DNA of 64,000 nucleotides. It comes from Halorubrum sp. 48-1-W. Lineage in GTDB: Archaea > Halobacteriota > Halobacteria > Halobacteriales > Haloferacaceae. The stretch is from contig NZ_QMIM01000004.1 in the NCBI RefSeq assembly GCF_003287355.1, positions 62,001 through 126,000 of the forward strand, given 5' to 3'. Shown here piece after piece: positions 1-64,000 of the stretch. The position numbers were made by a program, and so were the translations under genes. Below the pieces are notes generated by a model. It was not told the DNA's origin and ran no database searches. It was given only the letters and a program-made list of their open reading frames with translations. Position 1 is the stretch's first letter; each line of letters starts with the position of its first letter.

Positions 1-461
1 AGCGACGCCCAGCACTCCCTCACGCGCCGGAGGAGGTCGGCCTCGCGGACGTTGAGGAACGTCTCCTGTTGGCCGGCGAACGACGAGTCCGGGAGGTCCT
101 CGGCGGTCGCCGAGGAACGCACGGCGACGAACGCCTCCTCGCCGTCCTCGCCCATCTCGCGGTAGCTCTCGAGGATGCCCTCGCGGACCGTCTCGGGGAA
201 CGGGGTCTCCGTGATCAGCTCGCGGGCGGTCGCCTCCGCCTCCCGGAGCGCCGCCGAGTCCTCGGGGTCCACGTCGACGGCGGAGAACAGCTCCTCGTCG
301 ATCTCCGCTTCCTCGATGAACTCGCGGTAGGTCCTCGCCGTGACGACGAATCCCGGCGGGACCGGCAGCCCCGCGCCGATGAGTTCACCCAGCGAAGCCC
401 CCTTGCCGCCGACGGTCCCGATGTCGTCGGCGTCGACGTCGTCCAGCCAGAGTACTGCCAT
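1..461 (-). CDS. ppsA: phosphoenolpyruvate synthase, N-terminal part (runs off the left edge)
   Basis: Only the first 153 codons are inside the window. The reading starts MAVLWLDDVDADD and contains GGKGASLGEL near residue 20 and VPPGFVVTA near residue 35. Around residue 115 comes RSSATAEDLP followed by SFAGQQETFLNV. These are the diagnostic ATP-grasp (PPDK N-terminal) motifs of PEP synthase, which makes PEP from pyruvate and ATP for gluconeogenesis in the cytoplasm. The start at 461 is the only ATG that gives the canonical N-terminus. A TATA-like element lies about 60 bases upstream. The IS607 element ends about 270 bases upstream, so the promoter appears intact. Pyruvate phosphate dikinase has similar N-terminal motifs, but the sequence fits PpsA better. 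Confidence 0.9.
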   Translation of the reverse strand, partial: MAVLWLDDVDADDIGTVGGKGASLGELIGAGLPVPPGFVVTARTYREFIEEAEIDEELFSAVDVDPEDSAALREAEATARELITETPFPETVREGILESYREMGEDGEEAFVAVRSSATAEDLPDSSFAGQQETFLNVREADLLRRVRECWAS

Positions 462-518
462 TCGTATATGCGGTGGATCCACGACCCGCCGTATGAATCT
501 TCCGGACCGAAATCCGAC

Positions 519-527
519 GAATAAAAG
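519..527 (-). promoter_or_regulatory. probable TATA box of ppsA
   Basis: On the minus strand the run TTTTATT lies about 60 bases before the ppsA ATG, in otherwise GC-rich DNA. This fits a haloarchaeal TATA element with a leader of about 35 bases. No other gene could use it. The stretch between here and the IS element at 730 holds no supportable gene. Confidence 0.45.
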
Positions 528-729
528 ATTACTCGACACCGAGTTGTCGGCGTCGACTCGGGCGCCGGGGCTCGGGAGCGACCGGCACGTATCGGCGAAC
601 CCTGTCGTCCGGCAGCGTGCTTCGCCGGCGGCTCGAACGTGAAAGAGGGCCGAACACGTCGCGGGTGTGACGAACCGACGAACGGTCCGTACGTCGCTTC
701 ACGCCTCCGTCCGACCTATACTTACTTCC

Positions 730-1000
730 TGATCGAATATCGGACTCGATCACGTGTTACAGTGGTTGTAACAGCGACGCCCGTGGCACCGTTCCTATTT
801 TCGGCAGTAAACAGCAGTCGCTCTCGTGAATTGAGAGGTGCTGTGTGTCGCTGGTCTTGACACTGAATCTTTACTGCTATTGTTTTTCGTCTCTGTCGGG
901 GTGACAGCAGGCGCTATGAAGCACGACCCGCCACCAGCAATCACCCTCTTTTCGTTAGACTGTCCGAGATACGCTACAGGAGCGTCACCGAACACGAGAC
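730..1000 (-). ncRNA. predicted omegaRNA (reRNA) of the IS607 TnpB
   Basis: In IS605 and IS607 elements the TnpB guide RNA overlaps the 3' end of tnpB and runs to the right end, with the guide just outside. Here the minus strand from the tnpB tail to 730 holds two perfect hairpins: a 6-bp stem with 5-base loop (756-772) and a 7-bp stem with 9-base loop (730-752). After GG at 728-729, the inferred guide reads leftward from 727. The 5' limit is arbitrary, and the RNA itself is inferred from family knowledge. Confidence 0.45.
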
Positions 1001-2534
1001 GCGGGCCAGCGGAACGGCTAGCTGGCACGATTTCAAACTCCCCCGTGTAGGAGGACGTGAAACCGTGTTCCAGCGAGGCCGAACTGCTGAAGAACACGCG
1101 AGCCACGTTGACTGCACCAACGTAGTCCCGATCGGCTTGGAAGCCACAGCGGGTGTTGTCACACCGGAAGTGACCGCCCCACCAAACCTCGAATGCGTGG
1201 TCGGGAGACTTCGTGGTGTGGCCCGTGGAACCGCATCGTGGACACGACCGAGACGTGTTACCCGGATGCACTTTCTCCACGTGTAGTCCGGCGATGTCCG
1301 CTCGATACTCGATTTTCGATATAATCTCTCGGCGTGCCCAAGACGACAATTCCCACGAGAGTTGACCTTCACCACGAGGCGGTGATAGACTCCGCAAGTC
1401 TTCGTGAACAATCGCATCCGCGTCATACACCAACGCGAGTGCGAGGACTTGGTTGGCTACATCGTGAACGAGTTGTTCGCGCTTGTGCCGAATCTTGTTG
1501 TTGACTCGCACGTACTCTGCCTGAACGTGCTTGAACGAGTCTGTGTGGTCACGCCTTTCTCGGCGTAGATATGCTAACTTGGAGTTGAGTTGATTGCGTT
1601 CCCGATCAAGCCGTTTCATCCGTTCGCGCTCTGTATTCTGGATGAAGTACGGGACAGAGAGTTGTTCTCCATTCTTGTTCACAACAACGGCGGTAGCGTC
1701 TTTTCGGAGCCCACCATCAATCGCTAAGATAGTTTCCACGTCGTCTGGTTTTTCTTGGTGTTCAACTTCGATGGGGAACGAGAGTTCGTAGTAGTTGTCT
1801 CCAGTTTTCGTCTGTGTCGGGTGGAAGGAGGGTGCGGAGAGACTGCCGTGTTCGAGGAGTTCATGGAACGCTTCGTAACCTTCCAGTTCGTGTTCTGTCC
1901 ACGTCCAACCACCACGGGTCTCAGGTTTGGGCGTATCGGGCGTTTTGAGTTTGACCGTGAGTGTCTGCGTGTCTTCGTCGTACTCGTATTTGACTGCCTG
2001 CCCGCTCGTCGGGCCGTCGTCTGCGGAGTACGGAAGAATGCCTTTCGAGTACGATGGACAGTCCTGCATCTCAAAGTACGACTCAGGGAATCGACCGTGT
2101 TTGTCGTAGTAGGAATTGAGTTGTCCGATGAGCAGGTCAACGTACCCAGATTTGATGTATTCCTCTGCGTTCCACAGCTGTTCTTTGATTCGCCGGGTAT
2201 GGATGCGGCGAATTTTGTGGTCAGGGAGGACACCTTGGATTGACTGGAAGGCTTCGCGTTTGTCGGCGTGACTGCGAAGTGTCTCTCCGACTGTCTGCAT
2301 CACACAGCGTTTGTACCGTGACGGGAGGTACAGATCAACGTCAGCGAACGCTTCGCCCTCGTCGAAGTATTTCCACGCTTGATACGAGTAATCGGCAACC
2401 CCGGTGAGGTGTTCGGGCGTCCAGTATCGCTCGATAAGCGTATTTGCTACGCTCTTCGTGAGTGTGTCTAATCGAGCGTGGCGCTCTTTCTCTTCGAACG
2501 GGAGTCGGATCGGGAGTGCGAGGTGACTACTCAT
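795..2534 (-). CDS. tnpB: TnpB, RNA-guided nuclease of IS607 element
   Basis: This 579-residue TnpB/OrfB protein looks catalytically intact. The RuvC-like residues are D273 (LAIDGGLRKDA), E378 (VHEDLRSL) and D470 (QADRDYVGAVNVAR). The zinc ribbon uses C431, C434, C458 and C463. The N-terminal 200 residues form the recognition region. About 100 residues follow the last RuvC motif; this Ser/Thr-rich tail overlaps the predicted guide RNA and may be non-essential. Known TnpB proteins cut DNA that matches an RNA guide next to a short adjacent motif, which helps the IS persist after excision. The start overlaps tnpA by 8 bases, implying co-transcription and translational coupling. Confidence 0.92.
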   Translation of the reverse strand: MSSHLALPIRLPFEEKERHARLDTLTKSVANTLIERYWTPEHLTGVADYSYQAWKYFDEGEAFADVDLYLPSRYKRCVMQTVGETLRSHADKREAFQSIQGVLPDHKIRRIHTRRIKEQLWNAEEYIKSGYVDLLIGQLNSYYDKHGRFPESYFEMQDCPSYSKGILPYSADDGPTSGQAVKYEYDEDTQTLTVKLKTPDTPKPETRGGWTWTEHELEGYEAFHELLEHGSLSAPSFHPTQTKTGDNYYELSFPIEVEHQEKPDDVETILAIDGGLRKDATAVVVNKNGEQLSVPYFIQNTERERMKRLDRERNQLNSKLAYLRRERRDHTDSFKHVQAEYVRVNNKIRHKREQLVHDVANQVLALALVYDADAIVHEDLRSLSPPRGEGQLSWELSSWARREIISKIEYRADIAGLHVEKVHPGNTSRSCPRCGSTGHTTKSPDHAFEVWWGGHFRCDNTRCGFQADRDYVGAVNVARVFFSSSASLEHGFTSSYTGEFEIVPASRSAGPRLVFGDAPVAYLGQSNEKRVIAGGGSCFIAPAVTPTETKNNSSKDSVSRPATHSTSQFTRATAVYCRK

Positions 2535-3156
2535 TGATTTCCACCTCCGCTTCCACGGTTTCGACTATCCGCTTGCGTTTTGAGGAGCGCATCCCGTACA
2601 GTTTGCCTGCGAAACTGGCAACGAGTTGTAGGAGGTCGTCAACGAGTTCATCGTGTGCAGTCTTGTCAGTTTCTTCGTTGATGACCGTGATTTCGACGTC
2701 GTACTGGTCGAGGAGGCGTTCGAGGTAGGAGAATCCGAATCGGGTTAGGCGGTCTTGGTAGGTGACGAGGACGCGCCCGTAGTCGGCGTTCTCAGCATCG
2801 TCTAAGAGTTTGTTCAGTCCACGACGGTTCTCGTTGAGACCGCTCCCTACGTCGGTGTATTTGTTTTCAATACTCCAACCGTGGTTGTGTGCGTACTCAG
2901 TGAGCGATTCGAGTTGTCGGTCGAGGTCGCCATCTTGTTTCTGAGCGTGGCCTGAAACGCGCCCGTAAATGGCGACTTTATCGCTTCTCCGCGGCGATTT
3001 TCCTGTGAGTCGTTGAAGTTCAGTGTGTGGAATCCGTCGGTGTCCACCGGGGGTTCGAGAATACTGGATTTGGTCTTCACGACACCACTTTTTGACGGTT
3101 TCACGGTGGACTCCAAGTTCGTCTGCGAACTCTCCGACGGAGTACACCTTTGTCAT
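2527..3156 (-). CDS. tnpA: TnpA, IS607-family serine recombinase
   Basis: This 209-residue protein has an N-terminal MerR-type helix-turn-helix (residues 4-50, YSVGEFADELGVHRETVKKW). A small serine recombinase domain follows, with catalytic Ser68 in YGRVSGHAQ and the arginine motif DRLTRFG near residue 138. This reversed order, HTH before the catalytic domain, is the mark of IS607 TnpA as opposed to ordinary resolvases. It would excise and insert the element through a circular intermediate. It lies directly upstream of tnpB with an 8-base overlap. No frameshift or stop interrupts it, so the element may still move. Confidence 0.92.
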   Translation of the reverse strand: MTKVYSVGEFADELGVHRETVKKWCREDQIQYSRTPGGHRRIPHTELQRLTGKSPRRSDKVAIYGRVSGHAQKQDGDLDRQLESLTEYAHNHGWSIENKYTDVGSGLNENRRGLNKLLDDAENADYGRVLVTYQDRLTRFGFSYLERLLDQYDVEITVINEETDKTAHDELVDDLLQLVASFAGKLYGMRSSKRKRIVETVEAEVEINE

Positions 3157-3225
3157 TACTGCTATTTACTGCTGTTCACTACTTAACAATTCTGATTTTT
3201 GTAACAGTTACGCAACCCTCGAACG

Positions 3226-3290
3226 CGACGGGGGAGCCCGTCACGCCCCGACGGGGGAGCCCGTCACGCCTCGACGGGTGGCGTCACGGC
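3226..3290 (+). repeat. 23-bp period tandem repeat between IS and next gene
   Basis: The unit cgacgggggagcccgtcacg occurs at 3226 and 3249, with a degenerate third copy from 3272. On the minus strand each copy carries GTGACG, and the third one contains the stop codon (TGA, 3284-3286) of the neighbouring gene. The repeat therefore looks like duplications of that gene's 3' end. Confidence 0.85.
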
Positions 3291-4057
3291 TCCGCGAGCC
3301 GCCGTCGTTCGTCCCGGAGGAGCCGCTCCCAGAGGCCGAACAGCCGGCTGTCGAGGCCGTAGGCCGAATCCACGCGGGCGACCCAGGCGTCGTCGGCGAA
3401 GAGCAGTTCCTGGAACCGCCGGATCTCCGGAGAGAGGCGATCGCGGTCGCCGGCGTAGTACGAGAGCGACTCCTCGCGCGCTCGTTCGACGAGGTCGCCC
3501 GGGACCGCGATCCCGTCGGCGCGCGCGGCGTGGACGAACCACTCCAAATGGAGGAGAGCGGCCGCCACGAGGAACCGCTCGCGGAACCCGGAGACGCCGT
3601 CGAGCGCGGGACGCCCGTCGACGAGGACGTCCCGCGGGCGGGAGAACCGCGGGGCGGTCGCGGTCACGCCCGCGGCGGCGGCCACCTCGCGGGCCACCCG
3701 CCGGAGCCGCCACTCGCCGTACCTGACCGGCGCGAGAAGGCCCAGTTCGTACCACAGTGGCATCCACTCGCAGTAGGGTTCGGAGAAGGCGCCGTCCGCG
3801 AGCAGCGTCGTCGCCACCGAGCGCGCTGTCGCCGGCGAGAGGCCGGCCGGGTCTGTCGCCAGCGTCCCCGCGACGCGGTCGCCGTCGACGTCGGTCGCGC
3901 CGGGAAATCCCATCCCCTCGGCGACGTGGCGCGTGTAGGCGCGGCTCGCGGCGTACCAGTCGGCGAAGTCCCGGGGCGCGGTCAGTCGGAGGAGGCCGAG
4001 GACGGTGATGGCGGCCGTAGGTCCGGTAGCCTCAAAACCGCTCCGGCCGGTCGGCAT
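3284..4057 (-). CDS. conserved haloarchaeal hypothetical protein (third gene of minD operon)
   Basis: I do not recognise a family for this 257-residue protein. It is mostly helical and Ala/Arg-rich, with aromatic clusters such as CEWMPLWYELGLL near residue 95 and HLEWFVHAA near 170. It has no clear membrane segment, zinc site or catalytic motif. The ATG at 4057 overlaps the upstream gene by 26 bases; a later start near ITVLGLL is possible, so the first 15 residues are uncertain. Co-orientation and overlap with the 217-residue gene and minD argue for one transcript and a shared role, perhaps in positioning or cell shape. That role is inferred from context only. Confidence 0.7.
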   Translation of the reverse strand: MPTGRSGFEATGPTAAITVLGLLRLTAPRDFADWYAASRAYTRHVAEGMGFPGATDVDGDRVAGTLATDPAGLSPATARSVATTLLADGAFSEPYCEWMPLWYELGLLAPVRYGEWRLRRVAREVAAAAGVTATAPRFSRPRDVLVDGRPALDGVSGFRERFLVAAALLHLEWFVHAARADGIAVPGDLVERAREESLSYYAGDRDRLSPEIRRFQELLFADDAWVARVDSAYGLDSRLFGLWERLLRDERRRLAEP

Positions 4058-4685
4058 CGGGCGAACCGGCGTCGTCGGCGTTCGAGTCGGCGTCGGCGGT
4101 CGACCCGGTCCCCGCGTCCGCGAGCGCGTCGTCCAGTCCCCACTCGGTCGCCCGCTCCCTCGCCTCCGCGCGCGCCTGCTCTCTGATCGCCGCGATCCGG
4201 TCGTCGTCCGCGAGGAACGCCGAGACCGCGTCCGCCTCCTCGCTCTCCTCGTCGGCCAGGCGGTCGGCCGGCGCGGCCTCGCGGGTCCGCTCGGCGAGGT
4301 CGGGGTCGTCGGCGAGTTCCGTCGCCGCCGCCGCGGGCGGAACCCGGAGCGCCTCCTCTTCGTGGGCGGCCCGGAGCGCCTCGGCCCCGACTGCGTGCAG
4401 TTCGACCCGGTACGGGCCGGGAACCGCCAGCTCGGCGAGGGCGTCCGGGCCGCCGCTGTCGGTCACGGTGTTGTATGCGAGGACCGGCACGCCCCCCTCG
4501 AAGGTGAGGACGCCGCGGGCGTCGCCCGCGAGCAACAGCGTCTCCTGGGGGACGATCGTCGCGTATCCGGTCAGCTCCCGGTCGAGCGCGGCCGACAGGG
4601 TGGTCCCGACGTCGGAGACGACCCGCGAGCGGAGGAGGTCCCCGCGCGGGATCTCGAGGACCGGCCCGTCCGTCGACCCGCTCAT
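4032..4685 (-). CDS. MinD-operon partner protein, unknown function
   Basis: This 217-residue acidic protein overlaps minD by ATGA (start 4685, minD stop 4682-4684). Residues 1-110 form a compact mixed alpha/beta region (GYATIVPQETLLLAGDARG, LAYNTV). The rest is a charged Ala/Glu/Arg-rich helical segment with a disordered Asp/Ser tail. No enzyme motif is visible. From memory, Haloferax minD2 is followed by a 4-bp-overlapping partner gene, mapA, that affects motility and shape. The layout here is the same, but homology to MapA is untested. The strict coupling suggests matched stoichiometry with the ATPase. Confidence 0.75.
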   Translation of the reverse strand: MSGSTDGPVLEIPRGDLLRSRVVSDVGTTLSAALDRELTGYATIVPQETLLLAGDARGVLTFEGGVPVLAYNTVTDSGGPDALAELAVPGPYRVELHAVGAEALRAAHEEEALRVPPAAAATELADDPDLAERTREAAPADRLADEESEEADAVSAFLADDDRIAAIREQARAEARERATEWGLDDALADAGTGSTADADSNADDAGSPDADRPERF

Positions 4686-5449
4686 GGGGTGTCGGGGACG
4701 ACCGCGCTCTTGAACCGCGCCGCCACCGCCCGCTCGTCGCCGTCTCGCACTTCGAGCCGGGCGGCCGCCTCGCGGTACCGCTCCGCCGGCTCGCTGTCGG
4801 GCGCGTGCGCCAAGAGCGGTTTTCCCGCGCGCCGGGCCGCCCGGACCACGTCGCTTTCGGGCACCTCCGCGAGCACCGGCCCGCCGAAGTGCCGCCCCGC
4901 CTGCTCGGCGATCTCAGCGGCGGGCTCCCGGACCTTGTTGAGCAGCACGCCGGCCGTCTCCGTGCCGTACGAGCGGGCGTACTCCTGGACCTTCAGCCCG
5001 TCCGAGAGCGCGGGGATCGTCGGTTCGACGACGATCACGACCCGGTCGGCCAACACGATCGGCAACACCGCCGACTTCGAGCCCAGCGCGGCCGGCGAGT
5101 CCAGGAGGAGGACGTCCGTGTCGTGCGCGAGCTCGGCGACGACCGCGCGGAGCCGCGCGGGGTCGGCCGCCTCGAACCCCGCGAGCGAGGTGCCACAGGG
5201 GACGACCGAGAGCCCGAACCGCTCGTAGGTCGCCTCCGAGACGTCGGTCGCGGTCCCCTCGATGAGCAGGTCGTGGAGGGTGACCGCCGCGTCGTCGAGC
5301 CCGGTGTGAAACAGCAGGTTCGCCATCCCGGTGTCGGCGTCGACGACGGTCACGTCGTACTCCTCGGCGAGCGCCATCCCGAGCGCGAGCGTGCTCGTCG
5401 TCTTGCCGGTGCCGCCCTTGCCGCTGGCGACCGCGAACGCCTCGACCAT
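4682..5449 (-). CDS. minD: MinD/ParA-family ATPase
   Basis: This is a 255-residue P-loop ATPase of the SIMIBI MinD/ParA class. The deviant Walker A is KGGTGKTTS (residues 11-19), with the signature Lys11. Switch I is VVDADTGMANL (near 37) and Walker B is VLLLDSPAALGS (near 117). The C-terminus (AARFKSAVVPDTP) is not an obvious amphipathic membrane helix, so it may not bind membrane as bacterial MinD does. Haloarchaea have several MinD paralogues that set the position of archaella and chemosensory arrays rather than FtsZ. The start at 5449 places the P-loop at the expected distance. It heads a three-gene overlapping operon. Confidence 0.88.
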   Translation of the reverse strand: MVEAFAVASGKGGTGKTTSTLALGMALAEEYDVTVVDADTGMANLLFHTGLDDAAVTLHDLLIEGTATDVSEATYERFGLSVVPCGTSLAGFEAADPARLRAVVAELAHDTDVLLLDSPAALGSKSAVLPIVLADRVVIVVEPTIPALSDGLKVQEYARSYGTETAGVLLNKVREPAAEIAEQAGRHFGGPVLAEVPESDVVRAARRAGKPLLAHAPDSEPAERYREAAARLEVRDGDERAVAARFKSAVVPDTP

Positions 5450-5599
5450 GCCTCTACCACCGTGTCGGTCCGCTAAAAACTGTCCATCCGGGGGTGGACG
5501 GTGCGGGTAGTTCGCGGTGTCGACGACGGCGCGACCCCGGGTCCGCGTCCCGCCGCTCCCGAGAACAGCGCTTTTGCGCGTTCGGATCGATACTCCGCC

Positions 5600-6940
5600 A
5601 TGGTCGAAACGATCACCGCCGAGGAGTTCCGCGACATGCTCGACGCGGCGCGACGGGGGGAGCGCTCGTTCACCGTCGTCGACACCCGGCCCGCGGAGAG
5701 CTACGAGGGCTGGCGGATCCCCGGCTCGATGAACTACGTCTACAAGCCCTTCCACCGGTTCGATCCCGACGAGTTCGAGGCGGCGACCGGGCTCGGCCCC
5801 GAGTCGACCGTGGTCACCGTCTGTGCGAAGGGCAAGTCCTCGCACGTGCTCGCCGACGACCTCGCGGCTGACGGCTGGGGGGACGTGTACGCCATTGACG
5901 ACGGCATGCGCGGCTGGTCGGCGGTCTACGACCACACAGCGGTCCCCCTGCCCGACGCCGGCGACGACCCCCTCGACGTCGTCCAGATCCAGCGCCGCGC
6001 GAAGGGGTGTCTGGGGTACCTCGTCGTGGGCGGGCGAGCGGGCGGCGACGACAGCGGCGACGCCATCGCCGATTCCGACGGCTCCAGGGTCGCGGTCGCC
6101 GTCGACGTCTCGCGACACGGCGAGGAGTGGCTCGCTGCGGCCGACGAACACGACGCGTCGATCACGGCCGTGCTCGACACCCACGTCCACGCCGACCACC
6201 TCTCGGGCGGCCGCGCGCTCGCCGACGAGTTGGGCGTCCCCTACGTCCTCCCGGCCGCGGCCGAAGCGCGGGACGTGGCCTACGAGTTCGAGCCGATCGA
6301 ACGCAACGAAACCCTCGACGTCGGCGGGATCGACCTGAAGGCGCTCGCGACGCCCGGCCACACCGACGACATGGCGAGCTACCTCGTCGGGCGCTCGGCC
6401 GTCCTCACCGGCGACACCCTCTTTACCGACAGCGTCGGGCGCACGGAGCTCCAGTTCGCGGCGGGCGAGGACGGCGAGAAGGGAGACGGCGAGAAGGGAG
6501 ACGGCGGGGACGGGAACGACGGGACGGCGGACGGTGAACGGGCGAACGGATCGACAACGGCCGGCGCCAGACGCGGCGCGGAGCGGCTCTACGACTCGCT
6601 CCACGGCACCCTCCTCGCGGAGCCGGACGACGTCGTCGTGCTCCCCGGCCACTTCTCGGTCGCGAACGACGGGACCACCGGGGACGTGGTTCCGGGCGAG
6701 CCGGTGGCGACGACGGTCGGCGCCGTCCGGACCGGGATCGACCTACTCGGGCGGGACCGGGAGCCGTTCGTCGAGGAGATCACGGCGACGCTCCCGGAGA
6801 AGCCGCCGAACTACGAGTCGGTGATCGCGGTCAACCGCGGGGTCGAGTCGCCGGACGACGAGGTCGCTGCGACCGACCTCGAACTCGGTCCGAACCGCTG
6901 TGCGGCCGAGCCCGTGCCGGAGCCCGAAGCCGACGACTGA
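5600..6940 (+). CDS. rhodanese / metallo-beta-lactamase fusion (persulfide dioxygenase-like)
   Basis: This 446-residue protein has an N-terminal rhodanese domain (residues 1-115) with active-site loop VCAKGKSS, so the catalytic Cys is present. An MBL domain follows with metal motif THVHADHLSGG near residue 193, HTDD near 254, GDTLF near 272 and PGHF near 350. The arrangement resembles ETHE1/glyoxalase-II-like persulfide dioxygenases fused to a sulfurtransferase, suggesting sulfide or persulfide detoxification in the cytoplasm. A low-complexity Gly/Asp/Lys insert (near residues 290-325) interrupts the MBL fold and is probably a surface loop made by repeat expansion. The ATG at 5600 gives the canonical rhodanese start. 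It is transcribed divergently from minD. Confidence 0.87.
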   Translation: MVETITAEEFRDMLDAARRGERSFTVVDTRPAESYEGWRIPGSMNYVYKPFHRFDPDEFEAATGLGPESTVVTVCAKGKSSHVLADDLAADGWGDVYAIDDGMRGWSAVYDHTAVPLPDAGDDPLDVVQIQRRAKGCLGYLVVGGRAGGDDSGDAIADSDGSRVAVAVDVSRHGEEWLAAADEHDASITAVLDTHVHADHLSGGRALADELGVPYVLPAAAEARDVAYEFEPIERNETLDVGGIDLKALATPGHTDDMASYLVGRSAVLTGDTLFTDSVGRTELQFAAGEDGEKGDGEKGDGGDGNDGTADGERANGSTTAGARRGAERLYDSLHGTLLAEPDDVVVLPGHFSVANDGTTGDVVPGEPVATTVGAVRTGIDLLGRDREPFVEEITATLPEKPPNYESVIAVNRGVESPDDEVAATDLELGPNRCAAEPVPEPEADD

Positions 6941-6947
6941 CTCGGTA

Positions 6948-7679
6948 CTAGCCGTCCTGGAGTTCGGCCTCCCGCAACGCCTCGTTGAGGTCCTCGCGCA
7001 CGCGCTCGCCGGTCTCGCGGTCCATCGCGGTCGTGACGATCCGGTTCTCCTGAACGCTGGATCCGTCGCGGAGGAGGAGCCGAACGTTGCCGTTCGTGCC
7101 CGCGCGCGTCGCCTTCGCGCGCAGTCCCGTCCGCGAGCCGGTGCCGCCGGCGTCGATCGGGCCGGGAACGACCTTCTTCACGTGCGGGTGTTCGGCCACC
7201 GTCCGGACCGCCCGCCGGCCCTTCCGGTCGCCGATGAGCGTGGAGTGGGACCCGCCGACCTTCTCGCGCGGCGGCGTCTCGACCACCTCCAGCGCGCGGT
7301 CGCCCCGGCGGTCGAGCACCCACTCGACCACGTCGCCGTCGGCGTCCGGCACGCGATAGAACTCGTGGTGGAGCTGTGAGCGCGTCTCCCGGAGGGGTTC
7401 GCGAGCGCCGGCGGCGTACACCGTCTCGGGGCGTTTCCGGCGGACCTCGTCGGCGACGCGGCCGGCGAAGTTGCGCAGTTGGACGTGGCTCAGCTCCTCG
7501 TCGTCCTCGGGGCGGGTCGTGACTGTCGTCCGCCCAACGACGTCGTCCTCCTCGAGCATCGTCAGCTCCGCGCGCGCGTCGGTGAACTCGACGACGACCG
7601 CGTCGCTGTTGGCGGTGTTACAGGTCAGACAGTAGTCCCCGGGCTTCTCCAGTGGGGTCCCACACCGCCGACAGTTCAT
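6948..7679 (-). CDS. zinc-ribbon DUF2103-type protein
   Basis: This 243-residue protein starts with a zinc ribbon (CRRCGTPLEKPGDYCLTC, residues 3-20). A domain follows with GGSHSTLIGDRKG (near 140) and HPHVKKVVPGPI (near 165). This pairing matches the DUF2103 predicted metal-binding family, which is widespread in haloarchaea. The basic motifs (GLRAKATRAG, NVRLLLRDGSSVQENRI) suggest nucleic-acid contact, but no function is established. It converges with the rhodanese/MBL gene with a gap of 7 bases. Its start at 7679 lies upstream of an unrelated membrane-protein pair on the other strand. Confidence 0.8.
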   Translation of the reverse strand: MNCRRCGTPLEKPGDYCLTCNTANSDAVVVEFTDARAELTMLEEDDVVGRTTVTTRPEDDEELSHVQLRNFAGRVADEVRRKRPETVYAAGAREPLRETRSQLHHEFYRVPDADGDVVEWVLDRRGDRALEVVETPPREKVGGSHSTLIGDRKGRRAVRTVAEHPHVKKVVPGPIDAGGTGSRTGLRAKATRAGTNGNVRLLLRDGSSVQENRIVTTAMDRETGERVREDLNEALREAELQDG

Positions 7680-7804
7680 ACCGACAGGGAGGCGCGTGGC
7701 GGATAAAAGGCCGTCCGTTCGGGTTCCCGTCTCGGTCGGGACCGTCCCACGGGATCGGCTCGCCGGAGCAACCCATATTAGTCGATGCCGCCCACAGTGG
7801 ACGT

Positions 7805-8575
7805 ATGGACACCGACCGATCCGACCCCGATGGGGCGAAGGCGGGGCCGGACGAGAACGACGTCGGGTCGGGAGGAACGGGCGCCGGACCTGGCGAGGCC
7901 GACGTCGGGCCGGACGATGCGGGAGTCGAACGGGCGGCGGGATCGCACAGCCCCACCGACTCGCTCGCCGAGGAGGCGGTCGACGGGGGGTGGGCGGTTC
8001 GGCTCTTCCGGAGCGGGCGGACGAACGCGCTGATCGCGTGGTCGATGGTCGCGGTGCTCGCGGCGACGTTCCTCGGGAGCCTACTCGAGTTCGACCTCCT
8101 CTCGATGGCGCTCACCGCGGCCGTCGTCGCGGTCGTCGTCGCCCCCGCCGTCGCGGCGCGCGACCCGCGGGCCATGCTCCCGTGGGAACTGCTCGCGCTC
8201 GCGCTGTTGCCCGTGTTGGTCCGGGCGCTCTTCGGAGGCGACCTCGGCGTCTTCGCGGTCTACCTCGCGATCGCGGCGCTCGCGCTCGTGATCACGGTCG
8301 ACCTCCACATGTTCACCTCGCTTCGGGTAACCAACTGGTTCGCGGTCGTCCTCGTCGTGATGACGACGCTGGGCACCGCCGCGGTCTGGTCGATCCTCCG
8401 GTGGAACCTCGACCGGCGCTACGGCACGTCGTACCTGACGACCAACGAGGCGCTGATGGTCGAGTGGATCTACGTGACGCTGGCCGGGTTCGCCGCCGGT
8501 ATCCTCTTCGACGCGTACTTCCGGCGGCGGGGGGTTCAGCTCCGCCGGATGATCGGACAGGTGGTGCGTCGATGA
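7805..8575 (+). CDS. integral membrane protein, unknown family
   Basis: This 256-residue protein has a 60-residue Gly/Asp/Pro-rich, probably disordered cytoplasmic N-terminus. About six hydrophobic segments follow (for example LIAWSMVAVLAATFLGSLL, WELLALALLPVLV, FAVVLVVMTTLGTAAVWSI). The tail is basic (YFRRRGVQLRRMIGQVVRR), consistent with a cytoplasmic C-terminus. I see no transporter signature. It overlaps the next gene by ATGA (stop 8573-8575, next start 8572), so the two are translationally coupled and may form a complex. ATG 7805 is chosen because codons upstream run into the promoter region. Confidence 0.75.
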   Translation: MDTDRSDPDGAKAGPDENDVGSGGTGAGPGEADVGPDDAGVERAAGSHSPTDSLAEEAVDGGWAVRLFRSGRTNALIAWSMVAVLAATFLGSLLEFDLLSMALTAAVVAVVVAPAVAARDPRAMLPWELLALALLPVLVRALFGGDLGVFAVYLAIAALALVITVDLHMFTSLRVTNWFAVVLVVMTTLGTAAVWSILRWNLDRRYGTSYLTTNEALMVEWIYVTLAGFAAGILFDAYFRRRGVQLRRMIGQVVRR

Positions 8576-9195
8576 CGCTGCTTCCCCGGCCGTCGGTCCG
8601 GCACCAGAAACAGCTCTCCCGGGTGATGCAGGCGGTCCTCGCTGTCATCGTCGTCTACGGCGTCGTCTCCGGCGCGCCGAAGGCGATCTCGAACGGCGGG
8701 ATCGCGCTGCTCATCACGTTCGTGCCGGCGGCGCTCGAACGCAACTACGAGGTCCCGCTCGACCCCTGGCTGGCGCTGTGGATCACGAGCGCCGTCTTCT
8801 TCCACGCCATCGGGTCGGCCTGGTTCTACACGCAGATCTCGTGGTGGGATCACCTCACGCACTCGCTTTCGGCTTCGCTCGTCGCCGGCGTCGGGTACAC
8901 GACGATGCGCGCGGTCGACCTCCACAACGACGACATCCGGATCCCCGACCGCTTCGCGTTCGTCTTCATCCTCCTCATGGTCCTCGCGTTCGGGGTCGTC
9001 TGGGAGCTGTTCGAGTTCGGCCTCGACGTGATCGCCGGCGCGACCGGGGTCAGCATGCCGCTCGCCCAACACGGCCTCGACGACACCGTCCTCGACCTGA
9101 CGTACAACTCCGTCGGCGCGCTCCTCGTGGCGACGTTCGGTCAGGCACACCTCACCGGCGTCGTAGAGCGGATCCGCGAGGGTTCGGGCAGTTAG
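8572..9195 (+). CDS. membrane protein resembling YjdF/DUF2238
   Basis: This 207-residue protein has about six membrane segments. Conserved polar motifs lie inside or beside them: SWWDHLTHSLSASL (near 102) and VVWELFEFGLD (near 148). The W-D-x-L-T-H and W-E-x-x-E-x motifs are typical of the YjdF/DUF2238 inner-membrane family, whose function is unknown. The downstream loop (LAQHGLDDTVLDLTYNSVGALL) resembles the family's D-x-x-x-N motif. The ATGA overlap couples it to the preceding membrane protein. Confidence 0.78.
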   Translation: MTLLPRPSVRHQKQLSRVMQAVLAVIVVYGVVSGAPKAISNGGIALLITFVPAALERNYEVPLDPWLALWITSAVFFHAIGSAWFYTQISWWDHLTHSLSASLVAGVGYTTMRAVDLHNDDIRIPDRFAFVFILLMVLAFGVVWELFEFGLDVIAGATGVSMPLAQHGLDDTVLDLTYNSVGALLVATFGQAHLTGVVERIREGSGS

Positions 9196-9231
9196 TCCCG
9201 GAGCGTGAGACCCCGAGGGTGTCGCCGTCGG

Positions 9232-10299
9232 TCAGTCGAGACACGCCGCGACGACGCGCAACGCGGCCTCGCCGCGGACCTCCTTCGCCAAGAGCGGCAC
9301 CCGTTTCACGTCGCGTCCGCGGAAGAGGTCCGTCGCCTGTCGCAGCGCCGCCTGCTGGACCTCCCAGCGTCGCGCACAGAACTCACAGCCCTCGGGGTCG
9401 GGCTCGACGATCCACTCGGGGTCGACGTCCGCCACGTCGCTCACCCGCTCCATCACGCGGTTGACCACGAGCGTGTTCACCGGGATCCCGAACTCGTCGA
9501 GCCGGGCGACGAGCCGCTCCGATTCGACCACGCTCATCTCCTCGGGGATGATGACGACGCGGAAGTCGGTCCGGTCCGGGTCGCGTAACACGTCCCGGAG
9601 CCGTTCGATCCGGGCCCGCAGTTCCTCGAGGTCGGCGTCCGGATCCGGGTCCTCCTCCCCGCCGAACATCCCCTTCAGCCCGTCCATCATCCCGGAGAAC
9701 CGCTGGCGGAGCGTCATCACCCGGCCGATCATCGAGTCCATGATCTCGGGGAGCTGGAGCAGTCGGAGGGTGTGACCGGTGGGCGCGGTGTCGACGACGA
9801 CCCGGTCGAACCTGGGATCGTCGAGGTACTCCAACAGCTGGCGCATCGCCGCTGCCTCGTCCGCGCCGGGCATCGGCCCGCCGAGCAGCGACCCGGGGGC
9901 GTCGGCGTCGTCGCCCGCCCCCGGCATCCCGTCCATCGCCTCCCCCATCCCGCCGAGCCCGCCGAGAGGGTCGCCGTCCGCGCCGAAGAGCCCCTCCTCC
10001 ATCGCAGCGTCGGGGTCGATCTCGGCGGCGTAAAGCGGCACGTCCTCGTGGACGACGGCGGGCTCCGCGGGCACGTCCACCCCGAAGGTGTCCGAAAGCG
10101 AGTGGGCCGGGTCCGTCGAGACAACGAGCGTCGGGACGCCCCCCACTGCCGAGGAGAGCCCGGTCGCGGCCGCCATCGTCGTCTTCCCCACGCCGCCCTT
10201 GCCGCCGTACAGCACGTACTCCGGCGCGTCCACGCCCTGCGGGAGCCCGTCGGCCTCGTCGTCGACGCGGTCGACGGGTTCGACGTCGATGTCGTCCAT
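9232..10299 (-). CDS. ArsA/Get3-family ATPase
   Basis: This 355-residue protein has the ArsA deviant Walker A GGKGGVGKTT (residues 32-41), switch I STDPAHSLSDTFG (near 61-73) and switch II VVVDTAPTGHTLRLL (near 168-182). CEFCARRW near residue 313 supplies the CxxC pair of Get3-type dimers. Archaeal Get3 homologues bind tail-anchored membrane proteins and deliver them for insertion; arsenite pumping is unlikely because no ArsB gene is nearby. A Gly/Asp/Met-rich insert (near 105-150) lies where Get3 has its flexible client-binding region, and its Met-rich part (GGLGGMGEAMDGMPG) could contact hydrophobic clients. Confidence 0.88.
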   Translation of the reverse strand: MDDIDVEPVDRVDDEADGLPQGVDAPEYVLYGGKGGVGKTTMAAATGLSSAVGGVPTLVVSTDPAHSLSDTFGVDVPAEPAVVHEDVPLYAAEIDPDAAMEEGLFGADGDPLGGLGGMGEAMDGMPGAGDDADAPGSLLGGPMPGADEAAAMRQLLEYLDDPRFDRVVVDTAPTGHTLRLLQLPEIMDSMIGRVMTLRQRFSGMMDGLKGMFGGEEDPDPDADLEELRARIERLRDVLRDPDRTDFRVVIIPEEMSVVESERLVARLDEFGIPVNTLVVNRVMERVSDVADVDPEWIVEPDPEGCEFCARRWEVQQAALRQATDLFRGRDVKRVPLLAKEVRGEAALRVVAACLD

Positions 10300-10362
10300 G
10301 CTCGACCGTGGCGGCGGCGGGCTTGTGTACCCGTCGGTCCGGATCGCCGGTGAGAGGAGCGT

Positions 10363-10432
10363 GACGGACCCGGTGGCGTGAAGAGCGGACGGACCCGGTG
10401 GCGCGAAGAGCGGACGGACCCGCCGACGAGCG
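10363..10432 (+). repeat. 25-bp tandem repeat, about 2.8 copies
   Basis: The unit begins gacggacccggtggcg and continues tgaagagcg. Copies start at 10363, 10388 (one mismatch) and 10413 (degenerate). It fills the gap between the Get3 gene's upstream region and the end of the zinc-finger gene at 10435. Confidence 0.85.
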
Positions 10433-10434
10433 CG

Positions 10435-10731
10435 CTACGGCGACTCGTCGAGCCGTTCCACGACGGTCCCGAGGTCCGCCTCGGTCTCGATCTCGCGTTT
10501 CACCTCCTCGCGCCGACGCACCGCCGCGGAGTCGGCATCGTACGCGCGGACGTACTCCGCGCGGGTGTGCTCGTCGAACGCGTGTCGGATCGCGAAGTAG
10601 CCGTCGGGAACGATCGTCCCGCACACCCGACACTCGTGGCGCCGGTGCTCCCGCGTCTGGTGGAGGATCGTCGACTCCACGTCCTCGAAGACGGCGTCAC
10701 AGCCGTCGATACCGCACGCCCAGGGAACCAT
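10435..10731 (-). CDS. small C2H2-like zinc-finger protein
   Basis: This 98-residue protein has two possible zinc knuckles. The first is C6 and C11 with the His pair of HQTREH. The second is CRVC (35-38) with the His residues of IRHAFDEH. The C-terminal 40 residues are acidic and helical. Paralogous short zinc-finger proteins are common in haloarchaea and usually unstudied; regulation or RNA binding is possible but not shown. ATG 10731 is the only good start. The stop is directly followed by the 25-bp repeat tract. Confidence 0.72.
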   Translation of the reverse strand: MVPWACGIDGCDAVFEDVESTILHQTREHRRHECRVCGTIVPDGYFAIRHAFDEHTRAEYVRAYDADSAAVRRREEVKREIETEADLGTVVERLDESP

Positions 10732-10863
10732 ACCCCACGGTTCCCCCCGAGGGGATTAACGGTTTCCCTGGGGCCTCGACTGCGGGCGGTCGGGGGTCCG
10801 ACCCTCCCGTCCGCCGTCGACCGCGAACGATACGCCTTTGGGCGGCTGCGCGTACCTCGGATC

Positions 10864-11628
10864 GTGAGCCGACCTCGAACGCGCGTCGACGCCCATATCA
10901 AGGTCCTCGACGACCGCGTCGTCGCCCGCGCGAAGGAACGCGGGATCGACGCGGTCGTGTACGCGCCCCACTTCACCCGACTGCCGACGATCCGGGAGCG
11001 CGCGGCCCGGTTCTCGGACGACGAGTTGACGGTGATCCCCGGACGCGAGGTGTTCACCGGCGACTGGGGAAACCGCCGGCACCTCCTCGTGATCGGGCTC
11101 GCCGACCCCGTTCCCGACTACATCACGTTCGAGGGGGCGATGGCGGAGTTCGAACGCCAGGACACAGCGGTGCTCGTCCCACACCCCGAGTTCGCGACGA
11201 TCTCGCTCACCCGGCCGGAACTTACAGCCCACGATGCCCGGATCGACGCGATCGAGACGTACAACACGAAGCTGCTCGCACACCAGAACCGCCGCGCACG
11301 GGACATCGCGGACGACCTCGATATCCCCGGGTTCGGCTCCTCGTACGCGCACCTGTGGGGGACGGTCGGCGAGGCGTGGACCGCCTTCGAGGGGGAGCTT
11401 CCCGACGCCGAGGCGGTCGTCGAGGCGTTCCGTGAGGGCCGTCCGCGGACGGTCGTCCACCGCGGCGGCCTCGGCCACCGGCTCCGCGGACTCGTCGAGT
11501 TCGGCCACCTCGCCTACGAGAACACCTGGGTGAAGGCCGACCGGCTCTTCCTCTCCGGCGAGGAGCCGACGCTCCCCTCCAACGTCGCCTACGAGGGCCG
11601 GTTCGACGACGTGGCCGTCTACGAGTAG
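10864..11628 (+). CDS. PHP-domain-like protein with degenerate metal motifs
   Basis: The PHP fold (metallophosphoesterase-like, seen in histidinol phosphatase and PolC) is suggested by VDAHIKVLD (near 8-16), APHFT (near 41), IPGREVFTG (near 61), RRHLLVIGL (near 75) and VPHPEF (near 102). GFGSSYAHLW lies near 160. Motif I reads H-I-K rather than H-x-H, and the last motif reads S-S-Y-A-H rather than G-S-D-A-H, so one or more metal ligands are replaced. Catalysis may be altered. The start is a GTG at 10864; earlier in-frame codons would extend over the neighbouring promoter. The length is 254 residues and no partner gene is coupled. Confidence 0.75.
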   Translation: MSRPRTRVDAHIKVLDDRVVARAKERGIDAVVYAPHFTRLPTIRERAARFSDDELTVIPGREVFTGDWGNRRHLLVIGLADPVPDYITFEGAMAEFERQDTAVLVPHPEFATISLTRPELTAHDARIDAIETYNTKLLAHQNRRARDIADDLDIPGFGSSYAHLWGTVGEAWTAFEGELPDAEAVVEAFREGRPRTVVHRGGLGHRLRGLVEFGHLAYENTWVKADRLFLSGEEPTLPSNVAYEGRFDDVAVYE

Positions 11629-11653
11629 CCCGCGGCGACGGAACGGCGGGCCC

Positions 11654-12145
11654 CTAGAGCCCGAACCCGGCGGTCGCCGACGAGAGGTCCACGTCGAGGG
11701 AGACGACGTAGGTGGTGACCGCCCAGAAGGCCGCGATCTCGAGGCCGGTGATGATCACGGTCACCAGGTCGGCGTACTTGCTGCTCGTGGTGACGCCGAA
11801 CGGTAACGCGAACTCCTTGTCGGAGAGCGGGTGAAAGAGCGCGATCCCGCGGCGGCTGCCGACCAGGTCGAGGACGTAGTGGGTCACCACGCCCACCCAG
11901 ACGAAGTGAAGATTGTTGAAAAAGAACGGGTACGCGAGGACGATCGCGAGCACCGTGAGGCTGTGGAGCGTCTTCCGGTGTTTCCCGAAGGCCGTGTCGA
12001 CGTCGGGGAACAGCGCCCCCAACACGATCGGAACCGTGATCTGGACGATCTTTCGGGCGGTGTCGACGTCGACGCCCGGCTCCAACACGAAGCCGATCCC
12101 GACGGCGAGGAGCAGCGCGTTCAACACGTGGCCGCGTTTGTTCAT
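11654..12145 (-). CDS. YdjM/DUF457-type membrane-bound hydrolase-like protein
   Basis: This 163-residue membrane protein begins MNKRGHVLNALLL and carries GALFPDVDTAFGKHRKTLHSL (near 45-63) and THYVLDLVGSRRG (near 85). The P-D-x-D and H-R-x-x-x-H-S signature followed by H-x-x-x-D is typical of the YdjM/DUF457 'membrane-bound metal-dependent hydrolase' family, related to phospholipase C-type metal sites. Four hydrophobic segments surround it. The substrate is unknown. ATG 12145 is preferred because a nearby upstream ATG would add only eight charged residues (MDAARDRD). Confidence 0.82.
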   Translation of the reverse strand: MNKRGHVLNALLLAVGIGFVLEPGVDVDTARKIVQITVPIVLGALFPDVDTAFGKHRKTLHSLTVLAIVLAYPFFFNNLHFVWVGVVTHYVLDLVGSRRGIALFHPLSDKEFALPFGVTTSSKYADLVTVIITGLEIAAFWAVTTYVVSLDVDLSSATAGFGL

Positions 12146-12255
12146 GTCCCGGTCTCTCGCGGCATCCACTGAAAAGGCACGGATCGAGACCGGTCGTCCG
12201 CTTCGGCGTCTGCCAGCGTCGAAAGAGCCACGGGGTGCGCTCCCCAGGGACCGAC

Positions 12256-13362
12256 ATGGAGTACGAGGAGCCGAAGTTCTTTCACGTGATGAAGTACGGC
12301 ATCGAGGCCGACCGCGACGTCATCGACATGGTGAGCGGCAACCCCGACTGGGAGCCGCCGACCGCCCTGCGGGAGGCCCTCTCGGCGTACGCGGAGCTAC
12401 CGCCCGCCGAGTTCCAGTACCCGCCGAGCGAGGGGATCCGGGACCTCCGCGAGGCGATCGCCGTCCGACGGGGCGTCGACGTCGACCGGATCGTTCTCAC
12501 GAACGGGACGGGCGAGGCGAACTACCTCGGGATGGCGCGGGCGCTCGAACGCGACGCGGGTTCGGAGGCGTTGCTCATGGACCCGGTCTACCCGTACTAC
12601 CCCGGGAAGACGGAGTTGCTCGACAGCGAGCCGACGCTCGTCCCGACCGAGCGCGACGGCGGGCTCGACGTCGACGCGGTCCGCGAGGCTGCGAGCGAGG
12701 GGACCGCGCTGATCGTCCTCAACACGCCGAACAACCCCACGGGGGCGGTGTACGACATCGGGAAGGTGCGCGAGGTCGTCGAGATCGCGGGCGAGGTCGA
12801 CGCGCTCGTCGTCGTCGACGAGGTGTACGACCGGTTCGACCACACCGGGCGCTTCGAGTCGGCGCTCTCGCTCGGCTCCGACCGGGTGGTCGTCACGAGC
12901 GGCTTCTCCAAGTCGATGGCGATCACGGGCTTTCGCGTCGGCTACGCGATCCTCCCCGACGAGCACGTCGGCCCGGCGAAGACGCGGCACATGCTCGTGA
13001 ACGTCGCGGGCTCGCGACCCGCCCAGTACGCGGTCGCACACGCGTTGGAGGCGACCGAGCCGGCGTACTACGCGGAGGCCCGCGAGCGGCTCTCGGACCG
13101 GATCGACGCGTTCACGGGGGCACTCGACGCGGCCGGCGCGGAGTACGCGCGCCCGGACGGCGGCTTCTACGTGCTCGCGCGGTTCGACGGGTTCCCCGGG
13201 ACGCTGGAGAACGTGAAACGGCTGATCGACGAGGCGGGCGTCGCGGGGATGCCGGGCGACACGTTCGGGACCGCCCGCGACGACTGGATCCGGTTCGCCA
13301 TGGTCACCCCGCGGTCGCTGGAGGCGGCCGAGCGACTCGTCGACTACTTCTCGGGGGCGTGA
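12256..13362 (+). CDS. class I/II PLP-dependent aminotransferase
   Basis: This is a 368-residue fold-type I aminotransferase. Cofactor motifs are NTPNNPTGAVYD (near 162), VVVDEVYDRFDH (near 190) and the Schiff-base lysine in SGFSKSMAITGFRVGY (near 220). The substrate-carboxylate Arg lies near the C-terminus (DDWIRFAMV, near 345). It probably belongs to the aspartate/alanine aminotransferase group; the exact amino acid cannot be read from sequence. The start MEYEEPKFF at 12256 is chosen because seven upstream in-frame codons lack family similarity. It stands alone, convergent with the diphthine synthase gene. Confidence 0.87.
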   Translation: MEYEEPKFFHVMKYGIEADRDVIDMVSGNPDWEPPTALREALSAYAELPPAEFQYPPSEGIRDLREAIAVRRGVDVDRIVLTNGTGEANYLGMARALERDAGSEALLMDPVYPYYPGKTELLDSEPTLVPTERDGGLDVDAVREAASEGTALIVLNTPNNPTGAVYDIGKVREVVEIAGEVDALVVVDEVYDRFDHTGRFESALSLGSDRVVVTSGFSKSMAITGFRVGYAILPDEHVGPAKTRHMLVNVAGSRPAQYAVAHALEATEPAYYAEARERLSDRIDAFTGALDAAGAEYARPDGGFYVLARFDGFPGTLENVKRLIDEAGVAGMPGDTFGTARDDWIRFAMVTPRSLEAAERLVDYFSGA

Positions 13363-13399
13363 CCGGCCGGTTCCGGCGCCCCGCGTGGGAACGCCGCCG

Positions 13400-14197
13400 T
13401 TACTCCTCGAGGAGCGACTCGGGCGCGTCCGCCAGTCCGACGAGTGCCTCCGCCTCGACGTGGTGGAGGTCGCCGGGGATCACGAGCAGGTGGAGGGGGT
13501 CGCCGAACTCGCGCCCGGCGAGCGCGGAGAGGCGGTCCGCGGCGACGACCGCGTCCGGCGAGCCGGCGCGGGCGACGACGACCGCGAGTTCGTCCCGCCA
13601 GCCCTCCGCGAGCAGTCTCGCTGCGTGGTCGGCGGTCATGTACTCCTCGTGGTCCGGATCGGGACCGGTCGGGCCGGTCCCCACCTTGATGTCGAGGTAG
13701 ACGACGGTGTGGAGCCCGCGCTCGCGGTTCGCCTCGATCGTCTCGATCACGCTTCCCGGCACGTCGTCGCCGCCGTGTGCGTAGGAAAACGGGAGCGTCA
13801 CGGCCTTCCCGAACCGGTAGTTCTGGAGGCCGGTGAGGCTCGAGGCGGCCGACTGGGCGGTGACGCCGTGGACCACCCGCGTGTCGATCCCCCGCGTCTC
13901 CGCCCGCAGGCGGAGGTCCGTGTGCGTCGTCGAGATCATCGTGTCGCCGGCGGTCAGGAAGGCGGCGTCGCCGGCCTCCGCCGCCTCGAGGATCGGCTCC
14001 GGGTCGCGCTCGACGCCCTCGCGGTCGCGCACCTCGACGTCGACGCCGTGAGCGGCCTCGAGGTCCGCGACGTCCGCGCCGACGAGCCGGCTGGTGTAGA
14101 ACTCCGCGAAGACGCGGTCGGCCGTCCGCAGCGCCTCCCGGCCCTCGACGGTGATGGAACGCTCGTCGTAGAGGCCGAGCCCGATGAACGTGAGCAT
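13400..14197 (-). CDS. dphB: diphthine synthase
   Basis: This 265-residue SAM-dependent methyltransferase of the tetrapyrrole methylase fold starts MLTFIGLGLYDERSITVEG, the characteristic DphB N-terminus. Other conserved blocks are VFAEFYTS (near 30), AFLTAGDTMISTTH (near 80), VHGVTAQSAASSLTGLQNYRFG (near 107) and LDIK (near 148). It trimethylates the carboxypropyl group on the elongation factor 2 histidine during diphthamide synthesis in the cytoplasm. The start at 14197 is unambiguous. Upstream lies a 23-bp tandem repeat that separates it from the divergent porA promoter. Confidence 0.95.
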   Translation of the reverse strand: MLTFIGLGLYDERSITVEGREALRTADRVFAEFYTSRLVGADVADLEAAHGVDVEVRDREGVERDPEPILEAAEAGDAAFLTAGDTMISTTHTDLRLRAETRGIDTRVVHGVTAQSAASSLTGLQNYRFGKAVTLPFSYAHGGDDVPGSVIETIEANRERGLHTVVYLDIKVGTGPTGPDPDHEEYMTADHAARLLAEGWRDELAVVVARAGSPDAVVAADRLSALAGREFGDPLHLLVIPGDLHHVEAEALVGLADAPESLLEE

Positions 14198-14243
14198 ACG
14201 GCCGTTCCGGGGGGGACCGTCTAAAAGGGCGCGGACCGCCGGC

Positions 14244-14311
14244 GATTCCGGAGACCCTGGCGTCCCGATTCCGGAGACCCTGGCGTCCCGAATCCGGGAC
14301 CCTGGCGTTCC
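14244..14311 (+). repeat. three tandem copies of a 22-23-bp unit
   Basis: Two perfect 23-bp copies (14244-14266 and 14267-14289; unit gattccggagaccctggcgt plus ccc) are followed by a 22-bp diverged copy (14290-14311). They lie in the divergent dphB/porA intergenic region and do not encode a supported protein. Confidence 0.9.
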
Positions 14312-14450
14312 GAAGACTCCCGTACGCGCCGGCGAGGGACGCTCGGTCCGAGGATCGTTCATGATCGTTTCATGTGAATCCATAGCAAGCCCTAAGAGGA
14401 GACCGACACAACGTTGGAGTACTGGGCCTTACCGGGCCAAGATCCACAAT

Positions 14451-16346
14451 ATGACTGACGAAGAACTCATCTGGCGGATATCGGGAGGGTCCGGCGACGG
14501 GATCGCTTCCACCAGCCAGAACTTCGCGAAGGCCCTGATGCGATCGGGGCTGAACGTGTTCACACACCGGCACTATCCGTCCCGGATCCGCGGGGGCCAC
14601 ACGTACACGGAGATCCGCGCGTCAGCGGACCCGGTCCGCTCCCGCGGCGACGGCTACAACTTCCTGTTGGCGCTCGGCGACTCCTTCGCCCGCAACCCGC
14701 AGGAGGGCGCCGTCTACGGGAACGAGGAGATCAAGCCGCTCTCGGAGAACCTCGACGAGCTCCGCGAGGGCGGCGTCATCGTCTACGACGAGGGGCTCCT
14801 CGACCCCTCGGAGATCCCGAACTTCGACGAGCGCGTCGAGGAGAACGGCTGGCACGTCTACCCCCTCGACCTTCGCGGGCTCGCCCGCGACATGGGTCGC
14901 GAGGTGATGCGTAACACCGCCGGCGTCGGCGCGACCTGTGCGCTCATCGGCATGGACCTCGAACACGTCGAGGACCTCATGCGTGACGCGATGCCCGAGA
15001 AGATCCTCGACCCCAACCTCGAGATCCTCGAGACCGCCTACGAGCAGGTCTCGGAGGAGTACGACGTGGACGCGTCGGACGTCTCGGTTCCGACCGGCGA
15101 ACACGACGAGACGCAGGTGCTCGTGTCCGGCTCCGACGCCATCGCCTACGGCGCCATCGACGAGGGCTGTCGGTTCATCGCGGGGTACCCCATGACGCCG
15201 TGGACCGAGGTGTTCACGATCATGGCCCAGAACCTGCCGAAGCTGGACGGGATCTCGGAGCAGGTCGAAGACGAGATCGCGGCGGCGGCGCTGGCCGTGG
15301 GGGCCTCCCACGCCGGCGTCAAGGCCATGTCCGGCTCCTCGGGCGGCGGCTTCGCGCTGATGTCCGAGCCGCTCGGGCTCGCCGAGATGACGGAGACCCC
15401 CGTCGTCCTCGTCGAGGCCATGCGCGCCGGCCCCTCGACCGGGATGCCGACGAAACCGGAGCAGTCCGACCTCGAGCACGTCCTGTACACCTCCCAGGGC
15501 GACTCCCAGCGGGTCGTCCTCGCGCCCGGGACCGTCGAGGAGGCGTACGAACAGTCGCGACTCGCCTTCCGGCTCGCCTACGAGTACCAGATCCCGACGA
15601 TCCTGCTGTACGACCAGAAGCTCGGCGGCGAGCTCGTCAACGTCCCCAAGAGCCACTTCGACCGCGAGCCGACCCCGACGCTCGGGAAGACCCTGAGCGA
15701 GGACGCTCTCGCGGACGAGCCACACTCGGCGGACGGGAAGTTCCACCGCTTCCAACACGACGTCGACGACGGCGTCTCCCCGCGGTCGATCCCCGGCCAG
15801 AAGGGCGGCCGCTACCTCGCGACCGGCAACGAGCACGACCCCACAGGCCACATCAGCGAGTCGCCCGACAACCGGGTCGCACAGATCGACCGGCGGCTCC
15901 AGAAGCTCGAGGCGATCCGCGCGGACCTCGACACTGAGGACACGGGCTCGTACGCCGGCCCCGACGACGCCGAGTACGGCATCCTCACGTTCGGGAGCCA
16001 GCAGGGAACCGTCGAGGAGGCCGTCGACCGGCTGAACGACGCCGGCGTCTCGGTGAAGTCGCTGAGCGTCTCCGACATGCTCCCGTTCTCGACCGAGGAA
16101 GTCCAGACGTTCGTCGAGAGCGTCGAGGACGTCCTCGTCGTCGAGATGACTGCCTCCGGACAGTTCCGTGGGCTCGTCCAGAAGAACCTCGGCCAGTACG
16201 GGGAGAAGCTGTCGAGCCTCCTGAAGTACAACGGAAACCCGTTCGAGCCGGGCGAGGTCGTCGACGGCTTCGAGGCGGCCATCATCGAAGGTGACGGCGA
16301 CGCGTCCGGCCATCAGACGACCTTCGTCCCCGCAGCAGGTGATTAA
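14451..16346 (+). CDS. porA: 2-oxoacid:ferredoxin oxidoreductase alpha subunit (pyruvate type)
   Basis: This 631-residue subunit joins the gamma-type domain (LIWRISGGSGDGIASTSQNFAKAL, residues 5-28) to the alpha pyrimidine-binding domain (GYPMTPWTEV near 245). With PorB it oxidatively decarboxylates pyruvate to acetyl-CoA and reduces ferredoxin; TPP binds in the beta subunit. The pyruvate rather than 2-oxoglutarate assignment rests on length (631 residues versus 585 for the second paralogue at 54.8 kb) and on the adjacent lrpA1, the order seen in Halobacterium from memory. The start at 14451 gives MTDEELIWRI. porB follows after 3 bases. Confidence 0.88.
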   Translation: MTDEELIWRISGGSGDGIASTSQNFAKALMRSGLNVFTHRHYPSRIRGGHTYTEIRASADPVRSRGDGYNFLLALGDSFARNPQEGAVYGNEEIKPLSENLDELREGGVIVYDEGLLDPSEIPNFDERVEENGWHVYPLDLRGLARDMGREVMRNTAGVGATCALIGMDLEHVEDLMRDAMPEKILDPNLEILETAYEQVSEEYDVDASDVSVPTGEHDETQVLVSGSDAIAYGAIDEGCRFIAGYPMTPWTEVFTIMAQNLPKLDGISEQVEDEIAAAALAVGASHAGVKAMSGSSGGGFALMSEPLGLAEMTETPVVLVEAMRAGPSTGMPTKPEQSDLEHVLYTSQGDSQRVVLAPGTVEEAYEQSRLAFRLAYEYQIPTILLYDQKLGGELVNVPKSHFDREPTPTLGKTLSEDALADEPHSADGKFHRFQHDVDDGVSPRSIPGQKGGRYLATGNEHDPTGHISESPDNRVAQIDRRLQKLEAIRADLDTEDTGSYAGPDDAEYGILTFGSQQGTVEEAVDRLNDAGVSVKSLSVSDMLPFSTEEVQTFVESVEDVLVVEMTASGQFRGLVQKNLGQYGEKLSSLLKYNGNPFEPGEVVDGFEAAIIEGDGDASGHQTTFVPAAGD

Positions 16347-16349
16347 CCA

Positions 16350-17288
16350 ATGAGCACGTTTTCAGCGATCGGAGAGGAACGCGAGATCGACCGCGACGAG
16401 TACACCCCGACAGTCGAACCCCAGCCGACCTGGTGTCCGGGTTGTGGGGACTTCAGCGTCCTGAAGGCGCTGAAACAGGCGCTCCCGGAGGTCGGGCGCA
16501 CGCCCGAGGAGACCCTGCTCTGTACGGGGATCGGCTGTTCGGGCAAGCTGAACAGCTACCTCGACACGTACGGGTTCCACACGATCCACGGGCGCTCGCT
16601 GCCCGTGGCCCGCGCCGCGAAGCTCGCGAACCCCGACCTCGAAGTGATCGCCGCCGGCGGCGACGGCGACGGCTACGGGATCGGCGGGAACCACTTCATC
16701 CACACGGCCCGGGAGAACCACGACATGACCTACATCGTGTTCAACAACGAGATATTCGGGCTCACGAAGGGACAGACCTCCCCCACCAGCCCGAAGGGTC
16801 ACAAGTCGAAGACCCAGCCACACGGTAGCGCCAAGGAGCCGCTCAAGCCGCTCTCGCTGGCACTCAACGCCGGCGCCTCGTACGTCGCCCGCACGGCCGC
16901 GGTCAACCCGAACCAGGCCAAGGAGATCCTGATCGAGGCGATGGAACACGACGGCTTCGCGCACGTCGACTTCCTGACGCAGTGTCCGACCTGGAACAAG
17001 GACGCCCGTCAGTACGTCCCGTACATCGACGTTCAGGAGTCGGACGACTACGACTTCGACGTGAGCGACAAGGTCGAGGCAGCCGAGATGATGCGCGAGA
17101 CCGAGGAGGCGCTTCACGAGGGGAAGGTACTCACCGGACGCTACTACGTCGAGGAGGGTCGACCCTCCTACGGCCAGGAGAAGCGCGCGATCGGCGAGAT
17201 GCCCGAGGAGCCGCTGGCCGAGCGCTACTGGGACGACGACTACGAGTGGGAGCGCTCGTACGACCAGTTCGTCGGGAAACACGAGTGA
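16350..17288 (+). CDS. porB: 2-oxoacid:ferredoxin oxidoreductase beta subunit (pyruvate type)
   Basis: This 312-residue TPP-binding subunit contains WCPGCGDF (near 28), GIGCSGKL (near 64), HGRSLPVARAAKLA (near 79) and the TPP/Mg motif GGDGDGYGIGGNHF (near 103-116) with NNEIFGLTKGQ. The Cys residues fit the [4Fe-4S] cluster set of haloarchaeal oxidoreductases. It is co-transcribed with porA (3-base gap) and followed by a good hairpin-plus-T terminator. It forms the heterodimeric enzyme used for aerobic pyruvate oxidation in place of pyruvate dehydrogenase. Confidence 0.9.
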   Translation: MSTFSAIGEEREIDRDEYTPTVEPQPTWCPGCGDFSVLKALKQALPEVGRTPEETLLCTGIGCSGKLNSYLDTYGFHTIHGRSLPVARAAKLANPDLEVIAAGGDGDGYGIGGNHFIHTARENHDMTYIVFNNEIFGLTKGQTSPTSPKGHKSKTQPHGSAKEPLKPLSLALNAGASYVARTAAVNPNQAKEILIEAMEHDGFAHVDFLTQCPTWNKDARQYVPYIDVQESDDYDFDVSDKVEAAEMMRETEEALHEGKVLTGRYYVEEGRPSYGQEKRAIGEMPEEPLAERYWDDDYEWERSYDQFVGKHE

Positions 17289-17297
17289 GCTGACCGG

Positions 17298-17326
17298 GTC
17301 GGTTCGAGATACCGACTCCTGTTTTT
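17298..17326 (+). terminator. hairpin and T-run terminator after porB
   Basis: GTCGGT (17298-17303) and ACCGAC (17311-17316) form a perfect 6-bp stem with a 7-base loop. A run of five T residues (17322-17326) follows. It lies 10 bases past the porB stop and ahead of the lrpA1 promoter, so it probably limits read-through. Confidence 0.5.
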
Positions 17327-17335
17327 CGGGTTCGC

Positions 17336-17368
17336 AAGGTATTTTTTCCGTGGTGACAAAGGAGTTCT
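17336..17368 (+). promoter_or_regulatory. lrpA1 promoter and Shine-Dalgarno site
   Basis: An AT-rich block gtattttttc (17339-17348) looks like the TATA region. aaggag (17359-17364) sits 5 bases before the lrpA1 ATG and fits a Shine-Dalgarno site, which is less common in haloarchaea, where many mRNAs are leaderless. Confidence 0.45.
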
Positions 17369-17369
17369 T

Positions 17370-17798
17370 ATGAGTACCGTATCGACGGAGGAGCGTATTC
17401 TCTCGGTGTTGGAGGAGGACGCACAGGCCTCCTGTGGGGAGATCGCCGAGCGGGCGGAGGTCTCGAAGCCGACGGTGCGGAAGTACATCGACAAGCTCGA
17501 GCAGGAGGGAGTCATCGTCGGTTACTCGGCCGACGTCGACCCGAAGAAGCTCTCGACGCAGTCGATCGCGATAGTGGGGATGGACGTCGACTCGGGCAAG
17601 TACGTCTCCGCGACCCGCGACCTGAAGGCCCTGGAGGAGGTGGAGTCGCTGTACACCTCCTCGGGCGACCACATGCTGATGGCGGAGGTGCGCGCGGCCG
17701 ACGGCGACGAACTCGGCGACGTGATCAACGACGAGCTACTCGCCGTCGACGGCGTCACCGCCGCGCACCCGTCGTTCCTTCAGGAACGGCTGAAGTGA
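17370..17798 (+). CDS. lrpA1: Lrp/AsnC-family transcription regulator
   Basis: This 142-residue regulator has an N-terminal winged HTH (ILSVLEEDAQASCGEIAERAEVSKPTVRKY cut here as two motifs: ASCGEIAERAEVS and KPTVRKYIDKLE, residues 19-44). A C-terminal RAM/ligand domain follows (residues 65-140, GDHMLMAEVRAADGDELGD). Lrp proteins bind amino acids or related ligands and control metabolic genes. Placement directly after porAB matches lrpA1 of Halobacterium and suggests control of pyruvate or amino-acid metabolism, including porAB or korAB. It has its own promoter and ribosome-binding site. Confidence 0.88.
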   Translation: MSTVSTEERILSVLEEDAQASCGEIAERAEVSKPTVRKYIDKLEQEGVIVGYSADVDPKKLSTQSIAIVGMDVDSGKYVSATRDLKALEEVESLYTSSGDHMLMAEVRAADGDELGDVINDELLAVDGVTAAHPSFLQERLK

Positions 17799-17827
17799 GC
17801 GGTCGATCGAACTGACCGACCCGGCGG

Positions 17828-18298
17828 TCACCGGATCGCGTCGACGTCGGCTGACACGACCGTCTCGTCGCCGGCGGGGCCGCGACGCACCGCGCGTCGG
17901 GTGAACCCGTGGGCGCGGTAGAACTCGCGGGCGCTCGGGCGGTCGCTGGGGACGCTCGTGCGGAGCGTGTCGACGTCGAGATCGGCGAGTTCGTCGGCGA
18001 CGCGCGCGAGCAACTCCTCCGTTATCCCCTCCCCGACGTGTTCCGGATGAACCCAGAGCGCGAGGAGTTCGGCCTCGGGTCCCTCCTCGTCGGGGTGGGC
18101 GATCACCACGCCGGTCGGGCCGTCGTCGTCCTCCATCAGCAAACAGCACTCCGCGCCCACGGCCGCCTCCCTGACGCCCGCGGCCGAGACGTCGAGGAGC
18201 GGCGCGCCGATATCGTCAAACACCGTCGCCTCACGGGCCCGTGAAACCGTCGTCCGAAGCGTCTCGGCGTCGCCGGGACGCGCCGGTCGAACACGCAT
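17828..18298 (-). CDS. GNAT-family N-acetyltransferase
   Basis: This 156-residue protein starts MRVRPARPGDAETLR, a typical GNAT opening. It carries the acetyl-CoA loop as HVGEGITEELLARVADEL (near 95-112) and ends with REFYRAHGFTRRAVRRG (near 128), the usual 'YxxxGF' motif. The acceptor is unknown. The loop H-V-G-E-G-I departs slightly from the classical R/Q-x-x-G-x-G/A. It converges with lrpA1 and lies downstream of ileS. The start at 18298 is clear. Confidence 0.85.
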   Translation of the reverse strand: MRVRPARPGDAETLRTTVSRAREATVFDDIGAPLLDVSAAGVREAAVGAECCLLMEDDDGPTGVVIAHPDEEGPEAELLALWVHPEHVGEGITEELLARVADELADLDVDTLRTSVPSDRPSAREFYRAHGFTRRAVRRGPAGDETVVSADVDAIR

Positions 18299-18417
18299 AT
18301 ACGGACCGTGGAGAGGGGAGTAGGTATACGTTTCGGGGTCGTCGCGACGCGTCGAGATCCGCCGTGAGATCGTGGCCTGAGAAGACAGGTACCGGAAGGT
18401 GATACGGCGGGAGGCGG

Positions 18418-21400
18418 TTACGCGACCGGCGCGATCCCGATGGTGACCGTGGCGTCCTCGACGTCCCACGTCTCCGTGAGTCCGTCGGGGTCGTCCGCAA
18501 CGTCGGCCGGGTCGTCGAGCCACGCGTCGGCGCGGACCTCGCCCGCGATGAGGTCGGCGTGCTCGTCGACGAAGCCGGCGACGCGGTCGTCGTCGACGGC
18601 GACGCCCAGCCGGATCCGGGCCTCGACGTCGAGGTCGAGCTCCTTCCGCATCTCCTGTACCCGCCGGATCACGTCGCGGGCGTACCCCTCGGACTCGATC
18701 TCGGGCGTCAGGGAGGTGTCGACGTACACCGTCCCGCCGTCGAAGTCGACGCCGGTCACGTTCTCGGGCGGCTCGGCGACGTACTCGACCATCCCCTCCT
18801 CGAGGTCGATCGGCTCGCCGTCGACGGCGAGTTCGCCGGCCTCGACCGCCTCGCGGGTCGCGCCCTGGACCGCCTCCATCACGCGCTGGGCGTCGCCGCC
18901 GAAGGCGGGACCGATCGCCGACATCCGCGGCTCCGCGGTCTCGACCAGTTCGTCGAACGCGTCGGTGACGTGAACCTCGCGGGCGTTGACGCGATCGGCG
19001 ATGAGGTCGGCGAGGCGGTCGACCGCGCCCGCGACACGGTCGTCGTCCGTCTCGACGACGACCCGCGGGACGGGCCACCGGAGCTTGCGGCCGGCCTGCT
19101 GGCGGGCGTTCGCGGCCGCCTCCTCCACGTTTCGGAGGACCGCCACGTCGCGTTCGAGGTCGGGGTCGCGAAGGTCGTCGTCTGGCTCGGGGTACGACAG
19201 CGCGTGGACCGTGGTCGCCTCGCCGTCGAGCGTCCGATACATCCGCTCGGTCAGGTACGGTGCGATCGGCGCGAGGAGGCGGACCACTTCGTCGAGGACG
19301 GTCGAGAGCGTCGCGTACGCGCCGTGCTTCGACGCCGATTCGGCCTCCTCCCACATGCGGTCGCGGACCGCCTTCACGTAGAAGCGGGAGACGTCCTGCG
19401 TGACGAACTCGATGACGGCGTTGACCGCGTCGCTGACGCGGTAGTCGTCCCACGCCTCGGCGACCTCGCTTTCGACCGACTGGAGCCGCGAGAGCACCCA
19501 CTCGTCGACGAGTTCGAGCTCGCCGTCGTCGAGGGAGGCGTCGGCCGGGTCGTAGCCGTCGAGGTCCATGTACTCCAAGGGGAACCGGAACACGTTCCAG
19601 AGGATGTTGAGTTTCCCCTGGATCTCGCCGAGCCCCTCCCACTCGAACGCGAGGTCGACGCCCTGCTGGTCGTGTGAGAGGAGGTACGTCCGGAGCGGGT
19701 CCCGGCCGGCGCGCTCGATCGCCTCCTCGGGCGTGACGATGTTGCCGACGGATTTGGACATCTTGCGACCGTCCTCGTCGTTGGCGAACCCGTGCATGAG
19801 CACCTCCTCGTAGGGGATCTCGCCGACCGCCGCCGTCCCCATCCCGAGCTGGGACCAGAACCAGCCGCGCGTCTGGTCGTGCGCCTCGATGATCAGGTCG
19901 GCGGGCCACAGCTCGTCGTGGGCGGCCGTCTCGCCCGGGTAGCCGAGGGTCCCCCACGTGGCGACCGACGAGTCGAGCCAGACGTCGAAGACGTCCTCGA
20001 CGCGCCGGTAGGTCGTCCCGTCCTCGACGACCGTGAGGTCGTCGACCGAGGGACGGTGGAGGTCGATCGTCTCGGGGTCGACGTCCTCCTCGACCCGCTC
20101 GGCCAGCTCCTCGCGGGTGCCGATCACGACCATGTCCTCGTCGAGGTTCCCCGCCTCCGCCTCCTCCGGTACCCAGATCGGGATCGGGATCCCCCAGTAG
20201 CGCTGCCGGGAGACGTTCCAGTCGGGCGCGTCCTCGATGAAGTCGCGGAATCGGTTGTCGCGGGCCCACGCCGGGTGCCACTCCGACTCCTCCATGTTCG
20301 CCAAGAGGTCGTCTTTCACGTCCGTGATCGAGATGAACCACTGGTCGGTGACGAGCTGGATGATCCCCGTGTCACACCGCCAGCAGTGGCCGTAGCTGTG
20401 GTCGACCGTGCCGTGTGCGAGCATGTGACCGTCCTCGACGAGGTCCGCGATGATCGCGTCGTTGGCGTCGCGGACGAACTGTCCGGCGTACTCGCCCGCC
20501 TGGTCCGTGAACTCGCCGTTCGGCTCGACCGGACAGAAGATCTCGAGTCCGAGCTCGCTCCCCCGGTGGAAGTCCTCCTCCCCGTGGCCGGGCGCGGAGT
20601 GGACGAGCCCGGTGCGGTCGGCCTCGACGTAGTCGGCGGCGTACACCCGCCCCGCGCCCTCGAAGTCGGGGTACTCGGCGAGCCGGTCCGCCAGCGGGTG
20701 GTCGTACGTCCAGCCGAGCATATCCGAACCCGAGAGCTCCGCTTCGATCTCGTACTCCTCGTATCGCCCCTCGCCGAGCACGTCCTCGACGCACGCCGCT
20801 GCGACGTAGAGCAGTTCCTCCTCGCCGTCCTTCTCGGCGCGAACCGCCTGATACGTGAGCGCCTCGTCGACGGCGACGAAGGTGTTCGCGGGGATCGTCC
20901 ACGGGGTCGTCGTCCAGATCACGAGGCTTCCTTCCCGGTCGGCGAGCGGGAACTTTACGTAGATGGAGGGGTCCTCGACGTCCTCGTACTCGACCTCGTT
21001 GTTGGCGAGCCCGGTCTCACACCGCGGACACTGCGATATCGAGCGTTTCCCCTGTTCGACGAGGCCGTTGTCGGCGACGTTCGAGAACGCCCACCACGCG
21101 GCCTCCATGTACTCCGGGGAGATCGTCTCGTAGGGGTCCTCCCAGTCCATCCACGCGCCGATCGACTGGAAGTCCTCGTCCATCGCTGCCCGGTTCTCCA
21201 AGGCGAACTCCTTGCACTTCTCGATGAACGACTCCATCCCGTACGCCTCGATGTCCCCTTTGTTCTCGAAGCCGAGCTCCTCCTCGACTTTCACCTCGAT
21301 CGGGAGCCCGTGCATGTCGTACCCCGGCCGGTCCGTGACCCGGTGGCCGGCCATCCGCTTGTGCCGGATGACGGCGTCCTTCAGCGTCTTGTTCCAGGCG

Positions 21401-21570
21401 GTCCCGAGGTGCATCTGTCCGGAGGTGTACGGCGGGCCGTCGACGAAGAAGAAGGGCGGGTCGTCGGCGTGCGCCTCTTTCGCCGCCTCGTAGGCGTCCG
21501 CGTCGTCCCAGTACTCCTCGACCGCCGACTCGACGTCGGCGGGCGTGTACTGGTCGTCGATCTGCTCCAT
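18418..21570 (-). CDS. ileS: isoleucyl-tRNA synthetase
   Basis: This 1050-residue class I aminoacyl-tRNA synthetase has the ATP motifs HLGT (HIGH-like, near 54) in PYTSGQMHLGTAWNK and KMSKS (near 604) in GRKMSKSVGN. The CP1 editing domain (TTPWTIPANTFVA near 215, and GTGEEDFH-like APGHGEEDFH near 325) removes mischarged valine. It ends with an anticodon-binding and a C-terminal domain typical of archaeal IleRS. The zinc motifs SQCPRCETGL and GHCWRCDTG are visible. Start 21570 (MEQIDDQYTPADVE) is preferred over longer in-frame starts, which add unrelated basic residues. It is essential and cytoplasmic. Confidence 0.96.
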   Translation of the reverse strand: MEQIDDQYTPADVESAVEEYWDDADAYEAAKEAHADDPPFFFVDGPPYTSGQMHLGTAWNKTLKDAVIRHKRMAGHRVTDRPGYDMHGLPIEVKVEEELGFENKGDIEAYGMESFIEKCKEFALENRAAMDEDFQSIGAWMDWEDPYETISPEYMEAAWWAFSNVADNGLVEQGKRSISQCPRCETGLANNEVEYEDVEDPSIYVKFPLADREGSLVIWTTTPWTIPANTFVAVDEALTYQAVRAEKDGEEELLYVAAACVEDVLGEGRYEEYEIEAELSGSDMLGWTYDHPLADRLAEYPDFEGAGRVYAADYVEADRTGLVHSAPGHGEEDFHRGSELGLEIFCPVEPNGEFTDQAGEYAGQFVRDANDAIIADLVEDGHMLAHGTVDHSYGHCWRCDTGIIQLVTDQWFISITDVKDDLLANMEESEWHPAWARDNRFRDFIEDAPDWNVSRQRYWGIPIPIWVPEEAEAGNLDEDMVVIGTREELAERVEEDVDPETIDLHRPSVDDLTVVEDGTTYRRVEDVFDVWLDSSVATWGTLGYPGETAAHDELWPADLIIEAHDQTRGWFWSQLGMGTAAVGEIPYEEVLMHGFANDEDGRKMSKSVGNIVTPEEAIERAGRDPLRTYLLSHDQQGVDLAFEWEGLGEIQGKLNILWNVFRFPLEYMDLDGYDPADASLDDGELELVDEWVLSRLQSVESEVAEAWDDYRVSDAVNAVIEFVTQDVSRFYVKAVRDRMWEEAESASKHGAYATLSTVLDEVVRLLAPIAPYLTERMYRTLDGEATTVHALSYPEPDDDLRDPDLERDVAVLRNVEEAAANARQQAGRKLRWPVPRVVVETDDDRVAGAVDRLADLIADRVNAREVHVTDAFDELVETAEPRMSAIGPAFGGDAQRVMEAVQGATREAVEAGELAVDGEPIDLEEGMVEYVAEPPENVTGVDFDGGTVYVDTSLTPEIESEGYARDVIRRVQEMRKELDLDVEARIRLGVAVDDDRVAGFVDEHADLIAGEVRADAWLDDPADVADDPDGLTETWDVEDATVTIGIAPVA

Positions 21571-21719
21571 ACGCAGTGTGTTCCCGCCCGCGTATTTGAA
21601 TACGACGGACTCGAGGTCGACGCGGAGCGGGCAGGGAGCAGTGTCGGGACCCGACACACGTCGGATTAACTCGGGTAATCGGCGCATACCAATACCGGTT
21701 CGGCCCCGGTGTCATCTGT

Positions 21720-23039
21720 ATGAACGTCGCGCGTTCGGCTCTCGTCGGGGCGACAGTACTGTTCGTCGCGCTCGTTGCGACCGGCGGCGCGGCCGGTGCC
21801 GACCCGGTAACGCTCACCGTCTCGGTCACCGACCAGGACGGTGACGCCGTCGGCGACGTGAGCGTCGAGGCAGCGTGGGAGACCGAGTCGGAGACGGGGA
21901 CCGCGTCGGGCACGACGGCGAGCAACGGGAAGGTATTCCTCGACGTCCCCGAGGGATCGAGCGTCGAGTTGGACGTCGACGACGGCACCTACGTCCGGAA
22001 CCGACCCCTTCGGATCGCGAACGCGAGCGCGGCGGACGTCTCGCTCGGCGTCGCCCGGAGCGGAACCGCGACGGTGACGGTCGTCGACGGTCGGAACCGG
22101 ACACAGCCCGAGGCGAGGGTCACCGTCCGCGAGGACGGGCGATCGATCGACCGCGGCGAGACCGACGCGGACGGCGTCTACGAGACGGCTCGCCTCGAGC
22201 GCGGGGAGTACGACGTCACCGTCGTGAAACCGGGATACTTCGAGGTCGAGCGGTCGGTGACGGTGTCGCGGAACACGGAGACGACGGTCGGCATCGAGCG
22301 GGGCACCGTGACCCTCGAGGTGCGCACGTTCGACGACCACTTCGACCCGCCCGTCCCGATCGATACCGGATCGGTCCGGGTGTCCTCGGCGGTGTACGAC
22401 GCCGAGGTGAGCGTGACCGAGGGGACGGCCTCGCTCACCGTCCCCGTCAACGACGCGTACACGGTCGCGGTCGTCAAGGACGGATACGACGCCTCGTCCG
22501 AACGGGTCAGGGTTCGGGAGTCGCCGGTGAGTACGAACCTCACGGCACGACGGACCCCCACGCTGTCCGTCACGTCCGCGAACCAACGCGTTCTTGTCGG
22601 CGAGACGACCCGCGTGACGGTGCGGAACGCGTACGACGAGCCGGCGGCAGGCGCGACGGTCGAGGTCGACGGCGACGCGGTCGGCGAAACCGACGACCGC
22701 GGGGAGATCGACGTGCCGATATCCTCCGACGGAAACCGAACGATCGTCGCGCGGGACGGGGACGTCACGTCCGATCCGGTGACGGTCGAGGGCGTCGAGA
22801 CCGCGGACGGACTCGATCCGGACGGAAACGTCTCGGACGACGGCGACGACGGCGACGACAACGCCGAGGACGGTTCCGACGACGACACCGACGACGGCTC
22901 CGACGACACCGACGACGGCTCCGACGACGCCGACGACGGCGATCCGGGGACCACCGACGACGGGATCCCCGGCTTCGGCGTCGTCGCCGCGGTCCTCGCC
23001 CTTCTCGCTGTCGGCGCGGCGGGTCGCCGTCGGGGGTAG
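21720..23039 (+). CDS. secreted surface protein with carboxypeptidase-regulatory-like repeats and PGF-CTERM anchor
   Basis: This 439-residue protein has a Sec signal peptide (ARSALVGATVLFVALVATGG, residues 4-23). Several beta-sandwich domains of the CarboxypepD_reg/Ig-like type follow (VTDQDGDAVGDVSVEA, VTVREDGRSIDRGETDADG, VRNAYDEPAAGATVEVDGD). A Thr/Ser/Asp-rich linker (near 365-415) leads to PGFGVVAAVLALLAVGAAGRRRG. PGF plus hydrophobic helix plus basic tail is the PGF-CTERM signal, which archaeosortase A removes while attaching the protein to an archaeal lipid. The archaeosortase gene is at 60.4 kb in this window. Many N-x-S/T sites suggest glycosylation. The substrate or binding role is unknown. 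It is divergent from ileS. Confidence 0.87.
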   Translation: MNVARSALVGATVLFVALVATGGAAGADPVTLTVSVTDQDGDAVGDVSVEAAWETESETGTASGTTASNGKVFLDVPEGSSVELDVDDGTYVRNRPLRIANASAADVSLGVARSGTATVTVVDGRNRTQPEARVTVREDGRSIDRGETDADGVYETARLERGEYDVTVVKPGYFEVERSVTVSRNTETTVGIERGTVTLEVRTFDDHFDPPVPIDTGSVRVSSAVYDAEVSVTEGTASLTVPVNDAYTVAVVKDGYDASSERVRVRESPVSTNLTARRTPTLSVTSANQRVLVGETTRVTVRNAYDEPAAGATVEVDGDAVGETDDRGEIDVPISSDGNRTIVARDGDVTSDPVTVEGVETADGLDPDGNVSDDGDDGDDNAEDGSDDDTDDGSDDTDDGSDDADDGDPGTTDDGIPGFGVVAAVLALLAVGAAGRRRG

Positions 23040-23078
23040 TGAGTGGGGGCGGGCGCGTCCTGGCGTCGATCTGTGATC

Positions 23079-24272
23079 TTACCGCTCGATCCCCGCCTCC
23101 GCGAACGTCGCCATCCGGTCGTGGGTCCGACAGGCTGCGCGGTAGGTCGCGAGTGCCAGCGCCGCGCCGGAGCCCTCCCCGAGCCGGAGGCCGTGATCGA
23201 AGAGCGGGTCGAGGGACAGGGCGTCGAGTTGGACCGCGTGACCCGGCTCGTTGCCGACGTGCGAGGGAAGCAGGTACGGCCGTACGTCCCCCGCGACCGC
23301 GTCGGCGACGAGCGCGGCCGCGCCGGAGACCACGCCGTCGACGACGACCGGCGTCCGGTCGGCCGCACAGCCGAGCGCGACGCCGGCGAGGAAGCCGACC
23401 TCGTAGCCGCCGACGCGTCGTAGCACCTCGACGGCGTCGGGGTCCTCGCTGTCGTCGAGTCCGTTCCGTTCGAGCCCGTTCCGTTCGAGCGCGCGCTCGA
23501 CGACCCGTACCTTGTGCGCGCGGGTCGCCTCGTCGACGCCGGTCCCCGGACCCGTGACCCGGTCTGGGTCCGCGCCGGTCAGCGCCGCCGTGAGCGCGGC
23601 GGCGACCGTGGTGTTGCCGATCCCCATCTCGCCGAGCGCGACGAGCCCGGCGTCGGCGAGCCGGGTCCGGGCGGTCCGGACGCCGGCTTCCAGGCTCGCG
23701 ACCGCGTCGGCGCGCGACATCGCCGGTCCCCGCGAGATGTCGGCGGTGCCGGCGCCGATCCGCTCGTCGACGACCGCCGTCGTTCCGCGCCCGTCGGTCC
23801 CTATCGGCGGCCCGTCGACCCCGGCGTCGACGACGAGGACGTCCGCGCCCACGATGTCGGCGATCGCGGAGACCGCGGCGCCGCCGGCAGCGAAGTTCCG
23901 GAGCATCGCGCGGGTCACGGCCTGCGGGTACGCCGAGACGCCCCGGTCGACCACGCCGTGGTCCGCGGCGGCGACGACGACGGTCGGGTCCGCGAGCGTC
24001 GGCCGTGGGTCGCCCGTGAGCCCGGCTATCGCGACCGCGACGTCCTCCAGCTGGCCGAGGCTTCCGGGCGGCTTCGTCAGTTCTGATTGTCGGTCGCGGG
24101 CCGTGTCGGCCGCGTCGTCGTCGAACGGCGGAATCGACGACAGCGAGAGGTCCGACGACGACGAGAGGTCCGACGACGGCGAAGGATCGGGTGACGACGA
24201 GAGGTGCGACGATGGTGAGGGATCGGGCGACGGCGAAGGATCGGGCGACGGCGTGCGGTCGTCGTCCGTCAC
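23079..24272 (-). CDS. cobT: nicotinate-nucleotide-dimethylbenzimidazole phosphoribosyltransferase
   Basis: The catalytic part shows LTKPPGSLGQLE (near 66), AADHGVVDRGVSAYPQ (near 97), GEMGIGNTTVAAAL (near 214), RVGGYEVGFLAG (near 285) and GSGAAL near the end. These are the CobT signatures for making the alpha-riboside phosphate of the cobamide lower ligand. The GTG start at 24272 lies 2 bases after the stop of the upstream gene. The first 48 residues are an unusual Ser/Asp/Pro-rich repeat (SPDPSPSPDPSPSS-type) with no family counterpart, encoded by degenerate repeats at 24130-24260, so the true start or the use of this tail is uncertain. No other cobalamin gene is nearby. Confidence 0.88.
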   Translation of the reverse strand: MTDDDRTPSPDPSPSPDPSPSSHLSSSPDPSPSSDLSSSSDLSLSSIPPFDDDAADTARDRQSELTKPPGSLGQLEDVAVAIAGLTGDPRPTLADPTVVVAAADHGVVDRGVSAYPQAVTRAMLRNFAAGGAAVSAIADIVGADVLVVDAGVDGPPIGTDGRGTTAVVDERIGAGTADISRGPAMSRADAVASLEAGVRTARTRLADAGLVALGEMGIGNTTVAAALTAALTGADPDRVTGPGTGVDEATRAHKVRVVERALERNGLERNGLDDSEDPDAVEVLRRVGGYEVGFLAGVALGCAADRTPVVVDGVVSGAAALVADAVAGDVRPYLLPSHVGNEPGHAVQLDALSLDPLFDHGLRLGEGSGAALALATYRAACRTHDRMATFAEAGIER

Positions 24273-24274
24273 GG

Positions 24275-24733
24275 TCAGGCGTCGAAGTCGGGGAGGTCGT
24301 CCGGCGCCTCGTAGTCGGACTCCCAGTCGATGTATTCGTCTTTGAGCACGTCACAGACGATCTGCCCGAGCTCCGTGAGCCCCGCGTTGATCGCGGAGAC
24401 GGACCCCCACGAGTCGAGGTCGGCGTGGTACTCCCGCTCCTTCCAGTCCTCGGGGATGCCCGGCGCGTGGTACCCCACGCGGTCGGCGAAGGAGTCCCAG
24501 AAGAAGTCGAATCGGGAGACGAGACCGAGGTCATCGACTATCCGCCAGTCGGACTCGTCGAGGTCGCTGTCGGCGGTCCACTCCGAAAACGCCTCCTCCC
24601 AGGCGCCCTCGCGGAGGAACGTCGACAGCTCGTCGCGGCGGTACTCGCCGCCTGCGACCTCGGCGTCCTCGTACTCGTTCGGGTCGACGGCGGACAGCTC
24701 CGGCGGGTCCGGCGTCTCGATGTCGAGCGACAT
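24275..24733 (-). CDS. haloarchaeal hypothetical protein upstream of cobT
   Basis: This 152-residue acidic protein is rich in aromatic residues (FDFFWDSFADRVGYHAPG near 75, DEYIDWESDYEAPDD near 135). No membrane segment, zinc site or enzyme motif is visible and I do not recognise the family. It ends 2 bases before the GTG of cobT, so both are probably translated from one message. The high D/E content with regular W/Y/F suggests a soluble, compact salt-adapted protein. Confidence 0.7.
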   Translation of the reverse strand: MSLDIETPDPPELSAVDPNEYEDAEVAGGEYRRDELSTFLREGAWEEAFSEWTADSDLDESDWRIVDDLGLVSRFDFFWDSFADRVGYHAPGIPEDWKEREYHADLDSWGSVSAINAGLTELGQIVCDVLKDEYIDWESDYEAPDDLPDFDA

Positions 24734-24793
24734 GTCCGTCCGTCCGCGCCGGGGAGTCAAAACGATGCGGGCTTGACGACGACGGGATCGGCC

Positions 24794-24900
24794 GCCGACC
24801 CCGTCGATCGGTCGTCGACCTCCCGATCCGTTCGGTCGCCGACCCCGTCGATCGGTCGTCGACCTCCCGATCCGTTCGGTCGTCGACCCCGTCGGTCGAC
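24794..24900 (+). repeat. 44-bp tandem duplication plus partial third copy
   Basis: Two essentially identical 44-bp units (24794-24837, 24838-24881; core cgatcggtcgtcgacctccc) are followed by a partial copy ending near 24900. The array lies 44 bases upstream of the membrane-protein start at 24944 and could affect its promoter. Confidence 0.9.
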
Positions 24901-24943
24901 CGCGATCCGGTCCTTTTACCTCGCCGACCGAGTACCCCGGGAT

Positions 24944-25351
24944 ATGAACGTTCGCGCCCGTTCCCGACAGGTCGGGATCGCCGCCTGCCTCGCCAGCGCC
25001 CTCCTTCTCGCCGCGCCGTACGCGCTCGTGAGCGGCTTCGACACCCAGCTCGCCGGGTACTACACGGCCGGCCCCGTGGGTGCCGGTGGAGTCGCGCTGT
25101 TCGCGCTGTTGAGCGCGGTCGTGTTCGCCTCCGTCGAGCGGGGGAACGTCGACCCCGGGACGCTCGCCGGCGCGCTCGTCGTGCTCGGGAGCGCGACGAC
25201 GCTGTTCTCGGCGCTCTGGTGGCTCTCGGTCGAGCCGACGACGATGTTCGGCGAGTACCGCTGGCTGGAGCACCACGCGACCGCCGTGACCGTCGTCTCG
25301 CTGCCGGTACCGCTCTGTGCCGGCGTCTACGCGCGGGAGCTGTTGGCGTGA
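24944..25351 (+). CDS. small four-helix membrane protein
   Basis: This 135-residue protein has four predicted membrane helices: IAACLASALLLAAPYALV, VALFALLSAVVFASV, LAGALVVLGSATTLFSALWWL and VVSLPVPLCAGVYARELL. Short loops separate them and FGEYRWLEHHATAV is a polar stretch before the last helix. It resembles a family of small haloarchaeal membrane proteins of unknown function. ATG 24944 is preceded by an AT-rich TATA-like tccttttacc about 33 bases upstream. No coupled neighbour is present. Confidence 0.75.
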   Translation: MNVRARSRQVGIAACLASALLLAAPYALVSGFDTQLAGYYTAGPVGAGGVALFALLSAVVFASVERGNVDPGTLAGALVVLGSATTLFSALWWLSVEPTTMFGEYRWLEHHATAVTVVSLPVPLCAGVYARELLA

Positions 25352-25446
25352 GCCTCGGGGTTGCGGGGATGGAACGTCGGGATAGCGGGGGTGAGACGAA
25401 GAGGCCACGGAGGAACGCGGACGGCTCGGCTCCCGCGAACGAAAGG

Positions 25447-25456
25447 CCCTTATGCG
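25447..25456 (+). promoter_or_regulatory. TATA-like element of the SRP RNA gene
   Basis: cccttatg lies about 25 bases before the predicted 5' end of the 7S RNA at 25477, the normal archaeal TATA spacing. A second AT-rich run (taatataaa, 25466-25474) overlaps the expected start region. Confidence 0.45.
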
Positions 25457-25476
25457 GCACCGCTGTAATATAAACC

Positions 25477-25780
25477 GGACTAGGTCGGGCGGTTAGGCCC
25501 CGCTTGTCACCCGTAAGGTAGTCTTCAGCGGGGACCGAACACCGGGCGCGTCCGGATAGACCGGCGCGGGCCCCGAGAGCCAACGTGGAAGCCTCGTCCG
25601 CCGGGGACAGCGGTCCGTGGCGCCCGCTCGCAGGAGCGGTCCGTCGCGGTTCGCCGGCGACAACGGGTCAGGCGCGGAAGCGAGCAGCCCACCGCCGGAC
25701 GCCCGTCGCTCGTCGGGTCGCGGGGTGGAGGAGGCAACCGGGATACCCCGTGCCGGAACGCCGGGCCACCCCGGCCGTCC
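25477..25780 (+). ncRNA. ffs: 7S signal recognition particle RNA
   Basis: The S-domain helix 8 motif GGGTCAGGCGCGGAAGCGAGCAGC-type core (gtcaggcgcgg, aagcgagcagc) is present at 25664-25690; it is the SRP54-binding site. The 5' end GGACtaGGTCGGG (25477-25489) pairs with CCCCGGCCGTCC (25769-25780) to close helix 1, with one U-G pair and a two-base bulge. The 5' domain with tgtcacccgtaagg resembles haloarchaeal 7S RNA. The length of about 304 bases fits archaeal SRP RNA. With SRP19 and SRP54 it targets membrane proteins. It converges with the hicBA module. Confidence 0.9.
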
Positions 25781-25884
25781 ACCATTCATACCGGATCGTT
25801 TCCCGCCAGTCGCGTCTCCGGCGTCGTTCCGAACTCCTTCGTATCGTCCGACCGTCACGGACGCGCTCGCCCTCCGGGCGGACG

Positions 25885-26130
25885 TCACCCGTGTTCGTCG
25901 ATCCACTCGCACCACGCTCGGAAGTCGTCGGCTCCGCATTGGTCGGCGATCGAACGAAGCGTCCCGATACGAACCTCCGAGTGGAGCGGAACGTCGACGT
26001 TTCGAACCTCGCCGGTGTCCTCGTTCTCGTAGCGGAGACGGACGTGGCTGCCACGGTGTGACTGCGGGACGTACCCGAAACCAGTCAGTACGGCGATGAT
26101 CTCTCGCCCCGAAAACGTCTTCCGAACCAT
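25885..26130 (-). CDS. hicA: HicA-like mRNA interferase toxin
   Basis: This 81-residue protein of the YcfA/HicA family has the dsRBD-like beta-alpha fold and catalytic His in SHRGSHVRLRY (near 24-34). It starts FSGREIIAVLTGFGYVPQ, also typical. HicA toxins cleave mRNA until neutralised by HicB. The start at 26130 abuts the hicB stop. The antitoxin gene comes first, the reverse of the most common hicAB order but well known. It probably acts in plasmid or genome maintenance or stress response; activity is untested. Confidence 0.85.
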   Translation of the reverse strand: MVRKTFSGREIIAVLTGFGYVPQSHRGSHVRLRYENEDTGEVRNVDVPLHSEVRIGTLRSIADQCGADDFRAWCEWIDEHG

Positions 26131-26397
26131 CTACCGCAAGAATTCAGGGAGGTCCGTGTCGGCTACGTCCGGATCCACGCCGATCTCCTGTAAGAACTCT
26201 TCGGGGTCTTCGATGGGCTCGCCGTCGCCGGCCTCGAGTGCGAGCACCTCTGCGAGTTGCGTAAGCGCCTCGGCGCGGGTGTCCCCGCCACGAGCGAGTC
26301 CCGTTTCGAGATCGCGGGCTGTGACGGTCCCGTCGTCTTCACGGATGAACTCGATCCCGTCGGGATCGTCATCCTCACGACGGGTTGCGCTTGCCAT
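26131..26397 (-). CDS. hicB: HicB-like antitoxin
   Basis: This 88-residue protein has a partial RNase H-like HicB fold. FIREDDGTVTARDLETGLARGG (cut: FIREDDGTVTARD, ETGLARGGDTRAEAL) near residues 18-45 matches the usual 'GDT-x-x-EAL' motif. The acidic C-terminus (EDPEEFLQEIGVDPDVADTD) has no classic HTH, so DNA binding is uncertain. It precedes hicA with no gap. The promoter region on the minus strand contains acttattcc about 20-30 bases upstream. Confidence 0.82.
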   Translation of the reverse strand: MASATRREDDDPDGIEFIREDDGTVTARDLETGLARGGDTRAEALTQLAEVLALEAGDGEPIEDPEEFLQEIGVDPDVADTDLPEFLR

Positions 26398-26448
26398 GTC
26401 CCTTCTAGGCGACCCACTCGGAATAAGTGTTCGGCCGGGTCGTTCGAT

Positions 26449-28155
26449 TCAGTGTTCGCCGCCCGTACCCCGCCGGTCGGAGTCGAGGTCGATGTCGAGG
26501 TCCTCGAGAAGCTCCTCGGCCTCCTCGCGTTTCTCCTGGTGGTCCGCGAGGAACTCGCGCATGAGCTCGGCCGCCTGCTCCTTACAGCCGCCACAGAGGC
26601 GCTCGCCGTTGACGCACTCGGAGTACACCTCCGTGGCGAGCCCGTCGTCGTCGCCCGCGAGCAGGTAGGCGTACAGCTCGTAGACGGGACACTCGTCCGC
26701 CTCGCCGCCCAGCTCGCGCTGTTCTTCGGCCGTGTCGCGGCCGCCCGTCGTCGCCGAGCGCACCTTGTCGTAGCCGTCCTCGGGGTCGTCCAGGAGCGAG
26801 ATGTGGCTCGCGGGGATCGACGAGGACATCTTCCCGCCGGTGAGCCCGGTCATGAAGCGGTGGTAGATCGACGAGGGCTGCCGGAAGCCGAAGCCGTCGT
26901 GGTCGATCTCGACCTTCCGCGCCAGCGACTCGGCCGCCTCCCGCGTCAGCTCGAACGCGTCAACGTGGCCCTCGAAGACGCGTTTGTCGCCGTCGACCGC
27001 CCCGATCAGCGCCTCGAACGCCTCGTCGGTGGCGTTGCGGTCGAAGAAGCGCACGCGCGGGCGGAGCGGCTCCTTGCCGCCGGCCCGCAACTTCTCGAGG
27101 GCGCCCGTCTTGGCGTCGGCGAGGTCGACCTCCTCGGCGTCGGCGTCCTCGGCGTCGACTTCCGGCGGCTCGTAGTCGTCGAGCCACACTGCGGCGTCCT
27201 CACACCGCACGTCGGGCGCGGCGTCGTCTCCGGCGTCGCCTGCACCGGCGTCGTCTCCGGCGTCGCCCGCACCGGCGTCGTCTCCGGCGTCGCCCGCACC
27301 GGCGTCGTCTCCGCCGTCCTCCCCGCCCGCGAGCGCGTCGTAGGCCGCACGCACCAGGGTTCGCTCCGCGTCGTCGAGCTCGAAGCTCGCGAACGCCTCG
27401 GTCACCTTGAAGTACCGGAGCCGGGTCGCCAGGTCGCGCGTTAGCCGGACGTGCGGGTCCTGGTCGGGGCCGACCGGGATCACCGTGGGCTTCGGCTCGT
27501 CGACGAGCTGGGGATAGAGGATGTCCGCCGTCTGGGTGACGACGCTCTGCATGTGCGAGATGTTCGTCTCGCCGTCGAAGCCGTAGATCGCCTCGAACTC
27601 CGAGAAGTTGGCCTTCGAGCCCAGCTCGAACCCGAGGTCCTGGACCTCGCGGTTGTCCGACTGGCGGTAGAGCTCGCCGTCTTCGGGGTCGAACCCGAGC
27701 GCGAGCAGCGAGAGCAGGTAGCTCCGGGCGTGCTCGTCGATCTCGTCCCACGACATCCCACGGGCGGAGTGGGCCTCGAGGTCGGCGATCAGCCCGAAGA
27801 CGTCCCCGCCCTGCTCCTGGTGCCAGATCAGCTCGTCGAACACGAGCTTGTGACCGATGTGCGGGTCGCCGGTGGGCATGAACCCGGAGAGCGCGGCGAA
27901 CGGCTCGTCGTTCGCCATCGCCTCCGCGACCGCGTCGTACTCGCGGTGGCCGAAGATGACGCCGCGGCGCATCAGGTAGTGCGGGTCGACCACGTCGCCG
28001 GCGACGTCGTCGAACGCCTCGATACCGAACTCGGCGAACAGGTCGGCGTAGTCGCCGACCGACGCCGACCCCCACGGGTCGAGCGCGACGTCCTCGCTCG
28101 GCTCGCCGTCGGCGCGCTCGGTCCCGCCGTCCGTTCGGGGGGTGTCCTCGTCCAT
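26449..28155 (-). CDS. trpS: tryptophanyl-tRNA synthetase
   Basis: This 568-residue class I synthetase has HIGH in PTGDPHIGHKLVFDE (near 97) and KMSSS in TGGKMSSSIPASH (near 447). Other family blocks are GLIADLEAHSARG, GPDQDPHVRLTRDLA and GFRQPSSIYHRFM. An insert of about 130 residues (near 280-410) is absent from shorter archaeal TrpRS. It includes three in-frame 27-bp repeats (GDAGDDAGA) and an acidic linker. The N-terminal 30 residues are low complexity. Start 28155 (MDEDTPRTDG) is preferred over a longer basic extension. The insert probably forms a flexible surface loop. Confidence 0.93.
   Translation of the reverse strand: MDEDTPRTDGGTERADGEPSEDVALDPWGSASVGDYADLFAEFGIEAFDDVAGDVVDPHYLMRRGVIFGHREYDAVAEAMANDEPFAALSGFMPTGDPHIGHKLVFDELIWHQEQGGDVFGLIADLEAHSARGMSWDEIDEHARSYLLSLLALGFDPEDGELYRQSDNREVQDLGFELGSKANFSEFEAIYGFDGETNISHMQSVVTQTADILYPQLVDEPKPTVIPVGPDQDPHVRLTRDLATRLRYFKVTEAFASFELDDAERTLVRAAYDALAGGEDGGDDAGAGDAGDDAGAGDAGDDAGAGDAGDDAAPDVRCEDAAVWLDDYEPPEVDAEDADAEEVDLADAKTGALEKLRAGGKEPLRPRVRFFDRNATDEAFEALIGAVDGDKRVFEGHVDAFELTREAAESLARKVEIDHDGFGFRQPSSIYHRFMTGLTGGKMSSSIPASHISLLDDPEDGYDKVRSATTGGRDTAEEQRELGGEADECPVYELYAYLLAGDDDGLATEVYSECVNGERLCGGCKEQAAELMREFLADHQEKREEAEELLEDLDIDLDSDRRGTGGEH
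27223..27303 (+). repeat. 27-bp in-frame tandem repeat inside trpS
   Basis: Three units of 27 bases (27223-27249, 27250-27276, 27277-27303; one substitution) encode GDAGDDAGA in trpS. A partial fourth follows. The period is a multiple of three, so copy changes would keep the frame. Confidence 0.92.
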
Positions 28156-28213
28156 ACGTTCCCTCCCGTCGGTCGACGCAAAAACCGTTCGCTTACGTGG
28201 GCCGGCTCCGTCC

Positions 28214-28266
28214 GGACCGGTTCGGCCTCCCGTCGGACCGGTTCGGCCTCCCGTCGGACCGGTTCG
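28214..28266 (+). repeat. 21-bp tandem repeat between endA and trpS
   Basis: Two perfect copies of ggaccggttcggcctcccgt plus c (28214-28234, 28235-28255) and an 11-base third copy lie between the endA stop (28284) and the trpS start (28155), in the trpS promoter region. Confidence 0.9.
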
Positions 28267-28283
28267 TCCGACGTCTCCCCACG

Positions 28284-29504
28284 TCAGGGAGTCAGTCGTC
28301 CGATCGAGAGCCACTCGATCCCGGGCGTCGTGTCGTCGTCGACTTCGCCGACCAGCGCGAACAGTAGCTCCTTGCGGACGCCGCCGGCGAGCCGCACGTC
28401 GAGCGAGAGCTCCCGCGGCGCGAACGCGTGGTCGGGCTCGATCACTCGCACGAGGTGCTCGGAGTGCGGGAGGTCCTCGACGGTCTCGACGTCGAGGTAC
28501 GTCCTGAAGTCCGCGCCGAACTTGAACCCCGTCTTGGGGACGGTCCGGCGGTCACGGAGGGCGCGGTAGGTCGCCAGCCGGCGGTCGAACCGGTCGCCCT
28601 CGACGTCGCGGCCGCGAGCGACGATCGCGGCAGCGGCGCCCGCTGGATCGGTTGCGCTCGTGGACGGCTCGGCCGCCGTGGACGCCTCGTCGACCACCGT
28701 CCGGCCGTCGTCGATGACTTCGGAGAGCCGGAGCGACCCGGCCGCCGCCAGCGACGCGGCCTCGACGAGCGAGAGCTGGAGGGCCCCCTCGACCGCGGCA
28801 GCCCGGCCCGTCAGCGGCTGGCCGTAGAACCCGCGCTCGTAGAGGTCGGGCGGCGCGTCCCAGACCACGACGCGGTCGGCGAGCAGGACGCCGGTCAGGT
28901 CCGTCGGCTGTTCGTAGTCGGTGCTCCCGTCGACGTCCGCCGGCTCAGCCTCGAAGTAGGTGATGTCGCTCTCCTCGTCGACGACGGCGAGGGTCTGGCC
29001 CGCCACGTCGGCGGCGGGGACCGACTCGCGTTCGCCCACGATACGCACCGGATACCGGACGTTCCCGGTGTCGGGCGTCGACCCGCGCTCGTAGGCCACC
29101 ACGTCGACCGCGTCCGACACGGCTGCCCGGCCGCCCGGCCACGGCTCGCGGGCGGGCGAGAGGTAGAAGCCCCGGTCGCGGAGGTCGGCGTAGACGAGGT
29201 ATCGCACCGCGAACCGGTCGACGACAGCGGCGCTGTCGACGAAGAACCGCTCGAACCCGACCGGCTCGGAGTCCCCGACCGCATCGGCGGATCCGTCGGC
29301 CTCGTCGGCGTTCCCGGTTGCGTCCCCGTCGAGGGTCACCCCGGCGAGGTCGCCGCGGAACAGCAGGTGGGCAGTCTCGACCCGGGAGAGCGCGATCTCG
29401 TTGCCGCCGAGCGGGCGGCCGTAGCCGCGCGAGTCGTAGAACCGCTGTCTGGCGTCCCCGCCGACGTGGACGGCGTCGCCGCGGAGGTCGCCCGTGGGTT
29501 GCAT
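28284..29504 (-). CDS. endA: tRNA-splicing endonuclease, double-length archaeal form
   Basis: This 406-residue protein has two endonuclease repeats. The C-terminal one keeps the active site: Tyr in DFRTYLDVETVEDL, His ten residues later in HSEHLVRV and Lys in GGVRKELLFAL, after the family motif KTGFKFGADF. The N-terminal half (YADLRDRGFYLSPA) is the structural repeat. This arrangement, a fused homodimer-forming type, is known in haloarchaea and other euryarchaea. It cuts introns at bulge-helix-bulge sites in pre-tRNA, including tRNA-Trp, so the neighbour trpS is thematically fitting though not proof of co-regulation. The start at 29504 is clear. Confidence 0.93.
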   Translation of the reverse strand: MQPTGDLRGDAVHVGGDARQRFYDSRGYGRPLGGNEIALSRVETAHLLFRGDLAGVTLDGDATGNADEADGSADAVGDSEPVGFERFFVDSAAVVDRFAVRYLVYADLRDRGFYLSPAREPWPGGRAAVSDAVDVVAYERGSTPDTGNVRYPVRIVGERESVPAADVAGQTLAVVDEESDITYFEAEPADVDGSTDYEQPTDLTGVLLADRVVVWDAPPDLYERGFYGQPLTGRAAAVEGALQLSLVEAASLAAAGSLRLSEVIDDGRTVVDEASTAAEPSTSATDPAGAAAAIVARGRDVEGDRFDRRLATYRALRDRRTVPKTGFKFGADFRTYLDVETVEDLPHSEHLVRVIEPDHAFAPRELSLDVRLAGGVRKELLFALVGEVDDDTTPGIEWLSIGRLTP

Positions 29505-29589
29505 GCTCGCACTCGCGGCCGGACGGGGTAAGGGGGTTGCGGTCGGACGGGGGGCGTCATCGGAGCGTTACACTGACGGAACTTTTCGC

Positions 29590-29940
29590 TCAAATGCCGA
29601 GGCTATCTTTAATTGCCGAGTCGATTTTCACCATGTCTGATGACGGGACAGATCCAATGTTCTTTTTCACACGTTCGTCGATGTCGATAACCCGAATTTG
29701 ACTTAGATCTGCCACTGAATCGTGATCGAGGGCAGTATCCGAAGCCAGTACTTCCACCTCGAACGGGTACGTGTCTCCAGACGTGTACTGCGTTGTGAAT
29801 GGAGCGATGATGGTTGTCGGTGAGTACTGATTCCCAACATCGTTCTGGATGACAACACAGGGCCGGCTCTTTCCTTGTTGCTCACTCCCTTTCGTGGGAT
29901 TCAGTTCAATGATGACAATGTTGCCGCGGCGTACCTGCAC
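29590..29940 (-). CDS. mazF: MazF/PemK-family toxin
   Basis: This endoribonuclease-like protein of about 116 residues has VRRGNIVIIELNPTKGSEQQG, split here as the RRG opening and NPTKGSEQQGKSRPCVVIQND (see residues 3-35). DLSQIRVIDIDERVKKNIG follows near 85. The P-x-x-G-x-E-Q-x-G-x-R-P-x-V-V-I pattern is the MazF signature. The likely start is GTG 29940; a TTG at 29952 would add four residues and lies 3 bases after mazE. The codons are AT-richer than neighbours, which suggests lateral gain. It would cleave mRNA at short sequences when free of MazE. Confidence 0.85.
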   Translation of the reverse strand: MQVRRGNIVIIELNPTKGSEQQGKSRPCVVIQNDVGNQYSPTTIIAPFTTQYTSGDTYPFEVEVLASDTALDHDSVADLSQIRVIDIDERVKKNIGSVPSSDMVKIDSAIKDSLGI

Positions 29941-29955
29941 ACGTGACTCCAAAAT

Positions 29956-30225
29956 TCACTCGCTCCAGCCGGGTGCATCACCGAGATGCCCGGTTGCTTC
30001 TGAGGATGCTTCTTCCATTTCTTCAGTCAACTCACGAGACCGCTCGGCTCTCTTTCGATATCCTTCAGCAAGCCGTTCCTCATCTGTCGGCGGTTTGATT
30101 ATGATCTCGTCATTCACTTCGACGAATTCAATTTCGTCACCGCCTTTGATGCCACGACGGTCCCGCAGTTCCTTCGGAATCGTCACCTGCCCCCGATCTC
30201 CAACTTTCCGTTTGTGTTCGGGCAT
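29956..30225 (-). CDS. mazE: AbrB/MazE-type antitoxin
   Basis: This 89-residue protein has the swapped-hairpin AbrB domain at residues 7-44 (KVGDRGQVTIPKELRDR, GIKGGDEIEFVEV) and an acidic helical tail (AERSRELTEEMEEASSE). The tail would wrap the toxin and block its RNA site. The AbrB domain should bind the operon's own promoter. mazF follows within a few bases. Base composition is unusually low in G+C for the window. Confidence 0.87.
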   Translation of the reverse strand: MPEHKRKVGDRGQVTIPKELRDRRGIKGGDEIEFVEVNDEIIIKPPTDEERLAEGYRKRAERSRELTEEMEEASSEATGHLGDAPGWSE

Positions 30226-30258
30226 ACTCGTTCATACTTTTTTCATACCGATATAGAT
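30221..30258 (-). promoter_or_regulatory. mazEF promoter with phased CATAC repeats
   Basis: CATAC (plus strand) occurs at 30223, 30233 and 30244, spaced 10 and 11 bases, about one helical turn. A TATA-like gatatagat lies at 30250-30258. The phased sites overlap the mazE start and fit an autoregulatory operator for the AbrB-type antitoxin; binding is inferred. Confidence 0.4.
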
Positions 30259-30397
30259 GTCGGTGGCATAGTCATTCAATTCGCAGACGCGTTCGAATTG
30301 CTAATTCGATCTCGATCCTCTTGAATAAAAATCTTGACAAGAGTTCTACGACGCCCTCGTCGGACAGGCTAAAGAGTCGGCGGCCGGAAGACGACCC

Positions 30398-32677
30398 ATG
30401 AACGAGACCGCCGGCGTCAGGCTCACGGTCCGCGCCGCCGAGAAGCGCGACGCGGGCCGCGGCATCGCCAGGCTCCCCGAACCCGCGCGCAAGCGACTCG
30501 GCCTCCTCAGCGGCGACACGGTCCGGATAGACGGCGAGCGCTCGGCCGTCGCGAAGGTGTGGCCGGGCGGCCCCGACGCGCAGGAGGGGTCCGTCCTCAT
30601 CGACGCCGACACCCGCGCCAACGCCGGCGTGAAGGTCGGCGACGCTGTCACCGTCCGCCCCGTCGACGTGGTCGACGCCGACCGGGTCGTCTTCACTGCG
30701 CCCGCCCGGCTCGCCGACGTCGACGTGAGCCGCGAGGTGGTCGAGCGCGCGCTCGCTCGCGACCTCCGCGACCGACCGATCACCCGCGGGGAGGCCGTCC
30801 ACGTCGAGCGGCTCGGCGGCCTCCGGTTCGTCGTCGCCGGGACGACGCCCGAGGGAACCGTCAGGGTCACCGCCGGGACCGACGTGACGGTCGAGTACGA
30901 GGCCGAGGACCGAGAGTCGAGTCGAGCCGGATCGGGGAGCCGAACCCGGAACGCCGGAGGCGGCACGTCCGAGACGGGGACGGCCGAGGGGCCGACCGGA
31001 ACCGACGGCCGTCCCGCCGGCGAGGGGCCCCCTGCCGGCGAGGAGCCCCGCGCCGGCGACGCCGCCGGTCCGCCCGAGGAGCACACCGCGGGGGCGACCT
31101 ACGAGGACATCGGCGGGCTCGACGAGGAGCTGGAGCTGGTGCGCGAGACCATCGAGTTGCCGCTCTCGGAGCCGGAGGTGTTCACCCGGCTCGGCGTCGA
31201 CCCGCCGAAGGGCGTGCTGTTGTACGGGCCGCCCGGCACCGGGAAGACGCTCATCGCCCGCGCCGTCGCCAACGAGGTCGACGCGACGTTCATCACCGTC
31301 GACGGCCCGGAGATAATGTCGAAGTACAAAGGCGAGAGCGAGGAACGACTCAGGGAGGTGTTCGAGCGGGCGGGCGAGCAGGCCCCCGCGATCGTCTTCT
31401 TCGACGAGCTCGACTCGATCGCGGGCAAACGCGACGACGGCGGCGACGTGGAGAACCGCGTCGTCGGCCAGTTGCTCTCGCTCATGGACGGGCTCGACGC
31501 CCGCGGCGACGTGATCGTCATCGGCGCGACGAACCGGGTGGACTCGCTCGACCCCGCGCTGCGCCGGGGCGGCCGCTTCGACCGCGAGATCGAGATCGGC
31601 GTCCCGGGCGAGGCGGGCCGCCGACAGATCCTCGACGTCCACACGCGGCGGATGCCGCTCGCCGATGACGTCGACCTCGACCGGATCGCGAGCCGGACCC
31701 ACGGCTTCGTCGGCGCGGACATCGAGGGGCTCACCCAGGAGGCGGCGATGACCGCGCTCCGGCGCGCTCGGGCGGACGACGCCCGGGCGCTCGCGGAGGT
31801 GACCGTCACCAAGGCCGACTTCGAGGGGGCCCACGCCGCGATCGAGCCGAGCGCGATGCGCGAGTACGTCGCCGAACAGCCCACCACGGACTTCGACGAC
31901 GTGGGCGGGCTAGCGGAGGCGAAGGAGAAGCTCGAGCGCGCGGTGAGCTGGCCGCTGACCTACGGGCCGCTCTTCGACGCCGCGAACACGGACCCGCCGA
32001 CGGGCGTCCTGCTTCACGGCCCGCCCGGCACCGGGAAGACGCTGCTGGCGCGGGCGATCGCGGGCGAGAGCGGGGTCAACTTCATCGAGGTCGCCGGACC
32101 GGAACTGCTCGACCGGTACGTCGGCGAGTCCGAGAAGGCGGTGCGCGACCTCTTCGACCGCGCCAGACAGGCCGCCCCGGTGATCGTCTTCTTCGACGAG
32201 ATCGACGCGATCGCGGCCGACCGCGACTCGATGGGCGGCGGCGACTCCGGCGTCGGCGAGCGCGTGGTCTCACAGCTGCTCACGGAGCTGGACCGCGCGA
32301 GCGACAACCCGAACCTGGTGGTGCTCGCCGCGACGAACCGCCGGTCGGCGATCGACCCGGCGCTGTTGCGTCCCGGCCGGCTCGAGACCCACGTCGAGGT
32401 GCCCGACCCCGACCGCGACGCGAGGCGGGCGGTGTTCGCGGTTCACACCCGCGGGAAGCCGGTGGAACCGGACGTGGACCTGGACCGGCTCGCCGAGGAG
32501 ACGGACGGCTACTCCGGCGCGGAGATCGCTGCGGTCTGCCGCGAGGCGGCGATGATCGCGATAGAACGGGTCGCGGACGAACACGGCGAGGCAGCGAACG
32601 ACCACGCCGACGAGGTCGCGATCACGGGCGAGGACTTCGAGACAGCGATCGTCAACGTGACTGCCTCGCGGTCGTAG
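30398..32677 (+). CDS. cdc48: Cdc48/VAT-type AAA+ ATPase
   Basis: This 759-residue protein has an N-terminal double-psi-barrel substrate domain ([18 protein letters not shown], residues 9-26 onward to about 170) and two AAA modules. D1 has GPPGTGKTL near 273 and Walker B VFFDELDS near 335. D2 has GPPGTGKTL near 544 and VFFDEIDA near 601, plus the arginine fingers. The hexamer unfolds proteins for the proteasome. The linker between N domain and D1 (near 175-230) is an expanded Gly/Pro/Glu-rich segment. Haloarchaea carry several Cdc48 paralogues. The stop codon is the first of two in-frame TAG codons created by a 27-bp repeat. Confidence 0.93.
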
Positions 32678-32763
32678 CTGCGGGCGGCGGTCTCGCAGTC
32701 GTAGCTGCGGGCGGCGGTCTCGCAGTCGTTGCGAGAGCTGGCGGCCTCGCGGTCGTATCTGCG
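32671..32763 (+). repeat. 27-bp tandem repeat spanning the cdc48 stop
   Basis: The unit gtcgtagctgcgggcggcgg plus tctcgca is repeated at 32671 and 32698; a diverged copy starts at 32725 and a partial copy at 32752. The first copy contains the cdc48 stop TAG (32675-32677), and the second repeats it in frame at 32702-32704. Confidence 0.9.
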
Positions 32764-32766
32764 TCG

Positions 32767-33261
32767 CTACGCGTCGTCGTGGTCGTCGCCGTGGCTGTGT
32801 CCGTGACCGTGACTCCCGGCGCTCGCGGCTTCCACGGCCTCCGGGTCCTCGGCACCGAAGTCGTCGACGGGGGTCACGCTGTAGTCGACGGTGAGTGTGT
32901 CCTTCGTGGCGCGGACCTTCCCGACGAACGTCGAGATGTCGGCGAGGCTTCCCTCGAGGACGAAGAGTTCCATACAGTAGCGCGAGCCGACGTGGTTGTG
33001 GAAGTTGGAGGCGACGAGTCCCTCGTGTTCGTGGCGGAGCCGCATCATCCGTTCCTCGACGCTCGTGGTCTCGTAGTCGAAGAGCACGGTCACGACGGCC
33101 ATCAAGCGACGGTCCTCCAGGCGGGCGTCCTCGAACTCGTCGAGGAGGTTTCGAGAGGCCTCCCGGACCACCTCGCTCCGGCCGGTGTAGCCGTGTTCGT
33201 CCGCGAACTCGTCGAGCCGGTCGAGTAGTTCTTCGGGCATCGACACGCTGACGACGGTCAT
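32767..33261 (-). CDS. NikR-like nickel-responsive regulator
   Basis: This 164-residue protein has an N-terminal ribbon-helix-helix ([18 protein letters not shown], residues 3-20) and an ACT-like C-terminal metal domain. His78, His88, His90 and Cys96 ([20 protein letters not shown] cut at HEHEG and [10 protein letters not shown]) align in spacing with the high-affinity nickel site of NikR. An extra His-rich tail ([15 protein letters not shown]) could bind Ni, Co or Zn in addition. No nickel transporter is adjacent, so the targets are unknown. Start 33261 (MTVVSVSM) is preferred to a start four codons earlier. It overlaps no neighbour, but the PadR gene ends 26 bases upstream. Confidence 0.85.
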
Positions 33262-33286
33262 GTAATAACTCACTCCCTCGATGTTG

Positions 33287-33580
33287 TTAACGTTTTAGGT
33301 TACCCCCGTCGACGTGGTCGGAGAACCACTCGTAGTGGTCGAGCAGGGCGCTCTCGCCCGCGTCGGTGAGCGCGTACACGTCGGCGAGCCCCTCGGGTCG
33401 GCGGGTGAGGTAGCCGGCCTCGACCAGCGCGGAGAGGGTCGCGTAGAAGCTCTGGGGGTCGATCCGCTCGTCGTAGTGGGTCTCGAGCCGGCTCTTGAGC
33501 GACTGCGCCCTCAGCTCGCCGGCGGCGTACACCAACACACAGCAGTCGCGCCGCCGCCCGCTGTGGAACCACTTCGTCAT
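33287..33580 (-). CDS. PadR-like winged-helix regulator
   Basis: This 97-residue protein has a winged helix (residues 25-75: [39 protein letters not shown]) and a short C-terminal helix ([16 protein letters not shown]). The order and motifs match the PadR family, which often senses phenolics or membrane stress. An opening CC pair ([12 protein letters not shown]) could be redox-sensitive. It lies upstream of the NikR-like gene on the same strand, so they may share a transcript. No ligand can be assigned. Confidence 0.82.
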
Positions 33581-33902
33581 ACGCCGCGTTCCGGTCGCGG
33601 CCTCACGACGGTTTCGGTCGACGCTCGCGGGAAATCGTGTGTCGACGTGCCCCGACGTCACCGTGTCGTCAGCGCGACGGACACGCCACGGCAACGTCCG
33701 GGAAAGCCGGGGAACGCTCCGGAAATCACGGGCGCGGTTTCCCGCACCGTACTGCTCCGCACCGCACCTCACGCCTCCCCAGCCTCGTCGGTCGCCTCCG
33801 GCGACCGACTCCCTCGCGCGCGACTCGCAGCTTCGCTGCTCGTTTCGCGCGCGCCGACAACGCCATGTCGCTTCCACCGGTCTCGTATGTCGTTCCCACC
33901 GG
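33581..33902. other. gene-free interval with paired hairpins
   Basis: No protein with recognisable features is encoded in these 322 bases. The leftmost part would hold the PadR promoter. The middle is GC-rich and the right part holds two strong hairpins (33787-33809 and 33815-33853) directly past the HAD gene's stop. Confidence 0.6.
33787..33853. repeat. double palindrome (REP-like) element
   Basis: GTCGGTCGCC-tcc-GGCGACCGAC is a perfect 10-bp stem with a 3-base loop (33787-33809). Five bases later CGCGCGCGA (33815-33823) pairs with TCGCGCGCG (33845-33853) around an inner GCAGC-ttc-GCTGC stem (33827-33839). It may be a terminator for the HAD gene or one copy of a dispersed palindromic repeat. 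Confidence 0.6.
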
Positions 33903-34553
33903 TCACGTCGCCGCGAGCAACTCGTCGAAGGTCTCCACGCGGCGGTCGCCGAGGACGCACCGTCCCCGGTCGGCGTGACCGACGCGCTCGACGTGGACCG
34001 CGTCGAGCCCGGCGTTCCAGGCTGAGCTCACGTCGCTCTCGCCGTCGCCGGCGTAGTACCCCCGGTCGCGGGGGTCGACGCCGATCGCGTCCATCGCGAC
34101 CTCGAGGGGGCCGGGGTCGGGCTTCCAGCCCGTCTCGTCGGTACAGCAGACGACCGCGTCGAACCGGGACGCCAGGTCGAGCCGGTCCAGGACGGGCTCG
34201 GCGAGGAACCGCTGGCAGTGGGTGACGAGCCCGACCGGCCGGCCCGCGGCGTCGAGCCGATCGAGCAGGCGGGCGGCGTCGTCGTGGAGGTACGTCGCCT
34301 CCGCGCGGGCGATCGGGTCCTCCACGTCGTGGAACGCGGGCCAGAAGCGGTCGGGGTCGACGCCCATCCCGCGGAGGGTCCCGGCGCGCGAGCCGCCGAG
34401 CCCGTGCCAGAGGACGTACGCCTCGCGGTCCGAGAACCCGCGGCCGAGGCGGTCGCCGACGCGGTCGAACACCCCGCGGGTGTACGCCCACTCGGCGTCG
34501 ACGAGCGTCCCGTCGAGGTCGAAGAGGTGGAAGTCGTACTCGGCGAGGACCAT
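33903..34553 (-). CDS. HAD-superfamily phosphatase
   Basis: This 216-residue protein has the four HAD motifs: nucleophile Asp in FHLFDLDGTLVDAE (residues 7-20), Thr in GLVTHCQRF (near 113), Lys in TGWKPDPGPLEVAM (near 145) and acidic GYYAGDGESDVSSA (near 170). The cap is the helical C1 type (residues 21-95), as in phosphoglycolate phosphatase. Substrate is unknown; sugar or nucleotide phosphates are likely. The start at 34553 is followed immediately by the DxD motif. The upstream region is a repeat array. Confidence 0.88.
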   Translation of the reverse strand: MVLAEYDFHLFDLDGTLVDAEWAYTRGVFDRVGDRLGRGFSDREAYVLWHGLGGSRAGTLRGMGVDPDRFWPAFHDVEDPIARAEATYLHDDAARLLDRLDAAGRPVGLVTHCQRFLAEPVLDRLDLASRFDAVVCCTDETGWKPDPGPLEVAMDAIGVDPRDRGYYAGDGESDVSSAWNAGLDAVHVERVGHADRGRCVLGDRRVETFDELLAAT

Positions 34554-34610
34554 GGGGGCGTGCGTAGGCTCCGGGTGGATAAGTGCGTTTGGGCGGGAGC
34601 GGGCGTACAG

Positions 34611-34742
34611 GTTCCGGACGACGACTGTCCCGCGTGTGGGTTCCGGGCGACGACCGTCCCGCGTGTGGGTTCCGGACGACCGTCCCGCGTGTGGGTTCCG
34701 GACGACGGCCCCGCGTGGAATCCGGACGACGGCCCCCGCTGT
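34611..34742 (+). repeat. 24-29-bp tandem repeat, about five copies
   Basis: Units beginning gttccggacgacga and ending cccgcgtgtgg start at 34611, 34640, 34669, 34695 and (diverged) 34719. Lengths vary between 29, 26 and 24 bases. The array lies between the HAD start and the LWR-salt gene stop. Confidence 0.88.
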
Positions 34743-34764
34743 GCGGGCTCGGGAGCGAGGACGC

Positions 34765-35130
34765 TCACCCCCGGACGTGGATCGACGAGCCGAGGTACTT
34801 GTGGAGGACCTCGTCGACGTCGTCGGCGTTGAACCGGGAGAGGTCCGCGGCGATCGCTGCCTCGAGCGCGTCGAGGGACGCCCGGTCGGTCCGGAATTCG
34901 CGGAAGGAGACGCTCTCCACGTCGACGCCCAGCCGCTCACCGAGGAACGCGCGTACCGACGGCTCGTCGCCGACCTCCCCGCGCCAGAGCCGATCGCGGA
35001 AGAACAGCCACCCCTCCTCGCCCGGTTCGACGGCGGGGACCTCCACCGTCGTCTCGAAGCGGTCGGGGTCGGCTCGCGCTCCGGTCGGATCGAGGCGAAA
35101 CCCGACACGGAAGACGTAGTCAGCGTTCAC
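34765..35130 (-). CDS. LWR-salt protein
   Basis: This is a 121-residue haloarchaeal protein of the family named for its L-W-R motif, seen here in GWLFFRDRLWRGEVGD (near 38-53). The preceding core YVFRVGFRLDPTG opens the family fold. A C-terminal helix follows (LEAAIAADLSRFNADD, VDEVLHKYLGSSIHVRG). Function is unknown. The start is taken as GTG 35130 (VNADYVFRV); a GTG five codons earlier (35145) is an alternative, and longer starts give basic unrelated sequence. It is divergent from uppS. Confidence 0.82.
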   Translation of the reverse strand: MNADYVFRVGFRLDPTGARADPDRFETTVEVPAVEPGEEGWLFFRDRLWRGEVGDEPSVRAFLGERLGVDVESVSFREFRTDRASLDALEAAIAADLSRFNADDVDEVLHKYLGSSIHVRG

Positions 35131-35268
35131 GCCCGTGACGTCCACCGAGTGCCGGATAACCGTTTCGACGGACGTGGGGATCGAACGGCGTCGAGGCGGG
35201 CCAGGACCGTCCCCTGTCAACGAGGACGAACGACAAGCTACATACGACCACATGGCGTTGTCCCGCCC

Positions 35269-36258
35269 ATGCTGGACCGGCTCCGCTCACCCCTCGAACG
35301 CGCGTACCTGCGGTACCTCCACCGGCGGGTGGAGACGGTGCCGACACACGTGGCCGTCATCCAGGACGGGAACCGCCGGTACGCCCGAGAGCGCGGCGGC
35401 GACGCGCCCGACGGCCACCGCGCGGGCGCGGACACGACCGAGCGGGTCCTCGACTGGTGTGCGGACCTGGGCGTCTCGGAGCTGACGCTGTACGCCTTCT
35501 CGACGGAGAACTTCGAGCGCCCGGACGAGGAGCTCGAACCCCTCTTCGACCTCCTCGAGGCCAAGCTGCTGGAGTTCGCCGACGCCGATCGCGTCCACGA
35601 CCAGGGGGTCCAGGTCCGGGCCATCGGCGACGTCGACCGGCTGCCGCTGAGGGTGCGCGAGGCGGTCGACTACGCGGAAGAGCGGACCGCCGAGAACGAC
35701 CGGTTCACGCTCAACGTCGCGCTCGCGTACGGCGGCCGGACGGAACTGCTCGACGCGGCCCACAGCGTCGCCCGCGAGGTCGCCGAGGGCGACCTCGAAC
35801 CCGACGACGTCGACGTCGAGACGGTCGAACGTCGGCTCTACGACCGCCCGATCCGCGACGTGGACCTCATCGTCCGAACCGGCGGCGACGAGCGCACCTC
35901 CAACTTCCTGCCGTGGCACGCCAACGGGAACGAGGCCGCCGTCTACTTCTGTACGCCCTACTGGCCGGAGTTCTCCGAGGTCGACTTCATGCGCGCGATC
36001 CGGACGTACCAGGCACGGGAGGCGTCCTGGCGGCGGGCCCGCGCCGAGCGCGCGGCGGCGCTGGTCCGGGCGGTCGCCGAGGTGGAACTGGCCGAAGCCA
36101 GGCGGGTCGCACGGCGGCTCCGCGGGCGGCTCCCGCGGAGCGACCTCGACGCCGTCGCCGAGGAGCTCCCGGAGGGCGGGGCCGTCTCGGAACCGGCTCC
36201 GACGGCCACGGGTACCGCCGTCGACGGGGCGGACGGCGAGTCGGAGCCGGCCGGCTAG
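35269..36258 (+). CDS. uppS: cis-prenyltransferase (undecaprenyl-type diphosphate synthase)
   Basis: This 329-residue protein carries the cis-IPPS blocks: VAVIQDGNRRYARERG (near 29-44), LTLYAFSTENFERP (near 75), NVALAYGGRTELLDA (near 153), DVDLIVRTGGDERTSNFLPW (near 200) and the C-terminal E-x-Y-W-P-E-F-like PYWPEFSEVDF. It makes long-chain polyprenyl diphosphate, the precursor of dolichol-type carriers for S-layer glycosylation. The first block reads DGNRRYA rather than DGNGRWA, a common archaeal form. The C-terminal 80 residues extend beyond the bacterial enzyme. ATG 35269 is well placed. Confidence 0.92.
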   Translation: MLDRLRSPLERAYLRYLHRRVETVPTHVAVIQDGNRRYARERGGDAPDGHRAGADTTERVLDWCADLGVSELTLYAFSTENFERPDEELEPLFDLLEAKLLEFADADRVHDQGVQVRAIGDVDRLPLRVREAVDYAEERTAENDRFTLNVALAYGGRTELLDAAHSVAREVAEGDLEPDDVDVETVERRLYDRPIRDVDLIVRTGGDERTSNFLPWHANGNEAAVYFCTPYWPEFSEVDFMRAIRTYQAREASWRRARAERAAALVRAVAEVELAEARRVARRLRGRLPRSDLDAVAEELPEGGAVSEPAPTATGTAVDGADGESEPAG

Positions 36259-36292
36259 CCGGGTTAAGCGACGACGAAACGTACGAACCCCG

Positions 36293-36751
36293 CTATGCCG
36301 GGTTCTTTCGCGTGAGGTCGCTGCCGCAGACCGGACAGCGCTCGCGGTTCTCCTCGAAGGTCCGGCTACAGCCGATACACTGGAAGCGCCACTCGCGTTC
36401 CTCCGAGATGCCGTCGCGGGCGATGGGCTCGACGCCCAGATCGAGCCGCTCGGCGACGTTCTGCATCGCGTAGTCGTCGGTGACGAGGGTGGCGTCGAGT
36501 TCGAGCGCGGTCGCGATCAGCCGAACGTCCGTCCCTGACAGCTCCGCTGCGTCGCCCGAGCCGCGGGCCGCGCGCTCGACGTTCGTCACCGCCTCCGGAG
36601 CCGGAACGTGGATCGTCATCCCCGATCCCTCCATCGCGTCGAACCGGAGCGCGGTCTCGCCCTCCAGCTCGTCGTGGACTTCGGGCACCGAGACCACGGG
36701 GTCGTCGGTGGTGTACTCGTGGATGAACGCGGACGTATCGAGAACTCTCAT
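36293..36751 (-). CDS. nob1: NOB1-type ribosome biogenesis endonuclease
   Basis: This 152-residue protein is a PIN domain (MRVLDTSAFIHEY, catalytic Asp5; further acidic residues in LSGTDVRLIATAL and VTDDYAMQN) followed by a zinc ribbon (CIGCSRTFEENRERCPVCG, residues 125-143). This is the archaeal NOB1 layout, which trims the 3' end of 16S rRNA in pre-30S particles. It overlaps the upstream PRC-barrel gene by one base (TCAT on the plus strand), indicating coupled translation. It converges with uppS. Confidence 0.92.
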   Translation of the reverse strand: MRVLDTSAFIHEYTTDDPVVSVPEVHDELEGETALRFDAMEGSGMTIHVPAPEAVTNVERAARGSGDAAELSGTDVRLIATALELDATLVTDDYAMQNVAERLDLGVEPIARDGISEEREWRFQCIGCSRTFEENRERCPVCGSDLTRKNPA

Positions 36752-36996
36752 CAGCGGCCGACGACGATGTAGTCTTTCACCGCCCGGACGTTCCCGACCG
36801 GCACTCGGAGCCGTCCCGTCTCGTCGACGTCGAACGCGACGCGTTCGGGATTGAGCTGTTCGTGCGGGCTCACGAGCAGGTGGTGGAGCTGTCCCGACTT
36901 CAGGTCCATCGTGATGTTGTACAGGTCGCCGAGTTCGGTCCCGTCCGACCCCATTACCGCCTTCCCCGAGAGGTTCTCCGCCAGGATGTTCGCCAT
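36751..36996 (-). CDS. PRC-barrel domain protein
   Basis: This 81-residue single-domain protein opens LAENLSGKAVMGSDGTELGDLYNITMD (cut: LAENLSGKAVMGSDG and GTELGDLYNITMDL). It ends LRVPVGNVRAVKDYIVVGR. This is the PRC-barrel fold found in RimM and photosynthetic reaction centre H subunits. In archaea such proteins bind ribosomal or RNA-processing partners. Coupling to nob1 supports a role in ribosome maturation or division (CdpB-like paralogues exist in haloarchaea, from memory). It is divergent from infB. Confidence 0.87.
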   Translation of the reverse strand: MANILAENLSGKAVMGSDGTELGDLYNITMDLKSGQLHHLLVSPHEQLNPERVAFDVDETGRLRVPVGNVRAVKDYIVVGR

Positions 36997-37122
36997 GTTC
37001 CCACCCTTCCGGTCGACGGTATTAAACGCCACGGGCCGTCGGACGGCTGACGGACGCGTCCTGAAACACTTAACTGACGGCCGAGCCGAACGGAACACAA
37101 CGACCTTCTCGGGGCGATTCTC

Positions 37123-38916
37123 ATGACTGACGACACACAAACGGACACCCTTCGGACGCCGATCGTCGCCGTGCTCGGCCACGTCGACCACGGGAAGACG
37201 AGCCTCCTCGACAAGATCCGCGGCTCCGCGGTGAGCGAGGGCGAGGCCGGCGCGATCACCCAGCACATCGGCGCCACCGACATCCCGCTCTCGACTATCT
37301 CGACGATGGCGGGCGAGCTCGTGAACCCGGACGACTTCGACCTGCCCGGACTGCTCTTCATCGACACGCCGGGCCACCACTCCTTCTCGACGCTACGCGC
37401 CCGCGGGGGCGCGCTCGCCGACATCGCGGTGCTCGTCGTCGACGTCAACGACGGCTTTCAGCCGCAGACCGAGGAGGCGATAGACATCCTCCGCCGCACG
37501 GGAACCCCGTTCGTCGTCGCCGCCAACAAGGTGGACACGACGCCGGGGTGGAACCCCCAGGAGGGCGATCCCATCCAGAAGAGCCTCGAGGCACAGTCGG
37601 AGCGCGCGGAGTCGATGCTCAACGAGAACCTCTACGAGATCATCGGTCAGCTCTCCGACGCCGGCTTCTCCGCGGACCTCTACTGGCGGGTTCAGGACTT
37701 CCAGAAGAACATCGGGGTCGTCCCGGTCTCGGCGCTCACCGCCGAGGGGATCCCCGACCTGCTCGCGGTGCTGATGGGTCTCTCCCAGCGGTTCATGAAA
37801 GAGGAGATGGCGATCGACGTGTTCGGCCCCGGCGAGGGGACCGTCCTCGAGGTCAAAGACGAGCGCGGCTTCGGCGCCACGATCGACACCGTGGTGTACG
37901 ACGGCGTGGTGAGGAACGGCGACACGATCGTCGTCGGCGGGCAGGCGGAGCCGATCGTCACCGAGGTGCGGGCGCTGTTACAGCCGCGGCCGCTCGAGGA
38001 GATCCGCACCGAGAAGAAGTTCCAGAAGGTCGCGGAGGTCGGCGCGGCCGCCGGGGTGAAGATCGCCGCCCCCGACCTCGACGACGCGATGGCGGGCGCG
38101 CCGGTCCGGGTGGTCCGCGACCGCCCGGTCGAGGACGTGGTCGAGGAGGTGAAAGCCGAGCTCGCCGAGATCGAGGTCGACACTGCCGAGGACGGCGTCG
38201 TGATCAAAGCCGACACGCTCGGCTCGCTGGAGGCGATGGCGAACGCGCTCCGGGAGGCGGAGGTGCCGATCCTGCGCGCGGAGGTCGGCGACATCGCGCC
38301 GCGCGACATCGCGGTGGCCGAGACCGCCAACCAGCACGAACACAAGGCGATCCTGGGGTTCAACGTCGACCTCCTCGCGAACGCCGAGCGGGAGCTCGAG
38401 AGCGCCGACGTCAAGCTGTTCACGAACGACGTGATCTACCAGCTGATCGAGGACTACGAGACGTACGTCGAGGAGCGCCAGCGCGCCCAACAGGAGACGG
38501 TGCTCGACAAGGTGGTCCGGCCCGCCCGGTTCCGGCTCCTCCCCGACCACACCTTCAGACAGAACGACCCCGCGGTCGTCGGCGTCGAGGTCATCTCCGG
38601 GACGCTCCAGAACAACCGCAACGTCGGCTACTTCGAGGGCAACGAGTTCGAGCGCGTCGGGGGGCTCTCGGGGATCCAGAAACAGGGCGACGACGTCGAC
38701 GAGGCCCGCGCCGGCGAGCGCGTCAGCATTGCGATCGACGGCCCCACCGTCGGTCGTGACATCAAGGAGGGCGACACCCTCTGGACGGAACTCCCCGAGA
38801 AGCACGCGAAGATCCTCGAACAGGAGCTGAAAGAAGAGATCACCGCTGACGAGCGCGAAGCGCTCGCCGGCTACCTCGACACCAGGCGGAAACGGGACCC
38901 GTTCTGGGGGAAGTAA
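37123..38916 (+). CDS. infB: translation initiation factor aIF5B (IF-2 family)
   Basis: This 597-residue GTPase has G1 GHVDHGKTSL (residues 17-26), G2 ITQHIGATDIP, G3 DTPGHHSF (near 81) and G4 NKVD (near 129). The long switch and domain II follow (GTVLEVKDERGFGATIDTVVYDG, seen as GTVLEVKDERGFG). It promotes 50S subunit joining with initiator tRNA. The length and the lack of an N-terminal extension are standard for archaea. It has its own upstream intergenic region with the divergent PRC-barrel gene. Confidence 0.96.
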   Translation: MTDDTQTDTLRTPIVAVLGHVDHGKTSLLDKIRGSAVSEGEAGAITQHIGATDIPLSTISTMAGELVNPDDFDLPGLLFIDTPGHHSFSTLRARGGALADIAVLVVDVNDGFQPQTEEAIDILRRTGTPFVVAANKVDTTPGWNPQEGDPIQKSLEAQSERAESMLNENLYEIIGQLSDAGFSADLYWRVQDFQKNIGVVPVSALTAEGIPDLLAVLMGLSQRFMKEEMAIDVFGPGEGTVLEVKDERGFGATIDTVVYDGVVRNGDTIVVGGQAEPIVTEVRALLQPRPLEEIRTEKKFQKVAEVGAAAGVKIAAPDLDDAMAGAPVRVVRDRPVEDVVEEVKAELAEIEVDTAEDGVVIKADTLGSLEAMANALREAEVPILRAEVGDIAPRDIAVAETANQHEHKAILGFNVDLLANAERELESADVKLFTNDVIYQLIEDYETYVEERQRAQQETVLDKVVRPARFRLLPDHTFRQNDPAVVGVEVISGTLQNNRNVGYFEGNEFERVGGLSGIQKQGDDVDEARAGERVSIAIDGPTVGRDIKEGDTLWTELPEKHAKILEQELKEEITADEREALAGYLDTRRKRDPFWGK

Positions 38917-38997
38917 CTCGCGGGGTCGGGTAAGAAATTCGCGGGGTCGATCCCCCCGCAGCCCGCCCGGACGAGCCGTTCGCGAGCCGCGTCGTCC

Positions 38998-39852
38998 TCA
39001 GTCGTCGTCGGCCGCGGCGCCGGGAGTCGCCGCGCCGAGTCCGGCGGCCATGCCTGCGACGATCGTCTCGTTGCTAACGACCCACCGAAGCAGCAGGAAC
39101 GCGAAGAGGTACTTCGCGCCGATGTCGAGGATGCTGTATGCCCACGAGGTGATCGCGACGTCGAGCACCGCGAACCCCTCGGCCCCGAGCGCCCAGAAGA
39201 TCGGGTAGCCGAGCCACAGCACCACCGTCAGCACCTTCAGCGTGTCGAATATCTCGGAGGTTCCGGCCGTCTCGGCGTCTTTGGACCACTCGACGAGCAG
39301 GATGTACAGCACCACGGCGAAGAACGCGCAGCTGATCGCGTACCAGAACCAGCGGAGCGCGTAGGAGGACGTGGTGAGCGCGGCCGCGAGCCCGGTGACA
39401 CACATCCCGATGTCGGCCACGATGGCCGTGAAAAGCTTGGTCACGTTCGACCCCGCGAGCAGGCCGAGCGCGAGCAGGATCATCGGCGTCGACAGCGCCC
39501 ACGTGAGGTACCGGCCCCACATCGTGAGCACTTCCTCGCCGGCGAACACGTGTCCCGGCGGCATCTCGAGGAAGCTTATCGTGAGCCCCGACGCCAGCCC
39601 CGTGTAGCTCGAGATCGAGACGAGCGGGACCATGAGCGTCGCGACGAAGATGAGCTGTGAGCGCGGGTCCTCGACGTTTCGACCCATGTAGACGAAAAGC
39701 AGGATCGACAGCCCGGCGAGCGCAATGTTCGCCCAGAACGAGAGGTTCAACAGTTGGTCCGCCTGTATCTCCCGATACACCTCCGCCTGGGTCAGTTCCA
39801 TCGGGACACCCTGTGACGCGATCGCTAGGTCGGCTACGGCTGTTTCAATCAT
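38998..39852 (-). CDS. hop: halorhodopsin, light-driven chloride pump
   Basis: This 284-residue seven-helix retinal protein has helix C as GRYLTWALSTPMILLALGL with R114, W118 and the chloride-pump T117-S121-A128 triad (bacteriorhodopsin has D-T-D). Helix G is SILDIGAKYLFAFLLL with counter-ion D243 and retinal lysine K247. Other helices match the Natronomonas pump closely. The B-C loop is shorter than in that protein. It imports chloride on illumination and helps salt and potential balance. The start at 39852 gives MIETAVADLA. The promoter region includes a Bat-like element (see separate entry). No brp/blh or bat gene is in this window. Confidence 0.95.
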   Translation of the reverse strand: MIETAVADLAIASQGVPMELTQAEVYREIQADQLLNLSFWANIALAGLSILLFVYMGRNVEDPRSQLIFVATLMVPLVSISSYTGLASGLTISFLEMPPGHVFAGEEVLTMWGRYLTWALSTPMILLALGLLAGSNVTKLFTAIVADIGMCVTGLAAALTTSSYALRWFWYAISCAFFAVVLYILLVEWSKDAETAGTSEIFDTLKVLTVVLWLGYPIFWALGAEGFAVLDVAITSWAYSILDIGAKYLFAFLLLRWVVSNETIVAGMAAGLGAATPGAAADDD

Positions 39853-39880
39853 GCAACACCAGTGTTTCGGGGGGGAGTCA

Positions 39881-39912
39881 GATAAGGGCGATACCCAACC
39901 AGTGTGGTATCG
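39881..39912 (-). promoter_or_regulatory. hop promoter: Bat-like upstream element in an inverted repeat, plus TATA
   Basis: On the minus strand, ACCACACTGGTTGGG (39908 to 39894) matches the remembered Bat consensus ACCcnactagTTnGG at all but two lower-weight positions. Six bases downstream is CCCTTATC (39888 to 39881), a TATA candidate. The outer bases form CGATACC (39889-39895) / GGTATCG (39906-39912), a perfect 7-bp inverted repeat with 10-base spacer. A second short palindrome AACAC-CA-GTGTT lies at 39855-39866. Confidence 0.55.
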
Positions 39913-40006
39913 TACGCCGAAGTCACGGAAGACGGGCCGACGCGAGTATCTCCCGATCTTCGGGACCAACCGCTGTATTCAAACGGCCGAAACCCCGAGA
40001 ACCGAC

Positions 40007-40420
40007 ATGTACCGGAGACGGTTCCTCGAGCGGGCCGGCGTGGCAGGCATCGCGGCCGGAGCCTCGCTCTCGCTCGCCGGCTGTCTCGCCGACCAGTACG
40101 ACGTGGGCATGACCGCGACCGAGTTCCGTCCGGCGGAGGTGACCGTCGAAGTCGGCGACGCCGTGACCTGGGAGAACACGAGCGTCCGCGGCCACACCGT
40201 CACCGCCTACGAGGACGCGATCCCCGAGGAGGCCGAGTACTTCGCCTCCGGCGGGTTCGGGAACGAGGCCGCCGCCCGCGAGGCGTGGTCCGACTTCGGC
40301 GGCCGCCTCGAGAACGGCGACCGCTTCTCACACACGTTCTCGGTCCCCGGCCGATACGACTACGTCTGTCTCCCTCACGAGACGGGCGGGATGGTCGGGG
40401 CCGTGATCGTCGAGGAGTGA
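40007..40420 (+). CDS. halocyanin-like blue copper protein
   Basis: This 137-residue protein starts MYRRRFLERAGVAGIAAGAS, a twin-arginine (RRRF) signal. A lipobox Cys (LSLAGC, residue 26) follows, so it is exported folded and lipid anchored. The cupredoxin domain has the copper ligands His in VRGHTVTAY (near 64), and Cys and His in YVCLPHETGGM (near 123), with Met following. This is the plastocyanin/halocyanin site, so it carries electrons at the outer membrane face. ATG 40007 gives the signal. It is followed by a TauE/SafE-like gene and a copper ATPase, suggesting a copper-supply module. Confidence 0.9.
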   Translation: MYRRRFLERAGVAGIAAGASLSLAGCLADQYDVGMTATEFRPAEVTVEVGDAVTWENTSVRGHTVTAYEDAIPEEAEYFASGGFGNEAAAREAWSDFGGRLENGDRFSHTFSVPGRYDYVCLPHETGGMVGAVIVEE

Positions 40421-40525
40421 GATGCCGGTCACCGACCACCCGCACGGGGGTTCGCTGGTTCCTTCCCGCCCGGAACCGACGAAACCCATTAGCGCACGCG
40501 TCCCCAACTCGCGGTGAACCACGCG

Positions 40526-41392
40526 ATGGACCCATCCACCCTGCTCGGCGTCGACGTCCTGTTGTTCCTCGCCATCGGCCTGCTCGGCGGGGCCCACTGT
40601 ATCGGGATGTGTGGGCCGCTCGTCACGACGTACGCAGCCCGGATGGACCCCGACGCGGGACGGACGGACGGCGGGACACACGGGTCGGGCGCGGCCGACG
40701 GGCGGGCGGCCCGTACCGACCGCGACGCCCGCGGCGGCCACCTCACCACCTACGAGGTTCGCCAGCACGCGCTGTTCAACCTCGGCCGGACGGCGAGTTA
40801 CGCGCTGATCGGTACGGCGCTCGGCGCGCTCGGCGGGGCGGTGCTCGTGACGACCGCGACGGTCACGGGTGCGGCGGGAACGGTCCGCGGCGTCGTCGGG
40901 CTCGGCGTCGGCCTCGTCGTGATGGCGGTCGGGGTCCGGTACGTCCTCGGCGGTGCGACGGGCGGCGTCCACCTGCCGGGGCTCCAGCGGGTCACGGGCT
41001 GGCTGACCGGCCACGTGGACCGGCTCGCGAACGGGCCGGGGATCGTCGCGCTCGGCGCGGTCCACGGGCTGTTACCCTGTCCGATCCTCTATCCCGCGTA
41101 CCTGTACGCGTTCGCCAGCGGGTCGGCGCTGTCGGGGGGGATCGCGCTGGCCGCCCTCGGCGTCGGGACGATGCCCGCGGTGTTCCTGTACGGCACCCTG
41201 ATCGGGAGCGTCGACGCGGTCCACAGACGGCGGGTCCACCGGTTGCTCGGGGTCGCGTTCCTCGCGCTCGGGTACGTCCTGTTCGCACACGGGCTGATGG
41301 CGATCGGCGTCCACGTCCCGCACCCACGGCTTCCGTTCTGGAACCCGCTCGACGCCGGGATGGCAGGAATGAGCGGCCACGGGGGTGGCTGA
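40526..41392 (+). CDS. TauE/SafE (UreH-like) membrane transporter
   Basis: This 288-residue protein has about six hydrophobic segments. LGGAHCIGMCGP (near 20-31) is the Cys/His/Met-rich motif seen in the UreH/SafE family that sits beside copper ATPases and cytochrome oxidase assembly genes. LLPCPILYPAYLYAFASGS (near 180) holds a conserved Pro-Cys-Pro in a second half. A low-complexity Asp/Gly/Arg loop (near 40-75) is on one face. It may move copper or sulfite. The ATG at 40526 is chosen; a GTG at 40514 is possible. Its stop is one base before the ATPase start. Confidence 0.83.
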   Translation: MDPSTLLGVDVLLFLAIGLLGGAHCIGMCGPLVTTYAARMDPDAGRTDGGTHGSGAADGRAARTDRDARGGHLTTYEVRQHALFNLGRTASYALIGTALGALGGAVLVTTATVTGAAGTVRGVVGLGVGLVVMAVGVRYVLGGATGGVHLPGLQRVTGWLTGHVDRLANGPGIVALGAVHGLLPCPILYPAYLYAFASGSALSGGIALAALGVGTMPAVFLYGTLIGSVDAVHRRRVHRLLGVAFLALGYVLFAHGLMAIGVHVPHPRLPFWNPLDAGMAGMSGHGGG

Positions 41393-41393
41393 G

Positions 41394-44021
41394 ATGGCCG
41401 GACGCGCCGATCGCTCCGCCGGGTCCGACTCCCGCTCCGCCGGGTCCGACTCCGGCTGTACGCTGTGTGACCTCCCGACGGAGGGAGTCGACGTCGTCGA
41501 CGGCGACGACAACCGCTTCTGTTGTGTCGGCTGTCGGGACGTGTACGAGGCGCTCGGCGACGTCGACGTGGACGCGGACGAGGTCACAGCGCGTCGGGAC
41601 CGCAAGGGTGGGGCGGACGGGGAGGGCGACGACGACGATACCGCCGAGGTCCCCGCCGATCACGAGGCGACGTTCCTCGAGGTCGACGGGATGCACTGTG
41701 CGACCTGCGAGGCGTTCATCGAGACGGTCGCGACCCGCACCGAGGGCGTCAGCGCCGCGAGCGCCAGCTACGTCACCGACACCGTGCGGGTCGACCACGA
41801 CCCCGCGAGCGTCTCGTCGGACGACCTCGCGGACGCGGTGAGCGGGCTCGGCTACAGCGCGTACTCCCGCGACGACGCCTTCTCGCGCCGACAGGCGGAC
41901 AACATGGCGACCGCGAGACTCGCGATCGGCGTCCTCGTCGGGATGGCCGTAATGCTCCAGTACATCGTGTTGATCTACCCGACGTACTTCGCGTTCCCGT
42001 TCTACGACGAGCGGACACTGGAGTACCTCAATACAGCGATGTCCTCGACGTCGGGGACGTACTTCTTCATCGTGCTCGGCGTGTTGACGACGATCGTCCT
42101 CCTCGTCACCGGCAAGCCGATCCTCCGGGGGGCGTACGTGAGCGCGCGGACGCGCTCGCCGAACATGGACCTGCTCGTCGCGCTCGCCGCCGTCAGCGCG
42201 TACCTCTACAGCACGCTGGCTGTCGCGCTCCTGCCGGACCCCTCGATCTACTACGACGTGACCGTCGCGATAATCGTGATCGTCACCGTCGGCAACCACT
42301 ACGAGTCGTCGGTCAAACGGCGGGCGACCGAGCTGCTCTCCGACCTCACCGCGGTCCAGGTCGACACCGCCCGGCGGGTCGGCGGGGAGGGCGACGCTGG
42401 CGACGCGGAGCCGACCGAGGTCGCGATCGACGCGCTGGAGCCGGGCGACCGCGTGCTCGTCCGCGCGGGCGAGCGGGTTCCGGTCGACGGCGAGGCGGTC
42501 GACGGCGACGCCGCCGTCGACGAGTCGGTCGTCACCGGCGAGTCGATGCCGGTCCGGAAGGGGCCGGGCGACCCCGTCGTGGGCGGCTCCGTCGTCGCCG
42601 ACGGCTCGCTGACGGTCGCGGTCGGCGACGACGCCAGCTCCAGTCTCGACCGCGTCGCGGAGCTCGTCTGGGACCTCCAGAGCGGCAACCACGGCGTCCA
42701 GAAGCTCGCCGACCGCTTGGCGACCGTGTTCGTCCCCGTCGTGCTCGCGATCGCGGTCGTCGCCGCTGGGGTCAACCTCGCGCTCGGCAACGGCGTCGCG
42801 ACCGCCCTGCTCGTCGGCCTCACGGTGCTCATCGTCTCGTGTCCGTGTGCGCTCGGGCTCGCGACGCCGCTCGCGGTCGCCGCCGGGCTCCGGGACGCGC
42901 TCGAACGCTCCATCGTCGTCTTCGACGACACCGTCTTCGAACGCATCCGCGGGGCCGACACCGTCGTCTTCGACAAGACCGGGACGCTGACGACCGGCGA
43001 GATGCGGCTCCTCGACCGCGACGTCGACGACGACCTGCTCGCGCTCGCCTCGGCGCTGGAGTCGCGCTCGGCGCACCCGGTCGGTCGGGCGATCGCGACA
43101 GCGCGGGCGGACGGCGCCAGCTCCCCCGGGGACGTCGTCGCCGACGGCGGGACAGCGACGGGGGACGGGTCGGCCGGGGCCCCCGCCGGCGACGAAGCCG
43201 ACGTCGGCGCGGACGCCGACACCACCGACACCACCGACACCACCGACACCACCGACACCACCGACGACGCAGTACGGGAGCCGACCGTCGACGCCTTCGA
43301 GAGCCACGCGCGTGGCGTCTCCGGCGTCGTCGACGGCGTCGAGGTCGTCGTCGGCCATCCGGACCTGTTCGACGAGCGGGGGTGGACGGTGCCGGACGCG
43401 ATCCGCGAGGCGGTCGCGACAGCCCGCGACGTGGGGCGCGTGCCGGTCGCGATCGGCCGCGACGGCGCGGCAGTGGGGTTCGTCGTCGTCGGCGACGAGC
43501 TCCGCGAGGGGTGGGAGGGGACGGTGGAGGCGCTCGCCGACTCCGGCGTCGAGGTGGTCGTCCTCACCGGCGACGACGCGCGCGCGGCGAGCGTCTTCCG
43601 CGAGCACGACGCGGTCGCGGAAGTGTTCGCCGGGGTCCCGCCAGAGGGGAAAGCTGAGACCGTCGAGCGGCTGAAGCGACGCGGGCGGACGGTGATGGTC
43701 GGCGACGGCACCAACGACGCGCCGGCGCTCGCGGCCGCGGACCTGGGTATCGCGCTCGGCGGCGGCACCGCCATGGCGGCCGACGCCGCCGACGTGGCCG
43801 TCGTCGACGACGACCTCGCCTCCATCGAGACGGTCTTCGAGCTCTCGCGGGCCGCGGGGCGGCGCGTGAAGGGGAACGTCGGCTGGGCGTTCCTGTACAA
43901 CGCCGTCGCCATCCCGCTCGCGGTGACCGGGCTCTTGAACCCGCTCTTCGCCGCGGTGGCGATGGGCCTCTCGAGCCTGCTCGTGGTGACGAACTCCTCG
44001 CGACCGCTCTTGCGCGAGTAG
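41394..44021 (+). CDS. copA: copper-translocating P1B-type ATPase with N-terminal treble-clef metal domain
   Basis: This 875-residue pump begins with C22, C25 and C43-C44-C47 (CTLCD, FCCVGC), a TRASH/YHS-like zinc or copper domain. The HMA domain (VDGMHCATC, Cys102 and Cys105) follows. The membrane copper motif is [11 protein letters not shown] (near 482). The phosphorylation site is [11 protein letters not shown] (near 524), the HP motif is SAHPVGRA (near 563) and [10 protein letters not shown] is near 770. The Cys-rich head is typical of FixI/CcoI-like exporters that load copper enzymes. A Thr/Asp repeat (near 609-623) and a low-complexity insert lie in the nucleotide domain. It follows the TauE-like gene by one base. 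Confidence 0.94.
43218..43262 (+). repeat. 9-bp in-frame repeat in copA
   Basis: Five perfect gacaccacc units (Asp-Thr-Thr) lie in the ATPase nucleotide-binding domain. Copy change keeps the frame. Confidence 0.93.
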
Positions 44022-44107
44022 GCGTCGACCCGGCTCCGCCCCGGTTCGACCGCGCTTCCGGCGTTGCCCGCACCCCGGAACCCTTTTGGACGAACACGGG
44101 TCAGGAC

Positions 44108-46891
44108 ATGGTAATGAGCGATCTCGAAGCGGAGTACCGCCTCGACTACTTCGAGGAGGAGGGGTTCGAACGGAAGGAGTGCCCCTCCTGTGGAGCGCAC
44201 TTCTGGACGCGCGATCCCGACCGCGAACTGTGCGGCGAACCGCCGTGTGAGGACTACAGCTTCATTGACGACCCCGGGTTCGACGAGGCGTACACCCTCT
44301 CGGAGATGCGCGAGGTGTTCCTCTCGTACTTCGAGGACCACGGCCACGAGCGGATCGACCCGTACCCGGTGGCGGCCAACCGGTGGCGCGACGACGTCCT
44401 CCTGACGCAGGCGTCGATCTACGACTTCCAGCCGCTCGTCACCTCCGGGCGGACGCCGCCGCCGGCGAACCCGCTGACGATCTCCCAGCCGTGTATCCGG
44501 ATGCAGGACATCGACAACGTGGGGAAGACGGGCCGGCACACGATGGCGTTCGAGATGATGGCCCACCACGCGTTCAACGTCCGCGAGGACGCCGAGGAGG
44601 AGTACGCCTACGATGGGGAGGTGTACTGGAAGGACGAGACCGTCGAGTACTGCGACGGGCTCTTCGAGGAGCTCGGCGCAGACCTCACGGAGGTCACCTA
44701 CATCGAGGACCCGTGGGTCGGCGGGGGCAACGCCGGGCCCGCCATCGAGGTCATCTACAAGGGCGCGGAGCTCGCCACGCTCGTCTTCATGTGTATGGAG
44801 CGGGACCCCGACGGCGACTACGAGATGAAGGACGGGAACACCTACTCGTTCATGGACACGTACATCGTCGACACGGGCTACGGCCTGGAGCGGTGGACGT
44901 GGATGAGCCAGGGGACCCCCACCGTCTACGAGGCGATCTATCCCGACGCTATCGAGTTCCTGAAGGAGAACGCCGAGATCGAGTACACGGCCGAGGAGGA
45001 GGCGCTCGTCGCCCGTGCGGCCACGCTCTCCGGCCGGCTCGACATCGACGACGTCGACGACGTGGAGGACGCCCGCGGGGAGATCGCCGAGCGGCTCGAC
45101 GTCGGCGTCGACCGCCTGCGCGCGCTGGTCGAGCCGCTCGAGTCGATCTACGCCATCGCCGACCACTCGCGGACGCTCGCGTACATGTTCGGCGACGGGA
45201 TCGTCCCCTCGAACGTTGGGACGGGCTACCTCGCGCGGATGGTGCTCCGGCGGACGAAGCGGCTCGTCGACGAGGTCGGCGTCGACGCCCCCCTCGACGA
45301 GCTCGTGGACATGCAGGCCGACCGCCTGGGGTACGAGAACCGCGACACGATCCGCGAGATCGTCCGCACGGAGGAGCGCAAGTACCGGAAGACCCTGGAG
45401 CGCGGCTCGCGGAAGGTCGAACAGCTCGCCGACGAGTACGCCGGCACCGGCGATCCGATCCCGACCGCGGAGCTGCTCGAGCTGTACGACTCCCACGGGA
45501 TCCAGCCGGACATGGTCGCGGAGATAGCCGAGGAACGCGGCGCGACCGTCGACGTACCGGACGACTTCTACGCGCTCGTCGCCGACCGCCACGAGGAGCT
45601 CGACGACGATTCGACCGACGTCGACCGTGACGAGCGGTTCCGCGACCTGCCCGGGACGGAGAAGCTCTTCTACGACGACCAGGGTCGGACGGAGTTCGAG
45701 GCGGTCGTCCTCGACGTGTTCGAGGCCGAGGAGGGGTACGACGTGGTGTTGGACCAGACGATGTTCTACCCGGAGGGCGGCGGCCAGCCGGCCGACCGCG
45801 GCCAGCTCGTCGGCGGCGAGGCCACCGCGGAGGTCACCGACGTCCAGGAGGTCGACGGCATCGTCCTCCACCGCGTCGACGCCGACCCCGGGAAAGGAGA
45901 GTTCGTCCGCGGCCAGGTCGACGGCGACCGCCGCGAGCGCCTGCGCGTACACCACACCGCGACGCACCTGATCGGGCACGCGGCCCGCGAGGTGCTCGGC
46001 GATCACGTCCGACAGGCGGGCGCACAGAAGGGGCTCGACTCCTCGCGGCTCGACGTGCGCCACTACGAGCGGATCGACCGCGAGGAGGTCCGTGAGATCG
46101 AGCGCGTCGCGAACGGGCTCGTCCGCGAGAACGTCCCGGTGAGACAGGAGTGGCCCGACCGGAACGAGGCGGAGGCGAAACACGGCTTCGACCTCTACCA
46201 GGGCGGCGTGCCGCCGGGGACGAACGTCCGGCTGATCCACGTCGGCGACGCCGACGTCCAGGCGTGTGCGGGCACCCACGTCGACCGCACCGGCGACGTC
46301 GGCGCGGTCAAGGTGCTCAAGACCGAGCCGGTACAGGACGGCGTCGAGCGGATCGTCTTCGCTGCCGGCGGGGCGGCCATCGAGGCGACCCAGCGCACGG
46401 AGGACGCGCTGTACGACGCCGCGGCCGCCCTCGACGTCGACCCGCTCGACGTGCCCGAGACCGCGGAGCGGTTCTTCGAGGAGTGGAAGGCCCGCGGCAA
46501 GGAGATCGAGGCGCTCAAGGAGGACCTGGCGGCTGTGCGCGCGTCTGGCGGCGCCGACGCCGAGGAGGTCGACGTCGGCGGCGTCACCGCCGTGATCCAG
46601 CGGCTCGACGGCGACACCGACGAGCTACGCGCGACGGCGAACGCCCACGTCGACGACGGGAAACTCGCGGTGGTCGGCAGCGGCGCCGGCGGCTCCGCGA
46701 GCTTCGTCGTCGGCGTCCCCGACGGGGTCGACGTGGACGCCGGCCGGGTCGTCGCGGAGCTCGCCGGCAGGGTCGGCGGCGGCGGGGGCGGCCCGCCGGA
46801 CTTCGCGCAGGGCGGCGGCCCCGACGTCGACGCCCTGGACGACGCGCTGGCGGCCGCGCCGGACGTACTGCGGACGCTCCAAGAGGCGTAG
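44108..46891 (+). CDS. alaS: alanyl-tRNA synthetase, archaeal type
   Basis: This 927-residue class II synthetase has an archaeal N-terminal zinc motif ([20 protein letters not shown], near 21-40) and class II core motifs ([17 protein letters not shown] near 115, and [14 protein letters not shown] near 372). The editing domain has [11 protein letters not shown] (near 617) and [10 protein letters not shown] (near 719). The C-terminal DHHA1 domain is Gly-rich ([14 protein letters not shown]) and aids dimerisation. ATG 44108 and 44114 are both possible starts. The zinc motif at the N-terminus is absent from bacterial AlaRS. It is essential. Confidence 0.95.
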
Positions 46892-46899
46892 CCCCGGCC

Positions 46900-47700
46900 A
46901 TGCTGTACGCGAGAAACGGCGGCGTTTCGATCCGATACGAGGTCGACGAGGGGGGGTCGGCCGACGGCGAGGCGGTCGTCTTCTGTGGCGACGTGGGCCT
47001 CGGCGCGTGGCAGTTCGGCTGGCAACACGCCGCGCTCGCGGGACCGCACACGGTTATCACGCCGGAGACGCGGGGCGTTGGGCGCTCGGACGCGCCGTCG
47101 GGCCCGTACACGGTGGAGACGCTCGCGGGCGACCTCGACGCGGTGTGCGCCGCCGAAGGCGTTCGGAACGCCCACCTCGTCGGCTACGGACTGGGGGGGA
47201 TGGTCGCGCTCGCGTACGGGCTCGACTCCTCACGGCCCGCGAGCCTGACCCTCGTCGGGACGCCGCCGTCGGGCGACGCCTACAACCCGGCCGGGGTGTG
47301 GGCGGACCCGTCGGACCCGGAGGCCGTCCGTGGGTCGCTGACGGGACTGCTCTCGGCGGCGTTCCGGCGGACGCACGCGGACGCGCTCTCCCGGATCGTC
47401 GAGTGGCGGCTCGCCGAGGACGCGGACCGCGAGACGTTCGAGGCGCACCTGACGGCAGTCGAGCGGTTCGACCGGTCCGCTCGGCTCTACGAGGCGACGC
47501 TGCCGGCGCTCGTCGTTCACGGGACGGAGGACACGGTCTGTCCGTCCACTGCCGGCGAGACGCTCGCCGAGGGGCTCCCCCGCGGCGAACTTCACGCCGT
47601 CGAGGGGGCGCGCCACCTGGTCGGTGTGGAGGCGTCCACTGCGGTCAACGACCTCGTCGCCGGCTGGCTCGCCGAGCAGGCGACCGACCCGGAGGCGTGA
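46900..47700 (+). CDS. alpha/beta-hydrolase fold protein lacking the nucleophile serine
   Basis: This 266-residue protein has the hydrolase core: PETRGVGRSDAP (near 55-66), a nucleophile-elbow segment AHLVGYGLGGMVALAYGL (near 91-108), an acid region LVVHGTEDTVCP (near 205) and a terminal His (EGARHLVGVE, near 237). At the nucleophile elbow the usual G-x-S-x-G is G-Y-G97-L-G, encoded GGA, so the serine is absent. The oxyanion-side 'HG' motif is also changed (VVFCGDVGLG). It may be a non-hydrolytic family member, for instance a ligand sensor. It starts 9 bases after alaS. Confidence 0.8.
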   Translation: MLYARNGGVSIRYEVDEGGSADGEAVVFCGDVGLGAWQFGWQHAALAGPHTVITPETRGVGRSDAPSGPYTVETLAGDLDAVCAAEGVRNAHLVGYGLGGMVALAYGLDSSRPASLTLVGTPPSGDAYNPAGVWADPSDPEAVRGSLTGLLSAAFRRTHADALSRIVEWRLAEDADRETFEAHLTAVERFDRSARLYEATLPALVVHGTEDTVCPSTAGETLAEGLPRGELHAVEGARHLVGVEASTAVNDLVAGWLAEQATDPEA

Positions 47701-47723
47701 TCGGGGCACTGCGGGAGGGGGTC

Positions 47724-47788
47724 GTCGCCGACACCGGACGGCTCCGTCCCCGACACCGGACGGTTCCGTCGCCGCCACAACGGTTTTG
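47724..47788 (+). repeat. 22-bp tandem repeat after the hydrolase gene
   Basis: Copies gtcgccgacaccggacggct-cc start at 47724 and 47746, with a diverged third at 47768. They lie between the hydrolase stop and the amidotransferase promoter. Confidence 0.85.
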
Positions 47789-47812
47789 AGCCCCTCGCCC
47801 GTCGGATCGGTC

Positions 47813-48526
47813 ATGAGTCGTCTCCGATTCGCCCTGCTGAACGCCGCCCACGACGGCGAACACACCCGCAGGAACTTCCGCCGCGAGTTCGACGCCGACC
47901 TCGCCGAGTTCGACGCGACGGACGCACATCTCCCCGACCACACCGACTTCGACGGCGTCGTGATCACCGGCTCCCGCTCGTCGGTCTACTGGGACGAGCC
48001 GTGGATACCGCAACTCGTCGACTACGTCGCCGAGGCGGCCGACGACGGCGTCCCAGTGTTGGGCGTCTGTTACGGCCATCAGGTGCTCGCGGAGGCGCTC
48101 GGCGGCAGGGTCGCCGGCATGGACGGCTTCGAACTCGGGTACAGCACGGTCACACACCGTGGCGACGAGCTGTTCGCCGACGTTCCAGAGGAGTTCACCG
48201 TCTTCACCTCACACGGCGACGCCGTCGTCGACCTCCCGCCGGGCGCGACGCTGCTCGCCGAGAACGAACACGGCGTCCACGCGTTCCGCGAGGGCCACTG
48301 CTGGGGCGTCCAGTTCCACCCCGAGTACGACATGGAGACCGCCCGCGACGTGGCCGACGGGAAACGCGAGCGGCTCGGCGACGCCCGCGTCGACGGCGTG
48401 CTCGCGGACGTCACGCCGGAGGCGTTCGAGAGTGCCTGCGAGGCCAAGTCGATCTTCGACAACTTCGTCGCGTACGCGAGGGACGTGAAACGCGACCGGG
48501 AGGCGACCGCAGCCGCGGACGATTGA
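47813..48526 (+). CDS. class I glutamine amidotransferase-like protein
   Basis: This 237-residue GATase has its nucleophile Cys in VLGVCYGHQVLAEALGG (near 83-99). The catalytic His and Glu are in WGVQFHPEYDMETA (near 164-177). This is the 'GMP synthase-type' stand-alone domain, lacking the ATP pyrophosphatase. Such proteins may hydrolyse gamma-glutamyl compounds or pair with a separate synthase. Start 47813 (MSRLRFALLNAA) is clear. Nothing in the neighbourhood identifies its acceptor. Confidence 0.87.
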   Translation: MSRLRFALLNAAHDGEHTRRNFRREFDADLAEFDATDAHLPDHTDFDGVVITGSRSSVYWDEPWIPQLVDYVAEAADDGVPVLGVCYGHQVLAEALGGRVAGMDGFELGYSTVTHRGDELFADVPEEFTVFTSHGDAVVDLPPGATLLAENEHGVHAFREGHCWGVQFHPEYDMETARDVADGKRERLGDARVDGVLADVTPEAFESACEAKSIFDNFVAYARDVKRDREATAAADD

Positions 48527-48618
48527 TCAGCCGTGTCACCGAGGGGGACGGCCCGCTCTCACCGGGTGCGTCACGGTCGCCGACAACTACATCCACCGTG
48601 CTGGCGTAGCGGGAGCCA

Positions 48619-49143
48619 ATGATCCTCCGTCGGCTGAACGAGTGGCTCGGACGCGTCAAAACCGAGATCCGGCGTTCGTTCACCGACGAGTACACGGTCA
48701 GGGAGACCGCCGGGAGCTTCTCCGTCGGCGTGTTCATCACGATGTTGCCGACCCTCGGGACGGGCCTGCTCGTCTTCGTCGTGCTCGCGTGGGCGTTCGA
48801 CCGGATCAACCGCGCGGCGCTCTTGGCGTCCGTCGTCGTGTTCAACCCCGCGGTGAAGTGGGGCGTGTACGCCGCCAGCTTCACGCTCGGCGTGGCGATC
48901 CTCGGCCCCGTACCGGGCGTGACGGCCGCCGAGGTCGCCGAGGTCTCGTTCGCGGCCGGTCCGGAGATCGTGGTGCGGCTCGTCCTCGGGAACACCATCC
49001 TCGCGGCCGTCGCGGCGGTGCCGAGCTATATCCTCTGTTACCGGTTCGTCGAGGCGTACCGCGCCCGCGACATCGACGTGGTCGAGACGGTCACGGATGT
49101 CGTCGACCTCGACGACGACGTCGACGCCGACGCCGACGACTGA
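48619..49143 (+). CDS. DUF2062 membrane protein
   Basis: This 174-residue protein has a DUF2062 layout: a short amphipathic N-terminus, SVGVFITMLPTLGTGLLVFVVLAWAF, NPAVKWGVYAASFTLGV and a third hydrophobic helix (TILAAVAAVPSYILCYRFV). The shared motif is F-x-x-x-x-P-x-x-G-x-x and N-P. Function is unknown; relatives lie near cell-envelope genes. The acidic C-terminus DDVDADADD and the TGA are inside a 30-bp tandem repeat. In copies two and three the same codon is CGA, so loss of the stop would extend the protein. Confidence 0.85.
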   Translation: MILRRLNEWLGRVKTEIRRSFTDEYTVRETAGSFSVGVFITMLPTLGTGLLVFVVLAWAFDRINRAALLASVVVFNPAVKWGVYAASFTLGVAILGPVPGVTAAEVAEVSFAAGPEIVVRLVLGNTILAAVAAVPSYILCYRFVEAYRARDIDVVETVTDVVDLDDDVDADADD

Positions 49144-49220
49144 GACGCGATCGACGCCGACGCCGCCGACCGAGACGCGATCGACGCCGACGCCGACGAC
49201 CGAGACGCGATCGACGCCGG
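49121..49220 (+). repeat. 30-bp tandem repeat carrying a stop codon
   Basis: Three 30-bp units start at 49121, 49151 and 49181. The unit is tcgacgccgacgccgacgac followed by (t/c)gagacgcga. The first copy has TGA, the stop of the DUF2062 gene; the later copies have CGA at the same place. Confidence 0.93.
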
Positions 49221-49275
49221 CCGGGACCCCGTGCCGGTCGAACACCCTTATACGGTTCCCGCTCGGAACTCGGCT

Positions 49276-51183
49276 ATGAACGTAGTACCGGACACCAGTG
49301 CGGTCATCGACGGTCGCGTGTCCGAACGCGTCGAGGACGGCAGCTACGAGGGGGTGACGGTCGTCGTCCCCGAGGCCGTCGTCGGCGAGCTGGAGTCGCA
49401 GGCCAACGACGGGCTCGAGTCGGGGTGGGACGGCCTCGAGGAGCTCAAACGACTCGACGAGTTCCGTGACGACGGGACGATCGACCTGCGATACGTCGGC
49501 GACCGCCCGAGCGGCGACCAGCGTTCGCGCGCCGCGGAGGGCGACGTCGACGCGCTCATCCGCGACATCGCCGCCGGCAACGACGCCACGCTCCTCTCCA
49601 GCGACATCGTCCAGGTGGAGGTCGCCCGCGCGAAGGGGATCGACGTCGAGTACGTCGAGCCGGTCGCCCGCGGCGTCGTCGACGAGCTCCCGATCCAGGA
49701 GTACTTCACCGACGAGACGATGTCCGTCCACCTGAAGACGGGGACGAAACCGAAGGCCAAACGCGGCTCGCTCGGCGAGATGCGCTACGTGGTCATCGAC
49801 GAGACGGAGACGAGCGAGGAGCGGATGGCCGAGCTGGCGAACTCGATCGTGGACCTCGCACGGCAGTCCTCGGACGGGTTCATCGAGCTCTCGGACGACG
49901 GCATGGACATCGTCCAGTACCGCAACTACCGGATCGCGGTGGCGCGTCCGCCCTTCGCCGACGGCATCGAGATCACGGCAGTCAGACCGATCGCGAAGAC
50001 GACGCTCGACGACTACGAGTTCGCGGACGAGCTCCGCGAGCGGTTCCTCGAACGGAAACGCGGCGTGCTCATCTCGGGGTCGCCCGGGGCCGGCAAGTCG
50101 ACGTTCGCGCAGGCGGTCGCGGAGTTCTTGAACGACAACGACTACGCGGTCAAGACGATGGAGAAGCCCCGGGACCTCCAGGTCGGCCCGGAGATCACCC
50201 AGTACGGTGCGCTCGGCGGGAAGATGGAGAACACGGCCGACTCGCTGCTCTTGGTCCGGCCCGACTACACGATCTACGACGAGGTCCGGAAGACGAACGA
50301 CTTCGAGGTGTTCTCGGACATGCGGATGGCGGGCGTCGGGATGGTCGGCGTCGTCCACGCCTCCCGCGCGATCGACGCGCTCCAGCGGCTCGTCGGCCGC
50401 GTCGAGCTGGGGATGATCCCGCAGATCGTCGACACGGTCGTCTACATCGAGGCGGGCGAGGTCCACACCGTCTACGACGTGACGACGGAGGTGAAGGTTC
50501 CCGCGGGGCTCACCGCCGAGGACCTCGCGCGACCGGTCATCCAGGTGTCGAACTTCGAGACCGGCCGGCCGGAGTTCGAGATATACACCTTCAACCGGCA
50601 GGTCGTCACCGTCCCGCTGAACGGGGACGACGACGGCGGGGCGGAGACCGGCGTCGGGCGCATCGCCAAACAGGAGATCGAACGCGAGGTCCGTTCCGTC
50701 GCACACGGCCACGTCGACGTGGAACTGAAAGGCGACGACGGGGCGATCGTGTACGTCGACGAGGGCGACATCGGTACCGTGATCGGCAAGGGCGGCGGCA
50801 GGATAAGCGACATCGAGGGTCGCCTCGGCATCGAGATCGACGTGCGGACCCACTCGGAGAAGCCGGGCGGTCGAGGTGCCGGCTCGTCGGGGGGCGACCC
50901 CGGTGGAAACGGGCGCGGCGGCGCGGGCAGTGGACGCGACGGGCAGGTGGGCGAGGAGCGCGGCTCCGTCGTCACACCGGAGATCACGTCGAGACACGTC
51001 GTCCTCGACGTCGACGCCGGGGTCGGCGAGACGGTCGAGGTCCGCGCGAACGGCGAGTACCTCTTCACCGCGACGGTCGGACGCGGCGGCGAGGTACAGG
51101 TGTCTCGCGGCTCGGCCATCGCCGAGGAGCTGGAGGACGCGATCGACCGGAAACGGACGATCACCGTCGTCCCTGCCCGCTGA
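49276..51183 (+). CDS. PINA: PIN-domain and KH-domain P-loop ATPase
   Basis: This 635-residue protein has an N-terminal PIN nuclease domain (MNVVPDTSAVIDGRV, Asp6; later DATLLSSDIVQVEVARAKG). A secretion-ATPase-like hexameric domain has Walker A SGSPGAGKSTFAQ (near 270-282) and Walker B region DYTIYDEVRKTNDFEVF. A KH domain with VIGKGGGRISDIEG is near 501. It ends in a Gly-rich linker and a small domain (HVVLDVDAGVGETVEV). Archaeal PINA proteins bind Holliday junctions and act as branch-migration helicases. The stop TGA is within a 24-bp duplication that repeats it. Confidence 0.9.
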   Translation: MNVVPDTSAVIDGRVSERVEDGSYEGVTVVVPEAVVGELESQANDGLESGWDGLEELKRLDEFRDDGTIDLRYVGDRPSGDQRSRAAEGDVDALIRDIAAGNDATLLSSDIVQVEVARAKGIDVEYVEPVARGVVDELPIQEYFTDETMSVHLKTGTKPKAKRGSLGEMRYVVIDETETSEERMAELANSIVDLARQSSDGFIELSDDGMDIVQYRNYRIAVARPPFADGIEITAVRPIAKTTLDDYEFADELRERFLERKRGVLISGSPGAGKSTFAQAVAEFLNDNDYAVKTMEKPRDLQVGPEITQYGALGGKMENTADSLLLVRPDYTIYDEVRKTNDFEVFSDMRMAGVGMVGVVHASRAIDALQRLVGRVELGMIPQIVDTVVYIEAGEVHTVYDVTTEVKVPAGLTAEDLARPVIQVSNFETGRPEFEIYTFNRQVVTVPLNGDDDGGAETGVGRIAKQEIEREVRSVAHGHVDVELKGDDGAIVYVDEGDIGTVIGKGGGRISDIEGRLGIEIDVRTHSEKPGGRGAGSSGGDPGGNGRGGAGSGRDGQVGEERGSVVTPEITSRHVVLDVDAGVGETVEVRANGEYLFTATVGRGGEVQVSRGSAIAEELEDAIDRKRTITVVPAR

Positions 51184-51225
51184 GCGTCGGTCTCCATCGT
51201 CCGCTGAGCGTCGGTCTCCGTCGTT
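51178..51225 (+). repeat. 24-bp duplication of the PINA 3' end
   Basis: cgctgagcgtcggtctccat-cgtc (51178-51201) is duplicated at 51202-51225. Both copies include cgcTGA, so two in-frame stop codons follow the PINA gene. Confidence 0.9.
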
Positions 51226-51308
51226 CGACACGACAGCGTTCCACGATCGTCGTATCCGGTTCCTCCTGAAAGATAACGCTTTTTGGACGGTGGTCGGAAG
51301 GCTACGGC

Positions 51309-52442
51309 ATGTCGAACGAGCTGAAACGCGGGTTGGAAGGCGTCCTCGTCGCGGAGTCGGAGCTCAGTCACGTCGATGGGGAGGTCGGTAAGCTCGTCTA
51401 CCGCGGGTACGACATCGAGGAGTTGGCACGCGGCGCGAGCTACGAGGAGGTGCTCTACCTGCTCTGGCACGGCTCGCTTCCGACGCGCGCGGAGCTCGAC
51501 GATCTCCGAGAGCACCTCGCCGTCGAGCGATCCGTCGACGACGAGGTGCTCTCGACGGTCCGCACGCTCGCCGACGCCGGCGATCAACCGATGGCCGCGC
51601 TTCGCACCGCGGTCTCGATGCTCTCGGCGTACGACGGCGACGCCGAGAGCGAGGGCGTCCTCGCGGAGGGCGCACGGATCACGGCGAAGATGCCCACGAT
51701 CCTGGCCGCGTTCGAGCGCGCCCGCCAGGGTGAAGCGACAGTCGACCCCGACCCCGATCTCTCGCACGCGGGGAACTTCCTGTACATGCTCACCGGGACC
51801 GAGCCCGACGCGGTGAGCGAGGAGACGTTCGACATGGCGTTGACGCTCCACGCCGACCACGGGCTCAACGCCTCGACGTTCACGGCGCTGGTGATCGGCT
51901 CGACGTTGGCCGACGTCTACTCGTGTGTCACCGGCGGGATCGGCGCGCTCTCGGGGTCGCTCCACGGCGGCGCGAACCAGGACGTCATGGAGATGCTCCA
52001 CGAGATCGACGACTCGGACAAAGAGCCCGTCGAGTGGGTAAAAGACGCCCGCGAGAACGACCGCCGGATCCCCGGCTTCGGCCACCGCGTGTACAAGGTG
52101 AAGGACCCGCGCGCGCGGATCCTCGAGGGGAAACTCCGAGACCTCGCCGACTCCTCGGGCGACCGGAAGTGGCTCGAGTACACCACCGCCATCGAGTCAC
52201 ACCTCGCCGACGAGGGGCTCGTCGAGAAGGGGATCGCCCCGAACGTCGACTTCTACTCGGGGTCCGTCTACGACGCCATGGGGATCCCGATGGACCTGTA
52301 CACGCCCATCTTCGCGATGAGCCGCGTCGGCGGCTGGATCGCCCACGTCCGCGAGTACCAGGAGGACAACCGGCTCATCCGGCCACGGGCGCGGTACACC
52401 GGCCCCGAGACGGCCGACTTCGTGTCGATCGACGAACGATAG
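51309..52442 (+). CDS. gltA: citrate synthase
   Basis: This 377-residue enzyme has GLEGVLVAESELSHVDGEVGKLVYRGYDIEEL in its N-terminus (short motif LVYRGYDIEELA, near 29-40). Other conserved blocks are HADHGLNASTFTALVIGSTLAD (HADHGLNAST near 181), GALSGSLHGGANQDVMEML (near 214-232), PGFGHRVYKVKDPRA (near 258) and FYSGSVYDAMGIP (near 318). The catalytic His pair is in LHGGAN and GFGHRVY, with Asp in the FYSG region. It condenses acetyl-CoA and oxaloacetate. The size fits the archaeal/2-methylcitrate-like type. It is near KorAB, completing the TCA entry. Confidence 0.95.
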   Translation: MSNELKRGLEGVLVAESELSHVDGEVGKLVYRGYDIEELARGASYEEVLYLLWHGSLPTRAELDDLREHLAVERSVDDEVLSTVRTLADAGDQPMAALRTAVSMLSAYDGDAESEGVLAEGARITAKMPTILAAFERARQGEATVDPDPDLSHAGNFLYMLTGTEPDAVSEETFDMALTLHADHGLNASTFTALVIGSTLADVYSCVTGGIGALSGSLHGGANQDVMEMLHEIDDSDKEPVEWVKDARENDRRIPGFGHRVYKVKDPRARILEGKLRDLADSSGDRKWLEYTTAIESHLADEGLVEKGIAPNVDFYSGSVYDAMGIPMDLYTPIFAMSRVGGWIAHVREYQEDNRLIRPRARYTGPETADFVSIDER

Positions 52443-52510
52443 CTCCGTCGACTCGACGGGTCCGCCACCGCCCGTCGAAACCGCCCGCTCACAGGATCCG
52501 AACCGCCCGC

Positions 52511-53749
52511 CTACGACGACGCGAACCGCTTGCGGAGGTACTTCGCCAGTATCGGGAGGTCGTCGAGGTGGAGGAGCTTCCGCATCGCCCGTTTGTCCCC
52601 GCGGTTGACCGCCGCGAGCGTGTCCTCGTCCGTCCGGCGGAGGTCGCGCATGAGGCGGTCGTAGCGCTCGTTCGGCGCGAGGTACAGGAGCTCGGTGAGC
52701 ACCAGCCGCGAGTTCATCCGCGGGGCCACGTCACGGTGCCAGAGTTCCTCGTAGATCGCGAGGCTCTCGGCGTCGGTCGGCTGGGCTGCGTCGGTGAAAC
52801 ACCGGTCTATCGACATCGCCGCGGCGCGCGCGGACTTCATTCCCTTGTGGATCCCCTCGCCCCACAGCGGGTCGATGGTGGGGACGGTGTCGCCGATGGC
52901 GAGGAAGCCGTCCGTGTGCATCCGCCCGGGTCGCTGGATGTGTGCCGACCCGCGGTGGACCTTCCCCTCCAGGAACTCGGCGTCGGCGAAGCGCGGGTCC
53001 GCCTCGAGCCAGCCCTCGAGGTAGCCGTCGATGGTCTTGCCCTCCTCGCCGGCCTCGCGGTGGCGGTCGTTCTGGATGTAACACAGCCCCACCTTCGCGG
53101 TGTCCTCGCCCGTGGCGAAGATCCACGAGTAGCCGCCCGGGGCGATGTCGTGGTCGAGCCGGAGCATCATCGCCCGCCGGAGGTCGCCGTACTCGGGGTG
53201 GTTCAGGTCGACGTTCTCCATCTCGTACTCGATGCCGATCGCCTGGTTCTCGCGTTCGAGGTCGACCACGTCGAGCGCGCTCGCGATCGGCGCGGCCGGG
53301 CCGGTGGCGTCGACGACGACGTCGGCGTACACTTCCTCGTCGCCGTCGTACCGCACGCCTTCGATGACGCCGTCGTCGTCGAGGATCGGTCGGGACACCC
53401 GCGAGTCGAACCGGTACTCCGCGCCCTGCTCACGGCCGTCGGCGACGAGGTATCGCTTGAACTCGGCGAACTCCAGCACCGCGCCCGGCTGGTAGGACTC
53501 GTAGTAGTCGTTCGGCGACTCCAACACCACGTCGTCGGTGTAGGACATCACGACGTCGTCCGGGATCCCGAACGCCGACATCATCGAGGGGAACGTCCCC
53601 GCGGTCGACTTGTTGCTCTGCCGCGGGAACTCGTCTTCGGCCTCCGTCTCGAGGACGACGACGTCGTACCCGCGGGCGGCCAGATCGCGGGCACACTGCG
53701 CCCCCGCCGGCCCGGCACCCGCGATCGCGACGTCGTAACGGTCTGGCAT
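52511..53749 (-). CDS. geranylgeranyl reductase family flavoprotein
   Basis: This 412-residue FAD enzyme has the Rossmann GAGPAGAQCARDLA (near 10-23), an ADVVVDATGPAAPI segment (near 143) and the FAD-closing GDTVPTIDPLWGEGIHKGMKSA (short: GDTVPTIDPLWGEG, near 286-299). This is the archaeal digeranylgeranylglycerophospholipid reductase family, which saturates lipid isoprenoid chains. CARD/R-x-S-x-A-G-like PRQSNKSTAG (near 42) is also seen. It may instead be a menaquinone or carotenoid reductase paralogue. The start at 53749 is clear. It is co-oriented with korAB but separated by about 150 bases. Confidence 0.88.
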   Translation of the reverse strand: MPDRYDVAIAGAGPAGAQCARDLAARGYDVVVLETEAEDEFPRQSNKSTAGTFPSMMSAFGIPDDVVMSYTDDVVLESPNDYYESYQPGAVLEFAEFKRYLVADGREQGAEYRFDSRVSRPILDDDGVIEGVRYDGDEEVYADVVVDATGPAAPIASALDVVDLERENQAIGIEYEMENVDLNHPEYGDLRRAMMLRLDHDIAPGGYSWIFATGEDTAKVGLCYIQNDRHREAGEEGKTIDGYLEGWLEADPRFADAEFLEGKVHRGSAHIQRPGRMHTDGFLAIGDTVPTIDPLWGEGIHKGMKSARAAAMSIDRCFTDAAQPTDAESLAIYEELWHRDVAPRMNSRLVLTELLYLAPNERYDRLMRDLRRTDEDTLAAVNRGDKRAMRKLLHLDDLPILAKYLRKRFASS

Positions 53750-53901
53750 ACGCGTACATACCGACCCGTGTAATTAGGTTTGCCGAAACGGGACGATACT
53801 CCGGAGGAACCCGCCGCTGTCGGCCGTTTTTGACCGAATCTGGAGGTCGGGATTCGAACGGTAGCCGAGGCGGGAACGGACGCGAGCGGACGCCGCGCCG
53901 T

Positions 53902-54765
53902 TCAGTAGAACTCGCGGACCAGGTCGGTCGCGTTCTCCGGCGCGCCGTCGGGTATCCGTGACATGTCCTCGTCGACGCCGTGTTGCTCGTGGTACGGGAC
54001 CGACGACTCGTCCTGATAGATGACGCCCTGATACTCCTTGTCGGAGTCGAGGATGACGTCCTTGGCTGCGTCGTAGTCGGTCGGGTCGTGGTCGTCCTCC
54101 GCGAGGTCGACGAGCGAGTCGCGGAAGTAGTCGTAGGTGTCGACGTCGTTGAACGTCACGCACGGCGAGTAGACGTTCACGAAGCCGAAGCCGTCGTGTT
54201 CGACGGCCTGCTGGATGATCTCCTGGTGACGCAGGGCGTCGGAGGAGAACGACTGGGCGATGAACGTCGCCCCCGACGCGAGCGCGAGCGCGTGCGGGTT
54301 GACCGGGGGCTGTTTGGGGCCCTCCGGGGTCGTCGCCGTCTCGAAGTCCTCACGCGAGGTCGGCGACGCCTGACCCTTCGTCAGGCCGTAGATGCGGTTG
54401 TCCATCACGACGTACGTCATGTCGACGTTGCGCCGGACGGCGTGGACGAAGTGGCCCGCGCCGATGGAGTAGCCGTCGCCGTCGCCGCCGGCGACCATCA
54501 CCTCGATGTCCGGACGCGCCATCTTCACGCCGGTCCCGACGGGGAGCGCCCGCCCGTGGACCCCGTGGAGCGCGTAGCTGTGCATGTACGTGCCGATCTT
54601 GCCGGAACAGCCGATGCCGGCGACGACGAAGGTGTTGTCGGGGTCGTTGCCCGTCTCCGCGAGGGCCTTCATCATCCCGTTCATCGTCCCGAAGTCGCCG
54701 CATCCCGGGCACCACGTCGGTTGCTTGTCGGATTTGAAGTCGGTGAATCGAACGTCTGAACTCAT
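53902..54765 (-). CDS. korB: 2-oxoacid:ferredoxin oxidoreductase beta subunit (2-oxoglutarate type)
   Basis: This 287-residue TPP-binding subunit has WCPGCGDFGTMNGM (near 18), GIGCSGKIGTYMHSYA (near 51) and GGDGDGYSIGAGHF (near 93-106), followed by MDNRIYGLTKGQ. It belongs to the same family as porB but lacks its C-terminal extension, matching KorB. With KorA it converts 2-oxoglutarate to succinyl-CoA with ferredoxin as acceptor. ATG 54765 lies 2 bases after the korA stop, indicating translational coupling. Confidence 0.9.
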   Translation of the reverse strand: MSSDVRFTDFKSDKQPTWCPGCGDFGTMNGMMKALAETGNDPDNTFVVAGIGCSGKIGTYMHSYALHGVHGRALPVGTGVKMARPDIEVMVAGGDGDGYSIGAGHFVHAVRRNVDMTYVVMDNRIYGLTKGQASPTSREDFETATTPEGPKQPPVNPHALALASGATFIAQSFSSDALRHQEIIQQAVEHDGFGFVNVYSPCVTFNDVDTYDYFRDSLVDLAEDDHDPTDYDAAKDVILDSDKEYQGVIYQDESSVPYHEQHGVDEDMSRIPDGAPENATDLVREFY

Positions 54766-54767
54766 TG

Positions 54768-56525
54768 TTATGCCTCCACCCCCGCGTCGAGGGTCTCTCT
54801 GATCTCCCGTGCGAGCTCGTCGGCCTTGAACCGCACGCCGTCGTACTTGTTTATCCGGTCGACGCGCTCCAGCACGTCGTGTTCGACGAGGTCCGCGAAC
54901 TGCCCGGTCTCGTTACACTCCACGACGATCACCTGTTCGGCGTCGTCGACGGCGTCCGAGAGGTCCGGCCGCGGGAAGACGTACGGAACCGAGAGCACGC
55001 GGATGTCGACGCCGTCCGCCTCGAGCATGTCGAGCGCCTCGGCGAGCGCGCCCTCGTTCGACCCCCACGTGACCACGAGGTTCTCGGCGTCCGCGTCGCC
55101 GAACTCCCGCGGGCTCCAGTCTTCGCGTTCCGTCGCGGTCTCGACCTTCCGGTTGCGCTTGTCGACCTGCTCGACGCGCATCGCCGTGTCCTCGGTCCGC
55201 CGGCCCTGTTCGTCGTGTTCGAGGCCGGTCGACATGTGTGCGCCGTCGACCGTCCCGGGGAACGCCCGCGGGGAGATGCCGTCGTCGGTCAGCTCGTGCG
55301 GCATGAACCCGCCGCTCTCCGAGAGGTGCTCGCCGACCGAGGAGTCGTCGACGACGAAGCCGCGGTCGACCTCCACCTCGTCCATGTCGAAGGTGTCCGG
55401 CGTGAACGTCTGTTCGGTGACGGCGAGCGACAGGTCGGCCGTGAGGTAGACGGGTAGCTGGTACTTCTCGGCGAGGTTGAACGCTTCGACCGTCTTCCAG
55501 AAGCACTCGTCGACGGTGGTGGGCGCGAGCACGAACCGCGGCACCTCGCCGTGGCCGCCGTACAGCATGTGGTTCAGGTCACCCTGTTCCTGTTTCGTCG
55601 GCATCCCGGTGGAGGGACCCGAGCGCATCACGTTACAGATGACGAGCGGGGTCTCCGAGGTGGCGACGAGCCCGAACGTCTCCGTCATCAGGTCGACACC
55701 GGGCCCGGAAGTCGCCGTCATCGAGCGCGCGCCGCCGCGTGCGGCACCGAGCGCCATGTTGATCGCCGACAGCTCGTCTTCCGCCTGGACGACGTGGCCG
55801 CCGTACCGCTCGAGCCGGCCGGTGAGGTATGTCATCACGTCCGTCGCGGGCGTGATCGGGTACCCGGCGTAGAAGCGACAGCCGGCCGCGATGGCGCCCA
55901 TGCCGATGGCCTCGTCGCCGTTGAGGAGGACGTAGTCCTCGTCGGTGGTCTCCAAGTCGTAGTCGAACTCGTGGTCGTACTCCTCGTCGACGTACGACTG
56001 CCCCGCGCGGGCGGCCTCCTTGTTGTTGTCGACGAGCTTCTTGCCCTTGTCGCCGAAGCGCTTCTCGAGGGCGGAATCGAGGTTCTCGATGGGGAACTCC
56101 GCGACCTCGCAGGCCGCGCCGAGCGCGACGACGTTCCGCATGATCGCGCCGCCGGCCTCCTCGGCGAGCCGCTTGAGCGGCACGTCGATGCCGGTCATCC
56201 CCTCCGGGATCTCGACGTTCTGCATCGTGGTCCGCTCGCCGTCGTAGATGATCACGGACCCCTCGTGGAGCTCGTCGAGGTTCTCCTCGATGGTCCGGGG
56301 GGTCAACGCGATGAGCACGTCGAGTCTGTCCACCACGCTCTGTACCTTGTCGACGGAGGTTCGCACCTTGTACGCGGTGTATCCGCCGCGGATCCGCGAA
56401 GCGAAGTCCTTCGACGTGAACACGTGTCGACCCGATCGAGACAGGGCCTGCGCGAAGATCTTGCCCGTCGAGTCGATGCCGTCGCCGGCCTCCCCGCCGA
56501 CGGCCCAGTTGAAGTCCGCAACCAT
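54768..56525 (-). CDS. korA: 2-oxoacid:ferredoxin oxidoreductase alpha subunit (2-oxoglutarate type)
   Basis: This 585-residue subunit starts MVADFNWAVGGEAGDGIDSTG and carries DFASRIRGGYTAYKVR (near 43), GYPITPATDVMTYL (near 223) and GPSTGMPTKQEQGD (near 312). The gamma-alpha domain order is as in PorA, but the protein is 46 residues shorter, matching KorA. A longer ATG (six codons upstream) would give an extra MNRRHR and is not favoured. The promoter region contains a perfect 7-bp inverted repeat. It is followed by korB. Confidence 0.9.
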   Translation of the reverse strand: MVADFNWAVGGEAGDGIDSTGKIFAQALSRSGRHVFTSKDFASRIRGGYTAYKVRTSVDKVQSVVDRLDVLIALTPRTIEENLDELHEGSVIIYDGERTTMQNVEIPEGMTGIDVPLKRLAEEAGGAIMRNVVALGAACEVAEFPIENLDSALEKRFGDKGKKLVDNNKEAARAGQSYVDEEYDHEFDYDLETTDEDYVLLNGDEAIGMGAIAAGCRFYAGYPITPATDVMTYLTGRLERYGGHVVQAEDELSAINMALGAARGGARSMTATSGPGVDLMTETFGLVATSETPLVICNVMRSGPSTGMPTKQEQGDLNHMLYGGHGEVPRFVLAPTTVDECFWKTVEAFNLAEKYQLPVYLTADLSLAVTEQTFTPDTFDMDEVEVDRGFVVDDSSVGEHLSESGGFMPHELTDDGISPRAFPGTVDGAHMSTGLEHDEQGRRTEDTAMRVEQVDKRNRKVETATEREDWSPREFGDADAENLVVTWGSNEGALAEALDMLEADGVDIRVLSVPYVFPRPDLSDAVDDAEQVIVVECNETGQFADLVEHDVLERVDRINKYDGVRFKADELAREIRETLDAGVEA

Positions 56526-56579
56526 TCTATGTCGACGGTTCACCCGGACTCATCAAAAGGCTTCTGGATGGCGGTATCC

Positions 56580-56600
56580 GACGAATATTCAACATTCGTC
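56580..56600. promoter_or_regulatory. candidate operator upstream of korA
   Basis: GACGAAT (56580-56586) and ATTCGTC (56594-56600) form a perfect 7-bp inverted repeat with a 7-base spacer (attcaac). It lies about 20 bases upstream of the korA TATA candidate, a usual site for an Lrp-type or other dimeric regulator. Regulator unknown. Confidence 0.45.
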
Positions 56601-56740
56601 CTATTTCTCGCGAATATTGTCGGTTTATCGCCCCGATATGCCGTACAAACACGTCGATAGTTGTCGATCGTCAATCGGATCCGTTCCGATCGACACCGGT
56701 CGTCGCAGTCTGTTTCGACGTTCGTCGAATCGATTTGGAT

Positions 56741-56830
56741 CGATCGGTCCGGGTCGATCGGTCCGGGTCAGACGAACCGATCTCCACACGTCGAGGACCG
56801 ATCTCCACACGTCGAGGACCGATCTCCACG
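56741..56830 (+). repeat. two adjacent short tandem repeats
   Basis: cgatcggtccgggt is repeated at 56741 and 56755 (14 bp). A 21-bp unit, accgatctccacacgtcgag plus g, is repeated at 56776 and 56797, with a third partial copy from 56818. They lie directly before the flavin oxidoreductase gene. Confidence 0.9.
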
Positions 56831-56873
56831 TAGAGACGAGAACACGTTTGTGCGTGAGGGACTCACGAAGGGT

Positions 56874-57518
56874 ATGGACGCGACAGTCACGGTGACGTCG
56901 GTCGAGGAGGTGGGGTCGGACACGTACGCGATCCGGTTCGATACCCCCGCAGGATTCGCCGCCGAACCTGGCCAGTTCGTGAAGTTGGGGACGGAGATCG
57001 ACGGCGAACCGGTCTCGCGGTTTTACACCCTCTCCTCGCCGACGACCGAGGGGACCTTCGAGGTCACGGTCGGGATCGACGTCGAGGAGGGCGGCGACTT
57101 CTCGCGGTTCCTCGCCGACATCGAGCCCGGCGTCGAGATGTCGCTCTCGGGCCCCTTCGGCGACCAGCACTACGACGGCGAGGGCCGCGTCGTGATCCTC
57201 GCCGGCGGCCCCGGCGTCGGCCCGGCCGTCGCCATCGCCCGACGCGCGCTCGACGACGGCGGGGAGGCGGCGGTCGTCTACCGCGACGACGAACCCGCCC
57301 ACGTGGCCCGCCTCGACGACCTCCGGACACGGGGCGCGTCGATCGACGTGCTCGACGGCGACGTCGACCTGACCGGCGCGGTCGCGGACGCGGTGACCGG
57401 CGCGGACGACGAGGCCGTCTTCGTCTACGGCTTCGCCGACTTCGTCGACGACGCCCGGGACGCCGTCGAGGCTGCCGACAGCGACGCCGACGCCGTGAAA
57501 GTCGAGAACTTCGGGTAG
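56874..57518 (+). CDS. FAD-binding oxidoreductase of ferredoxin-NADP reductase type
   Basis: This 214-residue protein has the FNR-like FAD motif SRFYTLSSPTTEG (R-x-Y-x-x-S, near 43-55). The nucleotide motif is LAGGPGVGPAVAIARRAL (near 104-121). It ends VENFG. The terminal C-G-P motif common to NADPH-binding members is missing (FVYGFADFV). It could reduce or oxidise ferredoxin and NAD(P)H, which fits its place next to ferredoxin-dependent KorAB, or act as a flavin reductase. The start at 56874 is clear. Confidence 0.82.
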   Translation: MDATVTVTSVEEVGSDTYAIRFDTPAGFAAEPGQFVKLGTEIDGEPVSRFYTLSSPTTEGTFEVTVGIDVEEGGDFSRFLADIEPGVEMSLSGPFGDQHYDGEGRVVILAGGPGVGPAVAIARRALDDGGEAAVVYRDDEPAHVARLDDLRTRGASIDVLDGDVDLTGAVADAVTGADDEAVFVYGFADFVDDARDAVEAADSDADAVKVENFG

Positions 57519-57613
57519 GGTCCGACGAACCGACACGTCCGGCCGGCAGTCGGAGTGAACCCCTCGAAAATAACCCTCACGATTGATTACCGTGGCTCCC
57601 GTCGCCGACGCAC

Positions 57614-58000
57614 ATGGGAGACGTACCCGTCGGTCGGCTCATGTCGACGGACCTCGTGACGATCGCTGTCGACGCCACCGCGGCGGAGGCGGCCGAACGA
57701 ATGTTGGAGACGGGGGTGGGCTCCGTCCTCGTCGTCGACGACGAGGGTCGGCTGGAGGGGCTCCTCACCGGGTGGGACTTCGTACAGCTCGTCCGCGAGA
57801 ACGATCCGCACGACGAGACGCTCGTCCGCGAGTGTATGACCGTCGACGTCGTCACCGCCTCCCGGAACGAGTCGGTCGATGCGCTTGCCGACCTCGCCGA
57901 CGGCGAGTACAGCCACCTGCCGGTGACCGACGACGACGGCGTCGTGGTCGGGATGCTGTCGACCACCGATCTCACGGAACACCTCGCCGAACGGCGGTGA
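57614..58000 (+). CDS. two-CBS-domain protein A
   Basis: This 128-residue protein is a tandem CBS pair: MSTDLVTIAVDATAAEAA (near 10) with VDDEGRLEGLLTGWDFV, then CMTVDVVTASRNESVDAL (near 74) with VTDDDGVVVGMLSTTDL. CBS pairs bind adenine nucleotides and gate channels or enzymes. No effector domain is fused, so it should act on a partner. A close relative lies at 58644, beyond two small membrane proteins. The start at 57614 is clear. Confidence 0.88.
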   Translation: MGDVPVGRLMSTDLVTIAVDATAAEAAERMLETGVGSVLVVDDEGRLEGLLTGWDFVQLVRENDPHDETLVRECMTVDVVTASRNESVDALADLADGEYSHLPVTDDDGVVVGMLSTTDLTEHLAERR

Positions 58001-58025
58001 GCTGTGTCGCCGTCGGCGGGGCGGT

Positions 58026-58247
58026 TCACCCCTGGTGTACCTGCTCGTCGTAGGTCGCCCCCGCAGCGATCAGGAACCCGATGATCGCGGTGACCAGCGC
58101 GATGCTCCCGATCGCCACGACGGCGATCGAGAACAGGTCGCCCGGGAGCACCCGCGCCGACGTGAGCAGTGACACCGCCGTGACGGACGCGATGAGCGTG
58201 AGGAGCCGCGCGAGCCGCCCGACGTCGATCGCGTTCTCACTCGACAT
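58026..58247 (-). CDS. small two-helix membrane protein
   Basis: This 73-residue protein has two hydrophobic helices: LLTLIASVTAVSLLTSARVL and LFSIAVVAIGSIALVTAIIGFLIAAG (cut: SIALVTAIIGFLIAAG). The tail is short and polar (TYDEQVHQG). It overlaps the next upstream gene by 11 bases, so the two are likely translated together. No family is recognised. It converges with the CBS gene to its left with a 25-base gap. Confidence 0.7.
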   Translation of the reverse strand: MSSENAIDVGRLARLLTLIASVTAVSLLTSARVLPGDLFSIAVVAIGSIALVTAIIGFLIAAGATYDEQVHQG

Positions 58248-58494
58248 AGCGTTTGAGTTCGTTGAGAACGCCGTCGTAGTCGTCCTCGCGGGCCGTATTC
58301 CCGAGCGAGTGGATCGACTGACACACCCACATCCCCGCGGTGAAGTTCAACAGCGCGACGAACGAGACCAGCCCGAGCTGTGTCTCGAGGCCGAGCCCGA
58401 TCGCGAACCCGCCGATCAACGTCACCGCCATGATGCTGTGGGTTACGAGCGACCGCTTCCCGAAGTCGGCCAACGCGCCGGTTGCGACTGACAT
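58237..58494 (-). CDS. small two-helix membrane protein, partner of the preceding
   Basis: This 85-residue protein has two hydrophobic helices (SIMAVTLIGGFAIGLGL and LVSFVALLNFTAGMWVC) and ends in a short acidic amphipathic helix (EDDYDGVLNELKRYVE). It heads the two-gene overlapping unit. The lone Cys at the second helix end is not diagnostic. Function is unknown; the position between two CBS genes suggests a regulated membrane complex. Confidence 0.7.
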   Translation of the reverse strand: MSVATGALADFGKRSLVTHSIMAVTLIGGFAIGLGLETQLGLVSFVALLNFTAGMWVCQSIHSLGNTAREDDYDGVLNELKRYVE

Positions 58495-58556
58495 ACCCTC
58501 ACAACGGGCCGGACCCGTTTATATCGATCGTGGCTGTACACGGCTGATCGATCGGT

Positions 58557-58610
58557 CGGTTACGCGATCGTCGACCGGTTACGCGACCGTCGACCGATTA
58601 CACCATCCGG
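58557..58610 (+). repeat. 19-bp tandem repeat before CBS protein B
   Basis: cggttacgcgatcgtcgac (58557-58575) is repeated with one change (58576-58594) and a diverged third copy from 58595. It precedes the CBS gene's start by about 35 bases. Confidence 0.85.
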
Positions 58611-58643
58611 AAGACCCAACACCCTCGGCGATCGAGGTGTGGT

Positions 58644-59018
58644 ATGGATTTACACGATCGCACCCGGGTCAGCGAGGTCATGTCGACGCCACTCGAGACG
58701 ATCGCGGCCGACGAGCCCGTCCGCGAGGCGGCCCGTCGCATGCGCGAGAAGGACATCAGCGCGCTCGTCGTCACCGCCGGCGGTGGCTGTATCGTCACCC
58801 AGAGCGACATCGTGGGGGCCGTCGCCGACGGGCTAGACACGGAGGAGACCTTCGTGAGGGACGTGATGACCGAGGACGTCGAGACCGTCACGCCGGACCT
58901 CCTGATGGAGGAGGTCGCGGCGATGATGACGATGTACGGCGTCAAACACCTCCCGGTCGTCGACGACGACTACGTCGGCATGATCTCCTCGACGGACGTG
59001 GCCGCGCACCTGTCGTAG
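58644..59018 (+). CDS. two-CBS-domain protein B
   Basis: This 124-residue protein has tandem CBS domains: VMSTPLETIAADEPVREAA (near 12) with IVTQSDIVGAVADG, then VMTEDVETVTPDLLMEEVA (near 73) with VVDDDYVGMISSTDVAAH. It resembles protein A in length and order but is clearly diverged. Its stop lies at the edge of a 15-bp repeat array. Partner unknown; the nearby MgtC-like gene might be a target. Confidence 0.88.
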   Translation: MDLHDRTRVSEVMSTPLETIAADEPVREAARRMREKDISALVVTAGGGCIVTQSDIVGAVADGLDTEETFVRDVMTEDVETVTPDLLMEEVAAMMTMYGVKHLPVVDDDYVGMISSTDVAAHLS

Positions 59019-59077
59019 TCGTCGTTTCGGGAGTCGCCGTTTCGGGAGTCGTCGTTTCGGGAGTCGTCGTTTCGGGA
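59018..59077 (+). repeat. four copies of a 15-bp repeat
   Basis: gtcgtcgtttcggga is present at 59018, 59033 (one change), 59048 and 59063. It begins at the last base of the CBS gene stop and ends 27 bases before the MgtC-like gene's stop. Confidence 0.93.
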
Positions 59078-59103
59078 GTCACCGTAGGGGAGCCACGCAG
59101 GGT

Positions 59104-60351
59104 TCAAAACAGGAACAGCAACGCGCCGACCGCCAGCCCGACGGCGATGAGCACGAGGTTCCAGACCAACACCGGGCGCACGAGCTCGCGACCCACGCTC
59201 GCAGCGAAGGCCGTCTTCACGAGGATGCTCGAGGTGGTCCCGGCGACGATCCCCGCGACCGCGGTGTCGACCGTCACCTGTCCGGTGGCCAGAAGCGAGA
59301 CGGCAGTCGTGGTCGCCGTCCCCGAGGAGACGAGCCCGGCGAGGAACGCGGTCGCGACGAAGCCGGTCGCGCCGAAGGTCCGCTCCGCGCCGGCGGAGAC
59401 GAGCAGTACGAGGAGGAACAGCCCGCCGAAGGTGAGCGCGTTCCGCAGGCTGAACGGGGAGGTGAGGTCGGCTTCGAGGTCCGTCCGCCACTCGCTCTGC
59501 CGGAGCGCGATCCCGACGCCGGCGAGCGTGATCGCGCCGAGGGGCGCGCCGACGGCGAGCGCCGCCTCGGGGACGAAGACGACGACGAGCGCCGCGTTCC
59601 GCAGCGCCATCGCCGCGTTCGCGAGCAGGATCGACCCAACGGCAACGCCGACGAGGTCCTCCTGGCCCTTCGCGCGTTTGGCCATCTCGGCGACGACCGC
59701 GGTGGAGTTCACCAACCCGCCGAAGAAGCCGGTGACGGCGTACCCGCGGCCCTGGTACCGCCGGACCAGGACGTAGTTGACGAATCCGATGGCGCTTATC
59801 GCGACGACGAGCGACCAGACCAGCCGCGGCTGGACCGCGCCCCACGGGTCGACCGTCTCGGCGGGCAAAAGCGGGAAGACGACGAACGCGAGGATCGTGA
59901 ACTCCACGGCGCTTCGCACCTCCTCGCGGGAGAGCCCCCACGCGAACTGGTGGAGCTCGCGTTTCAACACGAGCAGGAACGACGAGAGCACCGCCACCGT
60001 GACCGCCTCCAGAAAGAGACTCGCAGCGACGAGCACGCCCACCCCGTAGGCGACGAGCATCGAGACGGACGTGGTGAGCGACAGGCCGTCGACGTCCGCC
60101 TCGACGAAGCTCCGGACGGCTAGGAGCACCGCGCTGGCGACGATCAGGACGCCGCCGACGACGAGCAGTCCCGGCTCGTCGGCCACGGAGAACACCGCCG
60201 CGACCAGGCTGACGAGCGCGAACGTCCGGATCCCCGCGGACTTCTGTGACCACTCTCGCTCGAGCCCGAGGAACATCCCCAGGAGCGTCGCCAACACCAG
60301 CTTGGCGACGTCCGTCTCCAGGTAGACCAGTGGGTCGATACCGCTCAACAC
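59104..60351 (-). CDS. MgtC/SapB-DUF4010 membrane protein
   Basis: This 415-residue protein has an N-terminal MgtC/SapB domain: LVLATLLGMFLGLEREWSQKSAGIRTFALVSLVAAVF contains the family motif GLERE-x-x-x-K-x-AGIRT (near 29-43). A DUF4010 half follows with GYAVTGFFGGLVNSTAVVAEMAKRAK (near 208, cut as FGGLVNSTAVVAEMAKR). About 11 membrane helices are visible. MgtC relatives affect magnesium and phosphate homeostasis. The start is GTG at 60351; a TTG next to it is possible. The neighbouring CBS proteins could sense adenylates for it. Confidence 0.88.
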   Translation of the reverse strand: MLSGIDPLVYLETDVAKLVLATLLGMFLGLEREWSQKSAGIRTFALVSLVAAVFSVADEPGLLVVGGVLIVASAVLLAVRSFVEADVDGLSLTTSVSMLVAYGVGVLVAASLFLEAVTVAVLSSFLLVLKRELHQFAWGLSREEVRSAVEFTILAFVVFPLLPAETVDPWGAVQPRLVWSLVVAISAIGFVNYVLVRRYQGRGYAVTGFFGGLVNSTAVVAEMAKRAKGQEDLVGVAVGSILLANAAMALRNAALVVVFVPEAALAVGAPLGAITLAGVGIALRQSEWRTDLEADLTSPFSLRNALTFGGLFLLVLLVSAGAERTFGATGFVATAFLAGLVSSGTATTTAVSLLATGQVTVDTAVAGIVAGTTSSILVKTAFAASVGRELVRPVLVWNLVLIAVGLAVGALLFLF

Positions 60352-60408
60352 GGCGGGTCACGCCCCCGTCGACCGCGTCGGATCGGTTCCACGAGTCACA
60401 TCCTCACG

Positions 60409-61368
60409 TCACCGGTTCGTCGGCTCCCGCGGGAGGTCGAGCGTCTCCACGAGGTCGTGTTCCTCGCCGGTGAGCACGTAGAGGACGTCCTCTAAGACCC
60501 CGACGAGCTCGGGGAGCTGTCTGGCCACGAGGTAGGTGATCCCGATCAGTGCCACGACCGCGAGCAGCTGGCTGATTATCCGGTCGGAGACGAGAAACGA
60601 GACGCGGTAGGGGTCGGTCGCGCCGAACATTGCCAACACCAGCTCCGGCTGCCACTGCATGTACTGGTTGCCGGCGACGACCGTGATGAACGTCGTCCGG
60701 AGGATGTTGAGGACGTAGATGAGCGGGAGGGAGACGGCGAGCGCCCGGAGCTTCCGGTCGAGCGGGCCGTCGACGGCGGCGACGAGCCCGCCGAAGATCG
60801 CCATGCTCCCGAGCCCCGTACACGCCAACACGACGTTGATCCGCATGGTGTGGCCGTCCTCGAGCGTCCACGCGAAGGCGGCGTCGTACCCCTCGTAGTT
60901 CGCCACCCGCTCGGGCGCGTAGCCCAGCAGGTCGATGAGCACGGCCGTCTGGTCGGCGACGATCTCGATGAGGACCCGTCTGGGCTCCGGCACCGCCACG
61001 CCGGCCAGCGTGAACGCCGGGATCGTCTCGAACGGGAGGTAGATGAAGAGCATGATCGAGACCGCCCGCGTGAGCGTGAAGAGCGAGGCTCGTCCGTCGT
61101 ACAGCAGGTAGCCGACGTAGACGCAGGCGGGAACGCCGACGAGCGCCAGGATCGACTCGACGTAGCTCTGGTGTTCGAACGCGAAGTACGGCACCGTCGT
61201 CAGCCAGAACAGCCCGAACAAGCCCCACGTACTCGCCGCGAGCGTTCGCCCGACAGCGTAGCCGCGGGCGTCGAGCAGCCAGGCGACCGCGAAGAGGACC
61301 GCGACGATCCACGCGAACGTGAACGTGTCGGGGACGACACTCAGTATCGCGGGGACGGGACCGAACAT
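60409..61368 (-). CDS. artA: archaeosortase A
   Basis: This 319-residue membrane enzyme of the exosortase/archaeosortase superfamily has catalytic Cys183 in VVLACTGLGSMAIFGG, Arg224 in VLNILRTTFITVV and Arg263 in FLVSDRIISQL. These are the spaced C-R-R residues of ArtA. About nine hydrophobic segments are present. It recognises PGF-CTERM tails, cuts them and couples the protein to archaetidyl lipid. At least one likely substrate (21.7-23.0 kb) is in this window. The start at 61368 is clear. Confidence 0.92.
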   Translation of the reverse strand: MFGPVPAILSVVPDTFTFAWIVAVLFAVAWLLDARGYAVGRTLAASTWGLFGLFWLTTVPYFAFEHQSYVESILALVGVPACVYVGYLLYDGRASLFTLTRAVSIMLFIYLPFETIPAFTLAGVAVPEPRRVLIEIVADQTAVLIDLLGYAPERVANYEGYDAAFAWTLEDGHTMRINVVLACTGLGSMAIFGGLVAAVDGPLDRKLRALAVSLPLIYVLNILRTTFITVVAGNQYMQWQPELVLAMFGATDPYRVSFLVSDRIISQLLAVVALIGITYLVARQLPELVGVLEDVLYVLTGEEHDLVETLDLPREPTNR

Positions 61369-61444
61369 GTCGAGAGAGTCGGGGGTCGTCGAATAAAGCC
61401 CTTGTCGTTGCCGGAGATCCGGGATGGGAGTCGTCCCAGAGGAA

Positions 61445-61897
61445 CTACCGCTCCTCGCTGTCGAGCACGCGGATCTGGTCGCCGCGGACGGTGACCGGGA
61501 TGGGGACGGTCGCCTCGTACAGCTCGACGGTCACCTGGTCTTTGCCCTCGTCGATGCGCTGGACGCGGGCCTTCTCGCCCTTGAACGGGCCGGCGATCAG
61601 TTCGACGATGTCGCCCTCGGCGATCCCCTCGACGTCGGGGGTCGGCGAGAGGAAGTGTTCGACCTCCGAGAAGGGGCTCTCGGCCGGCCCGTCCGCGCCC
61701 TGGATGACGCCGCGGGCGTGGGGGATCTCGTCGAGGATCCGGGCGAAGACGCTGCCGTCGCTCGCTTCGACCATCACGTAGCTCGTGAGCTGGTCGGGGG
61801 CGATGACCGCCTGGATCTCTGGCATCTCCTTTTCGGCGAGCATGTCCGCGACGGTCCGCTCCTGGCGGGCGGTCGTCTTGACCGAGAAGATCGGCAT
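61445..61897 (-). CDS. spt5: transcription elongation factor Spt5 (NusG)
   Basis: This 150-residue protein is an archaeal Spt5: an NGN domain (residues 1-90, [41 protein letters not shown]) and a KOW domain (near 95-135, GDIVELIAGPFKGEKARV). It binds RNA polymerase with Spt4 to keep it processive. The ATG overlaps the secE stop (TAATG). The gene order secE-spt5 is the conserved archaeal one. Confidence 0.95.
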   Translation of the reverse strand: MPIFSVKTTARQERTVADMLAEKEMPEIQAVIAPDQLTSYVMVEASDGSVFARILDEIPHARGVIQGADGPAESPFSEVEHFLSPTPDVEGIAEGDIVELIAGPFKGEKARVQRIDEGKDQVTVELYEATVPIPVTVRGDQIRVLDSEER

Positions 61898-62073
61898 TAT
61901 GCGCCGACCCCCGGCAGGAGGCTCATGATCGCGAACATCAGGAAGCCGAGGAACCCGATGAGCAGGATCCCGGCGCCGGCGATCTTCGACACCTGGAGGA
62001 ACTCGTCGGTGCTCGGCGTGCTCGCCAGCTTCAACACGCGGATATAGCTGTTGAGGTCGTACGGGACGTCCAT
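61897..62073 (-). CDS. secE: protein translocase SecE (Sec61 gamma)
   Basis: This short gene of 58 residues encodes an amphipathic cytoplasmic helix ([20 protein letters not shown], residues 6-25) and one membrane helix ([19 protein letters not shown], residues 32-50). This is the normal architecture of archaeal SecE/Sec61-gamma, which clamps SecY. It overlaps spt5 by TAATG, and ftsZ1 lies upstream. The ATG at 62073 is the only good start. Confidence 0.92.
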
Positions 62074-62159
62074 GTTACGAGCGAGTTCGTGACGGGACGG
62101 TTTTTACCTTTTGATGCGGTTCGAGGTCGATTCCCGTCCTCGCGGGACGCGCTCACTCG

Positions 62160-62208
62160 CTGTGTGACGCCCCGTCCTGTGTGACGCCCCGTCGCTGTGT
62201 GACGCCTA
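62160..62208 (+). repeat. 17-18-bp tandem repeat next to the ftsZ1 stop
   Basis: ctgtgtgacgccccgtc (62160) is repeated at 62177 (with one extra base) and partly at 62195. The array ends at the ftsZ1 stop (62206-62208) and lies between ftsZ1 and secE. Confidence 0.88.
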
Positions 62209-63357
62209 TTCGACGTAGTCGATGTCCTCGTCCTCGGCGACGGTCGGTCCGGGATCGCCGTTCTGGCCGTAGATCTGCGGCGACTCCACGCCGGTGACGA
62301 CGATCATCGTCCGCATCTCGCCCTCGAGGTCCTCGTCGACGGAGGTCCCCCAGATGATCCGGGCGTCGGGGTCGATCCGGTCGTAGATCTCCTCGACGAC
62401 GCCCTCGGCCTCCTCGATCGACATGTCCTGTCCGCCGGTGACGTTCACGAGCGCGGAGTTCGCCCCGGAGATATCGACGTCGAGGAGCGGCGAGCGCAGC
62501 GCCGACTTCACCGAGTCCTGCGCCTTCTGCTCGGAGTCGGACTCGCCGAGCCCGATCATCGCGACGCCGCCCTTCTCCATCACGGTGCGGACGTCGGCGA
62601 AGTCGAGGTTGACGAGCCCGGGTTTGGTGATGAGCTCCGTGATGCCCTTCACCGAGCGCATCAGCACCTCGTCGGACACCTTGAACGCCTGGCGGACGGG
62701 GAGCTTCCCGACCGCGTCGAGCAGGCGGTCGTTGGGGACGACGATCACGGTGTCGCTCACGTCGCGGAGGCGCTCGAGTCCCGCCTCGGCGTTCGTCCGG
62801 CGGACCTCGCCCTCGGCGGTGAACGGGGTCGTGACGATGGCGATGGTGAGCGCGCCCGAGTCGCGGGCGGCCTTCGCGACGACCGGCGCGGACCCCGTGC
62901 CGGTCCCGCCGCCGAGCCCGGCGGTGACGAACACCATATCGGAGCCGTCGATGGCGTCCTGGATCTCCTCTTGGGACTCGATGGCGGCCTCCTCCCCCAC
63001 CTGTGGGAGCGAGCCCGCGCCGCGGCCCTGAGTCTTCTGTTGGCCCATCAGGATCTTCGTGTCCGACTCGATGTTGACGAGGTGTTGAACGTCGGTGTTG
63101 GCCGCGACGAGCTTCGCGCCGTGGATGCCCTCCTCGGTCATCCGGTCGACCGTGTTGCCGCCCGCGCCGCCGCAACCGACGACGGTGATGTTGGTCTGAA
63201 GGTCCTGGAGGACGTCCTCCAGTTCGTCGTCGGTCATGGTGCCGCCCCTCGGCGTTGCGCCGGCGTGGCCGTCTTCCGTGGGGTCGCCGGGACCCCCGGA
63301 GCCGTCCGCCGGGGATTCCTCGGCTTCGTCGATGGCGTCCTCAACGATGGAGTCCAT
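62206..63357 (-). CDS. ftsZ1: cell-division GTPase FtsZ1
   Basis: This 383-residue tubulin-fold GTPase has [15 protein letters not shown] (near 58-72), [10 protein letters not shown] (near 84), the tubulin signature [13 protein letters not shown] (near 147-159) and the T7 region [15 protein letters not shown] (near 247). The first 50 residues are an acidic Gly/Pro-rich extension absent from bacterial FtsZ. FtsZ1 of haloarchaea assembles early at midcell and supports FtsZ2 constriction. An internal ATG ([10 protein letters not shown], residue 41) is a possible alternative start. The spt5-secE-ftsZ1 order is conserved in euryarchaea. Confidence 0.95.
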
Positions 63358-63469
63358 TATATGGTGCCGTTGCGACCCCGACGTATTTATTCTTGCCCGA
63401 TCGTCCGACTCGCGTCAGACGCCGGGATCGGCCTCCGATCGGGTTGCCGCCCCCGGGAGACGATCGGCC

Positions 63470-64000
63470 TCATCCGATCGGGAACCGGTCCTCGCGTCGC
63501 GTCGAGACCGCCTCCGGGTCGACCGTCTCGCCGTCGACCTCCACCGACTCGCCGGACGCCAGCCGGCCGAACGCCGGCCCCTCCGGGACCCCCCGATCGG
63601 CCGCCAGCGCCGGGTCGAACGCCGTCTCCCGGGCGATCACGGCGGCGTCGTCGACGACGACCTCGTCGTAGCCGGCCCGCAGCACTCCCGCGAGGTCGGC
63701 GACGAGGTCGGCGTAGCCCGGGGCGTCGTCGTCGGCCGCGAACGCGACGCTCCCGACGGCACGCGTCCCGGCCTGTTCCGTGCCGAACGCGAGCGCGTTC
63801 GACTCGACGGCCGTGCGCGCGGCGTCGGCGTCGATCCCCTGTGCCCGCGCGAGCAACTCGCCGGGGAGGTCGCGGACGGTCACGGCGTCGGCCGGATCGC
63901 CCCTCCCCGACCCCTCGGCTGTCGTCTCCACCGACCCGAACCGGAGCCCCCCGTCGACGGGCCCGATCGCCCCCTCCAGGTGGTCGACCAGCGCGAGCGG
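63470..64000 (-). CDS. dtdA: probable D-aminoacyl-tRNA deacylase, C-terminal part (runs off the right edge)
   Basis: The reading frame continues without a stop from the right edge (PLALVDHLEGAIG...) to the stop at 63470, so at least 176 residues of a longer protein are present. GVPEGPAFGRLASGESVEVDG (short: GVPEGPAFGRLASGE) near the end matches the C-terminal signature of archaeal DtdA, which removes D-amino acids from tRNA. The upstream Ala/Asp-rich segment fits the family only loosely. It is co-oriented with ftsZ1. The assignment depends on one motif block; RNase-like families sharing G-V-P-E-G-P are the main alternative. Confidence 0.65.
   Translation of the reverse strand, partial: PLALVDHLEGAIGPVDGGLRFGSVETTAEGSGRGDPADAVTVRDLPGELLARAQGIDADAARTAVESNALAFGTEQAGTRAVGSVAFAADDDAPGYADLVADLAGVLRAGYDEVVVDDAAVIARETAFDPALAADRGVPEGPAFGRLASGESVEVDGETVDPEAVSTRREDRFPIG

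Follow-up and report, generated by a model that had tools for sequence, protein, structure and literature searches.

Halorhodopsin is a classic protein and an optogenetic tool. In the literature searched, no description of its transcriptional control was found, and no listing of its gene, hop, as a target of the activator Bat; the primary papers on the Halobacterium upstream activating sequence were outside the scope of that search. The closest described element is this Bat upstream activating sequence (UAS), which we take to have the consensus ACCcnactagTTnGG with 13 fixed letters. It is established at the bop, brp, bat and crtB1 genes of Halobacterium, with genetic evidence at bop for both the UAS and the dependence on Bat (PMC1502140, PMC1447603). 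In Halobacterium, stationary phase brings an increase in the transcripts of both bacteriorhodopsin and halorhodopsin (PMC2880973). Other described proteins that resemble Bat are BAT-LOV* of Halorubrum hochstenium, with a Cys-less LOV domain that has a Pro at the adduct position (PMC4682037), and DmsR, an HTH_10 activator of the dms operon (PMC1447603).

In this work we analyzed the hop promoter of Halorubrum sp. 48-1-W in a window of 64,000 nucleotides, together with its genome and the hop promoters of relatives; unprefixed positions are those of the window. The hop box shares with the Halobacterium bop UAS the dyad core, the location directly upstream of TATA and 11 of the 13 fixed letters of the consensus, which bears out the claim of the first-pass annotation that it fits at nearly every fixed position. 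As in the Halobacterium purple-membrane regulon, the genome has a Bat gene and the same box at bop; unlike in that regulon (bop, brp, bat and crtB1), the box is found at hop and none is found at crtB, crtY-brp or bat. The Bat protein of this genome has a LOV cysteine, which we list as a difference from the Halobacterium bop system. It shares with BAT-LOV* the LOV, GAF and HTH make-up of the bacterio-opsin activator family, but it has the Cys and falls in a class linked to bop, which shares 34-37% identity with the Pro class. With DmsR it shares the C-terminal HTH type, whereas DmsR controls anaerobic respiration. Judged by its consensus, TATA spacing and conservation, and by the Bat gene and bop box of the genome, the hop element is of the Bat UAS kind.

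The hop gene and its promoter

The hop gene (38998-39852, minus strand, ATG at 39852) encodes a halorhodopsin of 284 amino acids (PF01036, E 9e-55), and its orthologues in Halorubrum are 88% identical. At the positions of bacteriorhodopsin D85, T89 and D96 the protein carries T, S and A (TWALSTPMILLA), which we take to be the usual chloride-pump signature. Upstream of hop, and divergent from it, a gene for a copper protein resembling halocyanins is found (40007-40420); the promoter stretch of this gene looks conserved in genome G057.

A sequence position search places ACCACACTGGTTGGG at 39894-39908 on the minus strand, 55 bp ahead of the hop ATG. It is part of a Bat-type upstream activating box, ACCACACTGGTTGGGT, a 16-bp dyad (39893-39908, minus strand) that is conserved in hop genes and is also present at bop. 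The dyad architecture of the hop box is ACC-N2-ACT|(A/G)GT-N2-GGT, with ACC-N2-ACT|GGT-N2-GGT as the copy found here; the box matches the core CCnnACnnGTnnGG in 8 of 8 letters, and the dyad core is CC-N2-AC-N2-GT-N2-GG. Seven bp downstream of the box lies a TATA-like CTTATC (39881-39886, minus strand), usually TTTA or CTTA in other hop and bop promoters. The first-pass annotation was therefore right about the coordinates of a Bat-like box on the minus strand just upstream of a TATA candidate.

It had also described a perfect 7-bp inverted repeat bracketing the box. Such a repeat, CGATACC-N10-GGTATCG, does exist at 39889-39912: its arms (39889-39895 and 39906-39912) are 7 nt long, 100% complementary and 10 nt apart, and it has a dyad axis in common with the box. 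However, most of it is explained by the two-fold symmetry of the box itself, with ACC and GGT being the outer ends of the box dyad. All that it adds are the four base pairs CGAT/ATCG, and these are not conserved: in the promoter comparison they are absent from the nearest relatives (G057 and L005-L007), and only 9 to 44% of promoters have complementary flank pairs at the positions 2 to 5 outside the 16-mer. Because these flanks are not kept even in close relatives, we rejected the idea that the repeat forms a dimer site of its own. A further small repeat is seen at 39853-39867, where the ACACTGGT of the box recurs directly before the hop ATG as a 5-2-5 inverted repeat (AACACTGGTGTTGC); it was not seen in relatives.

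The box is conserved in related hop promoters. The exact 8/8 core occurs within 150 nt upstream in 53 of 80 named haloarchaeal hop loci, a set that includes members of Natrialbaceae, Natronomonas and Halococcaceae, against a background of 0.7% per random 150-nt stretch of the same loci. Within the genus Halorubrum the site is present at 55-57 bp before the ATG in all 44 hop genes found, with the core intact in 43. The bop promoters of other genera carry the box CCnAACTAGTTGnG 7 bp before CTTA, and the spacing between box and TATA is near-constant across relatives.

Bat, bop and the box in the genome

On a contig other than that of hop, a bat gene (C27:20848-22536; L137:8846-10537) encodes a protein of 563 amino acids with PAS/LOV, GAF, BAT and HTH_10 domains (PF13426, PF13185, PF15915 and PF04967). 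The bop gene starts 79 bp downstream of bat and its promoter, CCTAACCAGTTACGT-ATGTCG-TTTA, bears the same box, at a distance from TATA equal to that at hop; in this bop box, CG replaces the GG of the consensus. Thus a bat gene of the expected kind, next to a box-bearing bop, is present in the genome. The profile search found 22 HTH_10 domains in the genome, and a single LOV-Bat protein at E<=1e-60.

The LOV motif of Bat, GRNCRFLQG, contains the adduct-forming Cys position, and phototropin and other LOV domains are among the best matches in the PDB, with E values down to 3e-34. With this homology and the photoactive cysteine, Bat looks like a blue-light sensor. It is 34-37% identical to the Pro-type Bat of most members of the genus. 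Close relatives of the bop and bat pair occur in other genera, which suggests an exchange of the pair between lineages. Both genes lie directly downstream of A-type ATP synthase genes (C27:20022-25600), so that the pump and ATPase loci are neighbours.

How often such a box occurs by chance depends on what is counted. The bare 15-mer with one mismatch allowed has 31 matches in the genome against 17 for the reversed control, and the letters of the 15-mer alone are therefore weak evidence. The exact relaxed consensus ACCNNACTNGTTNGG has a single match in the whole 3.58-Mb genome, at hop. The box core followed by 7 bp and YTTA is found at three sites in the 3.58 Mb (control 1): hop, bop and one on contig C30. 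At the last site (C30:15790-15814) the perfect dyad CCGAACGTGTTCGG is separated from CTTA by 7 bases; an HTH_10 gene and a gene for a sulfur-carrier-like protein are nearby. It is without the ACT(A/G)GT centre and the count is in line with the control, and we rejected it as a third Bat box; it is probably a chance occurrence or the operator of another regulator.

In the genome, no box of at least 9/12 was found upstream of the two crtB-family genes, the crtY-brp operon, bat, the second bop or the sensory rhodopsin gene. The BCD-family gene is present in a single copy. The first-pass annotation had suggested that the box would place hop in the purple-membrane regulon and had called for the same box to be sought at brp, crtB and other rhodopsins. 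Bat control of hop is well supported and the box was found at bop, but the regulon is narrower here than in Halobacterium, with no box found at crtB, crtY-brp or bat.

Two Bat classes and the hop box

The LOV-Bat proteins form two classes. In the Cys-LOV class the motif is NCRFLQG and the recognition helix RSTFHQHLR; it adjoins bop in the genome studied here. In the Pro-LOV class, which matches the published BAT-LOV* of Halorubrum hochstenium (PMC4682037), the motif is NPR[FL]LQG and the helix RQTFHQHLR, and it adjoins hop in several genera. In the wider family, at least 11 genomes have a Bat-like gene at a distance of no more than about 1 kb from hop, either divergent from it or downstream of it. 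In the genus-wide set, genomes whose LOV motif was not read were assigned a Bat class by identity to the Bat described here (61-67% for Cys, 34-37% for Pro); this rule proved right wherever it was checked.

The hop boxes were scored for bop-likeness with a matrix built only from the bop boxes of other genera. They are bop-like in 9/9 Cys-Bat genomes (score >=15.0) and in 0/32 Pro-Bat genomes (score <=10.0). The Cys-type box has TTGGG and the Pro-type box TCAGG. The cut-off of 12 was chosen after seeing the first genome set; genomes added later fell on the predicted side of it, including one new Cys-Bat genome (G173, 18.8). The simple p values for the association of class with score are 2.5e-6 (rank test) and 3e-9 (Fisher), both inflated by the kinship of the genomes. 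On the hop tree there are four changes of Bat class and four changes of box, all in step; in an independent-pairs test all pairs agree, with four switches being too few to reach 0.05. Halorubrum kocurii has both Bat classes, yet it keeps a Pro-type hop box.

Among 52 genomes of the genus, 43 have both hop and Bat, one has hop only, one has Bat only and seven have neither (Fisher 5e-7). Decay of the box is greatest in G105, the genome with hop only: the core there is 7/8 and the bop-likeness score is the lowest, while the TATA (TTTAA) is intact. Good boxes are found at the sister hop genes, which belong to Cys-Bat genomes. This locus (L183; G105:C2:590876-591745), where hop stands without a detected Bat or bop and with a degraded box, is a natural knock-out.

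From these comparisons it can be proposed, with chances that we consider evenly balanced, that the two Bat classes read slightly different dyads and that the hop promoter was re-tuned about four times in the genus, through a small number of base changes, to match the resident Bat, which would put the chloride pump studied here under a Cys-LOV Bat. Such a switch of regulator class with a matching change of site, proposed here from comparative data, appears to be new.

Control of hop

It is highly probable that the hop box is a Bat-type upstream activating sequence and that the Bat of this genome switches on bop and hop together. The evidence consists of the box with its constant geometry and its conservation, its presence at bop as well, the bat gene, and the co-variation of box and Bat class. 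At both promoters Bat, probably as a dimer, would bind the near-palindromic box of 16 bp just ahead of TATA; once bound, it would help to recruit the basal transcription machinery, as at Halobacterium bop. Since the recruitment would take place at both promoters, the proton and chloride pumps would be switched on together. With the spacing usual in archaea, transcription of hop would start a few bases ahead of the ATG. The signal would be that of Bat, which may be blue light, sensed with the LOV cysteine, and perhaps also low oxygen or redox in the manner of Halobacterium bop; a response of hop itself to oxygen or light is inferred. The stationary-phase rise of both pump transcripts in Halobacterium fits such joint control, being no proof of it. 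Small zinc-finger co-activators, Brz for example, might also play a part.

Another explanation is that the box is a real hop operator which is read by another HTH_10 regulator or by a Brz-like zinc-finger protein, with Bat merely correlated. The many HTH_10 domains of the genome would supply candidates, and for Brz, which regulates bop and crtB1 in Halobacterium, action through the same upstream sequence has been suggested (PMC2253796, PMC3184054). We consider this unlikely, as the hop box tracks the LOV-Bat class over four switches, is decayed in the lone Bat-less hop genome and has Bat-like genes adjoining hop in many genomes, and as the genome studied here has one LOV-Bat only at the threshold used.

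It could also be that the box is a repressor or silencing site at which Bat or a relative silences hop when oxygen is present or light is absent. A position just upstream of TATA cannot by itself separate an activator from a repressor; however, the position equals that at bop, where Halobacterium Bat activates (PMC1447603, PMC1502140), and both pump transcripts go up in Halobacterium stationary phase (PMC2880973). Such a role is thus very improbable, and Bat would act at hop as an activator rather than a repressor. Least credible of all is a chance resemblance, in which a GC-rich promoter happens to fit a loose consensus. In its favour is the count of 31 one-mismatch 15-mers against 17 for the reversed control, but the exact match is unique in the genome, the geometry of box and TATA is nearly confined to hop and bop, and chance is already contradicted by the conservation of the position, in several families and over the 44 hop genes found in the genus.

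Control by Bat, the reading that we prefer, would place halorhodopsin under the same sensor-activator as bacteriorhodopsin. The hop promoters of the genus would also provide a series of regulator swaps made by nature, each accompanied by a corresponding change of the binding site. Through these swaps, the DNA recognition of Bat, and with it the long-standing question of whether Bat senses light directly, would become testable by a few base changes.
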